Part shown: positions 1-43,254 of the stretch, piece after piece
How the letters are laid out: each line of letters starts with the position of its first letter
Position numbering within the stretch: position 1 is the stretch's first letter
Source: a virus
DNA: 43,254 bases
Direction: 5' to 3' (one strand)
Virus record (IMG/VR): IMGVR_UViG_3300020202_000124
Span: 1-43,254 of that record
Program-made: the position numbers and the translations under genes
The notes under the pieces: generated by a model
Database searches by the model: none
Seen by the model: the letters and a program-made list of their open reading frames with translations, nothing else
Told to the model about the DNA's origin: nothing

Positions 1-2
1 TG

Positions 3-506
3 ATTACGTTTAGCAACCCGGCGGCCCGTCGCCTCCCGCAGGATTGGCTTGAGTTGTCGCGCTGGTGTCTCGTTGACCGGCGTGGCAGCGAGCAATGGGC
101 GGCATGCCTTCGGTGGCTTAGACAGCGCACCGAGGCGACAACGATCGTCAGCTACTCTGACCCGAGCGTGGGCCACGACGGAGCCCTTTACCGTGCCTGC
201 GGGTGGCTGTGGGCGCCCGTTTGGCACGTACTGCGCGAGCCGCCCACTGGCTGCGGTTTCCGTGGCGGGAAGCGCCAGCGCGCGAAACACCGATGGGTCT
301 ATCTGCTCAAGCCCGACGATCGCAGGGGCGCGGCGCTGGCACTTCGTGATGAGGCGCTCGCGCGGAAGTGGCCTTGGATCTCGTACACGGAGCCGGCGTG
401 GCGACGCGGGATCCCGGTTGTCCACAACGGGCTCATGAGCCGCTATCGCCGCTGGCGAGAGGCGGTTGGTTCATTCCGCACCTTCGACCCACCGGAGACG
501 AAATGA
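3..506 (+). CDS. Mom-like DNA modification protein (5' partial)
   Basis: The frame is open to the left edge, so the N-terminus lies outside the window. The visible 167 residues contain an ELSRWCLVD-type strand and helix, then SYSDPSVGHDGALYRACGW. This arrangement is typical of phage Mom-like proteins, a GNAT-fold family whose Mu member modifies adenines in DNA and protects it from restriction. Usual length is about 200-230 residues, so roughly 50 are missing. A TTG at 54 could start a shorter product, but that would remove the conserved ITFSNP strand. The stop overlaps the next ATG (ATGA at 503), so the gene begins a run of coupled small genes. The family assignment comes from motif recall, and enzymatic activity is inferred. 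Confidence 0.7.
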   Translation: MTFSNPAARRLPQDWLELSRWCLVDRRGSEQWAACLRWLRQRTEATTIVSYSDPSVGHDGALYRACGWLWAPVWHVLREPPTGCGFRGGKRQRAKHRWVYLLKPDDRRGAALALRDEALARKWPWISYTEPAWRRGIPVVHNGLMSRYRRWREAVGSFRTFDPPETK

Positions 507-724
507 CCGAAAAGGAACTTCGCGACGAGTGGCGGGCGCGTCTGCAGGCCGCGACGCACGCCATCCGGCATGCGCACGATGCCATTGAGAGGCTGTCCGA
601 GATAGCCCCTTGCGACGTGGACATGAAGGTGTGCTTCGCCAGCAACACCACGTACGGCGCAGAGGCGCTGCTCCGCGAGGCGGACTCACTGATGAGGCGC
701 CGCAAGAAACGGAGCCGTTCATGA
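503..724 (+). CDS. Small helical hypothetical protein
   Basis: A 73-residue product whose ATG overlaps the preceding stop (ATGA). It is charged, rich in Arg, Ala and Glu, and probably two helices, with the basic tail RRRKKRSRS. I do not recognise a family. Coupling on both sides (the next ATG is at 721) supports it as a real gene in a polycistronic unit. The basic tail could contact nucleic acid, but that is only a guess from composition. Confidence 0.65.
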   Translation: MTEKELRDEWRARLQAATHAIRHAHDAIERLSEIAPCDVDMKVCFASNTTYGAEALLREADSLMRRRKKRSRS

Positions 725-1089
725 GAAACGGGTCGTTCCACGAGTGCCGCGTGTGCGAGGAGTGCTCGCAGCAGTTCTACGGCTGCGGCGCCGCCGAGGA
801 GCGGGCGCGGATCGTGGCGCTACTCCGCGAGCTTGAGCGCGGCTACGACTCGGCGATGGAGGGCGCGGACGAGCACGAATTCCTGCGCGCCGAGGGCGCA
901 GCTGGCGCCATCCGCGACGCGATTAGCGCCATCGAGCGCGGCGAGCACATCAGCCCGCCCGACATCAGCCAACAGCGCGGCCTGCCGACGTCACAGGGCA
1001 CGCACCCAGACGGCACACGGTGGGCGCGGTGGGACGGCGGCGAGGGGCCGCTGGATTCGTTCAAAGTCGACGGCTCCAAGGAGGGGTGA
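721..1089 (+). CDS. Hypothetical protein with N-terminal Cys cluster
   Basis: A 122-residue product starting at an ATG that overlaps the upstream stop. Near the N-terminus it has CRVCEEC followed by a further Cys (FYGC), a possible zinc site. A helical segment (about residues 25-70) and a Gly/Pro-rich tail follow. The same reading frame is open further upstream, but the coupled ATG at 721 is the natural start. The middle resembles many small phage proteins with a zinc knuckle followed by an AAEERARIVALLREL-type helix. Function unknown. Confidence 0.7.
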   Translation: MRNGSFHECRVCEECSQQFYGCGAAEERARIVALLRELERGYDSAMEGADEHEFLRAEGAAGAIRDAISAIERGEHISPPDISQQRGLPTSQGTHPDGTRWARWDGGEGPLDSFKVDGSKEG

Positions 1090-1448
1090 TGGCCCATCGT
1101 GAGTGCATGCGCGAGATCGCCGACATGCTCAAGCGCGAGTCGGAGGCGCGCAAGGGCAGCGCCGCCGGAGACGCGGCCGAGCTGTTCGCGTACAAGATCC
1201 GCGACGAAGCGCAGCTCGCCGAGCGCTGTTCGGCGGATCTCGAGGACGAGCGGCGGACCATGTGCGAGTACGCCAGACGGCGGTTGACTTCGCGCCTCGA
1301 GTGGCTGAACGAGCCGCAGCTACACGCAACCCCGGTGAAGATGCTCAAAGAGTTCGTGCGCCGCGAGATCGAGGACTGCTTCAATCGGATCGCGTCCGGT
1401 GACCACATGCGCATGGCCGATTCGTTGAGCACGAAAGGGTCGGAATGA
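1089..1448 (+). CDS. Small alpha-helical hypothetical protein
   Basis: A 119-residue product. Its ATG (1089) shares a base with the previous TGA, and its own stop overlaps the ATG at 1445. It is strongly charged and helical (MREIADMLKRESEARK; LEDERRTMCEYARRRL). No domain was recognised. Its place in a coupled run of small genes next to the Mom-like gene supports expression but gives no function. Confidence 0.65.
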   Translation: MAHRECMREIADMLKRESEARKGSAAGDAAELFAYKIRDEAQLAERCSADLEDERRTMCEYARRRLTSRLEWLNEPQLHATPVKMLKEFVRREIEDCFNRIASGDHMRMADSLSTKGSE

Positions 1449-1582
1449 AGCCCGAGGACACGCCAGTGCGCTGCCGGTTCTACGAGCACACCGACGGCGG
1501 CGCGCGCACGGAGGTCGAGCCGGGCCTTATCGGCGAGTTGATCGTGCCCCGTGCCCTCGGTCCATCCGATGACCTGGAATAG
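1445..1582 (+). CDS. Short hypothetical protein (45 aa)
   Basis: ATG at 1445 overlaps the preceding TGA (ATGA), and the frame runs 45 codons to TAG at 1580-1582. The peptide (begins MKPEDTPVRCRFYEH) is acidic with an IGELIVP strand-like segment. Short length limits confidence, but translational coupling matches its neighbours. It is the last gene before a promoter-like gap. No family recognised. Confidence 0.5.
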   Translation: MKPEDTPVRCRFYEHTDGGARTEVEPGLIGELIVPRALGPSDDLE

Positions 1583-1590
1583 TCATTTTC

Positions 1591-1620
1591 TTGTGTGACA
1601 TCAGGGGCAGTGTGTATGAC
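1591..1620 (+). promoter_or_regulatory. Candidate promoter
   Basis: TTGTGT (1591-1596), an 18-nt spacer, then TATGAC (1615-1620), just after the stop at 1582. Initiation 6-7 nt downstream would fall at or next to the ATG at 1626 and give a roughly 27-nt leader to the GTG at 1653. The -35 match is poor. Confidence 0.4.
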
Positions 1621-1652
1621 GCGACATGGCCCCAGTACGGAAGGAGTACCCA

Positions 1653-1865
1653 GTGGCAGGATCCTCCAGCATCTACAAACGGCTGGCCGAGCTCGAACGT
1701 GCGACGAGCCGGCACGACTCTGAGATCGAGTCGCTCTCGGAGGAACAGGATCGCGTGTTCGAGCACCTGCAGAAGATCCGTGCCAACCAGAGCGACTCTG
1801 AAGCCGAGCTCGCGCGGCTGTGGGGCCGCGTGCAGCGCCTCGAGGCCAAGCTGTCCAAGGGGTAG
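1653..1865 (+). CDS. Small coiled-coil protein
   Basis: A 70-residue, almost wholly helical protein. Heptad-like leucines (YKRLAELERA... RLWGRVQRLEAKL) predict a coiled coil, as in small phage proteins that oligomerise or chaperone tails. I chose GTG 1653 because AAGGAG lies 7 nt upstream. ATG 1626 in the same frame lacks a Shine-Dalgarno sequence but lies 6 nt after TATGAC and could be a leaderless start (79 aa). The gene stands alone between a promoter-like sequence and the integrase. Function unknown. Confidence 0.6.
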   Translation: MAGSSSIYKRLAELERATSRHDSEIESLSEEQDRVFEHLQKIRANQSDSEAELARLWGRVQRLEAKLSKG

Positions 1866-1881
1866 GCGCGACAACTTCATC

Positions 1882-1903
1882 CGATACCGTCGCGACGGTA
1901 TCG
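1882..1903. promoter_or_regulatory. 22-bp perfect palindrome upstream of int
   Basis: CGATACCGTCG is followed directly by its reverse complement CGACGGTATCG. A perfect 22-bp dyad in the gap before the integrase suggests an operator or a binding site for a dimeric protein such as a repressor or excision factor. The half-site core ATACCG reappears after the integrase at 3351-3356. Confidence 0.6.
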
Positions 1904-2074
1904 ATCGTGGTTGCGCTTCGCCCAAAACTGGCGTGACTACAGGGGATTTCGGTTGATCCCGCCACGCGGCGGCCGCACATTGATTCGGCCAAAAATCAGC
2001 ACTCATGCTGATTGTCGCCGGGCGTCCACCCCATCCGCGCCGAGGCTCACGGGCAGGCCGGAGGTGTGCTCGGG

Positions 2075-3268
2075 ATGACCCACGAAGATCTGGTTAAGGT
2101 GCTAGAGGCGCTGCGCAATCGGCCCGACCTGGCCGCGTTGGTCGGCGAGCAGCCGGCGCTCGCAAAGGCGGCGCTGGCGATGATCAACATCTCCGGCGCT
2201 CCGGCGCCGCAGTCTCTCGCCCCGGCGTACGCAGCGACCGCGGTCGCAGTTAGCACCGTCAACCGGGAGTCGACGCTCACGGTCGAGGAGCTGTTCAGCG
2301 AGTATCGCGAATGGGCTGAGCCGCGGATCAAGAGCTGGCACAACAGCCAACGCTGTCACTGGATCCACCTGATCAAGTTCTTCGGCAGGCGGACCATTGC
2401 CGAGCTGACTTACGACCTCGCCGATGAGTACCAGCAACGTCGGTTGCAGGAGCGCCGATTGGTGCCAAACGGCAAGGGCGGAACAAAACCAGGCCGAGGA
2501 TTTGTCATGCCCGGCACAATCAATTTGGAGTTGAACTCTATGCGCGCCTGCCTGAACTGGGCAGTGAAGCGCCGGAAGATCGCGACGAACCCGCTTACCG
2601 GACATCCGGACCTGCCGGTCGAAAAGCGCCGCCGCTTCGTCTGCAGCGAAGACGATTTTCGACGCATCCTTGAACACTGCCCGCCGACGCTGCGACTGAT
2701 GCTCGTTCTTGCGTATGAGACGGGCATGCGCCGCAACGAGTTCCGCCGTCTCGAGTGGGTAGAAGTCCACCTGCACGAGGATCCGCCCACGATCAAGCTG
2801 CCGCCGCACAAGACGAAAACCAAGCGCGCCCGAACGATCACGCTGGGCAAGCTCGCCGTTGAGATTCTGCGAGGAGTGCCGCGCCTGACAGGAAGCCGTT
2901 ACGTGTTCCCGAACCCGCTACGCGCAACGGGCGAGCCGATCCCGAAAAGCACGCTGTATCAGCAGTTCGTCAAGGCGCGCGAGCTCGCGAAGGTGAAGGG
3001 GCCGAACGACGAGGAGATCTGGATTCACACCTTGCGCAAGAGCCACGGCGTCAACATGGCGCTGGCGGGGATGCCGATCTACACGCTAATGGATCGGCTC
3101 GGTCACACGACGCTCGACGCTCACGCGGAATACACGCAGGTCTCAGAGGCGCACATCCGCGCGTCGCTCCAGTACCTCGACCGCGAGCGGAAAGGACCGC
3201 AGGGGACATCGCCCGAGGAGGCGCCCGTCCTTAAGTTCCTGAAGAGCGGAAATTCGGACGACGTGTAG
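2075..3268 (+). CDS. int: Tyrosine recombinase / phage integrase
   Basis: A 397-residue integrase that would catalyse site-specific recombination between phage and host attachment sites. The N-terminal core-binding region (about residues 65-165) is followed by the catalytic domain. Visible catalytic residues: Arg in TGMRRNE (about 219), a Lys in the KTKTK beta-hairpin, HTLR (His318, Arg321), LGH (His344) and Tyr353 in HAEYTQV. The ATG at 2075 is preferred because GGAGGT ends 9 nt upstream; TTG 2012 would add 21 Pro/Gly/His-rich residues with no ribosome site. Length is normal for the family. Its presence implies a temperate life cycle. The attP core was not identified. Confidence 0.95.
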   Translation: MTHEDLVKVLEALRNRPDLAALVGEQPALAKAALAMINISGAPAPQSLAPAYAATAVAVSTVNRESTLTVEELFSEYREWAEPRIKSWHNSQRCHWIHLIKFFGRRTIAELTYDLADEYQQRRLQERRLVPNGKGGTKPGRGFVMPGTINLELNSMRACLNWAVKRRKIATNPLTGHPDLPVEKRRRFVCSEDDFRRILEHCPPTLRLMLVLAYETGMRRNEFRRLEWVEVHLHEDPPTIKLPPHKTKTKRARTITLGKLAVEILRGVPRLTGSRYVFPNPLRATGEPIPKSTLYQQFVKARELAKVKGPNDEEIWIHTLRKSHGVNMALAGMPIYTLMDRLGHTTLDAHAEYTQVSEAHIRASLQYLDRERKGPQGTSPEEAPVLKFLKSGNSDDV

Positions 3269-3289
3269 GCAAACGGACCACTGTCGGAC

Positions 3290-3320
3290 AGAAAAAAGTT
3301 TTCCGCAAGCACTTTTTTCT
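3290..3320. terminator. A/T-rich inverted repeat after int
   Basis: AGAAAAAAGT (3290-3299) and ACTTTTTTCT (3311-3320) are perfect 10-bp inverted arms with an 11-nt loop, 21 bp after the integrase stop. The T-run suits an intrinsic terminator, but the stem is AT-rich, so it may be weak. It could instead be part of the attachment region. Confidence 0.45.
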
Positions 3321-3330
3321 AGACATGCCG

Positions 3331-3356
3331 CCATACGGTATGGTTCATAGATACCG
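3331..3356. promoter_or_regulatory. Palindrome and half-site downstream of int
   Basis: CCATAC-G-GTATGG (3331-3343) is a 13-bp palindrome, followed by ATACCG at 3351-3356. CGGTAT/ATACCG matches the half-site of the palindrome at 1882-1903. The sites therefore bracket the integrase gene, as expected for arm-type, Xis or repressor sites. Confidence 0.4.
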
Positions 3357-3480
3357 CCGACCATGCGAAGAACTCCCGACTTTTCAGTGCTCGCGCCTGG
3401 TAGGGGCCGCCGCGAAGTCGGGCATGGATATGTCCTCGCTCATGGTCGGCAAACTGCGAGCAGCAGGCGGCCCCTACTAG
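3356..3480. other. Densely self-complementary region (structured RNA or attachment site)
   Basis: Four sets of complementary arms lie within 125 bp: 3356-3365 with 3441-3450 (10 bp perfect), 3375-3382 with 3415-3422 (8 bp), 3388-3394 with 3456-3462 (7 bp), and 3397-3411 with 3466-3480 (14 of 15). The last pair crosses the first two, so they could all form only as pseudoknots or as alternative folds. The region lies between the integrase and the first gene of the next operon, where a phage attachment site or a regulatory leader would be expected. An ATG at 3363 opens a frame continuous with the next gene but lacks a ribosome site. Confidence 0.5.
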
Positions 3481-3506
3481 ACGCGACCACGAAAGGTGCT
3501 GAGACG

Positions 3507-3848
3507 ATGAAACGCACGGCTCGTTCGAAGGAACGTGCCGCGTTCGGAGCCGATGGACGGGGAGGGACCGCGAAGCGGACCAATCTCCGGATTGGCTCCA
3601 AGCGTGGCCAAACGCACACCGGCTCTCATTTTCCTACCCGTAATGCGTCCGCGGGATTAGGCATCGCTAGAGTCAATCCCTCGACCGTCACTGACGCCGA
3701 GGTCACTTGGATCCGCGCTCTTTACGCTGCGCGCGACGAGCGGATTGTCTCCGGTGAGTGGTCGGCGAAATACCGGCGCGCACTAGAGGCCGCCCGGTAC
3801 GCCCGTCAGGTCTACGAGCGCGTCCGGCGCGAGGCAGGGGCGTCGTGA
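3507..3848 (+). CDS. Basic hypothetical protein
   Basis: A 113-residue product. The N-terminal 50 residues are rich in Arg, Lys and Gly (MKRTARSKERAAFG...), suggesting nucleic-acid binding or disorder. The C-terminal half is helical, with TVTDAEVTWIRALYAARDE resembling the helix found before HTH or HNH modules in small phage proteins, though no catalytic motif is present. ATG 3507 has AAAGG about 10 nt upstream. The stop overlaps the next GTG (3845). First gene of the replication-side operon, so an early role is likely. No family assigned. Confidence 0.6.
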   Translation: MKRTARSKERAAFGADGRGGTAKRTNLRIGSKRGQTHTGSHFPTRNASAGLGIARVNPSTVTDAEVTWIRALYAARDERIVSGEWSAKYRRALEAARYARQVYERVRREAGAS

Positions 3849-4069
3849 GGCGGCAGGTACACGAGAAGCTGCTGCGCCAGGGTGGGTCGGACATCATCGT
3901 CGGCGACGGCGGCGGCGAAGATGTGTTCTTGAAGGTCCAGAGCGGCGACGCCGACCAGGCCCCGAGGTACGCCTACATGAACCTGGCCGACGCCGAGTGG
4001 CTAATCGACCGGCTACGGTTCTACCGGGCAAAGGCCAGGCGTCGGACCAGGGAAAGGAAGCGGCCGTGA
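3845..4069 (+). CDS. Small hypothetical protein
   Basis: A 74-residue product with a GTG start overlapping the upstream TGA and a stop overlapping the next GTG at 4066. The sequence (IIVGDGGGEDVFLKVQ; YAYMNLADAEWLIDRLRFY) looks like a small alpha/beta fold with a basic tail, RAKARRRTRERKRP. Such proteins are common in phage early operons with no known function. Confidence 0.65.
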   Translation: MRRQVHEKLLRQGGSDIIVGDGGGEDVFLKVQSGDADQAPRYAYMNLADAEWLIDRLRFYRAKARRRTRERKRP

Positions 4070-4302
4070 GGCTCTTCATGCGCCTCAGCGCGCATAGCGA
4101 CGCCGCCGACGCCCTCGACGAGGCCGCGGCGCTCAGCCCCCTGATGCCCATCCTGCACCCGGCCCAGTCGGCGCCGTTCGTCGGGGTGGTGGAGCTGGAC
4201 CCGTTCCGCGCGATGGACGCCTACGCCGAGCTGGCTGGCGATCTGCGACAGCGAGCGTGCGAACTGGAGGCGTTGGCGGAGGCGGCTAGGGATGGGCGCT
4301 GA
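4066..4302 (+). CDS. Small acidic hypothetical protein
   Basis: A 78-residue product, GTG start coupled to the preceding stop. It is Ala- and Asp-rich and mainly helical, with a short hydrophobic stretch in the middle (FVGVVEL). No recognised domain. Its end overlaps the next gene by 11 bp. Confidence 0.6.
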   Translation: MRLFMRLSAHSDAADALDEAAALSPLMPILHPAQSAPFVGVVELDPFRAMDAYAELAGDLRQRACELEALAEAARDGR

Positions 4303-4507
4303 AGCTCTACGGCAAGATCTACCTCTACTACAAGCAACCGCGTTTCCCCCGCGGATTCGCCGGTATTTGCAGCTGAAGGCGCACCTGGAGAGCGAGCACT
4401 GTCGCGCCTCTGTTGCCGCTCGTGTGGCAACTATGCAGGCCATGGCCGCGCTGGTGGAGGCGATGCCGCATGACGAGGTCGTGGCGGTGTGGGAGTTGTG
4501 CCGATGA
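4292..4507 (+). CDS. Small hypothetical protein
   Basis: A 71-residue product starting at ATG 4292, overlapping the previous gene by 11 bp and ending in an ATGA overlap at 4504. The C-terminal half is helical (MQAMAALVEAMPHDEVVAVW). The N-terminal 25 residues look less natural than the overlapping frame from 4299, which encodes KLYGKIYLYYKQPRFPRGF before a stop at 4374. This hints at an old frameshift or another short product. Function unknown. Confidence 0.5.
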   Translation: MGAEALRQDLPLLQATAFPPRIRRYLQLKAHLESEHCRASVAARVATMQAMAALVEAMPHDEVVAVWELCR

Positions 4508-4785
4508 GCGACACGATCGTGGGCGTCCCCCCGTCGCCGCCAGTGGACGACCTGCCCGAGGCCGTCGCCGAGGTGGCGCCGACCGTCTCGACCCGACGCG
4601 CGCTGCGGATGCTGCTGCAGGCCCGGGCGCTGTGGACGGAGATCCGCGAGCTGGAGGCGACGGCGAGCCAGAAGCGGATGGAGCTCGCGAACCTGGTCGG
4701 CCAGAACGCGGCCGAGTTGTCGGCCGGGCTCGCTCACGAGGACTGCACGGCACTGCTGGCGTGGCTGGGAGAGGCGGCGCGATGA
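4504..4785 (+). CDS. Small helical hypothetical protein
   Basis: A 93-residue product with its ATG in an ATGA overlap on the upstream side and another overlap (4782) downstream. A Pro-rich N-terminus precedes a long helix (ALRMLLQARALWTEIRELEATASQKRMELANLV) that may form a coiled coil. No family recognised. Confidence 0.65.
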   Translation: MSDTIVGVPPSPPVDDLPEAVAEVAPTVSTRRALRMLLQARALWTEIRELEATASQKRMELANLVGQNAAELSAGLAHEDCTALLAWLGEAAR

Positions 4786-4940
4786 GGCCGACGCTGCGGT
4801 CATGGCAGGAGCTGCTCGAGCTGCTGAACGAGGAGCGCCAACGGATTCTGGCGCAGCCGTACACGACGTCGGCCAGCAGGCGGCTCGAGGCGGTGGACGA
4901 CATCGAAGACGACATCTGGGAGCGCCTACAGAATGGCTAG
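4782..4940 (+). CDS. Short helical hypothetical protein (52 aa)
   Basis: ATG 4782 lies in an ATGA overlap with the preceding stop, and the frame ends at 4940, overlapping the initiator gene that begins at 4933. Two helices are suggested (WQELLELLNEERQRIL; RLEAVDDIEDDIWERLQ). Length and coupling fit a genuine small early gene. Function unknown. Confidence 0.55.
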   Translation: MRPTLRSWQELLELLNEERQRILAQPYTTSASRRLEAVDDIEDDIWERLQNG

Positions 4941-5799
4941 GTACAGGAAGGTCGACGTCAGGATCTGGCTCGACGAGAAGGTGCGGCGGCTGACTCCCAT
5001 TCAGCCGTGCGGGCAGGGGCTCTGGTACTACCTGTTGACCAACCCGCACACCGGGAACATTCCCGGGCTCTATCGCGCCGGTGAGGCGGCCATCGCCGAA
5101 GACCTGGGGTGGTCGACGAAAGCCTTCCGGCAAGCCTTCGGGGAAGTCTTCCGGGAAGGCTTGGTCAAAGCCGACTGGTCGTCACGCGTCGTCTGGATCC
5201 CCGGCGCCATCAAGTACAACCGGCCGGAGAGTCCCAACGTCGTTCGCGGCTGGTCCATCCACTGGGACGAGATCCCGGGCTGCGATCTGAAGACGGAGGC
5301 GTATGCCTTCCTGAAAGCCTACCTGGAAGGCTTAGGGGAAGGCTTCGGCAAAGCCTTCGACGAAGCCTGCCGCCAGCCTTGGTGCCACCCTTCGCCTAAT
5401 CAAGAGCAAGAGCAAGAACAAGAGCAAGAAACACTTGGTGGCCTTCGCGTCTCTGACCTGGTCATCGAGGTAATCGCACACTATCGCACCTATCACCCGC
5501 GCTCGTTCCGACTGCCGACGTCGAACCTCCGCGAATGGCGGAAGATCGCCGGGCACTTACGCGCTGGCTACACCGTCGCCGAGCTGTGCTCGGTCATCGA
5601 CGCGTACGAGCGCGACCCGTGGCACCAGGGGCAGAACGACCGCGGGAAAAAGTACGACTCGCTCGAGCTCTACATGCGCGACGAGGAGCACGTGCGGCGT
5701 GGCCTCGAGATGGCCGGCGAGCCGAAGCAGCAGCAGCTACTCGACCCGGTGCTGGCGCTGCACGAGCAGATCGCGGCCAGAGGAGCCGGCGCACGATGA
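4933..5799 (+). CDS. Replication initiator / helicase-loader-like protein (phage O type)
   Basis: A 288-residue protein resembling phage replisome organisers. The N-terminal half (about 1-130) looks like a winged-helix domain found in O-like and DnaD-like proteins (KVDVRIWLDEKVRRL, then GLWYYLLTNPHTGNIPGLY). A low-complexity EQEQEQEQE linker (about 157-166) leads to a helical C-terminal domain with WRKIAGHLRAGYTVAEL. The downstream neighbour is the primase-helicase, overlapping by 4 nt, which fits an initiator that recruits it. The gene carries two arrays of 12-bp repeats, so it may contain the origin as lambda O does. The KAF/EGL four-residue repeats in the protein are those arrays translated. 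Confidence 0.75.
   Translation: MARYRKVDVRIWLDEKVRRLTPIQPCGQGLWYYLLTNPHTGNIPGLYRAGEAAIAEDLGWSTKAFRQAFGEVFREGLVKADWSSRVVWIPGAIKYNRPESPNVVRGWSIHWDEIPGCDLKTEAYAFLKAYLEGLGEGFGKAFDEACRQPWCHPSPNQEQEQEQEQETLGGLRVSDLVIEVIAHYRTYHPRSFRLPTSNLREWRKIAGHLRAGYTVAELCSVIDAYERDPWHQGQNDRGKKYDSLELYMRDEEHVRRGLEMAGEPKQQQLLDPVLALHEQIAARGAGAR
5120..5172 (+). repeat. Iteron-like array 1 (12-bp tandem units)
   Basis: Four consecutive 12-bp units begin AAGCC, AAGCC, AAGTC and AAGGC (5120, 5132, 5144, 5156), followed by a partial AAGCC at 5168. The core AAGCCTTC is near-palindromic. Location inside the initiator gene suggests origin binding sites. Confidence 0.65.
5315..5380 (+). repeat. Iteron-like array 2 (12-bp tandem units)
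   Basis: Five consecutive 12-bp units start at 5315, 5327, 5339, 5351 and 5363 (AAGCC/AAGGC cores), with a partial AGCCTT at 5375. It has the same core and period as array 1, 143 bp away. The purine-rich CAAGAG hexamer run at 5401-5430 follows, as low-stability tracts follow iterons in lambdoid origins. Confidence 0.65.
5401..5430 (+). repeat. CAAGAG hexamer repeats
   Basis: Five near-identical CAAGAG/CAAGAA units encode the QEQEQEQEQE linker of the initiator. The top strand is almost pyrimidine-free, so strand asymmetry is strong beside the iteron-like array. Confidence 0.6.
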
Positions 5800-7553
5800 G
5801 CCTGCGCGCGGTGCTCGACGCGTTCGCCGACCGCGGCATCAAGCGCACGTCGCGGGGATGGGAAGCTCGCTGCCCAGCTCACGACGACCAGAAGGCGAGC
5901 CTTGGGATTGCCGAGGGCGAGGGCGGGCGCGTGGTGCTCAAGTGCCTGGCCGGCTGCGAAGTCGCCGACGTGATGGCCGCGCTTGGGTTGCCGATGTCGG
6001 AACTGTTCGCCGACCAAGGGCCGCAGCGGCGGATCGTGGCCACGTACGACTACCGCGACGAGAGCGGGGCGCTGCTGTACCAGGTCGTGCGGTACGAGCC
6101 CAAGGACTTCCGCCAGCGTCGGCCCGAGGGCGGCGGCTGGGCGTGGAACATGCGCGGGGTGCGCCGCGTGCCGTATCGGCTCCCGGAGTTGGTGGCGGCA
6201 GACCCGTCCACCTGCGTGTTCTTCGTCGAGGGCGAGAAGGACGTCGAGTCGTTGGCGCGTCACGGGTTCTTGGCCACGACCACCGTCATGGGCGCGAAGT
6301 CGTGGCGCGCCGGCAACTACCGCGAGTTTTTCACCGGGCGGAACGTGGTGATCTTGCCGGACAACGACAGCGCTGGGGCCGATTACGCAGCGGAGGTCGC
6401 CAACACGCTAGACGGCGCAGCGGCCAGCGTGAAGATCCTGCGGCTGCCCGGCCTGCCGGCGAAGGGCGACGTGTCCGACTGGTTCGCTAACGGAGGCACG
6501 GCGGACGAGTTGCGGAGGCTGACACTGGACGCGTCTCAGGTGCAGCACGCGCCGTCCGCATTCGTGACGTCGGCCGAGCGGCTTTCCGGCGAGCGCGAAG
6601 ACCGGATTGCGTGCGGGCCAAAGGCGCTGTCGTTCGGCGTGCAGTTCCTCGACGACGCAATCGGCGGCATCTTGCCGAAGGACCTGATTCTCCTTGGCGC
6701 GAAGACCGGCGTTGGCAAGACCGCGCTGGCCACGATGCTCGCCCTGCACAACGTCCAGCACGGCAAGCGTGTGCATTACTTCGCGCTCGAGGCCGAGGAA
6801 ATCGAGATAGAGCGTCGAATGAAGTTCCAGGTGCTGGCGACGGAGTATTACCGCGCCGGCAACACGAGGCCGCTGCGGTACCTCGACTGGTACATGGGCC
6901 GCCTGGACAGCATCACCGCGCGGTTCGAGGAAGAGGCGGAAGAGCGGCTGCGTACGCAGCTCAAGAACCTGCTGACGTTCTACCGGTTCAAGTCGTTCAC
7001 CAGCGACGACTTTGTGGAGCGGCTCGAGGTGATCAAGAGCCAGACGGATCTCGTCATCCTCGACCACTTGCACTACATGGACAACGACGACGAGAACGAG
7101 AATCGCGGCTACAAGCACACCGTCAAGCAGATCCGCGACAGCGCGCTGGAATCGGGGCGGCCAATTGTGGTCGTCGCGCACGTTCGCAAGGGAGATCGGC
7201 GATACGAGACGCTTGTGCCCGGCGTCGAGGACTTCCACGGGTCCAGCGACATCTCGAAGATTGCCACGAAGGCAATAATGCTTGCGCCAGCCTACGACCG
7301 GCAGAACGGGCGCGCGCATTTGCTGAGCACGTACATGCAGGTGGCGAAGTGCCGCCTGGACAACTCAGTTACGAGGTACGTGGCGCTCGTGACATTCAAT
7401 GCGCAGAAGAACGCCTACGAGGACGACTATTTCCTTGGCCGACTCATCAACGGCGGACGCGAGTTCAAATACCTAACCGGGGACGAAATGCCGGTGTGGT
7501 CGCGGGCGCGGTGCCCGGTCATGCCAGCACAACAGGGAGGCGAGCGACGATGA
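5796..7553 (+). CDS. Primase-helicase (T7 gp4-like / DnaB-type)
   Basis: A 585-residue bifunctional replication protein. An N-terminal CHC2-type zinc site (Cys26, His29, Cys50, Cys54: CPAHDD...KCLAGC) is followed by a TOPRIM primase domain (FVEGEKD with Glu145; LPDNDSAG with Asp189 and Asp191). The C-terminal RecA-like helicase has Walker A (GAKTGVGKTA, about 300-309) and Walker B (LVILDHLHY, about 418-426). It would unwind DNA and prime the lagging strand. ATG 5796 overlaps the initiator stop. Length matches T7-type primase-helicases. Next to the O-like gene, it completes the phage replisome core; no phage DNA polymerase was found, so the host enzyme is probably used. Confidence 0.92.
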   Translation: MSLRAVLDAFADRGIKRTSRGWEARCPAHDDQKASLGIAEGEGGRVVLKCLAGCEVADVMAALGLPMSELFADQGPQRRIVATYDYRDESGALLYQVVRYEPKDFRQRRPEGGGWAWNMRGVRRVPYRLPELVAADPSTCVFFVEGEKDVESLARHGFLATTTVMGAKSWRAGNYREFFTGRNVVILPDNDSAGADYAAEVANTLDGAAASVKILRLPGLPAKGDVSDWFANGGTADELRRLTLDASQVQHAPSAFVTSAERLSGEREDRIACGPKALSFGVQFLDDAIGGILPKDLILLGAKTGVGKTALATMLALHNVQHGKRVHYFALEAEEIEIERRMKFQVLATEYYRAGNTRPLRYLDWYMGRLDSITARFEEEAEERLRTQLKNLLTFYRFKSFTSDDFVERLEVIKSQTDLVILDHLHYMDNDDENENRGYKHTVKQIRDSALESGRPIVVVAHVRKGDRRYETLVPGVEDFHGSSDISKIATKAIMLAPAYDRQNGRAHLLSTYMQVAKCRLDNSVTRYVALVTFNAQKNAYEDDYFLGRLINGGREFKYLTGDEMPVWSRARCPVMPAQQGGERR

Positions 7554-7735
7554 ACGAGCAAATGGTGGAGACCCTGGCCTACGCGATCGACTGCATACGC
7601 GAGGCAATGGAAGTGGCAGAGCGGAACCCGCGACACGCGGAGTTGCGGCGGACGTTGCTCGACGCGGCGGACAAGGCGATCAAGGCAAAGGCGGCGGTAA
7701 TGGCTGTTGTCGAAAATCGAAAGGCCGTGGCGTGA
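7550..7735 (+). CDS. Small helical protein of the replication operon
   Basis: A 61-residue product. ATG 7550 overlaps the helicase stop, with AGGGAGG upstream. It appears to be two helices (QMVETLAYAIDCIREAMEVA; ELRRTLLDAADKAIKAKAAV). Its position between helicase and SSB-like genes, with overlaps on both sides, implies early co-expression. No family recognised. Confidence 0.6.
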   Translation: MNEQMVETLAYAIDCIREAMEVAERNPRHAELRRTLLDAADKAIKAKAAVMAVVENRKAVA

Positions 7736-8058
7736 ACATCACAATCAAGGGCTACGTGATTGGTATCGCCGAGGACTACAAGGCGATTCTGTTGCTGCTC
7801 GAACAGCGCGAGGGCACGAAGACCAACAAGGTTGCCGTCCGCTGCTGGGCGAAGAGTATGCAGGAGCGCGCGCAGCAGTTCGGCACCGGGGACCTGGTCG
7901 AGGCGACGGGCAAGATCAGTTCTCGCCAGGGCAAGGCCGGCGACCGCTGGTTTACCTCGTTCGAGGCCGAGGCACTGCGGCTGGTCGAGGCGACGGAGCT
8001 CGGGCGCAAGGACCCGGAGCCGGGCGAGCCGCTGGGCGATGACAAGGTGCCGTTCTAA
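7732..8058 (+). CDS. Single-stranded DNA-binding-like protein (OB fold)
   Basis: A 108-residue product from a GTG in a GTGA overlap. Alternating beta-type segments (NITIKGYVIGIAEDYKAILLLLEQ; KVAVRCWAK; DLVEATGKISSRQGK; WFTSFEAEALRLVE) fit an OB fold. The C-terminus ends in the acidic DDKVPF, like the protein-interaction tip of bacterial SSB (DDDIPF). It would coat single strands made by the helicase. Shorter than E. coli SSB and divergent, so the assignment rests on the tail, the fold pattern and the context. Confidence 0.75.
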   Translation: MNITIKGYVIGIAEDYKAILLLLEQREGTKTNKVAVRCWAKSMQERAQQFGTGDLVEATGKISSRQGKAGDRWFTSFEAEALRLVEATELGRKDPEPGEPLGDDKVPF

Positions 8059-8061
8059 GCC

Positions 8062-8349
8062 ATGGACACTGGGGCAAGGTGGGGCTTGGCGCTGGTCGTC
8101 GGCTGTTTCGCAGCGGCCGGGGCGCTAACGGCGTACTTCAGGCACACCGACGACGAGGCGCAGCGGCGAGCCATCGAGGCGGCGGATGCGTGGCTGGAAT
8201 ACGCGAGCGACACGCGGGCAGCGGCGTGCAAGAGCCTCGGCGAGAGCAGCGTCGAGTGTGTCGTCACGAAGGCCAGCGGCGTGACGATGACCGTCGTCTG
8301 CGATCGGGGCGCGGTGTTCGAATGCTCGCCGGTGGTTGAGCGGCCGTGA
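8062..8349 (+). CDS. Small membrane-anchored protein
   Basis: A 95-residue product with one N-terminal membrane segment (GLALVVGCFAAAGALTAYF, about 8-26). The likely extracytoplasmic domain contains three or four Cys (AACKSLGESSVECVV; VVCDRG; FECSP), so disulfides are plausible. It begins 3 nt after the SSB-like gene and ends 1 bp before a convergent minus-strand gene. Such anchored proteins may act in superinfection exclusion, but nothing here proves it. Confidence 0.65.
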   Translation: MDTGARWGLALVVGCFAAAGALTAYFRHTDDEAQRRAIEAADAWLEYASDTRAAACKSLGESSVECVVTKASGVTMTVVCDRGAVFECSPVVERP

Positions 8350-8350
8350 G

Positions 8351-8587
8351 CTACTCGGGCTCGCCGAATAGCGCCCGATTCGCCTCAGGCGGTCCGCCGA
8401 GACTCACGTATCGGTTGGCCACGGCGCGCGCCCAGCGGGGCACCGTCGACCGCTCGGCGGCGGCGCAGATCTCATACGCGCGCAGCTCCTCGTCGGTCAC
8501 CCGGAAACTGATGACGTGGCGGGCGGGGTTGGCCGAGGGCGGACGACCCGCCCCCGGGGCGCGCTTGCGGCGTTTAGCTGACGACAA
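8351..8587 (-). CDS. Ribbon-helix-helix-like DNA-binding protein
   Basis: A 78-residue product read from TTG 8587, which has GGGAG 5 nt upstream on the minus strand; an ATG at 8635 would add 16 residues and overlap the upstream gene by 62 bp. A basic Pro-rich N-terminus precedes HVISFRVTDEELRAYEICAA, a strand then helix typical of RHH/CopG-like or antitoxin-like repressors. It is the second gene of a minus-strand pair whose promoter carries a palindrome, so it may repress its own operon. RHH assignment is by pattern only. Confidence 0.55.
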   Translation of the reverse strand: MSSAKRRKRAPGAGRPPSANPARHVISFRVTDEELRAYEICAAAERSTVPRWARAVANRYVSLGGPPEANRALFGEPE

Positions 8588-9125
8588 AGGCGCTCCCAAA
8601 CTTGGCCTTGTGAGCGGCGCAGTAGGCGTCGACAAAATCCTGCTCGGACGTCCAGTTCTCGGCGGTGTGAAGTTCCTCGCGGAGATCCTCGTCCATCAGG
8701 ATCGCCGCGACCTTGGCTGGGCCGGTCCAGTTTCCGACGGTGACGATCGCATCAAGGCCACGGCCGGCGGCGACGGCAGTTTCACGGCGAGCGCCCGTGC
8801 GACGGTGAGCGCGGCCAATCGGACACGCCCCGCCGGTTCTCTCAAGAGTCTCGTTCGTATGAATGCGCCCACAGTCGCCACACTCAAGCGGGACATCTTC
8901 GATCACAGGGGCGAGCGCGGCCAGTTCTGCGGCGCCGACGTCTCCCGCCTCAATGCGCGCGTAAACCTCCGCGGACACCTCGCGGACCGTCAGCTCGTCT
9001 GCGTCCGGGGCGCCCTCCTGCTCGGCAGCGTCGGCCAGCGCCTCGTCCTCGGTTCGACCGATACCCCAGGCCACCGGGCGCATGCCGTCGTTACCAATCG
9101 CCGCGAAAAATTTCTCGTTCGTCAT
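8574..9125 (-). CDS. Accessory protein with central zinc ribbon
   Basis: A 183-residue minus-strand protein. ATG 9125 is chosen because AGGAG lies 7 nt upstream; ATG 9161 would sit almost on the predicted transcription start. It has an acidic N-terminal domain (WGIGRTEDEALADAAEQ), then ECGDCGRIHTN with a second Cys further on (zinc site), and a C-terminal NWTGPAKVAAILM ... WTSEQDFVDAYCAAHKA domain. I recall similar pieces in uncharacterised phage proteins. It shares an operon with an RHH-like gene, which suggests a self-regulated accessory module. Function unknown. Confidence 0.7.
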   Translation of the reverse strand: MTNEKFFAAIGNDGMRPVAWGIGRTEDEALADAAEQEGAPDADELTVREVSAEVYARIEAGDVGAAELAALAPVIEDVPLECGDCGRIHTNETLERTGGACPIGRAHRRTGARRETAVAAGRGLDAIVTVGNWTGPAKVAAILMDEDLREELHTAENWTSEQDFVDAYCAAHKAKFGSAFVVS

Positions 9126-9167
9126 CGTCTCTCTCCTCTCGGCCGCGTCCATCGCGACCATGGGAAG

Positions 9168-9203
9168 ACGATAACCCGGGTTCTAATTTCTGTCTACAGA
9201 AAT
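9168..9203 (-). promoter_or_regulatory. Minus-strand promoter with overlapping palindromic operator
   Basis: On the minus strand TAGACA (9196-9191), a 17-nt spacer and TATCGT (9173-9168) form a good sigma-70-like promoter for the genes at 9125 and 8587. The -35 lies inside ATTTCTGT-CT-ACAGAAAT (9186-9203, 8-bp arms), a likely operator that would block RNA polymerase when bound. Confidence 0.6.
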
Positions 9204-9214
9204 AAGGACAGTGG

Positions 9215-9745
9215 GTGTCCGATTCTGGCTGGTGCGTCATGAGGCGGAAAATCACGGTAATTGCCGCCGCCCTCGCGCTCCTCGCCCTGGGCGCCGCCAT
9301 CGGGCGATGGTCGGCGCCGGCCCGCACCGAGGACCGTATCGTGCTCGACGAGCGGGAGCGGGTGGTCTACCTGCGCCGGGTGGAGTCGGTCCACACCGAC
9401 CACGCTCGCGACGTTGTTCGCTGGCGCTGGACCGAGACCAAGCGCCCCGACGGCACACTCGAGCGGGAGACCGTGGCCGAGCGCAATCACGAGCGCGAGA
9501 CGCGAGCGGCGACGACGAGCCAGGAGGGCGCGGCCACGATACGCGAGCGGCACATCGAGCGGGTGCGCACCGTCGAGGCTGAGCGACCGCGTCTGATGCT
9601 GGGCGCGCACGCCCGCCTGCAGCTCGACGGCCGCATCGGGTGGGGGCCACAGGCGGCGGTGCGTGTGGCCGGGCCTGTGGTGGCGACGGCAGCTGTCGAT
9701 GTGCCGCGGCGAGCGCTGATGCTGGGCGTGGGGGTTTGGTGGTGA
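9215..9745 (+). CDS. Membrane-anchored helical protein (possible spanin-like)
   Basis: A 176-residue product with an N-terminal membrane segment (ITVIAAALALLALGAAIG), a long charged, helix-forming region with many Glu/Arg/Thr, and a beta-rich C-terminus (LMLGAHARLQLDGRIGWG...). GTG 9215 has AAGGA about 6 nt upstream; ATG 9239 is an alternative that keeps the membrane segment. The architecture resembles inner-membrane spanins or anchored phage proteins of the VVYLRRVE type. It lies far from the endolysin, so a lysis role is tentative. Confidence 0.6.
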   Translation: MSDSGWCVMRRKITVIAAALALLALGAAIGRWSAPARTEDRIVLDERERVVYLRRVESVHTDHARDVVRWRWTETKRPDGTLERETVAERNHERETRAATTSQEGAATIRERHIERVRTVEAERPRLMLGAHARLQLDGRIGWGPQAAVRVAGPVVATAAVDVPRRALMLGVGVWW

Positions 9746-10071
9746 GTATCCCCGGCGTCTACGTCCTGCCCTGGGGCCTGCGCCATGTGCTGCGCTGGCT
9801 GTTCACGTTCGCCGCGTGGCTAGGCAATAGGTGTCGGCCGCTACCGTTCGCCAACGGCATCGAGGCATTCACGCCCGGCCCAATCACGCTGGCGTTCGTA
9901 AAGCGTCCGTCGCCGGACGTTGTGGTTCACGAGTACTACCACCAGGCGCGGTGTCGCGAGCTCGGGCTGCTCCGGTACTGGTGGCTGATGACATCGCAGT
10001 ACGTGAGGCATGGGTACGCGGACGCGCCCGAGGAGCGAGCCGCGCGGATCTTTGCGGGACAGGAGGATTGA
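9742..10071 (+). CDS. HExxH putative metallopeptidase-like protein
   Basis: A 109-residue product from a GTG overlapping the preceding stop. VVVHEYYHQARCRELG (His63, Glu64, His67) is a gluzincin-type zinc motif, and the Glu residues of PEERAARI near residue 98 could supply the third ligand. A hydrophobic N-terminal segment (WLFTFAAWLG) may bind membrane. Small HExxH proteins of this kind occur in many phages without known substrate. Catalytic activity is inferred from the motif only. Confidence 0.65.
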   Translation: MSIPGVYVLPWGLRHVLRWLFTFAAWLGNRCRPLPFANGIEAFTPGPITLAFVKRPSPDVVVHEYYHQARCRELGLLRYWWLMTSQYVRHGYADAPEERAARIFAGQED

Positions 10072-10072
10072 G

Positions 10073-10270
10073 ATGCCACGACCGATGGGGCCAGCACCAG
10101 CAACGACCAAGGCCAAGGACGGCAAGCGGCTAGCAAGCGGCGTGATGGGCAGGGTATGCCTCTGCGACGCGTGCGTGGCCGACAACCCGCAGCGGCAGGC
10201 GGCGCGGGACAAACAGAATCGGGACGTACGACGATACCTGGGAACCAAGCTCAAGAAATTCGAATGGTGA
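10073..10270 (+). CDS. Small basic protein with CxCxxC motif
   Basis: A 65-residue product. ATG 10073 is preceded by AGGAGG with short spacing. It is Lys/Arg-rich, with CLCDACVADNPQRQAARDKQNRD in the middle and a C-terminal KLKKFEW. The three Cys might bind a metal with help from other residues. No family recognised; it lies in a plus-strand run from 9215 to 11473. Confidence 0.6.
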   Translation: MPRPMGPAPATTKAKDGKRLASGVMGRVCLCDACVADNPQRQAARDKQNRDVRRYLGTKLKKFEW

Positions 10271-10277
10271 GGAGAGC

Positions 10278-10628
10278 ATGAATAAGCGACGTAAATGGCA
10301 GCGGTGGGCCGAGTCGGAGAAGCGAGCGATTCTTGCGGCGTACGACAGCGCGCCCAAGGGGAAGAAGGCGGCGGTGCTGAAGAAGTACAAGGTCAGCCAC
10401 ATCGTCGTGCGCTACTGGCGCGGGCAGCGGCGGACGCAGCGGGCGCAGCGGATTGCTGCATTGGCCCCGATGATGAAGCGCAAGGGGCGCCCGTTTGAGA
10501 GCCTCGGCCACCGCGGCTCTGTTCATGAACTGACACAGGAACTGCTGCGGCAGATTGAGGCCTACGTCCAGGGGCGGATGCGGGCGGTGGCGGCGAGGAT
10601 CGTCCACGGGATGGGGGGCGGAAGATGA
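10278..10628 (+). CDS. Helix-turn-helix protein (transposase-HTH-like)
   Basis: A 116-residue basic protein with GAGGAG just upstream of ATG 10278. Residues about 10-50 (SEKRAILAAYDSAPKGKK, then AAVLKKYKVSHIVVRYWR) match the HTH found at the N-terminus of IS3-type transposases and in small phage regulators: a helix, a conserved Lys-Tyr-x-Val turn, and a recognition helix ending in Trp-Arg. No catalytic transposase domain follows, so a DNA-binding regulator is more likely than a mobile-element remnant. The stop overlaps the next ATG (10625). Confidence 0.65.
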   Translation: MNKRRKWQRWAESEKRAILAAYDSAPKGKKAAVLKKYKVSHIVVRYWRGQRRTQRAQRIAALAPMMKRKGRPFESLGHRGSVHELTQELLRQIEAYVQGRMRAVAARIVHGMGGGR

Positions 10629-11473
10629 GCGACGAGCAGATTCCAGTGGGCAGCAAGTGGCGCAGCGGGGACGGGGATGTGGTGACGGTGGCGGCCATCA
10701 TGAGCTATGGGATTGAGTACGAGGTACACGGGAGCATGTATCTCACTGCCATGAGCAGGGACGCCTTCCTCGGCTACTTCAAGCGCATCGAGGAGCCGAA
10801 GCCGGCGCTTGAAGAGATTCCAGTGGGCAGCAAGTGGCGGAGCGCCGATTACCCGAACTGCGTCCTGACGGTGACCGCCGCTGCCGACGACGACATGTTT
10901 ATCGTCGACTGCTCGTGTGGCATGACGGGCATGGGGTATGCCCGCGAGGACATCGAAAAGGAGTGGGTGCGGGATACTGCCGCCGCTCCCGCCACCGCCC
11001 TCAAGCCCGGCGACGTGGTCAAGGACCCGGCGATGCTCATGGCGGGGATGCGGGTGCGGAGCAGGATCACGGGGATGGCGTACAAGCTGACCGAAAGGCT
11101 CGGCGGCCTGGCTGCTGGATATTGGCGCGCGACAGAGGAGGCGACGACCGCTGTCTATTACATCAGCGAGACGGCGGTAGAGGACGGACGCTACACCTAC
11201 CTCGGCGGGCCGGATGAGGCAGAGGGCACGCGCAAGCCGCGCGTAGGCAAGTACCCGGCGTGGAAGCTGGAGATCACTGCGGGTGGCCCCGAGCCCAAGC
11301 CCTCCGACCCGTGGGAAGAGCACCTGCGCCAGGAGCGGGAGATTGCGGCGAAGATGGAACGTGGCTGGTATCCGGCGGTGCTGGACACGAGCGAGCCGCT
11401 TCAAGTCGGCACCTGGTCCCCGTCCGTCACTGGTCTAGGCGGCATGATCGGGGGCGTGATACGGCGGCGGTAG
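10625..11473 (+). CDS. Hypothetical protein with duplicated IPVGSKWRS module
   Basis: A 282-residue protein with two copies of a small beta-rich module, each starting IPVGSKWRS (about residues 6 and 64), then a third beta-type segment (LKPGDVVKDPAMLMAGMRVRS) and a Pro-rich tail. The modules look like SH3/KOW-type barrels as seen in small phage proteins. The repeat is also visible in DNA: 25 identical bases at 10638-10662 and 10815-10839. ATG 10625 is coupled to the preceding stop. Function unknown. Confidence 0.65.
   Translation: MSDEQIPVGSKWRSGDGDVVTVAAIMSYGIEYEVHGSMYLTAMSRDAFLGYFKRIEEPKPALEEIPVGSKWRSADYPNCVLTVTAAADDDMFIVDCSCGMTGMGYAREDIEKEWVRDTAAAPATALKPGDVVKDPAMLMAGMRVRSRITGMAYKLTERLGGLAAGYWRATEEATTAVYYISETAVEDGRYTYLGGPDEAEGTRKPRVGKYPAWKLEITAGGPEPKPSDPWEEHLRQEREIAAKMERGWYPAVLDTSEPLQVGTWSPSVTGLGGMIGGVIRRR
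10638..10839 (+). repeat. 25-bp direct repeat pair
   Basis: Positions 10638-10662 and 10815-10839 are identical and encode the repeated IPVGSKWR segment. Base-for-base identity, including third positions, suggests a recent internal duplication. Confidence 0.7.
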
Positions 11474-11477
11474 ACTG

Positions 11478-11501
11478 TGCCCCGGTGTTAGGATCGGGGC
11501 A
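11478..11501 (+). promoter_or_regulatory. -10 box inside a start-codon hairpin
   Basis: TAGGAT (11489-11494) lies exactly 6 nt before the ATG at 11501, so transcription could start on the A of the start codon. The box also lies in the loop of TGCCCCG (11478-11484) / CGGGGCA (11495-11501). In a longer read-through mRNA that stem would hide the start region. Confidence 0.5.
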
Positions 11502-11641
11502 TGGTCGTGCGCGGGCGAGTCATCGAGCTGACCGACGACGGCGCAATCGTCGAGGATGCTGACGGCGTGCGGTGGCTCGTCACGCTGCTGGGGACCGAGA
11601 TAGAGGCAGAGACTGACCCCGGGGACGTGGCGGAGGCGTAG
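11501..11641 (+). CDS. Short hypothetical protein (46 aa), probably leaderless
   Basis: A 46-residue acidic peptide (begins MVVRGRVIELTDDG) with a beta-type N-terminal half and a GDVAEA tail. It may form a small beta hairpin. The start follows a TAGGAT box by 6 nt, and the stop is 2 bp from the convergent gene ending at 11644. No family recognised. Confidence 0.5.
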   Translation: MVVRGRVIELTDDGAIVEDADGVRWLVTLLGTEIEAETDPGDVAEA

Positions 11642-11643
11642 GC

Positions 11644-11931
11644 CTAGCTGCCGGCAGTAACAGCGGCCTTGATGGCCTCCAGTCGCTCGGTATTGCCATT
11701 AGCCGGCAGCCGCGTCGCCCGCGTCCTGTAGCAGTACCAGGCCCATTCCCAGTCGGGAGCAGTCCCAGCCGGCGGCGCCACCCACCACCACCGCAGCCTC
11801 TCCCTCTCCAGCAGCTCATCAGGCACACCCGGGGCCTTCCCCACCGCATTCCGGGCAGTGAGAGGTTCTGAGGTAGGTCGTTCGGCTGTACCTACACGGT
11901 CGTGGACGACTGGCGAAGAGCTTTCCGGCAT
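11644..11931 (-). CDS. Trp-rich hypothetical protein
   Basis: A 95-residue minus-strand frame. The N-terminal third looks disordered. The rest (LERERLRWWWVAPPAG; DWEWAWYCYRTRATRLP; TERLEAIKAAV) has a natural protein-like composition with many Trp. The overlapping plus-strand frame is implausible (very Arg-rich). Its end abuts the plus-strand gene ending at 11641. No clear ribosome site precedes the ATG, so a downstream start is possible. Function unknown. Confidence 0.45.
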   Translation of the reverse strand: MPESSSPVVHDRVGTAERPTSEPLTARNAVGKAPGVPDELLERERLRWWWVAPPAGTAPDWEWAWYCYRTRATRLPANGNTERLEAIKAAVTAGS

Positions 11932-12145
11932 GTGCGGTTTCCCCGTGACCGCGCCGTGTCCGCTCGCAAGGCCGTCCCCATCAGGTCCCGGCCTGGTCTC
12001 CAGTCGTGGCGTTTCCGTGTCCGTCTGGCCTGCATGACACCCGTTGTCTGCGACTCGCGGGTCAATTGGCAGTGTGTCGGAGGGAAGCGGAACGGGCTAG
12101 GTGCGGGACTAGTGACGGGGCATAGAATTCGCGTGCGTGCGCGTG

Positions 12146-12151
12146 TAGCGT
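12146..12151 (+). promoter_or_regulatory. -10 box (TAGCGT) for leaderless gene
   Basis: TAGCGT ends 6 nt before the GTG at 12158, the same spacing as at 11489, 12476, 14105 and 16436. No good -35 is visible. A second box, TAGAAT, lies at 12123-12128. Confidence 0.5.
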
Positions 12152-12157
12152 GTATAT

Positions 12158-12433
12158 GTGCCGAGTCTCGCAGCGTTGAGGTGGCAGATGCCCCCGGGAC
12201 GATGGGGCGAGCGGTATTCGCCGGATGACGTTGCGCGAGTGCTCAATGTGACGAGCTCGCTGGTCATCAAGTGGATTAAGAGCGATTGGCTGCGTGCAGC
12301 TGAGCCGCGACCGGGCGTGTACAAGATACGGCGCAAGGCGATTAAGCGGGCGCTGGGCGACGTGCGCGTGTTGCAGTCGCTGTACGACGCTTGGGCGAAG
12401 AGCGGTAAGCCGGGGCTGGGCGCGCTGAGGTAG
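12158..12433 (+). CDS. MerR/excisionase-like HTH protein
   Basis: A 91-residue protein with a typical helix-turn-helix of the HTH_17/excisionase kind: YSPDDVARVLNVTSSLVIKW, then SDWLRAAEPRPGVYKIRRKAIKRAL, in which the wing ends in a YKIRR strand. Such proteins act as phage excisionases or small transcription factors. GTG 12158 fits a leaderless start 6 nt after TAGCGT; ATG 12188, with GAGG 6 nt upstream, would give 81 residues and still include the domain. It is not next to the integrase, so regulator and Xis are both possible. Confidence 0.7.
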   Translation: MPSLAALRWQMPPGRWGERYSPDDVARVLNVTSSLVIKWIKSDWLRAAEPRPGVYKIRRKAIKRALGDVRVLQSLYDAWAKSGKPGLGALR

Positions 12434-12475
12434 CCGCGTAGTTCGGCGACGGTAAGCGTGAGACTGCGCTTGTGC

Positions 12476-12481
12476 TAGGCT
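12476..12481 (+). promoter_or_regulatory. -10 box (TAGGCT) for leaderless gene
   Basis: TAGGCT precedes the ATG at 12488 by exactly 6 nt. The flanks (GCTAGGCT then a short gap to ATG) closely resemble those of the gene at 16448. Confidence 0.55.
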
Positions 12482-12487
12482 TGGCGC

Positions 12488-12664
12488 ATGAAGCTGAATG
12501 AGCCCGCGTTCACGATAACGGTTGACGGCCAGTGGGCCACGCTGCGGATGACGGTCAACGGTGAGCCGCATGCGCTCAAGGCGGACCTGACAGCAACGCC
12601 GGTTGATAAGGCCGTTGCGATGCTGGCGCGGTCGGCGAGAGTGACGGCGATGGCTGCAGCGTGA
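12488..12664 (+). CDS. Short hypothetical protein (58 aa), leaderless
   Basis: A 58-residue peptide with a beta-hairpin-like start (FTITVDGQWATLRMTVNGE) and an Ala-rich helical end (DKAVAMLARSARVTAMAAA). There is no Shine-Dalgarno sequence; the start follows TAGGCT by 6 nt. It stands as its own transcription unit. No family recognised. Confidence 0.55.
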   Translation: MKLNEPAFTITVDGQWATLRMTVNGEPHALKADLTATPVDKAVAMLARSARVTAMAAA

Positions 12665-13214
12665 GGTCGCGATTCGTGGCCTAGATGCACATCACGGGGC
12701 GGGGATGTGCAGCGTGGTGTACATCTCGCGTGGCTGAGATGGATGCGGGGTGGGGGTGGGAGTGGAATGAGGTCCCGCTTCCCCCATCTCTCGGCAATCG
12801 CAAAACAGTGCCGCCGTCGCCCGATGCGCGATTTTGCCCAACGACCAACGACGGTTCGTTCGCCTGGATTGAATCAACTCGGGCGCGTTGTTGCTCAATG
12901 AGCGCGCGCTGATTGGTTGTGATTTCGCGCAGTTGCATTGCTGCCATCGAGCCCGCGTGTATCTCAGTCAGATGTACTCGGGGGTCCGCGCTCGTTGGAA
13001 TTGACCGGGGGGATCGGCGGGGCACAACCGGCCCCCCGGGGGCAAAAAGAGATCGCGAAATCAAAATCGTCCTACCCCCACGCACAAGTTTGGTCTTTTC
13101 AAATCCCGTCACGCTTCCCAGGTGCAGGCGGGCAGCAAATTGGTGCTCGGTTTATTTCCCGACTGGCGACACCGCTCTTGAAGCAATGTCCCCCGTTACT
13201 CCTGCCGCCAGTCC
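12665..13214. other. Long stretch without a convincing gene
   Basis: About 550 bp in which no plus-strand frame looks real. Minus-strand frames (12681-13112 and 12692-12898) exist but have odd compositions and no ribosome sites. It holds TTGACC at 13001-13006 and a strong GC hairpin, CCGGGGGG (13005-13012) / CCCCCCGG (13032-13039), without a T-tract. Local AT content is higher around 12900-12960 and 13040-13190. It could carry control sites for the accessory region. Confidence 0.4.
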
Positions 13215-13247
13215 CCCAGTGACAGTCACGCTTCCGTCCGGTAGGGT
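13215..13247 (+). promoter_or_regulatory. Promoter CCCAGTGACA-17-TAGGGT
   Basis: GTGACA (13219-13224), a 17-nt spacer, then TAGGGT (13242-13247), 7 nt before ATG 13255. The same 10-base CCCAGTGACA, the same 17-nt spacing and the same TAGGGT occur on the minus strand at 17357-17389. This makes it one of the two best-supported promoters here. Confidence 0.65.
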
Positions 13248-13254
13248 CTTGTGC

Positions 13255-13449
13255 ATGGAGTCCGAAACGCGCGAGTACCAGGGCGGGCCACGGTTCCACG
13301 AGGCGGTGCAGGCGCTAAGGCGGGTTGTCGCGGACAGGGCTATGGCCATGCGAGGGACGTCGCTGCCGCCGATGTCATTGATGTTGCTGGACGATGCTAT
13401 TTTGGCCGCCGCCTACGCCGTGGCCACGTTGCAGGAGCCGCAGCCGTGA
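13255..13449 (+). CDS. Small helical protein (64 aa), leaderless
   Basis: A 64-residue product (begins MESETREYQGGPRF) with two predicted helices (FHEAVQALRRVVADRAMAMR; LMLLDDAILAAAYAVATL). Translation probably starts on a leaderless mRNA from the promoter at 13215-13247. The stop overlaps the GTG of the next gene (13446), making it the first gene of a four-gene unit. Function unknown. Confidence 0.6.
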   Translation: MESETREYQGGPRFHEAVQALRRVVADRAMAMRGTSLPPMSLMLLDDAILAAAYAVATLQEPQP

Positions 13450-13715
13450 GCAAGCACAGTCCTGGGCCGTGGCGCGTAGAACCGGGGCACCGTGAGGGCC
13501 ACCTGCGCATCGTCGGCGGCGCCGGGGCTGATATCGCCGACGTGTTTGCGGGGCCGAATACAGCCCGTCTTATCGCCACCGCGCCGAGGCTGCTGAAGGA
13601 GCTGAAGGCGGTGTACATGGCGACGATGGAGTACATAGACCGGGAGGGCTCCTGTCCCGAGGTCGACCTCGTCGGGATCGAGGCCCTCATCCGCGAAATC
13701 GAGGGCGAGGAATGA
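13446..13715 (+). CDS. Phage HSPGPWR-type small protein
   Basis: An 89-residue product from a GTG in a GTGA overlap. It opens KHSPGPWRVE and contains ADIADVFAGPNTARLIATAP, then LLKELKAVY. This signature (SPGPW ... ARLIA-APELL) is very widespread among small uncharacterised phage proteins. The fold is probably a small beta sheet plus a helix. Its role is unknown despite how common it is. Its next neighbour starts at 13712. Confidence 0.75.
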   Translation: MSKHSPGPWRVEPGHREGHLRIVGGAGADIADVFAGPNTARLIATAPRLLKELKAVYMATMEYIDREGSCPEVDLVGIEALIREIEGEE

Positions 13716-13957
13716 CCCCGACCGACGAGGAGCTGGAGGCGGTGGCCATTACCCTGGCCGAGGCCATCCCATGCGATCACGGCAGCCTGTGCAGCCACAG
13801 CCGCGAGGCAGCTCGGCTAGCGTTCGCGGCCATCGCCCCGCTGGTCTTGGAACGGGCGGCGAGGGAGTGTGAGTTTGGCGTCGCCGGCCGCATCGAGGTG
13901 AACCAAGGACTGCTAGTCGCCGCCGACCGCATCCGCGCCCTGAAAACCAAGCCATGA
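13712..13957 (+). CDS. Small helical hypothetical protein
   Basis: An 81-residue product with its ATG coupled to the upstream stop. Mostly helical (DEELEAVAITLAEAIPCDHG; EAARLAFAAIAPLVLERAARE). Residues CDHGSLCSH could bind a metal. It belongs to a class of short phage proteins that often follow the SPGPW protein. No function known. Confidence 0.65.
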   Translation: MTPTDEELEAVAITLAEAIPCDHGSLCSHSREAARLAFAAIAPLVLERAARECEFGVAGRIEVNQGLLVAADRIRALKTKP

Positions 13958-14100
13958 CCTGTGCCCTATGCCGCGCCCCCGTGCAAAACGCGCAGTACGT
14001 CCACCGCCCCTGCTCCCGCTGCCAGCGCCCCGTCCCGGTCTGCTGGCTCTGCGGCGACGGCAAGGACAGCGGCGCGGTGTCGTTCGAGCACGGCTGTTGA
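13954..14100 (+). CDS. Zinc-ribbon peptide (48 aa)
   Basis: ATG 13954 overlaps the preceding stop. The 48 residues carry CALC, CSRC and CWLC pairs plus a terminal Cys, enough for one or two zinc sites. Very small Cys-pair proteins are frequent in phage genomes and may bind nucleic acid or host proteins. Last gene of the unit starting at 13255. Confidence 0.6.
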   Translation: MTCALCRAPVQNAQYVHRPCSRCQRPVPVCWLCGDGKDSGAVSFEHGC

Positions 14101-14104
14101 GTGC

Positions 14105-14110
14105 TATCCT
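14105..14110 (+). promoter_or_regulatory. -10 box (TATCCT) for fibre genes
   Basis: TATCCT lies 6 nt before the ATG at 14117. There is no Shine-Dalgarno sequence, so a leaderless transcript would start the fibre pair. Confidence 0.5.
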
Positions 14111-14116
14111 GCCTAC

Positions 14117-14587
14117 ATGAGGCGCACTGTTGCGGCGATTCTCGGGACCCGCGCCCCGAATTCGCCCGATGCCGCTGTCGAGTGGGCAAAGCGCGCAGCA
14201 ATCGCCATTGACGAAATTCAGCGCCGGGCCAACGACGAATACCGCGGCGTATTCACGCACACCACGACCAACACGGCGACGTTCGAGACCGCCTGGACGT
14301 CCGACAGCCTGCCCGAAAACAGCGCCTCGGCCGTAGACGCTGAGATTATCGCGCTGGCGACTGACGGTTCCGCAGCTCGTTACAGGATCGCGGGGCTGTT
14401 CAAGCGCGCCACGGGCACGGCTTCGCAGGTGGGCGCCACCGCCGCCGTTGTGCCGGCAATCGAGGACGTCGCCGGCTGGGCGGTGCAGTTCTCGACGTCT
14501 GGCAACTCCGCCTTGGTGCAGGTCCAGGGCGACGCTGCCAGGGTTGTCGGCTGGACCGTCTACGTCACCGTGCGGGAGCTCGTGTAG
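14117..14587 (+). CDS. Virion-associated protein preceding the fibre
   Basis: A 156-residue product. The N-terminal part is helical (PDAAVEWAKRAAIAIDEIQRR). The rest is rich in Thr, Ala and Ser with a beta-like C-terminus (VGWTVYVTVRELV). It overlaps the large fibre gene by 1 bp and probably assembles with it as an adaptor or small baseplate-like part. The start at 14117 fits the TATCCT box; the frame upstream is open but overlaps the zinc-ribbon gene. Confidence 0.6.
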   Translation: MRRTVAAILGTRAPNSPDAAVEWAKRAAIAIDEIQRRANDEYRGVFTHTTTNTATFETAWTSDSLPENSASAVDAEIIALATDGSAARYRIAGLFKRATGTASQVGATAAVVPAIEDVAGWAVQFSTSGNSALVQVQGDAARVVGWTVYVTVRELV

Positions 14588-16404
14588 TGGCTGTCTGGCT
14601 AATCAACACCAACCCGACCGTGACCGGCTGCCCGGGAGCTCAGCCTGGTGACCAGGTCATCGACCAGTCGACGGGGACGGTCTACATCAAGACGGGCACC
14701 GGCAGCACGGCCTTTACGCTCGCGACGTCGTCTTTCGGCGGCGGTGTCGCTGGACCGCATACGCACGACCAGTCGGATGTCACGGGGCTGACGACGGCGC
14801 TGGACGGCAAGGCGGCGACGTCGCACACGCACGCGCAGGCAGACGTCACTGGGCTAGTTTCGGCGCTGTCCGGTAAGGCGGACTCGACGCACACACACGC
14901 GCAGTCGGACGTCACGAACCTGACGACTGACCTGGCCGCCAAAGAGTCCACGGCGAACAAGAACGCCAACAGCGGCTATTGCGGTCTCGACTCCAGCGGC
15001 CTCGTGCCGGCGGCGCGAATGGGCTCCGGCGGCGCAGACAATACCGTTTTCCTGCGCGGTGACCGCACCTGGGCCGCCCCTGCCGGCGCCATCACGGTGC
15101 GCGAGGCCGACGCTACGCCCGAGTACACGGGCGTGACGATCCTGGAGGCTGACCAGGCGGGTGGCCTCACTGTCACCCAGCCGGGAGCGAGCCGCGCCAA
15201 GCTGAGCGTGATCTTCGGCGTCAGCTCCGGCACTGCATGCGCGGGCAATGACTCGCGACTGAGTGACGCCAGGACGCCTACTGCGCACGCGACATCGCAC
15301 AGGCACGGCGGGGGCGATGAGGTAGCCACGGCGACGCCAGCGGCGAACGCAATCCCGAAGGCCGAGTCAGGCGGGACGCTAGCGATTGGCTGGATCCCCA
15401 CCGGCTCGTCGTCCTCGACGGTCTGCATCGGCAACGACAGCCGCCTTAGTGACGCGCGGACGCCGACGTCGCACGCGGCCTCGCACCAGAACGGCGGCAG
15501 TGATGAGATCGCGACCGCCGCCGCGACCGCCAACGCCATCCCGAAGGCTGGCGCAGGGGGAACGCTCGCCATCGGCTGGATTCCGACCGGCTCGACGTCG
15601 TCCACCGTGTGCATCGGCAACGACTCGCGGCTGTCCGATGCTCGCACACCGACTGCGCACGCCACGAGCCACAAGAGCGGCGGCTCCGATCCGATCAAGC
15701 TCGACGAGCTGGCGGCGCCCACGGATATCACGACGCTGAACGCGAGCACGACGGCGCACGGGCTCTTGCCAAAGCTCAGCGGGACGACAACGACGTTCCT
15801 GCGCGGCGACGGGACTTGGGCTACGCCCGCTGGCGGCTCGACCGACAAGGACGAGCAGTACTACAGGCACATTGGCACCACGCCCTTCGAACGCTGGTAC
15901 ATCGCCGGCCTGGCAAACGCTACGGCGATAACGACGGGCGCGCCGAGCGTGAACGTCCTGCGCGCGATGCCGTTCCTCGCCACCCGCGGCGGGACGCTCG
16001 GCAAGATCTCGATTCGCGTCACCGCGGCCGTCGCCGGCACGGGCCGCCTCGGCATTTACCAGGCGACGAGCGACACAAACTTGTACCCGAACACGCGAAT
16101 TCTGGACGCCGGCACGGTGGACCACGGCACCACCGGCGTCAAGACGCTGACGATCTCCCAGGCGCTCACGGCGAACACGCTCTACTGGCTCTGTCACGTC
16201 GGCAGCTCGGCGGCGACGATTCACTGCCTCGCGCTCGCCGGTGCGTTCCCGATTTTCGGCATCGACACCGGCTTTGGCACAGCGCCAGGCGTCGGCGTGA
16301 GCGTCGCGTTCACGTTCGGTGTCCTGCCGGCGACGTTCCCCACGGGCGGATCGGTCATCACGGCCACGCCCATACCCGCCATCGCGGTGCAGTTCTCGGC
16401 GTAG
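14587..16404 (+). CDS. Tail fibre protein with repeated beta motifs
   Basis: A 605-residue fibre. The N-terminal repeats HTHDQSDVTGL / HTHAQADVTGL / HTHAQSDVTNL (about 55-115) are the His-rich shaft motif of many phage fibres. VFLRGDRTWAAP and TFLRGDGTWATPAG mark standard fibre junctions. Three 62-residue repeats with GNDSRLSDARTPT follow. The C-terminal about 190 residues form a compact beta-rich domain probably used for receptor or glycan binding. GTG 14587 shares its first base with the preceding TAG. It lies apart from the main virion cluster, as acquired or exchanged fibre modules often do. Confidence 0.85.
   Translation: MAVWLINTNPTVTGCPGAQPGDQVIDQSTGTVYIKTGTGSTAFTLATSSFGGGVAGPHTHDQSDVTGLTTALDGKAATSHTHAQADVTGLVSALSGKADSTHTHAQSDVTNLTTDLAAKESTANKNANSGYCGLDSSGLVPAARMGSGGADNTVFLRGDRTWAAPAGAITVREADATPEYTGVTILEADQAGGLTVTQPGASRAKLSVIFGVSSGTACAGNDSRLSDARTPTAHATSHRHGGGDEVATATPAANAIPKAESGGTLAIGWIPTGSSSSTVCIGNDSRLSDARTPTSHAASHQNGGSDEIATAAATANAIPKAGAGGTLAIGWIPTGSTSSTVCIGNDSRLSDARTPTAHATSHKSGGSDPIKLDELAAPTDITTLNASTTAHGLLPKLSGTTTTFLRGDGTWATPAGGSTDKDEQYYRHIGTTPFERWYIAGLANATAITTGAPSVNVLRAMPFLATRGGTLGKISIRVTAAVAGTGRLGIYQATSDTNLYPNTRILDAGTVDHGTTGVKTLTISQALTANTLYWLCHVGSSAATIHCLALAGAFPIFGIDTGFGTAPGVGVSVAFTFGVLPATFPTGGSVITATPIPAIAVQFSA
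15238..15705 (+). repeat. 186-bp tandem repeats in fibre gene
   Basis: The segment encoding CxGNDSRLSDARTPT recurs at 15238, 15424 and 15610, an exact 186-bp period. Such in-frame repeats allow fibre length change by recombination. Confidence 0.75.
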
Positions 16405-16435
16405 GAATTCCAGCCGCGTGACGCGGTTGCGCTGC

Positions 16436-16441
16436 TAGGCT
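16436..16441 (+). promoter_or_regulatory. -10 box (TAGGCT) for leaderless gene
   Basis: TAGGCT sits 6 nt before the ATG at 16448, with GTGACG at 16418-16423 upstream at a short spacing. The context matches the box at 12476. Confidence 0.55.
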
Positions 16442-16447
16442 GGACAA

Positions 16448-16723
16448 ATGCCGGCGCGCCCCACCGACCCGGCGGCAATTGACGGCTATCGTCGTTGTGC
16501 GGCTGACATCAAGTCCCTGATCGAGACGTGGGCCGGCTGCTCCCGGTTCAACGCCAGAAAGCTGTCCGACCGCTGGCGCCGGGACGTGAGCGTCGAGGCG
16601 GCCAGGCTGATGGAGCGGCTGTTGCCGGCGATCGATGCGCTCGCCGAGTGCCCGACCCGGGACGTGGACTTTGACGACCTGCTAACGCCGATCGCCGACG
16701 AGATTACCGAGACCGACCTTTGA
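16448..16723 (+). CDS. Helical hypothetical protein (91 aa), leaderless
   Basis: A 91-residue helical protein (DGYRRCAADIKSLIETWAG; ARLMERLLPAIDALAEC; DFDDLLTPIADEITETDL). There is no Shine-Dalgarno; the start follows TAGGCT by 6 nt. The 3' end overlaps the convergent minus-strand gene by 42 bp. No family recognised. As a solo leaderless unit it may be expressed in the lysogen. Confidence 0.6.
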   Translation: MPARPTDPAAIDGYRRCAADIKSLIETWAGCSRFNARKLSDRWRRDVSVEAARLMERLLPAIDALAECPTRDVDFDDLLTPIADEITETDL

Positions 16724-17158
16724 CACATCAATGCCCAAGGATTTCGCGATGAAATTCGCCCGCTGTGCGCCCGCGTGGGCTGCGCAGGGGCTGCCTTCGA
16801 TCGCACTGTGCAGGTCAATTTCGGTTTCGTTGCCTAGGCGGTCCACGGCGATTAGGCGAAGATTGAAAGTGGTGTCGAGGGCGAACCACAGGTTGTAGTA
16901 GGCCAGCAGTTTCCAGTCCGATAGGCGATTCGTGACTTCGACCTCGTAGACAAACACGTCGAGCGAATCCGGGAACTGGGTCGACTCGGCTATGCGCCAG
17001 GCGTCGGGCACCACGCCGCACTTTCTGATTGCCTCGACGATGCCGTTGGCAAAGTGGTCGGCGACGGCATCAATGAGCTTGTTCTTGAAGTCGTGGGTTT
17101 TTGCCCCGTGCTTCTCTTTCAGCCCGTCCACTAGCCGATTGTGCGATTCGCCGGGCAT
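16682..17158 (-). CDS. Accessory protein with nuclease-like pattern
   Basis: A 158-residue minus-strand protein. FPDSLDVFVYEVEVTNRL (about 62-79), then DWKLLAYYNLWFALD and NLRLIAVDRLG, resembles the strand arrangement of PD-(D/E)XK-fold proteins (Pro-Asp, then E-V-E at 72-74), although the usual Lys is not obvious. A metal-dependent nuclease or a degenerate relative is therefore possible but unproven. It follows a zinc-finger gene (17162-17350) and probably shares its leaderless promoter. The layout resembles a phage moron or defence gene. Confidence 0.6.
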   Translation of the reverse strand: MPGESHNRLVDGLKEKHGAKTHDFKNKLIDAVADHFANGIVEAIRKCGVVPDAWRIAESTQFPDSLDVFVYEVEVTNRLSDWKLLAYYNLWFALDTTFNLRLIAVDRLGNETEIDLHSAIEGSPCAAHAGAQRANFIAKSLGIDVSKVGLGNLVGDRR

Positions 17159-17161
17159 GGC

Positions 17162-17350
17162 CTACTCCATCACCGGCTGCAGCGCCTGGCAGTCGCAGGC
17201 CTTGCACCTGCCGTCCTGGCCGTGCATCCCGCGGCGGTGCTCGCACGTGCACCAGTTCGACTCGCGGGGGCCGAACGTGTCGCCGTGGTTGCGCAGGTAA
17301 TCGTCAGTGGCGTGTTTCGAGCTGAACGGCGCTTTGCTTAGGTACCGCAC
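17162..17350 (-). CDS. Small zinc-binding protein (62 aa)
   Basis: Read from GTG 17350 on the minus strand. CTCEHRRGMHGQDGRCKACDC contains five Cys and two His, a zinc-ribbon or treble-clef-like motif seen in small phage proteins. The start follows a minus-strand TAGGGT box by exactly 6 nt, so the mRNA is probably leaderless. It ends 3 bp before the start of the second gene of the unit. Confidence 0.65.
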   Translation of the reverse strand: MRYLSKAPFSSKHATDDYLRNHGDTFGPRESNWCTCEHRRGMHGQDGRCKACDCQALQPVME

Positions 17351-17356
17351 GCAATA

Positions 17357-17389
17357 ACCCTACCCAACGGAATTACGAATGTCACTGGG
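17357..17389 (-). promoter_or_regulatory. Promoter CCCAGTGACA-17-TAGGGT (minus strand)
   Basis: On the minus strand GTGACA (17385-17380), a 17-nt spacer and TAGGGT (17362-17357), with GTG 17350 starting 6 nt later. Both elements and the spacing repeat those of 13215-13247 exactly. Confidence 0.65.
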
Positions 17390-17394
17390 ACTTG

Positions 17395-17459
17395 TGTTGC
17401 CGTAATTGCTTGCGGCAAGCAGCCTGTCACTAGGCGGCCCTACTAGTGACACGGCAACA
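17395..17459. promoter_or_regulatory. Three-way-junction-like inverted repeats over a start codon
   Basis: TGTTGCCGT (17395-17403) pairs with ACGGCAACA (17451-17459). Inside lie TGCTTGC-G-GCAAGCA (17407-17421) and TGTCACTAG (17425-17433) / CTAGTGACA (17443-17451). The GTG start at 17446 sits in the last arm. The nested set could form a junction in RNA, or serve as operator dyads between the minus-strand promoter and the packaging genes. Confidence 0.5.
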
Positions 17460-17613
17460 GAAGCACAGGCAAAAACGGCGCGCCGAGGGCAAATGTGGGC
17501 GCGAAGGCTGCCCCGTCCTTACAGGCAGCGACTATTACTGTGATCGTCACGCTGCCGCCAACAGGGGCTACAAAAAGCGCCGCCCACGGCCGCCGGTCGA
17601 GGTTGTCAATTGA
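17446..17613 (+). CDS. Zinc-finger peptide (55 aa) before terminase
   Basis: GTG 17446 opens a 55-residue frame ending in TGA 17611-17613, which overlaps the TTG start of the next gene. The peptide has CGREGCPVLTG then YYCDRHAAANRG (Cys, Cys, Cys, His), a zinc-finger pattern I recall in small proteins encoded just before phage terminases. The basic head and tail (RQQKHRQKRR; YKKRRPRPP) suit DNA or RNA binding. No other start codon is available in the frame. Confidence 0.6.
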   Translation: MTRQQKHRQKRRAEGKCGREGCPVLTGSDYYCDRHAAANRGYKKRRPRPPVEVVN

Positions 17614-17960
17614 ACCGGCGCGACCCGCAGAAAGAGCAGCGACTGGCCGACGCCCTCGCAAAGCGTTGGCGCAAGCGCAAGCGCCAGGCACTGGACGACC
17701 TGGCGACCATGCAGGGTGACCAGACGCCGTGGACGGAGCGGACGGTCGCGCACGTCACGACGCTGAAGGTGGTCGAGCTGGCGGCGGCTGAGGCCAGGGC
17801 GCAGCAGGCCACTACCAACGTCAACGTCAACCTGGGCTTCGTGCGGATGCCGGCGGCGATCGAGGACCGAAACCAGTGGGAGGCGTTCGCGCAGCAGGTT
17901 GACCGGCAGGCGCTTGAGGCTGTCGAGGTCAAGCCCGAGGACAAGGGGGGCGACGAATGA
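17610..17960 (+). CDS. Candidate small terminase subunit
   Basis: A 116-residue product from TTG 17610, coupled to the previous stop (TTGA). The N-terminus is very basic and helical (DPQKEQRLADALAKRWRKRKRQAL), with further helices and an acidic tail. Size, DNA-binding-like start and position two genes before the large terminase fit a small terminase, which recognises packaging sites. No specific motif proves it. The second start ATG 17709 would remove the basic helix. Confidence 0.5.
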   Translation: MNRRDPQKEQRLADALAKRWRKRKRQALDDLATMQGDQTPWTERTVAHVTTLKVVELAAAEARAQQATTNVNVNLGFVRMPAAIEDRNQWEAFAQQVDRQALEAVEVKPEDKGGDE

Positions 17961-18220
17961 GGCTGCTGCGCGCTGGCGAGCACCCGCCCTGCTTCGTCGC
18001 CTACTGCGCCCTGTGCTGCCTGCCGGTCGCGCGGTTCATGTACCGCGTCCCGAAGGAGGACACGGACAGCGTCGAGTTCGAGGCTCAGTGCTGCGGCAAG
18101 ACCCAGGGCCGGCGCGTGAAGTTGGCCGAGATGTATCGGCTGCAGGTCACGGGCGAAAAGATGTTTCTCGTTGTCGGCAAGCGGCGGCACCAGGAGATCA
18201 GGAGCGTCGCGAGTCGATGA
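17957..18220 (+). CDS. Small Cys-rich protein before large terminase
   Basis: An 87-residue product, with the ATG in an overlap with the preceding stop and its own stop overlapping the terminase ATG. CALCC in the N-terminal half and QCCGK further on could form a zinc site. The rest is beta-like (AEMYRLQVTGEKMFLVVGKR). It may assist packaging, but no family is recognised. Confidence 0.6.
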   Translation: MRLLRAGEHPPCFVAYCALCCLPVARFMYRVPKEDTDSVEFEAQCCGKTQGRRVKLAEMYRLQVTGEKMFLVVGKRRHQEIRSVASR

Positions 18221-19695
18221 GCGACGCATTCTGGGAGCCGTTGCCGAAGCAGGCCGTCGCGCTGACATGCACGGCCCGCGAACTGCTCTATGGCGGCGAG
18301 AAGGGCGGCGGAAAGACGGAGTTCCTTGTCGCTTGTTGGCTGCCGCTCCTGGAACTCGCGACTCGCAAGTACGAGCAGACGGGTCAGAAGCAGCACAAGT
18401 GCCGCATCGTCGTCTTCAGAAAGAACCTAGAGCACCTGAAGGACTTCATTGCCAAGTCGCAGTATATCTACCCGCGCTTCGACCCAAAAATGGGCGTTGC
18501 CGGGTGGCACGTCAACAACAAGACGTGGACCTTCACCAGCGGCGCAACGCTCGAGTGCCGGCACCTGGACGGGCCGACAGACCATCTCGGCTACCACGGC
18601 CAGGAGTTGATCGGGATCGGGTTTGACCAGGTCGAGCAGATCGACCGCGACGTCTACACGTTCATCGTCGCCAATAACCGCTCCGGCGACCCCGATTACC
18701 ACGCCGCTCGCATGATTCGTTGCACCGCCAACCCCGGCGGCTACGACTGGATCATCCCCTACTTCGGGATCGACAAGTACCCCGACGGCAATCGCATCAT
18801 TCCCATCCAGGTCGTCAATTCAGACGGCAGCAAGCACGAGACTACGCGCGCGTTCATTCGCGCTCGCCTGCGCGAGAACAAGCACCTGCCCGCCGACTAC
18901 GAGGCGCAGCTGCGGTCGATGTACAACGAGGACGAAGTCGCGATGTTCCTCGAGGGCGACTTCTTCCGCGTCGCCGGCTCGTACTTCTCGAAGTTCCTGC
19001 GCCCGCAGTTTCACTTCAAGAAGTCGCACCCGGTCCCGGCGTCCTGGGACTTCCGCTTCGCCATCGACTGGGGCTCGACAAACCCGGCATGCTTTCTCGT
19101 CGGCGCCGTCGATAACGACGGGCGGCTGCACGTGATCGACGAGCTCCACAAGCCGGGCGTCACCGGTCGCAAGTTCGGCGAGGACCTAACGGCGAAGTTC
19201 CGCGGGCAGAAGTGGAGCTCGGAGAAGCTTTTCAAGGTCGATGACTTCTGGGGAGTCATCGACAAGCAGGCCATGGACAAGTACGGCAGCGAGGAAACTG
19301 CCGCTGCCGGGATCATGGAGTGGGGCTTTCGGCTGTTCCCGGCGAAGAAGGACCGCGTCGCCGGCTGCAACCAGCTCAAGGAGCGGCTGCTACTCGACCG
19401 CCATGGGCTGCCGCAGATGGTGATCTTCGAGGACCGCTGTCCGAACCTGGTCAAGGCGCTGTCTGCGATCCAGTCGCAAGCGCCCAAGGACCCCGACGAC
19501 TACGCCGACGATTCCCCGTACTCGCACGCCGTCGATGCCCTGCGGTTCCTTTGCATGGAGTTTCCCGTCCACACGGTCCGCGAGACGAGCCCGATTGACG
19601 CCGAGGTCGCGCGCTGGAATGCGCTCCTGCAGAAGCAGCGCGATCACGCCACTGACACGCCCGGGACCATGTCCGGCGGCTACGGAGACGCATAA
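18217..19695 (+). CDS. terL: Terminase large subunit
   Basis: A 492-residue packaging motor and nuclease. Walker A is GGEKGGGKT (26-34). The Walker B position reads LIGIGFDQVEQ, with Asp137 followed by Gln138 where Glu is usual. The nuclease domain begins at FAIDWGST (Asp284) and ends with SPYSHAVDALRFL (Asp440), the standard C-terminal acidic site. It would pump DNA into the prohead through the portal encoded next and cut concatemers. ATG 18217 overlaps the upstream stop; a longer open frame upstream is a shadow. Length is typical. Confidence 0.93.
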   Translation: MSDAFWEPLPKQAVALTCTARELLYGGEKGGGKTEFLVACWLPLLELATRKYEQTGQKQHKCRIVVFRKNLEHLKDFIAKSQYIYPRFDPKMGVAGWHVNNKTWTFTSGATLECRHLDGPTDHLGYHGQELIGIGFDQVEQIDRDVYTFIVANNRSGDPDYHAARMIRCTANPGGYDWIIPYFGIDKYPDGNRIIPIQVVNSDGSKHETTRAFIRARLRENKHLPADYEAQLRSMYNEDEVAMFLEGDFFRVAGSYFSKFLRPQFHFKKSHPVPASWDFRFAIDWGSTNPACFLVGAVDNDGRLHVIDELHKPGVTGRKFGEDLTAKFRGQKWSSEKLFKVDDFWGVIDKQAMDKYGSEETAAAGIMEWGFRLFPAKKDRVAGCNQLKERLLLDRHGLPQMVIFEDRCPNLVKALSAIQSQAPKDPDDYADDSPYSHAVDALRFLCMEFPVHTVRETSPIDAEVARWNALLQKQRDHATDTPGTMSGGYGDA

Positions 19696-22068
19696 ATGGA
19701 GACCGAGAAAGAGACCGACACCGCACCCGTCGCCGACACGCAGCCGCGTCCCGAAGATCTGGAGGCGAGCGAAAAGGCGAACATTGCCCGGTTCCTGACC
19801 GAGGAGCAGCAGAAGAAGATCGTGCTCAAGGCCATCGACCGCCACGTGCGCGACGTCGGCAGCCGGGAGCCGCGCATGCGCCGGCTCAAGGAGTTGCAGG
19901 AGCACTATGCGCTTGTCACGAAGCCGAAGGCGCACCCGTACCAGGGCTGCGCGAACATCAAGACCCCGACGGTGACGGCGCCGGTCCTGCAGATCTCGGC
20001 GCGCCTGTTCGATATGGTCTGGCCGACCAGCGGCAAGGTGTTCAACGTCGTTGCCGGCACAACCGACGACCTGAAGTGGATGCACGCCAGCGAGGCGTTC
20101 GGTAACTCGTACGTCCGCTACAACATCCCGTACATGGGTACGTCACTGGCGGACACGCTCCACCAGAAGTGCCTCTACGGGTCGGCGTTCCGTCGCACGC
20201 ACTGGGATGCGTACACGCGCAAGGTGCGATCCGACCGCGTGTCGATCGATGACTTCGTCGTGCCGTACGCCGAGCGCTCGTCGGACCCGTCGATGGCGGA
20301 CGTCTCGCACTACACGCTGGTCCTGCACATGACGTACGACGAAATCCTCGACTTTGCCGAGGACAAGCTGTTCGTCAATGTCGACAAGATCAAGCGGTCC
20401 GACCGCGGCGACACCGCGCCGTCTGCATTCGCAGAGGCTACGCAGAAGATCGACGGCGTCAGCCCGAGCGACGACGAGGAGGACGGCGAGCGGCAGGTGC
20501 TCGAACATCACTGTCGCTGGAAGCTGCCAAACGCCCCCGACGTTCACCCGGCCTTTGACGGCAAGGTCCACTACGTCTACGTGGTCGTGGATGTTGCCTC
20601 AGAGCAGGTGCTGCGGATGTGCCTGCGCGAGGAGGACGACCCCGACGACAAGCGCCGGTTCGAGCGCGAGTCGCGGAAGTACGAGCAGTACCTGGACCAG
20701 ATGCGAGCATTCCAGGCCGCACAGCAACTGAAGGCGCAGGCCGCGCTCACGGCGATGACGGCGCCCCCGGTGCCCGGCGCCCTCGACGCCACCGCCGCCC
20801 CTGTTCCCGGTGCGATGGACGCGACCGCTCCGGGTGCGGCGCTTGCCCCTGCGCCTGCAGCTGGGCCACCGGTGCCTGCGGCGCCTCCGCCGACGGTCCT
20901 GCCGCCCGCTCCCGTGCGCAAGCGCCAAGTCTGCTTCTTTACGCACTACCGGTGCTTCCAGGGCGAAGGCTTCTACGGCCTCGGGTACGGCGACATGCTG
21001 CTGGGGCTGGCGGTTGCCATCAACACGTTGCTCAACCAGACGGCGGATGGCGGCGCCCTTCGCAACTCCAAGCCGGCGTTCATGTCGCGCCAGGTGCGGA
21101 TCCCGCGGGGCTCGCACAACGTGAAGCCGGGCGAGTTCATCGAGGTCGACGGGCCGATCAACGAGATCCAGAAAGCCATCATGTTCCTGGATCCGCCGCA
21201 GAACGACCCGACCACCGTTCCGCTGATCAAGATGCTGGATGCGATGAAGGACAGCATGGTCGGGAACGCCGACCTGATGTCGGGTGAGGTGCCGGGCTCG
21301 AACCAGACGAAGGCCGGCATGCAGATCTTGGCCGAGCAAATGATGATGCCGATCTCCGTCTTGGCTCGGCAGACGCGCGAGGAGTTCCGGCACGAGCTCG
21401 ACAAGATCTGGCGCTGCCTGGGCGTGTTCCTCGAGGACGACGAGATCCAGGAGTTCCTGAACGTCGAGACTGGCCAGCCGCAGCAGATGCCGATCGGGCG
21501 CTGGATGTTCACGCCCACGATGCACCTGATTCCGGCATCCGACCCGCGCGCCAAGAGCCAGCGAGTGGAGGACCACCAGCGGCTGTTCAGCTACGTGATG
21601 AACAACCCGTTCGTGATCCAGGGGCCGGCTGCCCCGGCCATCATGCGGGCGCTGACGGAGGAAGGCTTCAAGATCTTCCCCGACGGCGACAAGCTGATCC
21701 CGCTGCTGCCGCCGCCCCAGCCGGTCAATCCGCCCCCGCCCCCGCCGAAGCCGCAGTGGGCGGAAAACGCGAGCTTCCTGCGCGGCCAGGATTCGCCAGT
21801 GCATCCCGACGACAACGACGAGGAGCACATGAGCGACCTGATGATGTTCCTGCAGTCACCAGCGGCGCAGATGATGGACAAGACCGGCCGAGACATGGCC
21901 GAGCGGCATCTGCGCGCACACCAGGCACAGGCCATTGAGAAAAAAGGAGCGGCACTTGAGCGAGCAAAGCAAAACGCATTGGCCGGACCTAGTGGAATCG
22001 GACCTAGCCCCATGGCGGGCGGAGCCGGTTTCCCAGCTCCTGGTCAAGTGGCTCCAGGAGCAGCGTGA
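19696..22068 (+). CDS. Portal protein
   Basis: A 790-residue portal that would form the dodecameric DNA channel at one capsid vertex. It begins directly after the terminase stop. YQGCANIKTPTVTAPVLQIS (about 76-95) and GYGDMLLGLAVAINTLLNQT (about 431-450) are typical of podovirus portals of the P22 gp1-like size class. An Ala/Pro-rich segment (about 340-412) interrupts the body and looks like a flexible insert. The Pro-rich C-terminal region and a helical tail (about 700-760) may form the barrel. The last 113 bp overlap the next gene. Confidence 0.88.
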   Translation: METEKETDTAPVADTQPRPEDLEASEKANIARFLTEEQQKKIVLKAIDRHVRDVGSREPRMRRLKELQEHYALVTKPKAHPYQGCANIKTPTVTAPVLQISARLFDMVWPTSGKVFNVVAGTTDDLKWMHASEAFGNSYVRYNIPYMGTSLADTLHQKCLYGSAFRRTHWDAYTRKVRSDRVSIDDFVVPYAERSSDPSMADVSHYTLVLHMTYDEILDFAEDKLFVNVDKIKRSDRGDTAPSAFAEATQKIDGVSPSDDEEDGERQVLEHHCRWKLPNAPDVHPAFDGKVHYVYVVVDVASEQVLRMCLREEDDPDDKRRFERESRKYEQYLDQMRAFQAAQQLKAQAALTAMTAPPVPGALDATAAPVPGAMDATAPGAALAPAPAAGPPVPAAPPPTVLPPAPVRKRQVCFFTHYRCFQGEGFYGLGYGDMLLGLAVAINTLLNQTADGGALRNSKPAFMSRQVRIPRGSHNVKPGEFIEVDGPINEIQKAIMFLDPPQNDPTTVPLIKMLDAMKDSMVGNADLMSGEVPGSNQTKAGMQILAEQMMMPISVLARQTREEFRHELDKIWRCLGVFLEDDEIQEFLNVETGQPQQMPIGRWMFTPTMHLIPASDPRAKSQRVEDHQRLFSYVMNNPFVIQGPAAPAIMRALTEEGFKIFPDGDKLIPLLPPPQPVNPPPPPPKPQWAENASFLRGQDSPVHPDDNDEEHMSDLMMFLQSPAAQMMDKTGRDMAERHLRAHQAQAIEKKGAALERAKQNALAGPSGIGPSPMAGGAGFPAPGQVAPGAA

Positions 22069-22285
22069 TCAAGCGCTCGAACACATCGCGAACTGTGTCG
22101 AAGAAGGAAAGCTCGACGAGGCGAAAATCACCCGAGGCGGACTCAGGCTCTGCAAAACCATCCTCGGGCAAATTCTCAATCCACCGGAGCCGCGTCCGGC
22201 TCCCGTTGAGGAAGAGTTCATTGACCCCGCGGCCCTCAAAAAAGTGACGAAGGCAAAGCAGAATGGCCACAGTCAAAATCCGTAA
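21956..22285 (+). CDS. Small helical head-cluster protein
   Basis: A 109-residue product from TTG 21956, which has GGAG 6 nt upstream, inside the 3' end of the portal gene. Helical core: QLLVKWLQEQRDQALEHIANC, then EAKITRGGLRLCKTILGQIL. It has a natural composition, whereas the portal tail in the other frame is Gly/Pro/Ala-rich. A role in head assembly or portal function is inferred from position. Similar short helical proteins sit after portals in other podoviruses. Confidence 0.65.
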   Translation: MSEQSKTHWPDLVESDLAPWRAEPVSQLLVKWLQEQRDQALEHIANCVEEGKLDEAKITRGGLRLCKTILGQILNPPEPRPAPVEEEFIDPAALKKVTKAKQNGHSQNP

Positions 22286-22880
22286 GCCGCGCCCGCTGTT
22301 TCGGGCTGAACTGAAGGACGCGCCGGCTCACCCGCTCGGCGAGCGCGTACTGGTGCGGGAGTTCCCGGTGGAGGCTGAGACCGAGGGCGGGCTCGCGCTC
22401 GCCGACGTCGCCAAGCAGCACTACTACGCCGGGACGTTGGTAGCGGTTGGCGACCAGGCCGCCGATAAGCTCTATGACATCGGCGTCGAGATCGGCGACG
22501 AGATCTGGTACGCGAAGTACGCCGGCATCGTCGAGAAGTGGCAGCACATCGTCGCCGACGGTAACGACCCGAACTGCGTCCACGACAGTGCGTGGGAGTT
22601 CGTGCCGAAGGATGACCCGGCCTGGAAGACGTGTATTACCGGCGAGCCGAACGAGAACATGGAGCTGCGCGCTTGCCGGACGTGCGGCGCGAAGAAGCTG
22701 AGCGAGCGAGTGATCCTGTTGAGCGTCGATGACCTGGCGCTCGACGTTGATTTGCAGGTGCGCCTAGAGCGCGGCGAAGTGCAGCGCGTTCGTGACGTGG
22801 ATTCTGAGGGCCGCACGCGATACGTGCTCAAGCGCATCGCCGGCCACACGGACAGTCTCGAGATTCGAAAGGAGCGATAG
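22263..22880 (+). CDS. GroES-like co-chaperonin with C-terminal extension
   Basis: A 205-residue protein. Residues about 20-95 match the Cpn10 fold: HPLGERVLVREF, the mobile-loop-like TEGGLALAD (GroES GGIVL), AGTLVAVGD and GDEIWYAKYAG. By analogy with T4 gp31 it would cap host GroEL while the capsid protein folds; its place between portal and scaffold supports this. The C-terminal about 100 residues are not in GroES. They contain CRTCGAKKLSER (possible zinc site) and a basic end. Domain identity is seen in sequence; client and function are inferred. The start overlaps the previous gene by 23 bp. Confidence 0.8.
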   Translation: MATVKIRKPRPLFRAELKDAPAHPLGERVLVREFPVEAETEGGLALADVAKQHYYAGTLVAVGDQAADKLYDIGVEIGDEIWYAKYAGIVEKWQHIVADGNDPNCVHDSAWEFVPKDDPAWKTCITGEPNENMELRACRTCGAKKLSERVILLSVDDLALDVDLQVRLERGEVQRVRDVDSEGRTRYVLKRIAGHTDSLEIRKER

Positions 22881-22883
22881 ACG

Positions 22884-23804
22884 ATGGGCGTTCTTACACT
22901 GGCAGGCGCGATGAACGGTGACGCTACTCCGGCGCGTGAGCCGGAGCCGATCAACGATTTGCCTGAGCGCGACGATGCGCCAGAGGCGGTCGAGCAGGCG
23001 CAGCCCGAGGCCAAGGGCGAGTTCGTCCCCATGTCCAAGATCGAGCCCAAGAAGCCGGGCTCAAGGCGGAGCCGGGCCGAGGAGCAGATCGATGCCCGCT
23101 TCCGGTCCTACGAAGAGGAGCGAAAGCGGGAGCGCGAAGAGTACCAGCAGACGCTGCGGCAGCAGGCCGAGCAGGTCGCCAGGCTGACGGGCCAACTCGA
23201 GGCGCTGCAGAAGATGCCGATGCAAACTCCCGTCGCCGCGCAGAACCGCCCTGACCCGGCCGACCTGCGCCGTCGTGCGCGCGAGGCTCTGCAAGAGGGG
23301 CGCTTCGACGATTACGAGCGGCTGAACACCGAGGCCGTCGAGCTGATCGCAGAGCAGAAGGCGGAGGCGCGAGCCGAGGCGATTCGGAAGGAGTTGCAGG
23401 AGCGGATCCCGCAGCCGGTGAATCCGATGATCCAGTTCCTGCTCAACCAGCACCCCGCCGTCGCCATGGCCGGCGAGCGGGGCGCCCGCGCGGTCATGCT
23501 CAAGGAGCAGGAACTGGACCTGTACGGCGTCCCGCCCGGTCCGCAGCGGACGCAAAAGGCATTCGAGCTCGCCAACCAGTGGCTGGCCGGGCAGCAGCCG
23601 ACACCGCCAGCGCGCTACAGCCAGGACACAGCGGCGTCACTGGCCGGTGTGCCCACGGGCCGGTCGGGCAACGGGTCGGCGGCTGGGCAGGAGTCGGGTG
23701 TCACGCTTACGCCCGTGCAACTGGAGGCGGCGAGGAATGCGGGAATGACGCCCGCAGAATACGCTCGCTGGATGAACCCGCAGAAATACGGGCTCGTCAA
23801 ATAG
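22884..23804 (+). CDS. Capsid scaffolding protein
   Basis: A 306-residue, highly charged protein with a disordered N-terminus, a long coiled coil (about 65-115: RSYEEERKREREEYQQTLRQ), another helical stretch rich in Glu/Arg, and a C-terminal domain ending TPAEYARWMNPQKYGLV. This plan (helical rod plus short C-terminal domain) and the position before the capsid genes fit an assembly scaffold. AAAGGAG lies 9 nt before ATG 22884. No protease domain is visible. Confidence 0.75.
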   Translation: MGVLTLAGAMNGDATPAREPEPINDLPERDDAPEAVEQAQPEAKGEFVPMSKIEPKKPGSRRSRAEEQIDARFRSYEEERKREREEYQQTLRQQAEQVARLTGQLEALQKMPMQTPVAAQNRPDPADLRRRAREALQEGRFDDYERLNTEAVELIAEQKAEARAEAIRKELQERIPQPVNPMIQFLLNQHPAVAMAGERGARAVMLKEQELDLYGVPPGPQRTQKAFELANQWLAGQQPTPPARYSQDTAASLAGVPTGRSGNGSAAGQESGVTLTPVQLEAARNAGMTPAEYARWMNPQKYGLVK

Positions 23805-23814
23805 CGCAACGGTA

Positions 23815-23917
23815 TTGACAACGGCGTAATCCGTTCAGCACACTAAAGAGCAACGGACGTAATCCCGCGCCCCGGCGCGTGAGTCCCAACCGAACCCCGC
23901 GTTGCACCGGCCCGGTG
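23815..23917 (+). promoter_or_regulatory. Intergenic region before capsid genes
   Basis: The 146-bp gap after the scaffold gene holds TTGACA (23815-23820) with no convincing -10, three GTAATC repeats, and two GC hairpins: CGCGCC/GGCGCG (23866-23879) and CACCGG/CCGGTG (23905-23917). A promoter or attenuator for high capsid expression is plausible. Confidence 0.35.
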
Positions 23918-23950
23918 TAATCAGCGTGAAGGACGGGCGGATGTGGACTC

Positions 23951-24490
23951 ATGTCGGACCAGCCCGAGGGCGGCAAGAAGGCCGCTGCTCCCCGTAACAA
24001 CCTGAAAGGCTCCGTTCTGCGGAAGTACTCGCAGGCGTCGCAGCTTCAGGGCCAAGACCCCAACTTCCGCTACGAGTGGAAGACCACCGACGAAAACCAC
24101 CCCCACTGCGTGGACAAGTCGGGGCGCCTGGAAGAGCACGAGTACGGCAACCAGATCGGCGGTTTCGTCACCGTTGGCGGCTGGCAGCCGGTCACCAAGC
24201 AGACGGATCCGCGCGTTCGGCAGAAGGACGTGCGCGACGACCAGGGCAAGGGCGTCGATACGCTCGTTCGTCGCGGCAAGCAGATCCTCTGCCGCATCCC
24301 GCGCGAGGAAGCGGAGAAGTACGAGATCGCGGACAAGGCGTACCAGGACGCGATCGAGAAGCAGCTCTACTCGCCGGAGCGTCAGGGCGACGGCCACGCG
24401 CGCATGACTGCGGTCGTTAGCAACGACCCGAACATCGACAAAATGCAACTGCTCCGCAACAGCGGGCACCCGATTCCGGGAATTTCGTAA
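23951..24490 (+). CDS. Head-cluster structural protein
   Basis: A 179-residue product following the scaffold. It starts Lys/Gly-rich, then FRYEWKTTDENHPHCVDKSGR, and a helical C-terminal half (EEAEKYEIADKAYQDAIEKQL). No clear family name, but proteins with this FRYEW-type opening occur in phage head clusters, and I treat it as a minor virion protein. No strong ribosome site precedes ATG 23951. Confidence 0.6.
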   Translation: MSDQPEGGKKAAAPRNNLKGSVLRKYSQASQLQGQDPNFRYEWKTTDENHPHCVDKSGRLEEHEYGNQIGGFVTVGGWQPVTKQTDPRVRQKDVRDDQGKGVDTLVRRGKQILCRIPREEAEKYEIADKAYQDAIEKQLYSPERQGDGHARMTAVVSNDPNIDKMQLLRNSGHPIPGIS

Positions 24491-24504
24491 CAGGGAGCTA
24501 AGAA

Positions 24505-25107
24505 ATGCCAAACGTTCAGGTCAAGGGCTTCCAGCCGCTGTCGAAGGGGAACCAGACGGTTGAACTGGTCCGCAAGCGCGTGCTGGACAACAACACCACG
24601 GCGATTTTCAAGGGCGATGCGTGCGACCTGCAGACCGGCGGCGACGTCATCGTCACGGCGACGGCCGACGGCGAGGTCTACTCGGTCCAGTGGGGCGGCG
24701 CTTCGTACATGTCCGGGTCGGAGCGGCTCGAGCGGAAGTACCTTCCGGCCGCGACTCGCTACACCGGCACGGGCGTCGACCCGGCTGATGCCTCGTACGT
24801 CTACCTGGTCGACGACATGGTCAACACCAAGTTCGTCGCGTCGGTGGACGAGGCGATCGCGCTGACCGACCTCGGCCTGAACTACAACATGGTGCTTGGC
24901 ACCGGCGACACGGGCACCGGCCTTTCGGGTCACGAGCTCGACGCCACCAACCGCGGCACGACCGCGACCAACCCCTGGCGCGTTGTGGACTTCGTCATCG
25001 GCGACCCCAAGAGCGCCGTGGACGATGCGGACGCGAAAGTTGTTTGCCTCCTCAACTCTGCTCGCCGTGAGCCTGCGCTCGAAATCGGCGGCTCGCTCGG
25101 TACGTAA
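24505..25107 (+). CDS. Capsid decoration-like protein
   Basis: A 200-residue beta-rich protein (IFKGDACDLQTGGDVIVTATADGEVYSVQ; YVYLVDDMVNTKFVASV). It lies directly before the major capsid gene with GGGAG upstream of ATG 24505. Small beta-rich proteins in this position commonly decorate or stabilise the shell. Assignment rests on position and composition. Confidence 0.55.
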   Translation: MPNVQVKGFQPLSKGNQTVELVRKRVLDNNTTAIFKGDACDLQTGGDVIVTATADGEVYSVQWGGASYMSGSERLERKYLPAATRYTGTGVDPADASYVYLVDDMVNTKFVASVDEAIALTDLGLNYNMVLGTGDTGTGLSGHELDATNRGTTATNPWRVVDFVIGDPKSAVDDADAKVVCLLNSARREPALEIGGSLGT

Positions 25108-25121
25108 CAGGAGAGACGACC

Positions 25122-26021
25122 ATGGCACACTCGGTAAACGACTTTTTCGCGGCCGTCGACCCGGTTGCAAACCGGCACTACTACGGCCTCGACGCTCAGG
25201 CGGAACAGCAGTTCAAGCAGTTCTTCAAGATCAGCACCGACGACGAGCCGCAGAAGTCCGCGGTCGAGTACGGCGGCCCTGCCTCGCTGACGCTGAAGAC
25301 TGAGAACGCGGCGGTCCAGCAGAAGACCATCACCCAGGGTCCGATCAAGACCTGGAACGCGGCGACCTACGCGGGCGCTGCGACGATCAGCTACGAGGCG
25401 GCTCGTGACGTGAAGAACCGCTACGGCAAGATCGCCAGCACCATGGGCAGCCTCGGCCGGGCCACAAAGGTGACCCCGGAACTGCTCACGGCGCTGTTCC
25501 TGGATCGCGCCTTCAACTCGGCGTTCCCGGCGACGGCCGACGGCGTTGAGCTCTGCTCGACGGCCCACGAGCTGCCCGATGGGACGACCACCAGCAACGA
25601 GTTGGCGACGCCCGCGGCGCTCGACGAAACCTCGGCCGAGGACGTCAAGACCAACCTTCGCACCATCCTGGGGCCGGATGGAAACATCATGCCCCACAAG
25701 GTCAAGGGCTGGATCGTCCCGTCGGCGCTGGTGAACACCGCCGAGAAGCTGTCTCGGTCGGACAAGACGGTCGGCAGCGCGAACAACGACCCGAGCGTGA
25801 TTAGCGGCACCAAGGTTATGCCGTTCGATTACCTCGGTTCGAGCACCCGCTGGTTCGCCAAGACGGACAACAGCAACGGGCTGTTTTGGGACTGGATCGA
25901 GAAGGAGCAGTTCATCACCGACCAGGTGGTGCTGATGCTCCAGAAGGTCTACGTCGCCTTCTTCCGCGCTCGCTACGGCTGCGTGGACTACCGCGACATC
26001 TACGGCTCGGCGGCTACCTAA
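25122..26021 (+). CDS. Major capsid protein (HK97-fold type)
   Basis: A 299-residue product with a strong ribosome site (CAGGAGAG) before ATG 25122. Features of the HK97-like capsid family include an N-terminal helical arm, the ISYEAARDVKNRYGK helix, WIVPSALVNTAEKL, and a C-terminal RWFAKTDNSNGLFWDW ... VYVAFFRARYG segment close to that of Mu gpT-like and related capsids. It would form the icosahedral shell. Length is normal for a capsid without a protease-cleaved delta domain. Confidence 0.82.
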   Translation: MAHSVNDFFAAVDPVANRHYYGLDAQAEQQFKQFFKISTDDEPQKSAVEYGGPASLTLKTENAAVQQKTITQGPIKTWNAATYAGAATISYEAARDVKNRYGKIASTMGSLGRATKVTPELLTALFLDRAFNSAFPATADGVELCSTAHELPDGTTTSNELATPAALDETSAEDVKTNLRTILGPDGNIMPHKVKGWIVPSALVNTAEKLSRSDKTVGSANNDPSVISGTKVMPFDYLGSSTRWFAKTDNSNGLFWDWIEKEQFITDQVVLMLQKVYVAFFRARYGCVDYRDIYGSAAT

Positions 26022-26031
26022 GGAGACGGCG

Positions 26032-26748
26032 ATGGCCAGTCCTACCCGCTTTCCCGGCGGCGTCACTCAGGCACGGCGGAACACCACCTTGGGTGAGTTC
26101 GGCCTGCCTGACCCGACCGCCTATCACGTCTGGTTCGACGACTTCGACAATTTCGAAGCGGACCAGTGGATCATCACGACCACCGAGGCTGGGGCGAGCG
26201 ACGCATCGGAGGCCGTCTCCAGTGCCGACGGTGGCGTGCTCGTGTTGACGAACGACACCGCGGACAACGACCTCGATTTCCTCCAGTGGTCGGGGGACGA
26301 CGCCTCGACTGCAATCGAGACGTTCAAGTTCGCCAGCGGGAAGAAGCTCTGGTTCAAGTCGCGATTCAAGGTCAGCGACGTGACCCAAAGCGACTTCATC
26401 ATGGGGCTGCAGATCACTGATACCACGCCGCTTGCGGTCACCGATGGCGTCTACTTCCGCAAGGACGACGGCGACACCGACTTGGACTTTGTCGTGATCA
26501 AGGACTCGACGGCGACCACCACGACGATGTCCGGCCTGCTCGCCAACGACACCTACGTCACCGTTGGCTTCTACTACAACGGGTCGAACAAGATCGACAT
26601 CTTCGTCAACGACGTTCGGCGCGGGTCGTCCGTTACGACCAACCTGCCCGACGACGAGGAGCTGACGATCTCGTTCGGCATCCAGAACGGTGAGGCCGCG
26701 TCGAAGTCGATGTCCGTCGACTACATCTTCGTTGCCAAAGAGCGCTAA
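26032..26748 (+). CDS. Beta-sandwich structural protein
   Basis: A 238-residue protein with concanavalin-like jelly-roll features: FDDFDNFEADQWIITTTEAG, then FASGKKLWFKSRFKVSDV, KIDIFVNDVRRG and SVDYIFVAKER. Proteins of this type follow the capsid gene in many podoviruses and probably decorate the head or bind glycans. Start ATG 26032 has AAGGAGA upstream. A hairpin follows its stop. Confidence 0.7.
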   Translation: MASPTRFPGGVTQARRNTTLGEFGLPDPTAYHVWFDDFDNFEADQWIITTTEAGASDASEAVSSADGGVLVLTNDTADNDLDFLQWSGDDASTAIETFKFASGKKLWFKSRFKVSDVTQSDFIMGLQITDTTPLAVTDGVYFRKDDGDTDLDFVVIKDSTATTTTMSGLLANDTYVTVGFYYNGSNKIDIFVNDVRRGSSVTTNLPDDEELTISFGIQNGEAASKSMSVDYIFVAKER

Positions 26749-26765
26749 CGCATAAGCACGGGCCG

Positions 26766-26804
26766 CTCGGCCTTCTCGTCGGGCGTCCCGGGGAGAAGGC
26801 CGAG
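26766..26804 (+). promoter_or_regulatory. 12-bp hairpin abutting a start codon
   Basis: CTCGGCCTTCTC (26766-26777) and GAGAAGGCCGAG (26793-26804) are perfect inverted arms; the loop carries an inner CGGG/CCCG stem. The only Shine-Dalgarno-like bases for ATG 26805 (GAGAAGG) lie inside the stem. This should lower translation of the next gene and may attenuate transcription, though no T-tract follows. Confidence 0.65.
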
Positions 26805-27050
26805 ATGGCATACAACAGGCGGCTCGGAGCAGACGACGGAACGGTGCTTTTCGCCTGTTCCATTTGCGGCATCCCCGCTCGGTATCCGACGGAGATGCGC
26901 TACTGCTCCGACCGCCTGTTTCGCTGTCTCCAGTTCTGCAATGACCCGCACATCCCGCAGGAAGAGGACCAGAAGAACGGCCTCACTGCGAAGCGGCGCG
27001 AGGAAGTTGCTCCAACGTTCAAGGTGGGCGCGAAGCCCGGGTGGTACTAG
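26805..27050 (+). CDS. Small Cys-rich head-tail region protein
   Basis: An 81-residue product with CSIC, then YCSDRLFRCLQFC, a likely zinc-binding arrangement, and a Lys-rich end. It sits between the capsid cluster and the adaptor gene. The start is directly after a strong hairpin, so output relative to the capsid is probably low. Similar small Cys-pair proteins occur at this place in other podoviruses; function unknown. Confidence 0.65.
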   Translation: MAYNRRLGADDGTVLFACSICGIPARYPTEMRYCSDRLFRCLQFCNDPHIPQEEDQKNGLTAKRREEVAPTFKVGAKPGWY

Positions 27051-27053
27051 CGC

Positions 27054-27752
27054 ATGGCCGTCGGCGCATCAGATACGTGGTCGCAGTCTCGCGACGAGAT
27101 CATTGCGGACGCCCTCGCGAACGTTGGCGCCATCAGCCCCGGCGAGGACGCTGCCGGTGAGCCGCGGGCGTTTGCGGCGCGAGCTCTAAACCGGCTGGTC
27201 AAGGCGATCGATGCCAAGGGCCAGTTCCTGTGGCGTGTCGAGCGCAAGACGTTCAACACGACCGCGACCACGGCCAGCTACCAGCTAAACGCCAACGTCT
27301 TCGCAGTCGACGACCCCATGAGCTACCTCAAGTCGGGCGGCACGGCGCGAACCCCGATCTACCCGATGACCCGCGACGAGTACATGGCGCTTCCCGACCG
27401 GACCACGGCCGGCATCCCGTCCAAGTACTTCATCGAGAGGTCGCTGACGGGAAACGGGCGCGTGCTGCTGACGGCGATCTTGTGGCCGGTGCCGAATGCG
27501 ACCGGCGACACCATCGAATACGCCGGGGCGCTGCGGGCCAAGGACTTCGACACGGGCGCCACCACCCCGGACTTTCCGACGAACTTCACCCAGGCGCTGG
27601 TCTATGGCCTGACCGCCGAGATTGCGCCGGCATTCAATCAGCCGTCGCTCGTTGCTGTGTACCTGCCCCAGTACCAGGCGGCGCTTGCTGAACAGATTGG
27701 AGCCGACAACGAGCAGCAGGGGCTGACGCTCGTTCCGTTCGGCGGAGGCTAG
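27054..27752 (+). CDS. Head-to-tail adaptor (P22 gp4-like)
   Basis: A 232-residue protein with a helical N-terminus (SRDEIIADALANVGAI ... ARALNRLVKAIDAKG), a beta-rich middle (RKTFNTTATTASYQL; YIEYAGAL-type strands) and a helical C-terminus (FTQALVYGLTAEIAPAFN). The pattern matches the tail-accessory family that docks under the portal and closes the DNA channel. Context between head and tail genes supports this. Starts 3 nt after the preceding gene. Confidence 0.72.
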   Translation: MAVGASDTWSQSRDEIIADALANVGAISPGEDAAGEPRAFAARALNRLVKAIDAKGQFLWRVERKTFNTTATTASYQLNANVFAVDDPMSYLKSGGTARTPIYPMTRDEYMALPDRTTAGIPSKYFIERSLTGNGRVLLTAILWPVPNATGDTIEYAGALRAKDFDTGATTPDFPTNFTQALVYGLTAEIAPAFNQPSLVAVYLPQYQAALAEQIGADNEQQGLTLVPFGGG

Positions 27753-27757
27753 TACCA

Positions 27758-29404
27758 ATGGCGACGACATCCAGGCCCATTACCGAGCTCGTCATCGGCA
27801 TCCGCGACACCGCCGGGGCAGTGGTCGCGAGCGGCAAGGCCCGATTCTATGAGCCCGGGACGCTGGTGGCGCGCGACGTGTTTTCCGACGACGTCTGTAC
27901 CAGCGCTATCACGCAGCCGCTCACGCTGAACGCGGGCGGGCAGTACAAGTACGCCTACGCGCTCGAGCCGGTGCGGATGATCGTCAAGGACTCGACCGAG
28001 ACGACCACGTACTACGACGGCATCGTCAACCTCAACCGCCACGACGCCGTTTACATCACCCACACGTCGATCAACTCGGGCACCGAGACCACTTTCGAGA
28101 ACTTCCTAACCACCGCGACGGGGTCACTGGGCGCTGACTTCAAGTACAAGCCGACGGCTACGGCCACGGCGATGAACTACAGCGACTGGATGACCGGGGT
28201 CGTCGTGTCGGTGAAGTCTTTCGGCGCGGTCGGCGACGGCAGTAACGACGACACGATTCCTATTCAGAACGCCTCGAACCACGTCGAATCGCTCGGCGGC
28301 GGCGTCGTCTACTTCCCGGCAGGGACGTACCGGATCACGTCGGCGATCACGGTGGACACGGCAGGTGTCAGCTGGAAGGGCGCCGGGCGCGGGGTGAGCA
28401 TCATCAAGAACGGGAGCACGACCGGGAACTGCCTCACGATCAACCTGGGCGCTGCGGTCGACAGCAAGATCTTCATCCGCGACATGTCGTTCACGGCGAA
28501 CACCACGAGTTCCGGCGCCGCTATCCAGGTCACGAACGGCGACCGCGTGGTTGTCCACAACGTGTCGACGGCGCTTCACCGGTCGGGCGTCGACTTGGAT
28601 GCGGTCAGCGGTGCGCGCGTTGACCATGTGATCATCGAGTCCACCGACGACAATGCGGCGGCGCTTGGCATCTCTGTCGGCGCTCGCGGTCGCGTTACCC
28701 ACTGCGAGATCATCAGTGGCACCGACAACGGCACGGGTGTCAGCCTCGCGGGCGCCGACGCCAGGGCAATCGACTGCTACGTGAGCAACTTTGCCACCGG
28801 CATCAGCCTGGCCGGGACGGCGGCCAGGGCCAGCCAGTGCCTCGTCAGCAGCGCCACGACGGGCTACTCGGTCGGTGCGTTTTCGAGCTGCTCTGTCACC
28901 GAGTGCTCGACGGTCAGCTGCACGACCGACCTAAGCGTCAACGCCAGCGCGACGCTGTTCGTGTTCGAGCACAACGCATTCAGCGACTCGAAGGTTTCTG
29001 CCTCGAGCGCCAGCATCTTTTCGGGCATCCCGACCTGGGGGCAATACCACCCAACGGCCAACAACTCGTCGAGCGTCACATGGACGCCAGACCCCAGCGA
29101 CGGGAAGGTGCTCCAGATTTTTGAAAACAACTACTCGGCGGGGGCTGTCACCGCGAGCGTTGCCGCCACGTCCACGACGGGCCTGCGCGACGGGCAGATG
29201 ATGCTCATCCACTTCGAAAACGACGCTTCCGGCAACCCGGTCAACGTCACGTTCGATGGGCAATACACGCATGTTGGCGGAACCGCGTTTGCGGCGCCCA
29301 CGGCGGTGTCGGCCGGCGCGACGTGGTCCGTCTTGTTTAGGTGGAAGGCGTCCGCGTCGGCGTGGCGTGCGGCGCTGGTAACGGCGGTCAACACGGCGGT
29401 CTAG
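27758..29404 (+). CDS. Tailspike with pectate-lyase-like beta helix
   Basis: A 548-residue receptor-binding or depolymerase-type protein. The N-terminal about 110 residues look like a virion-attachment domain (GIRDTAGAVVASGKARFY). VKSFGAVGDGSNDDTIPIQN and VVYFPAGTYRIT open a right-handed parallel beta helix of the pectate-lyase superfamily. Repeating Ser/Thr/Val coils run to about residue 430, and a beta-sandwich C-terminus follows. Catalytic residues cannot be named from sequence. It probably recognises or cleaves host polysaccharide. Confidence 0.82.
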   Translation: MATTSRPITELVIGIRDTAGAVVASGKARFYEPGTLVARDVFSDDVCTSAITQPLTLNAGGQYKYAYALEPVRMIVKDSTETTTYYDGIVNLNRHDAVYITHTSINSGTETTFENFLTTATGSLGADFKYKPTATATAMNYSDWMTGVVVSVKSFGAVGDGSNDDTIPIQNASNHVESLGGGVVYFPAGTYRITSAITVDTAGVSWKGAGRGVSIIKNGSTTGNCLTINLGAAVDSKIFIRDMSFTANTTSSGAAIQVTNGDRVVVHNVSTALHRSGVDLDAVSGARVDHVIIESTDDNAAALGISVGARGRVTHCEIISGTDNGTGVSLAGADARAIDCYVSNFATGISLAGTAARASQCLVSSATTGYSVGAFSSCSVTECSTVSCTTDLSVNASATLFVFEHNAFSDSKVSASSASIFSGIPTWGQYHPTANNSSSVTWTPDPSDGKVLQIFENNYSAGAVTASVAATSTTGLRDGQMMLIHFENDASGNPVNVTFDGQYTHVGGTAFAAPTAVSAGATWSVLFRWKASASAWRAALVTAVNTAV

Positions 29405-29405
29405 G

Positions 29406-30818
29406 ATGCCCTTCGCGCCCGTGACGATTTCTGACGGCCAGGTCTCAGGGGTCGATGACCTCGGGGCAGCGGCGTCGTCCGTCGTCAACTTCGAGGTCGA
29501 CGAAGCTGGCATCAACCGCCCGCGGCCGGCGCTGTCCACGTACGCCGTCACTGGTCTCACGAGCAACATCAACGGCCTCGAGAAGTGGTCGGCGTACACG
29601 ATTGCCACGGACACAGATCGGAAGATCTACGCGGTGGCTGACGCCTCGCCGAGCTCTGCGGCTGCCGTGTCGACGGCGGCGGCTACCACGAAGATCGAGG
29701 GCTCGAAGCGGCCCACGTTCGCGGCCGGCGAAGATCACATCTACGCGGCAGGTGGCGGGCGCCTGCAGCGATGGGGGCCTTCGCTGGTGACCGCCGAGGT
29801 CGTGAGCAACTCCCCGCGCTGCACGCACGTCGCGGCGCTGGGCCAGTATCTGATCGCAAACGACATCGATGCGCCGGACACCATCCGTTGGTCCGACATC
29901 GGCGAGGGCGCCTGGACCACATGGCCGACTGCCAACGTTACGACGGTCGACGCGCGCCCCGATGCCGTCGTCGCTGTTTACGAGAACCTAAGCGAGCTGT
30001 TTGTGTTCGGAGAGTCCACGCTGCAGGTCTACGTCGTGGGCAGCGACCCGACCCTGCCATTCGACAAGGCGAGCACCATCAACCTAGGCCTTGGCGCCCC
30101 GTACTGCGCGATCCGCCTCGACGAGTCGTTCGCTTTCCTCGACAACTATCGCCGCATCGTCACCAGTGACGGCCGCGGTCATCAGGTCATCAGCGACGCC
30201 ATCGCACGGGACCTGCGCGGGCTCGCGACCGTTAGCGACGCCTGGGGTTATCGCGAGGAGGTCGGGCAAAACAGCCGGCTCGTGTTCCGGTTCCCGACCG
30301 AGGGGCGGACCTTCGTCTACGACATCAAGGGGCAGCGCTGGTACGAGCGAAAGAAGTACACGGCGCCGTTCCAGGGCGACTTTGCGGTTAACGCATACTC
30401 GTACCGAGCTGCGGATAACTCGCACATCGTCGGGACCTCGGCCGGGCTCGCCAAGCTGGTGACCAACTCGCGCCAGGACCAGGGCTCGCCGCTGGTGTGC
30501 GAGCGCGTGACAGGCTGGCATGAGCACGGCTCGAAGAACCGAAAGCGGTTCGGCAGGTTGCGCGCGACCATGCGACGTGGGACTGGCGCCACGAACGCGA
30601 CCACGGGCGCGCTCGAGGTGCGGACGCAGTTCGACGATGGCCCGTGGTCGGGCTGGAAGCAGATCGAGATCGGCACGCCCGACAAGTACAAGCAGGTGCG
30701 CGACCTATGGTGCGCCGGCATCGCCGTCCGCTGCCGCTACCACGTCCGCTATTCGAACACCGAAAACACGTCGCTCGTGAGCCTGGAACACGAGGTGACT
30801 GACCTGGGGGCGCCGTGA
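29406..30818 (+). CDS. Packaged-DNA stabilisation / tail protein (P22 gp10-like)
   Basis: A 470-residue protein with repeated beta blades (ENLSELFVFGESTLQVYVVG; AIRLDESFAFLDNYRRIVTS; RTFVYDIKGQRWYERKK), a pattern typical of the beta-propeller tail factor P22 gp10. It would stack on the adaptor and close the portal channel. It begins 1 nt after the tailspike stop. Length is close to the family's usual 470 residues. Confidence 0.78.
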   Translation: MPFAPVTISDGQVSGVDDLGAAASSVVNFEVDEAGINRPRPALSTYAVTGLTSNINGLEKWSAYTIATDTDRKIYAVADASPSSAAAVSTAAATTKIEGSKRPTFAAGEDHIYAAGGGRLQRWGPSLVTAEVVSNSPRCTHVAALGQYLIANDIDAPDTIRWSDIGEGAWTTWPTANVTTVDARPDAVVAVYENLSELFVFGESTLQVYVVGSDPTLPFDKASTINLGLGAPYCAIRLDESFAFLDNYRRIVTSDGRGHQVISDAIARDLRGLATVSDAWGYREEVGQNSRLVFRFPTEGRTFVYDIKGQRWYERKKYTAPFQGDFAVNAYSYRAADNSHIVGTSAGLAKLVTNSRQDQGSPLVCERVTGWHEHGSKNRKRFGRLRATMRRGTGATNATTGALEVRTQFDDGPWSGWKQIEIGTPDKYKQVRDLWCAGIAVRCRYHVRYSNTENTSLVSLEHEVTDLGAP

Positions 30819-30845
30819 GCCGCCAACCGCGCAAGGAGCAGACGA

Positions 30846-32714
30846 ATGGCATTTGACCCGTGGTACATGATCCCAGGCTACGGCCAGTACAAAGGCGCGC
30901 AGAACGCCGCGGGGAGCCCGTACGAGGACGCCGCCGCCGGGCTGAGGGGCCTCGCTCCGGAGATCAAAGCGTTCTCCGACACCCAGTGGAACCGCCAGAT
31001 GGGCGGCCTCGACAAGGCACAGGGCTACCTCGGCGACGCCATGAACTACTGGCAGTCCGCGTACGGGTCACGTGGCCCAGGCGCCATGGAAAACGCCTGG
31101 AGCCAGGTCGGGAACAAGTACCTCAACCCGACGGCGTCCAGCGGGGCGCTGAACGACTACCAGCGGTTCATGGGGCAGGGGCCGATGTCCTACGACTTCG
31201 CCAACCGCGCCTCGGGCCTCGCTGGCGGCCAGGTGGACTACAGCGGCTTGTCGAACCAACTCGCCGGCAGCGGTCAGGCGAGCCAGTTCTGGGCGCAGAA
31301 CCAGGGCCGCTTCGGCGCCCCCGGTGCGGCCGAAAGCTGGTGGGCGCAGAATCAGGGCACGTTCAATCGCCCGGCGGCATCGCGCGAGGTCTACGACCAG
31401 TTCGGGGCGCAGCTCTACGGCCCCGGCCGCGCCGAGCAGTTCCAGGTGACCGGCCCCAGCTGGGGCTCGACCGACGAAAAGATCGCGACGGCGATGGGCT
31501 ACGCGCAGCAGGCGCAGGCCCCGACCCGTCTCGAGGGCGCGCAGGGCGCCGAGGTCGGCAACCTCTACCGTGGCGCGAACAACGTAAACCAGTTCGCCGG
31601 CTCGGCGATGCCGCAACTGCAGGGCAGGGGCGTCTACGAGCAGTTCGTCGAGTCGGACATTTACGGCAACAACCCGGCGATGGAGATGGAGCGGCGCAAG
31701 GGCCTTGCGTCGATCAACCAGGAGATGGCCAGGCGCGGGCACTTCAACTCGGGCGGCGCGAACACTGCGATCGGCGAGTTCCTGGGCACGCTCGGCGCCA
31801 AGACCTACGAGGGCCGGGCACAGCGCGCACAGCAGGCGCAGGGGATGCAACTGTCTCGGCTCGGCGAGGGCCGACAGCTCGCCCAGGCGGGCAGCGGCGA
31901 GCGCATGGGGCAAGCGCAGGGCCTGCAGGGGCTGGCGTCTACGCAGGACGCCCAGCGCCTCGACCGGCAGCAGTTCGGCGCCAACACGGCGCTGTCGGCG
32001 GCCGACAAGAACATCGCGCAGCAGAACACCAACCTGCAGGCGGAGCAGCTCAAGCTTCAGGCGGCGGCCAATGCCGACAGTAGCCGCAACGCCCGTCTGC
32101 AGACGCTGCAGGGGATGGCCTCGGCGGGCGACGACGCCTGGATGCGCCAGCAGCAACTTGCGGGGCAGTTCGCGAACCAGGCGCAGTCGGCCGAGCTCGC
32201 GCGGCTCATGGGCGGCATGAACGCCGGCAACATGGCCGACCAGGGCCAGCTCGCGCGGCTCATGGCCCAGTTCCAAATGGGCAGCCAGGCCAACGACCAG
32301 AACCTGGCGCGGGGCAAGTTCCAGTTCGACATGGGCCAGGGGCTGGACGCGACGAACCTCGCCCGCTACGGGATGCTGGGGCAGTTCTCGAACATGGCCG
32401 ACACCAACAACCGCGCGGCGCTGGACTCCTACTTCAGAGCCGCGGGCGGGGCGCAAGATGCGGAGTCGGCGCGGCTGCGGGATGCGATGTCGTCGCTTTC
32501 CCAGCTGGCGGGCGGCCAGGCGAACCTCGTCGCTGGCTTCTACGGCGCTGGCGGTCAGCTCAGCGGACAGTCGTTCAGCGACTACATCAACGCGCTTGCC
32601 AACGCCTACAGCCTGCAGGCACAGGGCGGCGCCGCTCGGGCGCAGGTGCCGTTCCAACTCGCGAACATGGGAATCCAGGGCTACAAGGCGTTCGCCGCGC
32701 CGGGAGTCGGGTAA
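30846..32714 (+). CDS. Large Gln/Ala-rich internal virion (ejection) protein
   Basis: A 622-residue protein very rich in Gln, Ala, Gly and Asn, with helical repeats over the second half (for example NLQAEQLKLQAAANA; FANQAQSAELARLMGG). GAGxAEQFxxxGPS-type tracts fill the first half. Position after the gp10-like gene and composition resemble podovirus internal proteins that exit with DNA and build a trans-envelope channel. No catalytic motif seen. AAGGAG precedes ATG 30846. Confidence 0.65.
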   Translation: MAFDPWYMIPGYGQYKGAQNAAGSPYEDAAAGLRGLAPEIKAFSDTQWNRQMGGLDKAQGYLGDAMNYWQSAYGSRGPGAMENAWSQVGNKYLNPTASSGALNDYQRFMGQGPMSYDFANRASGLAGGQVDYSGLSNQLAGSGQASQFWAQNQGRFGAPGAAESWWAQNQGTFNRPAASREVYDQFGAQLYGPGRAEQFQVTGPSWGSTDEKIATAMGYAQQAQAPTRLEGAQGAEVGNLYRGANNVNQFAGSAMPQLQGRGVYEQFVESDIYGNNPAMEMERRKGLASINQEMARRGHFNSGGANTAIGEFLGTLGAKTYEGRAQRAQQAQGMQLSRLGEGRQLAQAGSGERMGQAQGLQGLASTQDAQRLDRQQFGANTALSAADKNIAQQNTNLQAEQLKLQAAANADSSRNARLQTLQGMASAGDDAWMRQQQLAGQFANQAQSAELARLMGGMNAGNMADQGQLARLMAQFQMGSQANDQNLARGKFQFDMGQGLDATNLARYGMLGQFSNMADTNNRAALDSYFRAAGGAQDAESARLRDAMSSLSQLAGGQANLVAGFYGAGGQLSGQSFSDYINALANAYSLQAQGGAARAQVPFQLANMGIQGYKAFAAPGVG

Positions 32715-34352
32715 ATGGCATACCAGCCGATCTATCTGCCGAAGAACATGGGGGTGGGCGCCGGGCTCGACAGCCTGAGCGCCAGCCTTGGCGACCTGGC
32801 GGAATGGAAGCGCCAGCGCTACCGCGACGAGCAGGAGCGCCAGCGGGCGCTCGCCGAGCAGGAGGCGCGGCAGCGGGCAGAGGCCAGACAAACGCATCTC
32901 GACTTCACCAACGCCCGCGCGATGGCAGAGAAGGCCGCGGCGGAGGGAAACTTCGCCCTGGCCGAGGACATCATGCGGCCGTTCATGCAGCAGATGCAGG
33001 TCGAAGACCCGCAGGCTGAGGCGGCGGCGATCAAGAAGGACATGGGCATCGGCACGCAGCCCAAGCCGCCGTCCACCGCCGACTTCTACGCCCGCCCCGA
33101 GAACCAGGCGCAGCCGCAGCCCCAAGGCGGGTCGGCGCTGCCGGACGGCTTCGAATTCGGCGGCGTGCAGGGCGATGGTGACCCGACTGCGGCGCCAGCG
33201 CCCGCACCAGCGCAGGGGCCGGGCCTCGAGCAGCTGATGCAGGCTGCCCGCGCCCCGCAGCCGGCGCAGGATCCGCAACTCAACCCGATCTTGGCTGGCT
33301 TCCAGAAGGACCGGGAGCGGCAGCAGACGCTTGCGCACAAGCTACTGCGCGGCACCGACTACATGGGGCGGCCACTGGAGATCAACCCGGGGGCGGCGGC
33401 TGAGTTCCAGTTGCAGAGGCAGCAGGCGGAGCGCGAGCGACTGGCGCAGACGGCGCAGGATGCGTTCGCGACCACCGACGACCCGAAGGTTCTGTTTTTC
33501 AACTTGGTGCGGTCGGGGATTGGTATCGACGCCGCTAGCAAGCTGGTGGCGGACATGGTTGAGAAACAGCAGGCGGAGCGGGCACGGGCTGCCGAGCGCG
33601 CTGACACGCGCGCGCACGACAAGTGGAAGGCCGAAGAGGGGTGGAAAGAGGCGAAGGAGCGGGCTCGGATCATGGCGCAGAGGAGCCAAGTGATCACGCC
33701 GGGGGCTGCGGCGGATAATCGCCGCGCGGACACGACCGGTTTTGGCGCCGACTACGAACGTTGGGAGAAGAACACCAACGTGGACAAGCTGACGGATGCC
33801 TACGATCGCTTCACCGAGATGCGCGAGTCAGTTAGGGCTCACAAGGCCACTGGGGACGTGATCGGCCAAAGGAGCGCGCTCTACAACGCGGCCCGAATCA
33901 TCACGGGGCCAGGCGTCCTCACGGGAGCAGAGTTCCAAAACACGGTTCAGAACACCGGCGGCCTGGTAGCGTCGGCGTTGTCTAAGCTCCGGAAGGGCCT
34001 CGATGGCCAGATCTCTGATCAGGAGGCGGGGGCGCTCGAAAAGTTCGTTGACAACGCGAACGCAGCGATTCGCAGGAAGGCGATCGGGTTCGTCCGCAAC
34101 TTCGATAAGAAGTACAACGAGCGGAACTACTTCTATCAGCAGGTTCCTGACCAGGTGCAGTCGCAGCGACAGGCACTGATCGACAGGTTCGGGCTGACGG
34201 AAGAGGAAATCGGCGGCCAGCCGGCTACTCCGGCTCCCGGCGGCGGTTCGCCGCGTTCGCCCAGGCGTCCGCAGGCGTCCGGCGAAAAGGCGCCAGATCC
34301 CGATCGCATCAAGCGGCTAGATGCCGCGATCGCAAAGATGGGCGGGCTGTGA
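32715..34352 (+). CDS. Coiled-coil internal virion (ejection) protein
   Basis: A 545-residue, charged protein. An N-terminal coiled coil (about 25-90: WKRQRYRDEQERQRALAEQE) is followed by a Pro/Gln-rich linker and a long helical region (QRQQAERERLAQTAQDAF). The C-terminal third has mixed structure and a Pro/Ser/Arg tail. Second of three consecutive large ejection-type proteins. It starts directly after the preceding stop (TAAATG). Confidence 0.65.
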   Translation: MAYQPIYLPKNMGVGAGLDSLSASLGDLAEWKRQRYRDEQERQRALAEQEARQRAEARQTHLDFTNARAMAEKAAAEGNFALAEDIMRPFMQQMQVEDPQAEAAAIKKDMGIGTQPKPPSTADFYARPENQAQPQPQGGSALPDGFEFGGVQGDGDPTAAPAPAPAQGPGLEQLMQAARAPQPAQDPQLNPILAGFQKDRERQQTLAHKLLRGTDYMGRPLEINPGAAAEFQLQRQQAERERLAQTAQDAFATTDDPKVLFFNLVRSGIGIDAASKLVADMVEKQQAERARAAERADTRAHDKWKAEEGWKEAKERARIMAQRSQVITPGAAADNRRADTTGFGADYERWEKNTNVDKLTDAYDRFTEMRESVRAHKATGDVIGQRSALYNAARIITGPGVLTGAEFQNTVQNTGGLVASALSKLRKGLDGQISDQEAGALEKFVDNANAAIRRKAIGFVRNFDKKYNERNYFYQQVPDQVQSQRQALIDRFGLTEEEIGGQPATPAPGGGSPRSPRRPQASGEKAPDPDRIKRLDAAIAKMGGL

Positions 34353-34356
34353 GCCG

Positions 34357-34632
34357 CTACCGGCAGAACATCGTGCGCATGGCCATCAGCGCCTTAACGG
34401 CGCCGACCTCTGCCGCCACGTTGCGGTTGCGGTGGGCGTCGGACTTGAAGTGCCCGCGCTCATCCATCCCGCCCGCCAACAGATTGGCGCGCAGGTCGTG
34501 CTCTGCGGATGCCTTGAACCGCTCGCACAGCTTCGCCAGCGTCAGCGCTTCGTGCTCGCCGACGTTCGCTGCCTGCGGTGACGAGACTGCACCAAGGGTG
34601 AAGGCGATCGCTCCAATGATGATCCCGCGCAT
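34357..34632 (-). CDS. Small secreted protein (moron)
   Basis: A 91-residue minus-strand protein lying between two plus-strand virion genes. A clear signal peptide (MRGIIIGAIAFTLGAVSSPQA, cleavage probably after SPQA) precedes a helical mature part with two Cys (AKLCERFKAS; MRTMFCR) that could form a disulfide. It would act in the periplasm or outside the cell. A possible promoter (TTGTCA-17-GACGCT) ends 6 nt before ATG 34632. Its opposite orientation marks it as a moron, perhaps a lysogenic conversion or exclusion factor. Confidence 0.65.
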   Translation of the reverse strand: MRGIIIGAIAFTLGAVSSPQAANVGEHEALTLAKLCERFKASAEHDLRANLLAGGMDERGHFKSDAHRNRNVAAEVGAVKALMAMRTMFCR

Positions 34633-34703
34633 GACCAAAGCGTCACACGGTGTCGGACCAGTGACAATGCTGCGCGGCCGTTCAGGTTACCGGGAGGCGC
34701 GTC

Positions 34704-36620
34704 ATGGCTGATCGGGACAGCAAGGTCATGGCCCTGCTCAGGCAGGGGTTTACGATCGATGAGATCGAGGATTACGTACAGCGCAAGACTGGCGAAAAGG
34801 CGGCCGCCAAAGGCGTCACCGGCCCCCTGGCCCACGACCTTGTCCGCGCCCCCGGCCCCTGGGCCGACGGCTACGAGGGCGCCAAGTCCATGCCGCAGTT
34901 TCTCCCGCCCGACGCCAGTGGCATCGACGTCGCCAAGAAGATCGGCCCGATGCGGACGCCGTACCTGCGCGCGAACCCCTTCGCCGGCCCCACCACCGCC
35001 GACATTACCTCGAGCCCCGAGATCCCGCCCGAGTGGCAGGGAGAGGTGACGCGCAAGCTCCGTGGGCCAGTCGCCACGACAGCGGGCGTGCTTGCCGGCG
35101 CTGCCACAGGCGGCGCGCTCAGCGGGCCGGTGTCCGCGCTGGTCGGCAGTGCACCCGCGTCCCTTGCGCCTGCGCTGGGGCTCGCCGGTGCAGCGGCCGA
35201 GGGCGCCGGCACCGGATACGCCGACGGGCTCGTTAGCGGGCTGGTCGAGGGGCGAGACCTGGCCGGCGCGCATGCGCAGGGGGTCGATACGGCGAAGATC
35301 GGCGGTGTCCTGGGGCCGGGCGCGAAGCTGGTCGGCGAGACCGTCGCGGCCGCCGCGCGTCCCGTCGTTCGAGCTGGGCAGAACCTGATGCGGAAGGACC
35401 CCATCATCAACCAGTACGCGACGGCCAAGGAGGCGGGGGTCTACGGGACGAAGGACATGCAGGATCTGGCGGCGCACGAGCCCGGGATTGATGAGGCTGT
35501 CAGAATCGGCCGTCAACGCATCCTCGACCGCGACGAGGAGTTGGCCACGTACGGCGGCGCGCTCTATCGCGGCGGCGAGGACGTGATCCCGAATCCTGAC
35601 GACATCCTCCCCACGGCGCAGCTGCATCGCAATTTGAACCGGTCGGTGCAGCGCTACCCCAACGGCAACCCCATCAACCAGGGCGTGCAGGACGTGGTTG
35701 ACGAGGTGAAGGACAACACGCGCATGGTCACGCGCCAGCGCTTCCGGCCTGTGAAAGAGGCCGAGTTGCAGACCAACGTGCGCCCCGCGGACACGAAGAC
35801 AGTCGGCGGATACCGCGTCGAGACGCAGCGACGCTATGAGCCTGACCCGGACAGGCCGGGCGACAATCTGGTTGCGGTCGAGCCGCTCGAGAAGGTGAAG
35901 ACCGCCGCAACGACCAAGCGTGGCATCATCGCCCAGCGTCGCGCCCTGCGAGACAAGGCCTACAAATCAGCGGAGCGCACGCCGGAGAACGCGAAGTATC
36001 AGGACGCATACGGCAGCGTCAACAAGGCGCTTTCGGAAGCCGTCCCCGAGCTCAAGCCGCTCGACGAGGAGTGGAGCAAGTTCCGGCAGACTCAGAAACG
36101 TCGCTGGGACATCCTCCGTCGTAACGAGGAAGGCGGGCGCTATGCCGACCTGCCAGAGGTTACCGACGAAGCGGCAGAGGGATTCGGCACGCCAGTCGCC
36201 CAGCGGCTTCGTGTGGGCGATGAGATTCAGATCGGCAGAAACCTGGCGCGCGTCAACGATCCTACGGTTCCCGGTCGGGAGATGGCCCCATACCTCAAGG
36301 AACTGGCGGCACAGGACCCGGAATTCGCAGCGGCGATCAAGTTCATCGCCGACAAGAAGGCGTTGGAGGGCACGAGGTTTTCGTGGCGGGAGTTGCTGCC
36401 ATCCAGCTTCACCGGCGCAACCGGCGGGGCCGGCTTCGCGCCCTTCCTGCGGCAAAACCTGCGCGCACTTGGCGCCAGCGCCGACACTGCCCTAGGCGCC
36501 GCAGGCAAGGCCGCCGAGCTCGCCCCCCAGCTGTCGGTCAACCCGCTGGTGCGCGCAATGATCATCGATCAGGCGCGGCAGGCCCAATTGGCTAACAAAC
36601 TCAAAGGCGGCGGCAAATAG
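34704..36620 (+). CDS. Large ejection protein with glycine-zipper membrane segment
   Basis: A 638-residue protein with GGGAGG upstream of ATG 34704. The N-terminus has a GFTIDEIEDYVQRKTGE helix. Residues about 120-180 form a long Gly/Ala/Val segment (TTAGVLAGAATGGALSGP) of glycine-zipper type likely to insert in membranes. The rest is charged and helical. Third in the ejection set, it may form the inner-membrane pore for DNA entry. No transglycosylase motif was seen. Confidence 0.65.
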   Translation: MADRDSKVMALLRQGFTIDEIEDYVQRKTGEKAAAKGVTGPLAHDLVRAPGPWADGYEGAKSMPQFLPPDASGIDVAKKIGPMRTPYLRANPFAGPTTADITSSPEIPPEWQGEVTRKLRGPVATTAGVLAGAATGGALSGPVSALVGSAPASLAPALGLAGAAAEGAGTGYADGLVSGLVEGRDLAGAHAQGVDTAKIGGVLGPGAKLVGETVAAAARPVVRAGQNLMRKDPIINQYATAKEAGVYGTKDMQDLAAHEPGIDEAVRIGRQRILDRDEELATYGGALYRGGEDVIPNPDDILPTAQLHRNLNRSVQRYPNGNPINQGVQDVVDEVKDNTRMVTRQRFRPVKEAELQTNVRPADTKTVGGYRVETQRRYEPDPDRPGDNLVAVEPLEKVKTAATTKRGIIAQRRALRDKAYKSAERTPENAKYQDAYGSVNKALSEAVPELKPLDEEWSKFRQTQKRRWDILRRNEEGGRYADLPEVTDEAAEGFGTPVAQRLRVGDEIQIGRNLARVNDPTVPGREMAPYLKELAAQDPEFAAAIKFIADKKALEGTRFSWRELLPSSFTGATGGAGFAPFLRQNLRALGASADTALGAAGKAAELAPQLSVNPLVRAMIIDQARQAQLANKLKGGGK

Positions 36621-36668
36621 CCGCACCCGTCACGCTTCCGCATTGCCGATTTTCTCCCAATCCCACTA

Positions 36669-36716
36669 CCGCCCAGTGACGCCTGGTTTGTAGGCTTGTT
36701 ACTGGGAGCTGGGCGG
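36669..36716 (+). promoter_or_regulatory. Hairpin region with -10-like box before fibre genes
   Basis: CCGCCCAG (36669-36676) pairs with CTGGGCGG (36709-36716), or CCCAGTGAC (36672-36680) with GTTACTGGG (36698-36706, one mismatch). The arms overlap, so only one can form at a time. TAGGCT (36691-36696) lies in the loop. It could be a terminator, a promoter or a switch; there is no T-tract. Confidence 0.4.
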
Positions 36717-36738
36717 GAAATTCCAATGGGAGATGAAC

Positions 36739-37137
36739 ATGAGCGGATGCGGCTACACACTTCTTCGCCGTGGCGTAACTAGCCCGGCTGCCGGCAGCGG
36801 CGACCTCGCTGCGCCCACGTCTGGCCAGACGATCACGCTTTGGCAGAGCAACTCCAACGTCAACAGCACTTGGGGCGGACCACGCTGGAAGCGTCTGATT
36901 ATCAACATCTACTCGTCGCATGCGTCGGCTGCTAACGGCCTGACCATCGACGAGAGTGTTGACGGCACCAACTGGCGGAACGTGACCTCGTACACGATTT
37001 CGGCAACGACCTACACCAAGAACTACGTCGCGGTGTCGGCGCCGTACATCCGGGTCCAGTACCAGAACAGCGCCAATACGCTGACGACCTGGGAGATGGC
37101 GATCTTGGGAGACACCGGTGAACGGGGGACGGTCTAA
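36739..37137 (+). CDS. Small beta-rich virion protein
   Basis: A 132-residue protein read from ATG 36739, which has GGGAG 6 nt upstream; ATG 36733 sits directly on that site and is less likely. Sequence is beta-sandwich-like (WKRLIINIYSSHASAANGLT; NWRNVTSYTISATTYTKNYV; YIRVQYQNSAN). Probably a fibre-associated or attachment domain. It overlaps the next gene by 1 bp. Confidence 0.62.
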   Translation: MSGCGYTLLRRGVTSPAAGSGDLAAPTSGQTITLWQSNSNVNSTWGGPRWKRLIINIYSSHASAANGLTIDESVDGTNWRNVTSYTISATTYTKNYVAVSAPYIRVQYQNSANTLTTWEMAILGDTGERGTV

Positions 37138-38033
37138 TGGCCGCCACGGTCAACGTATACCCCGAGGGACCGGTAGACAGCGGCGACACGGCCGGCGGTG
37201 ACCTCGGTGGCACATACCCGAATCCGACGGTTGACGTTGCAACGGCGAAGTTTGTGCTCCTCGACGCGGACGCGGCAGCGCCGAATGCGCAGGACCTGAG
37301 TGCGCTGTCGAACGGCATTCTTAAGCACACTGTCAGCGGCGGCGTCTCTACTATTGCAACCGCCGTCTCTGGCACCGACTACGACATCGCCCGCGACTGG
37401 CTCGAAACGCATCTATCGCGGGCGGCGACCCTCGCCAGCCTCAATAGGTCGAAGCTCAGTCACTTCTTTCTGGACTTCGCGCGGGTGTCGTTCGGCTACG
37501 ACTCCGGCGCATCCGGCGGCGCGGCGATTGGCAACGCGTCCGCTCGCACGGGTTATCTCGATTGCGATACGGGCAGCACCGCCGGCGCGCGATGGGATGT
37601 CTACAATTCTCAGTTTTCCGTAGACAACACCAAGACCGATAAGTGGTACGCGGCGACAAGGCTGCGCATCTTCACAGCGACGGACGCGCAAACGACACTG
37701 CGAATCTGCGGCTGCCATGAGGGGCTCAATGATACGGCCTCGCTCAATGTCAAGAATGGCGTCTTGAACATTGAGTTGATGATCGGCGGCGTGAACACGC
37801 TGACCGCCACTTCGTGGACGGTTGAGACGTCGAATTTCCACGATTTTGCACTGTCGTTCGACGGCACGACGGTGACCGCCTATGTGGATGGGGCCAGCGT
37901 TGGTAGCACCACGAATCTTGCGAACATGCCGACCGGCGATGGTTACGCCTCATGCCAGGGGCTAAACGGCACGACCGCCGCCAGCCGCCGGATCTGGCTG
38001 AGCAAGATGCTTCTCGTTTGTGAGGACACGTAA
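37137..38033 (+). CDS. Tail fibre / spike protein with GGTYPNPTV motif
   Basis: A 298-residue protein. The N-terminal GDLGGTYPNPTVDVATAKFV is a widespread fibre-junction motif, and ILKHTVSGGVSTIATAVSGTDY follows as in many phage fibres. The C-terminal about 170 residues look like a concanavalin-type beta sandwich (FALSFDGTTVTAYVDGASVG) suited to binding carbohydrate. It appears to be another receptor-binding part besides those at 14587 and 27758. Confidence 0.75.
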   Translation: MAATVNVYPEGPVDSGDTAGGDLGGTYPNPTVDVATAKFVLLDADAAAPNAQDLSALSNGILKHTVSGGVSTIATAVSGTDYDIARDWLETHLSRAATLASLNRSKLSHFFLDFARVSFGYDSGASGGAAIGNASARTGYLDCDTGSTAGARWDVYNSQFSVDNTKTDKWYAATRLRIFTATDAQTTLRICGCHEGLNDTASLNVKNGVLNIELMIGGVNTLTATSWTVETSNFHDFALSFDGTTVTAYVDGASVGSTTNLANMPTGDGYASCQGLNGTTAASRRIWLSKMLLVCEDT

Positions 38034-38281
38034 TGGCCCACTATAACGACGGAATCGGGTTTGATCAGGCATTCGGGCCGGCGCTGGCAAAGCGCCTTCG
38101 TGATCTGTTCGCCCGGGCCGGCATCACCACGCGAGCGCAACTTAAAACCTTTGTCGTCAACGGCGCGCTGCCGGGCGGAGCGACCATTTCCGCCGCTCAG
38201 TTCGGCCGTGCGCTCGCTGTGCTCGGGTGCGGGATTCGTTTCTCCTCCGACTCCGACGACGACGCCACCGACGTGGGGTAA
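38033..38281 (+). CDS. Small hypothetical protein
   Basis: An 82-residue product, ATG overlapping the upstream TAA. One helix-loop pattern (FGPALAKRLRDLFARAGITTRAQLKTFV) resembles a small helical DNA- or protein-binding fold, followed by an acidic Ser/Asp tail. Between fibre and lysis genes. Function unknown. Confidence 0.6.
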   Translation: MAHYNDGIGFDQAFGPALAKRLRDLFARAGITTRAQLKTFVVNGALPGGATISAAQFGRALAVLGCGIRFSSDSDDDATDVG

Positions 38282-38287
38282 CCATGC

Positions 38288-38590
38288 ATGACCGTACCCG
38301 ACGAGAACTCGAACGACATCGCCTCGCGATCGCCCTCTCCTTCGCCGCCCTCGTCGGCTGGCTCTTCTTGGGGGCCGCTCGCAGCCTCGGCGATCACACA
38401 CGCGACCAGCGCCTGGGTGTGCATCAAGGTGGCGAGCCAGCTTGGTGCAGCACTCCTCGAACTGATGAGCAAGGACCAATACGGGACGCCGTTTTACGTC
38501 ATGACGGTGGGGCTGGTGGCAGTGGCAGTGCCCACCAGCGCACGCGATTTGCTCGCGCTCGCGCGGAAGGTGCTGGGGTCCGGTAAATGA
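38288..38590 (+). CDS. Holin-like membrane protein
   Basis: A 100-residue product with a Ser/Pro-rich N-terminus, a first hydrophobic stretch (WGPLAASAITHATSAWVCIK), then ALLELMSKDQYGTPFYVMTVGLVAVAVPT as a clear membrane segment, and a charged tail (RKVLGSGK). Location just before the endolysin supports holin function. The frame starting near 38284 also contains a hydrophobic run but has an unnatural Arg/His-rich remainder. Confidence 0.6.
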   Translation: MTVPDENSNDIASRSPSPSPPSSAGSSWGPLAASAITHATSAWVCIKVASQLGAALLELMSKDQYGTPFYVMTVGLVAVAVPTSARDLLALARKVLGSGK

Positions 38591-39048
38591 GCCTCCTCGA
38601 GAAGGAGCAGCAGCTGCTGTCGCTGCTCCTGCCAGAGGTGCGCGCGCAGTACATGCGCCTACGGGCCGAGATGCGCACGGCGGGTATCTACACGCGGCTG
38701 ACCGAGACCTATCGCGACCTGAAGAAGCAGGCCGAGCACCTGAAGGCCGGGCGGTCGACGCTCGCCGTGTCCTGGCACCAGCTACGGCGCGCGCTGCACG
38801 AGGTAATTCTCGTCGACGGCGTGCCCGACATGAAGATCAAACACCGCGACCTGTGGCTCAAGCGCGCACGAATGGCCGAGGCGCACGGGTTTCGCCAGAT
38901 CGGATTCAAGCCCGACGGCTCGAATTGGTACATCGGGAAGGGCAAGTCCTGGGACCCCTACCATCTGGAATACCGGGCGCCGTACGACACGCTCGCCGAA
39001 GCCGTTGCCGCCGAAGGCTCGCTGGCGCTGCGGGAGCTGATGGCGTGA
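38587..39048 (+). CDS. M15-type peptidase endolysin
   Basis: A 153-residue lysis enzyme of the VanY/L-Ala-D-Glu peptidase class. LTETYRDLKKQAEHLKAGRS, SWHQLRRALHEVILVDG and WDPYHLEYR fit the family pattern (ETYR..., SxHxxGxAxD, DxxHxE). The first and last zinc ligands are His64 and His126. The usual Asp of the second motif is His71 here, which might still bind zinc. It would cleave peptidoglycan cross-bridge peptides at the end of the lytic cycle. ATG 38587 overlaps the holin-like stop. Confidence 0.75.
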   Translation: MSLLEKEQQLLSLLLPEVRAQYMRLRAEMRTAGIYTRLTETYRDLKKQAEHLKAGRSTLAVSWHQLRRALHEVILVDGVPDMKIKHRDLWLKRARMAEAHGFRQIGFKPDGSNWYIGKGKSWDPYHLEYRAPYDTLAEAVAAEGSLALRELMA

Positions 39049-39209
39049 CCGAGCATGAGCCATTGCGCACGCGCGACCTGCTCCTGCTGGTGGACATCGT
39101 GCGCATGGCTATGACCGCCCATCGCACCGACGACGGCTGCATCAGCCCACTCGGCATCAAGGTCATCGAGGCCGCCCTAACTGGCCTGGAGGCGAAGCTT
39201 CGTAAGTGA
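39045..39209 (+). CDS. Short hypothetical protein (54 aa)
   Basis: GTG 39045 in a GTGA overlap with the endolysin stop, ending in a similar overlap at 39206. Helical (RDLLLLVDIVRMAMTAHR; IKVIEAALTGLEAKLRK) with a single Cys. It may be a lysis accessory peptide by position, but it lacks a signal or membrane segment. Function unknown. Confidence 0.55.
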   Translation: MTEHEPLRTRDLLLLVDIVRMAMTAHRTDDGCISPLGIKVIEAALTGLEAKLRK

Positions 39210-39619
39210 GACTGCGCGCGCGCACAGACGCCAACCACGCCGAGATCGTGAAGGCGTTGCGCGCGGCCGGCAGGCGTGTCCTGGACCTGTCGCGCGTGGG
39301 GAAAGGTTGCCCCGACATTCTGGTGGGCTGGGCCGGGCGGAACCTGTTGATGGAGATCAAGCACGGCTCCGGCGAGTTGACGCCGGATCAACGCGAGTTT
39401 TTCGCACGGTGGCCGGGCGCGAAATGTGTCGTTCGCTCGGTCGAGGAGGCACTAGCGGTAACGGGGGTCGTCAATGGCGGCGCAGCCTCTCCCACTGGAC
39501 GTAAAGCGCAAGACGTTGAGCGCGCTCAAGAAGGCGAAGGGAAACCGGGTCCACGCGGCGGCGATACTGGGACTGTCGCCCGCGACCGTGTTCAGCCGGG
39601 TCCGCGCGCTCCTCGCTGA
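39206..39619 (+). CDS. VRR-NUC-type endonuclease
   Basis: A 137-residue protein whose first 85 residues match the PD-(D/E)XK VRR-NUC fold: helix ANHAEIVKALRAAGRRV, then GKGCPDILVG (Pro36, Asp37) and LLMEIKHGSGELTPDQ (Glu50, Lys52). Such nucleases resolve or cut branched phage DNA. GTG 39206 is coupled to the upstream stop. The last about 50 residues overlap the next gene, are Gly/Arg-rich and probably just read through to a stop. Confidence 0.78.
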   Translation: MRLRARTDANHAEIVKALRAAGRRVLDLSRVGKGCPDILVGWAGRNLLMEIKHGSGELTPDQREFFARWPGAKCVVRSVEEALAVTGVVNGGAASPTGRKAQDVERAQEGEGKPGPRGGDTGTVARDRVQPGPRAPR

Positions 39620-40709
39620 CCCGAAATTCCGCGACAAGATACCGCCCGCATCTACGGCGCTGGCCGTTGCGGGTCCACCGCGCGCGTATGACCCCGACCG
39701 CTACCGGCGCAAGGAGCGCGAGGCACAGGAGCGGCGAGCGCGCGAGGAACTAGAGCGGCGACTGGCGGAGGCAGAGGCGCGAATCGAGGCGCTGGGCAGC
39801 GTGCGCGAGCACCTGGACACGATCCGCATCGCGCCCCCGTCCCGGGGCAAGCTCCGTCCCGCCGTCGCCGTTGCCATCGCTTCGGACTGGCACGTTGAGG
39901 AGCGGGTAGAGGCCGAAAAAGTCTTCGGGAAAAACTCCTACGACCTGGTTACCGCCGACCGTCGGGCGCGGGCGTTCTTTCGCGGCCTGCTGTGGAAGAT
40001 CCAGCACCACCAGCACAGCTACGAGATTCGGCGGCTGCTGATCCTGGCCCTGGGCGACTTTATCAGCGGCTACATCCACCCCGAGCTCGTCGCGACGACG
40101 GCCAAAAGCCCTACCCACGCCATCGCGCTGTGGGTGGAACTGTTCGCGGCCGGCGTGCAGATGCTCCTCGACGAGTCGGATCTCGAGATCGACATCGTCT
40201 GCGAGCCCGGCAACCACGGCCGCACCGGCGAGAAAATCACGGTGGCCACGCGGGTCGAAAACTCGTTCGAGTGGCTCGGGTTTTTGCTGCTGCAGGAGCG
40301 GTTTGCGAAGGAAAAGCGGGTCAGGTTCGAGATCGCCCGCGGCGCCCACGTCTACGTCGAGGTCTGGGACTGGGTGATCCGCGGAACCCACGGCGACGAC
40401 ATCCGGTACCAGGGCGGCGTCGGCGGCCTGGCCATTCCGCTGCACAAGGCCTGCGACGCCTGGAACGACGCCCGCCGCGCCGATTACACATGCTTCGGTC
40501 ACTGGCACCAGCACAAGGACTACGGGTTCGCAGTCGGGAACGGGTCGCTGATCGGCTATTCGCCGTACAGCATGTGGATCAAGGCCCGTTACGAGCCGCC
40601 GTCGCAGGCGATGTTCCTAATCGACCGTGAGCGGGGCAAGGACTACGTATCCGCGATCTGGGTTGATGAACAGGGTCGCCGCGTGGCGGCCGAGGAGGCG
40701 AAGCGATGA
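39474..40709 (+). CDS. HTH-metallophosphoesterase fusion
   Basis: A 411-residue protein. An N-terminal Fis-like HTH (KKAKGNRVHAAAILGLSPATVFSRVRAL, about 19-46) is followed by a coiled coil (about 80-108), then a calcineurin-type phosphoesterase: SDWHVEE (Asp138, His140), LGDFISG (Asp195), PGNHGR (Asn247, His248), GTHGDD (His306) and FGHWHQ (His343, His345). All two-metal ligands appear present, so nuclease or phosphodiesterase activity is likely. The HTH suggests DNA targeting. It overlaps the VRR-NUC gene by 146 bp. Confidence 0.8.
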   Translation: MAAQPLPLDVKRKTLSALKKAKGNRVHAAAILGLSPATVFSRVRALLADPKFRDKIPPASTALAVAGPPRAYDPDRYRRKEREAQERRAREELERRLAEAEARIEALGSVREHLDTIRIAPPSRGKLRPAVAVAIASDWHVEERVEAEKVFGKNSYDLVTADRRARAFFRGLLWKIQHHQHSYEIRRLLILALGDFISGYIHPELVATTAKSPTHAIALWVELFAAGVQMLLDESDLEIDIVCEPGNHGRTGEKITVATRVENSFEWLGFLLLQERFAKEKRVRFEIARGAHVYVEVWDWVIRGTHGDDIRYQGGVGGLAIPLHKACDAWNDARRADYTCFGHWHQHKDYGFAVGNGSLIGYSPYSMWIKARYEPPSQAMFLIDRERGKDYVSAIWVDEQGRRVAAEEAKR

Positions 40710-40939
40710 GAGCGGTTGACGTGTTGATGGCCCTGGAAGAGCTCGCCTCGGCTACGGCTGCGGCTGAGTCGCGGATCGAGGACGCGCAGCGGGAACTGGA
40801 CCGAGTCCAGCGGCTGATCTGGACCCTGCGCCACGCCGCCCTCGATGCACTGGCGAAGGAAGGGACGCCGTCGGCGCTCGCCAAGGTCCTGCTTGAGGCG
40901 CTGCCCGGCGAGCTGGGAACGGCCGACCGCGGCGGGTAG
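40706..40939 (+). CDS. Small coiled-coil protein
   Basis: A 77-residue product with its ATG overlapping the preceding stop. A long helix (ALEELASATAAAESRIEDAQRE, then LDRVQRLIWTLRHAALDAL) is likely to form a coiled coil. The tail is Gly-rich. Its link to the phosphoesterase gene suggests co-expression. Function unknown. Confidence 0.6.
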   Translation: MRAVDVLMALEELASATAAAESRIEDAQRELDRVQRLIWTLRHAALDALAKEGTPSALAKVLLEALPGELGTADRGG

Positions 40940-40973
40940 CAATCACTCTGCTTGCACTGTGATATGACGGGGT

Positions 40974-41432
40974 GTGCCCGACCCCGCCGACCTCCTGCGC
41001 TCCCGGCTAGAGCAACTGCAACGCACGAGGGACATGCTCGTCGAGGAGCTTGCGACGGTCACACAGGACTATGCCCGCGAGGTGCTGCAGGAAGCCCTGG
41101 CGGCGGCCGAGGCGGCGATCCAGGAGCTGTCGGGCGCGCTGAATCGGTTGCAACCAGGCGACCAGTCTGGTAACACTAAGCCCATGCTTCCAGCCGCACG
41201 CGTCCGAGTCAGCGCCGGTACGGCCGGCGACAACCCCGACCCGCTGATCAAGGCGGCTAACGAGCATCACTACACGTTGCGGTCGCTCGCCGAGGCCGTC
41301 GGCTGCTCGCATGCGCTGCTGTCCCAGGCCCGGGCGGGGCAGCGGTCTATCGGCGCGGACGTCGCGAAGAAGATCGAGGAATTGATCGGCTTCAAGGCGA
41401 CCAAGCGCAACTGGCCCAAGCTGCGGCAGTAG
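40974..41432 (+). CDS. Coiled-coil plus Cro/CI-type HTH regulator
   Basis: A 152-residue protein. Residues about 5-60 form a coiled coil (LRSRLEQLQRTRDMLVEEL...). Residues about 90-150 are a Cro/CI-type HTH (LIKAANEHHYTLRSLAEAVG, then CSHALLSQARAGQRSIGADV). GTG 40974 lies 5 nt after TATGAC and lacks a ribosome site. ATG 41184, downstream of TTGCAA-17-TAACAC, would make an 82-residue HTH-only form. It is the best repressor candidate in the window, although it lacks the LexA-like cleavage domain of lambda CI. Confidence 0.72.
   Translation: MPDPADLLRSRLEQLQRTRDMLVEELATVTQDYAREVLQEALAAAEAAIQELSGALNRLQPGDQSGNTKPMLPAARVRVSAGTAGDNPDPLIKAANEHHYTLRSLAEAVGCSHALLSQARAGQRSIGADVAKKIEELIGFKATKRNWPKLRQ
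41148..41176 (+). promoter_or_regulatory. Possible internal promoter for short HTH form
   Basis: TTGCAA (41148-41153), a 17-nt spacer, then TAACAC (41171-41176), 7 nt before in-frame ATG 41184. If used, it gives a leaderless mRNA for the HTH domain alone. TGGTAACA at 41168-41175 recurs at 41494-41501. Confidence 0.4.
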
Positions 41433-41461
41433 TCGGCGCGCTCGGATGCGTCACTTTTTAT

Positions 41462-41500
41462 TTGACGTGTGTAACCATCCTGGTAGCGTAGGTTGGTAAC
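41462..41500 (+). promoter_or_regulatory. Promoter with imperfect operator-like dyad
   Basis: TTGACG (41462-41467), a 16-nt spacer, then TAGCGT (41484-41489), followed by AGGAGG and ATG 41514. GTAACCATCC (41471-41480) and GGTTGGTAAC (41491-41500) form an imperfect inverted repeat (8 of 10) around the -10, a plausible operator for the neighbouring HTH protein. Confidence 0.6.
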
Positions 41501-41513
41501 AGGAGGTCACGAG

Positions 41514-41774
41514 ATGACGAGGACACGAGAGGGGTCGGAACGAGACGAGTTTTTTCTGGACCACAGGGCCTACTGCGGCGAATGCGGCTGGGTCCTGGAC
41601 CGCTGCGACTGCACGCCGTGCGATCGCTGCAACCAGGCGGTGAACCCGACCAAGCTCGCGCCCGAGGGCTCGCGCTGGCTCTGTCCGTCGTGCCAGAGCG
41701 ACGCCAGCGCCCGTCGCCGGTTGCTCAAGTTGCACGCGGGAGAGCACGCCGTGTTCGTGGAGGCGGCGAAGTGA
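41514..41774 (+). CDS. Double zinc-ribbon protein
   Basis: An 86-residue product. ATG 41514 has AGGAGG 7 nt upstream. YCGECGW, CDCTPCDRC and CPSC supply enough Cys for two zinc sites, a zinc-ribbon arrangement seen in small nucleic-acid-binding proteins. First gene of a unit leading to recombination genes, expressed from the promoter just upstream. Partner and function unknown. Confidence 0.65.
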   Translation: MTRTREGSERDEFFLDHRAYCGECGWVLDRCDCTPCDRCNQAVNPTKLAPEGSRWLCPSCQSDASARRRLLKLHAGEHAVFVEAAK

Positions 41775-41971
41775 CTCTGCTTGAGCGGGCAGCGATGGTG
41801 CTACGGGCGGACGGCGTGATTTACCTGATCCACCGTCCGACCGGTGAGTGGGGTGCCGTGTCGGTCCGTGACTACGCGAGCATGTCGGCGTCGTTTCTCG
41901 GCGACTACGAGGTGCGCCTCGACCTGATGAGCGCGATCGAGCTGAGCGCCGCAATCAAGAGGAGGAACTAA
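41771..41971 (+). CDS. Small hypothetical protein
   Basis: A 66-residue product from a GTG in a GTGA overlap. It has a mixed alpha/beta pattern (MVLRADGVIYLIHRPTGEWG; DYEVRLDLMSAIELSAAI). It overlaps the next start by one base (TAATG). Probably co-translated with the recombination genes. No family recognised. Confidence 0.6.
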   Translation: MTLLERAAMVLRADGVIYLIHRPTGEWGAVSVRDYASMSASFLGDYEVRLDLMSAIELSAAIKRRN

Positions 41972-42306
41972 TGGACTGGCGTTCGATGATGGACAAGAGG
42001 CTGATCGGCCACTGGGACTTGCCGCCAGGCAAGGACATCACGCTCACGATCAAAAAGGTCGAGAAACTCCAACTGCGCGTCCCGGGCAAGGACCCCAAAA
42101 ACAAGCCCGTGATCTGGTTCGAGGGCGCGGACAAGGGTTTCGCGGCAAACACCACCAACTGCAAGGTGATTGCCTCGCTCTACGGCAACGACACGACCAA
42201 GTGGGTCGGCAAGCGCATCACGCTGTACCGGACTACGACCAGCTTTGGCAAAGAAACCGTCGACTGCCTGCGCGTCCGGCCGACTGCACCAGGTGAAGAC
42301 AAATGA
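41971..42306 (+). CDS. Recombination-associated phage protein
   Basis: A 111-residue protein with GAGGAG before ATG 41971. The sequence MDWRSMMDKRLIGHWDLPPG, then KDITLTIKKVEKLQL, KPVIWFEGADKGFAANTTNCK and WVGKRITLYRTTTSFGKETVDCLRVRPTAP, matches a common phage protein found directly before YqaJ- or RecE-type exonucleases. It is probably an OB-fold partner of the exonuclease or an annealing protein. The precise biochemical role is not established to my knowledge. Stop overlaps the exonuclease ATG. Confidence 0.7.
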   Translation: MDWRSMMDKRLIGHWDLPPGKDITLTIKKVEKLQLRVPGKDPKNKPVIWFEGADKGFAANTTNCKVIASLYGNDTTKWVGKRITLYRTTTSFGKETVDCLRVRPTAPGEDK

Positions 42307-43064
42307 GCGACCGCTGGTGGGCCGAGCGCAAGGTGCGGTTCTCGTACCTGAAGAACATCGCCAAGTCCCCGGCGCACTACTTGGCGGGGCTCAAGGGCGG
42401 GCGGCAAACCGGGCCGATGCGCCTGGGCTCGCTCGTGGACTGCATCCTGTTCGGCGGCAAGCAGCCCGTGGTCTACGCGGGCCGGCGCCAGGGCAAGGCC
42501 TGGGACCAGTTTCGCGAGGAAAACCAGGACAAAGACATCGTGTCGCTGGATGAGTACGCGACGGCCAATGCGATGGTTGAGGCGATTCGCGCTGACCCGC
42601 ATGCGTCGCGCGTGCTTGAGGGCGAGCGGCGATGCGAGATCAACTGGAGGTACCTGGGTCGCGACTGCCAGTCGCACCCGGACGTGCTCAATCCCAGCTG
42701 CTGGGTTACCGATCTGAAGACGTGCGCGACGGCGCAGCCGGACCGGTTTCGTGGCTCCGCGCTCCGGTACGGCTATCACGTGCAGCTCGCGTCGTACCAA
42801 CTGGCATGCGAGGCGGCTGGAATCCCGGTGCCGCCCGAGGCGTACCTAGTGACTGTCGAGTCGGCGGAGCCCTACCCGGTCGTAGTTCACCAACTCACCG
42901 AACGGGCGTTGGAGCAGGGGCGCAAGATCTGGCGGACGTGGTTCGAGCAACTGCTGATGTGCGAGGCGGCGGGGCACTTTCCGGGCTATTCGCAGTCGGT
43001 GGTCGCGTTCGACACTGACGACGAGCTCGAACTGACGTTTGGCGATGAGGCGGAGGCTGCGTGA
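42303..43064 (+). CDS. Exonuclease VIII-like (RecE/PDDEXK) nuclease
   Basis: A 253-residue nuclease of the exodeoxyribonuclease VIII-like class. After KVRFSYLKNIAKSPAHYLAG and GPMRLGSLVDCILFG comes the active site: a CQSHPDVL stretch (Asp) and WVTDLKTCA (Asp and Lys of D-x-K). HVQLASYQLACEAAG is the conserved Tyr/Gln helix. It would resect double-strand ends for phage recombination with the protein encoded just before. ATG 42303 overlaps the preceding stop. Length is normal for the family. Confidence 0.8.
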   Translation: MSDRWWAERKVRFSYLKNIAKSPAHYLAGLKGGRQTGPMRLGSLVDCILFGGKQPVVYAGRRQGKAWDQFREENQDKDIVSLDEYATANAMVEAIRADPHASRVLEGERRCEINWRYLGRDCQSHPDVLNPSCWVTDLKTCATAQPDRFRGSALRYGYHVQLASYQLACEAAGIPVPPEAYLVTVESAEPYPVVVHQLTERALEQGRKIWRTWFEQLLMCEAAGHFPGYSQSVVAFDTDDELELTFGDEAEAA

Positions 43065-43106
43065 TGGGCGGATCGATGCGGCCGAACGAATCCAAGGGCG
43101 GTGGAC

Positions 43107-43254
43107 ATGAAGACCAAGGAGATTAGGCGCACGCTCGAGGTCGGAGGCGAGACAGTCGCTGTGACGGCGCTTGTGATGCCAGGCGGCCCGTGCGTGAGGG
43201 TGGAGCTGGGTCAGTTGATTCTGCTGATGCTCCGCGACGACGCCATGGAATTGT
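43107..43254 (+). CDS. Small protein or N-terminus of larger ORF (3' partial)
   Basis: ATG 43107 opens 49 codons that run off the right edge (begins MKTKEIRRTLEVGGE, ends LRDDAMEL). Weak purine run GGGCGGTGG precedes it. If the window ends are joined, the last base plus positions 1-2 make TTG and the frame continues into the Mom-like gene with no stop. The first 49 residues do not resemble a Mom N-terminus, so it may be a separate small protein. Confidence 0.5.
   Translation, partial: MKTKEIRRTLEVGGETVAVTALVMPGGPCVRVELGQLILLMLRDDAMEL

Follow-up and report, generated by a model that had tools for sequence, protein, structure and literature searches.

TANNNT boxes set against start codons suggest leaderless accessory units in a temperate phage genome

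Why do a number of small genes in a phage accessory region open directly behind a TANNNT hexamer, and do they form one regulon or a set of independent units? The window analyzed here, the whole 43,254-nt stretch of IMG/VR record IMGVR_UViG_3300020202_000124, is a 43-kb viral record of ~65% GC with integrase, primase/helicase, terminase, portal, capsid, and RecE-like genes. The integrase is of the tyrosine type, and the phage is temperate. Just downstream of the integrase gene (3387-3490) lies a 25-nt inverted repeat, 88% complementary with arms 54 nt apart, which is possibly an att site or a terminator, and a GroES-like co-chaperonin gene (phrog_3188) is found between the portal and capsid genes (22263-22880). 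The host has high GC and is probably an actinobacterium. The primase matched mostly actinophages and the terminase and portal mostly proteobacterial phages. A prophage search of genome contigs with MCP and terminase alignments gave no match.

Eight boxes at a fixed distance from the start codon

An earlier note on this DNA had listed seven units with a TANNNT box 6 nt, once 7 nt, ahead of the start codon. All seven boxes were found at these spacings, N7 belonging to the box at 13242, and our recount agrees that five of the seven read TAGGNT. An eighth box, overlooked in that list, was added: TATCGT-N6-ATG at 9161 on the minus strand, opening a 195-aa gene.

Four of the eight units are of the extended −10 type, with TGN directly before the box. 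Unit 1 (11489..11641, plus strand) has TGT-TAGGAT (11486-11494), N6, and ATG 11501 and encodes 46 aa with no assigned function. Unit 3 (12476..12664, plus strand), with TGC-TAGGCT (12473-12481), N6, and ATG 12488, and unit 6 (16436..16723, plus strand), with TGC-TAGGCT (16433-16441), N6, and ATG 16448, encode proteins of 58 and 91 aa, respectively, likewise with no assigned function. Unit 5 (14105..16404, plus strand) has TGC-TATCCT (14102-14110), N6, and ATG 14117, which opens a 156-aa gene; its second gene (14587-16404, plus strand) is tail-fibre-like and carries PF12789 tail repeats.

Three units have instead a −35 hexamer matching at 5/6 positions exactly 17 nt upstream of the box. In unit 4 (13219..13957, plus strand), GTGACA (13219-13224) precedes TAGGGT (13242-13247), N7, and ATG 13255 of a 64-aa gene, which is followed on the same strand by two overlapping Shine-Dalgarno (SD)-led genes (13446-13715 and 13712-13957). 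Unit 7 (16682..17385, minus strand) has GTGACA (17385-17380), TAGGGT (17362-17357), N6, and GTG 17350 and encodes a 62-aa Cys-rich protein (17162-17350) and then an SD-led 158-aa gene (16682-17158). Unit 8 (8574..9203, minus strand) has TAGACA (9196-9191), TATCGT (9173-9168), N6, and ATG 9161 of the 195-aa gene. Unit 2 (12146..12433, plus strand), with TAGCGT (12146-12151), N6, and GTG 12158, has neither TGN nor a −35; it encodes a 91-aa HTH_17/MerR/Xis-like DNA-binding protein.

The absence of SD sites, claimed for all of the original seven, was confirmed ahead of six of the eight starts. The remaining two have SD-led alternatives downstream and in frame: ATG 12188 behind GAGG in unit 2 and ATG 9125 behind GAGGAG in unit 8. 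The statement that replication and virion genes stand outside the set needs qualification, as the unit at 14117 runs into the tail-fibre gene at 14587-16404.

To examine the spacing, the window was scanned for each TANNNT-Nk-[AG]TG that begins a coding-like ORF of 40 codons or more. The distance to the ATG or GTG was N6 in seven cases and N7 in one, with none at N0-N5 or N8-N9. Among 65 starts from our own gene calls made without a motif bonus, to which start 16448 was added by hand, six had TANNNT at N6/N7 (P ~9e-8) and none at N0-N5 or N8-N18; without the bonus, the caller picks the downstream SD-led starts over 12158 and 9161. The excess over shuffled sequence that the earlier note had proposed to look for was not found with TANNNT-N6/7-RTG over the whole window (12 vs 15.0 ± 3.8 in dinucleotide shuffles), because coding DNA here is TA-poor. 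It was found with TAGGNT-N6/7-RTG, which occurred five times vs 1.2 ± 1.1, the maximum among 100 shuffles being 4. ORF-opening codons are the meaningful place to test, and raw counts over the whole window are uninformative. By position, boxes precede 8 of the 28 unit-first genes in the window, all inside 9-17.4 kb; the fraction is 8/11 at 8.3-17.7 kb vs 0/17 elsewhere (Fisher p = 5e-5).

Promoter anatomy and control of the units

TGN or a 5/6 −35 at N17 accompanies seven of the eight boxes vs 12 of the 114 TANNNT sites in the window (p ~1e-6), and seven of those 12 sites are the putatively leaderless starts. TGN and −35 are mutually exclusive among the eight. At sigma-70 promoters an extended −10 makes up for a missing −35, and such exclusion is expected on that basis. 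A scan for consensus promoters with TATAAT found none in the window, as expected since the boxes are TAGGNT. Judged from these sequence features, the boxes very probably belong to promoters of the sigma-70 type whose mRNAs are leaderless.

The reading that we favor, and consider highly likely, is that the window holds eight autonomous accessory units with host-type promoters against their start codons, transcribed as leaderless mRNAs. Each unit would have its own promoter for the main (sigma-70/HrdB/SigA-type) RNA polymerase of the host, four relying on the extended −10 (TGN) and three on a −35 close to consensus and spaced by 17 nt. With only 6-7 nt between TANNNT and the ATG or GTG, transcription would start at the start codon, and the ribosome would initiate on that codon itself, without an SD site. 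Leaderless translation would apply to the first gene per unit, and the genes downstream (13446, 13712, 14587, and 16682) would be reached via SD sites or overlaps. Such a unit would be a moron-like module, active at whatever stage the host polymerase reaches its promoter. Local repressors, for example a protein binding a palindrome over the 9161 promoter, would be an exception to this autonomy.

The palindrome in question, ATTTCTGT-CT-ACAGAAAT, is perfect, spans the −35 of the 9161 promoter (9186-9203), and has its sole copy in the window there; by its placement it is a probable operator. No operator common to most promoter regions was found among shared 7/8-mers and inverted repeats. CCAGTGAC occurs in three promoter regions and serves as the −35 in two of them. 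Among the promoters, CTAGTGAC half-sites were found only near 17350 and 12158: a dyad, GTCACTAG-N9-CTAGTGAC, at 17426-17450 precedes the minus-strand unit that opens at 17350, and the promoter of the HTH gene has a half-site nearby, at 12109-12116; the sole other copy lies at 42846. Since TANNNT is a plain host-type −10, its recurrence can be explained without a common regulator. Intrinsic terminators between the units were no more frequent than chance, so it is through the promoters that the units appear independent, and an Rfam search gave no match.

The product of unit 8 (8574-9161, minus strand) matches AcrIC5 over its C-terminal 45 residues (Pfam PF22147, E 1.3e-12; PDB 7yhr, E 1.2e-10 over 41 residues). 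The solved AcrIC5 chain has 60 aa and this product 195, and it is possible that the protein is a type I-C anti-CRISPR fused to an N-terminal part without assigned identity. Actinobacteria carry orthologues of AcrIC5, which inhibit type I-C CRISPR (PMC7913775). Weak matches to the AcrIC5-like domain were also seen in Microviridae, and a single-sequence structure model of the protein was poor (pLDDT 47) and was set aside. From the domain match, a counter-defence role for this unit is plausible and is offered as a lead only.

The HTH gene in two diverged relatives

No close relative of the window was found among 50,697 phage records, nor by single-sequence searches with the terminase and portal. 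Contigs L009 and L010 were retrieved with the MCP, and L021 with an alignment of terminases. This gave two diverged relatives: G002 (L010/L022; 21.5 kb), with 61% terminase and 80% capsid identity, and L021 (14 kb), with 71% terminase identity. Searches with units 2, 6, and 8 in the phage collection returned no relative or weak domain-only matches, and 8574-9161 and 14117-14587 had none in viral contigs. Of the eight units, the HTH gene alone could be traced into the relatives, and the evidence for conservation comes from this gene.

The homologue in G002 (46% identity to the unit 2 protein over 67 aa) opens with TATAGT-N6-ATG, and the weaker homologue in L021 (25% over 92 aa, E 0.002) with TAGACT-N6-ATG. 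Neither has an in-frame start upstream, and in G002 the next start falls inside the HTH domain. A leaderless-type start thus precedes the HTH gene in all three genomes. Profiles put all three proteins in the HTH_17/MerR group, and a structure model of the unit 2 protein (pLDDT 73.5, modest) weakly resembles BldC and the Xis of mycobacteriophage Pukovnik (E 0.01-0.03). The leaderless boxes in the relatives lack both TGN and a −35.

A further gene differs in its arrangement between genomes. In the window, gene 9742 lies inside an operon and has no box, whereas its homologue in G002 stands alone on the minus strand and opens with TATCTT-N7-ATG; the contrast indicates that this kind of start accompanies the first position in a unit. 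The window gene (9742-10071) encodes 109 aa with a HEYYH (HExxH-like) motif, and its G002 homologue is on the opposite strand. In L021, two adjacent genes open with an identical 20-nt sequence, CGGTAGACTAGAGGCATGGC, at 260-300 and 660-695; each time the −10 box contributes a TAG that is the stop codon of the preceding ORF or lies near its end.

Two other features of these genomes were recorded. A C-run non-coding stretch of ~0.5-0.8 kb, which may be a packaging site, an origin, or a regulatory region, lies behind the HTH gene in each of the three genomes (window, 12665-13254; L021, 1126-1620; L022, ~4780-5600). L010 has a 190-aa minus-strand gene (1694-2400) with two TTGC-N7-GCAA dyads and TTGACT in its promoter region and an SD-led start, features that mark it as a repressible unit of the SD-led and not the leaderless kind.

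Independent units, rival explanations, and known systems

The existence of a leaderless family, as the earlier note proposed it, is strongly supported by the spacing spike, the well-placed −35 or extended −10 elements, the missing SD sites, and the conservation in two relatives. Chance matches picked by eye would agree with the raw count over the whole window being no higher than in shuffles, but not with the probability obtained at real gene starts, the independent −35/TGN signature, or the arrangement kept in the relatives, and we give this explanation practically no weight. A more serious contender holds that the boxes are real −10s but that some units, those at 12158 and 9161, are translated behind short leaders from SD-led ATGs 30-36 nt downstream. 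GAGG and GAGGAG stand at a proper distance from these ATGs, both of which the caller prefers without the bonus, but the HTH homologue in G002 begins at its TANNNT-N6-ATG and has no such downstream start, and the other six units offer no SD alternative. We regard short leaders as a possibility of somewhat less than even weight.

The remaining rivals accept the units and differ in when they would be used. Unmodified host polymerase might turn on the whole set right after DNA entry, before phage regulators, as early or constitutive accessory and counter-defence genes. Host-type promoters require no phage factor, and one unit carries a domain like that of the type I-C CRISPR inhibitor AcrIC5 (PMC7913775); however, a recognizable counter-defence domain is found in only one of the eight, in a protein much longer than AcrIC5, and the tail-fibre unit fits badly, which leaves this proposal unlikely. 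Less likely still, and not supported here, is the coordinated lysogeny regulon suggested by the earlier note, in which the prophage would express all eight units with its lytic genes shut off and would use leaderless starts as part of the program. A tyrosine integrase is present, host-type promoters would work in a lysogen, the units include an AcrIC5-like domain and a DNA-binding protein, and the same starts are found at lambda cI and SV1 gp29, with boxes also at Giles gp42 and gp46. Against this stand the mixed promoter types (three −35, four extended −10, and one weak), the lack of a common operator, a unit 5 that leads to a tail-fibre-like gene, and a common TANNNT that any host-type promoter would be expected to show. 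Independent moron-like units explain the set better, because a lysogeny regulon would require control in common, of which no sign was found. Some units may plausibly be expressed in lysogens nonetheless, by analogy with the known lysogeny genes lambda cI and SV1 gp29, which show this arrangement. As a speculation to which we attach little credence, leaderless initiation might itself be an expression class, separating accessory genes (regulator, anti-CRISPR-like gene, tail-fibre unit, and small unknowns) from replication and virion genes with SD-led starts and favoring their translation when SD-led initiation is restricted, e.g., in dormancy or stressed lysogens.

Leaderless units alone do not establish a new mechanism. 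Leaderless host-type promoters can, however, flag accessory units with transcription of their own in phages of high-GC bacteria, and they offer a route from sequence alone to such units, to the correction of start codons, and to the choice of candidate counter-defence or regulatory genes.

As controls, four high-GC phages plus lambda were scanned in the same way as the window. The scan recovers lambda cI, whose mRNA from PRM is a classic case of a leaderless transcript, along with the SV1 repressor gp29 and Giles gp42 and gp46. The two Giles genes have TANNNT N7 at their annotated starts and are leftward genes of the block beside a Cro-annotated gene; in the phiC31 integrase gene the box lies 24 nt before the annotated start. 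TANNNT at N5-N8 was found at 1/34 annotated unit-first starts in phiC31, 2/26 in Giles, and 1/18 in SV1. The units described here resemble lambda cI and gp29 of Streptomyces phage SV1 in being phage genes with TANNNT-N6-ATG, but those are single repressor genes, whereas the window has a battery of accessory units and no recognizable immunity repressor. They resemble phage morons, such as phiC31 gp32 (annotated "transcribed in lysogens"), in being small solo genes near the terminase, some on the strand opposite to their neighbors; unlike morons, they have no detected flanking terminators. The start-associated sequences (SAS) of cluster K mycobacteriophages, as mentioned in PMC11373665, are similar in that a short repeat abuts several starts, as do the two identical 20-nt copies in L021; in the window, what the starts have in common is limited to the −10 hexamer and its spacing, and the likeness is one of arrangement.

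The closest parallel is in bacterial hosts. Leaderless genes, recognizable by TANNNT ~12 bp upstream of the start, make up ~20% of actinobacterial genes (PMC3160421) and are documented in both Actinobacteria and Deinococcus-Thermus (PMC3160421, PMC12340547). As in those genes, the −10 would put the transcription start on the ATG or GTG, without an SD site and at high GC, and a −35 is scarcely or not needed (PMC3160421, PMC3898074, PMC12340547). In M. tuberculosis, TANNNT is the −10 of 73% of primary starts, and TGN, which increases promoter activity, is present at 7% of TANNNT promoters (PMC3898074) vs four of the eight here. Leaderless TANNNT genes are thus already known in hosts, and the novelty is modest; unlike the host genes, those described here belong to a phage and are gathered in one accessory region, and this concentration, with its partial conservation, is what is new.
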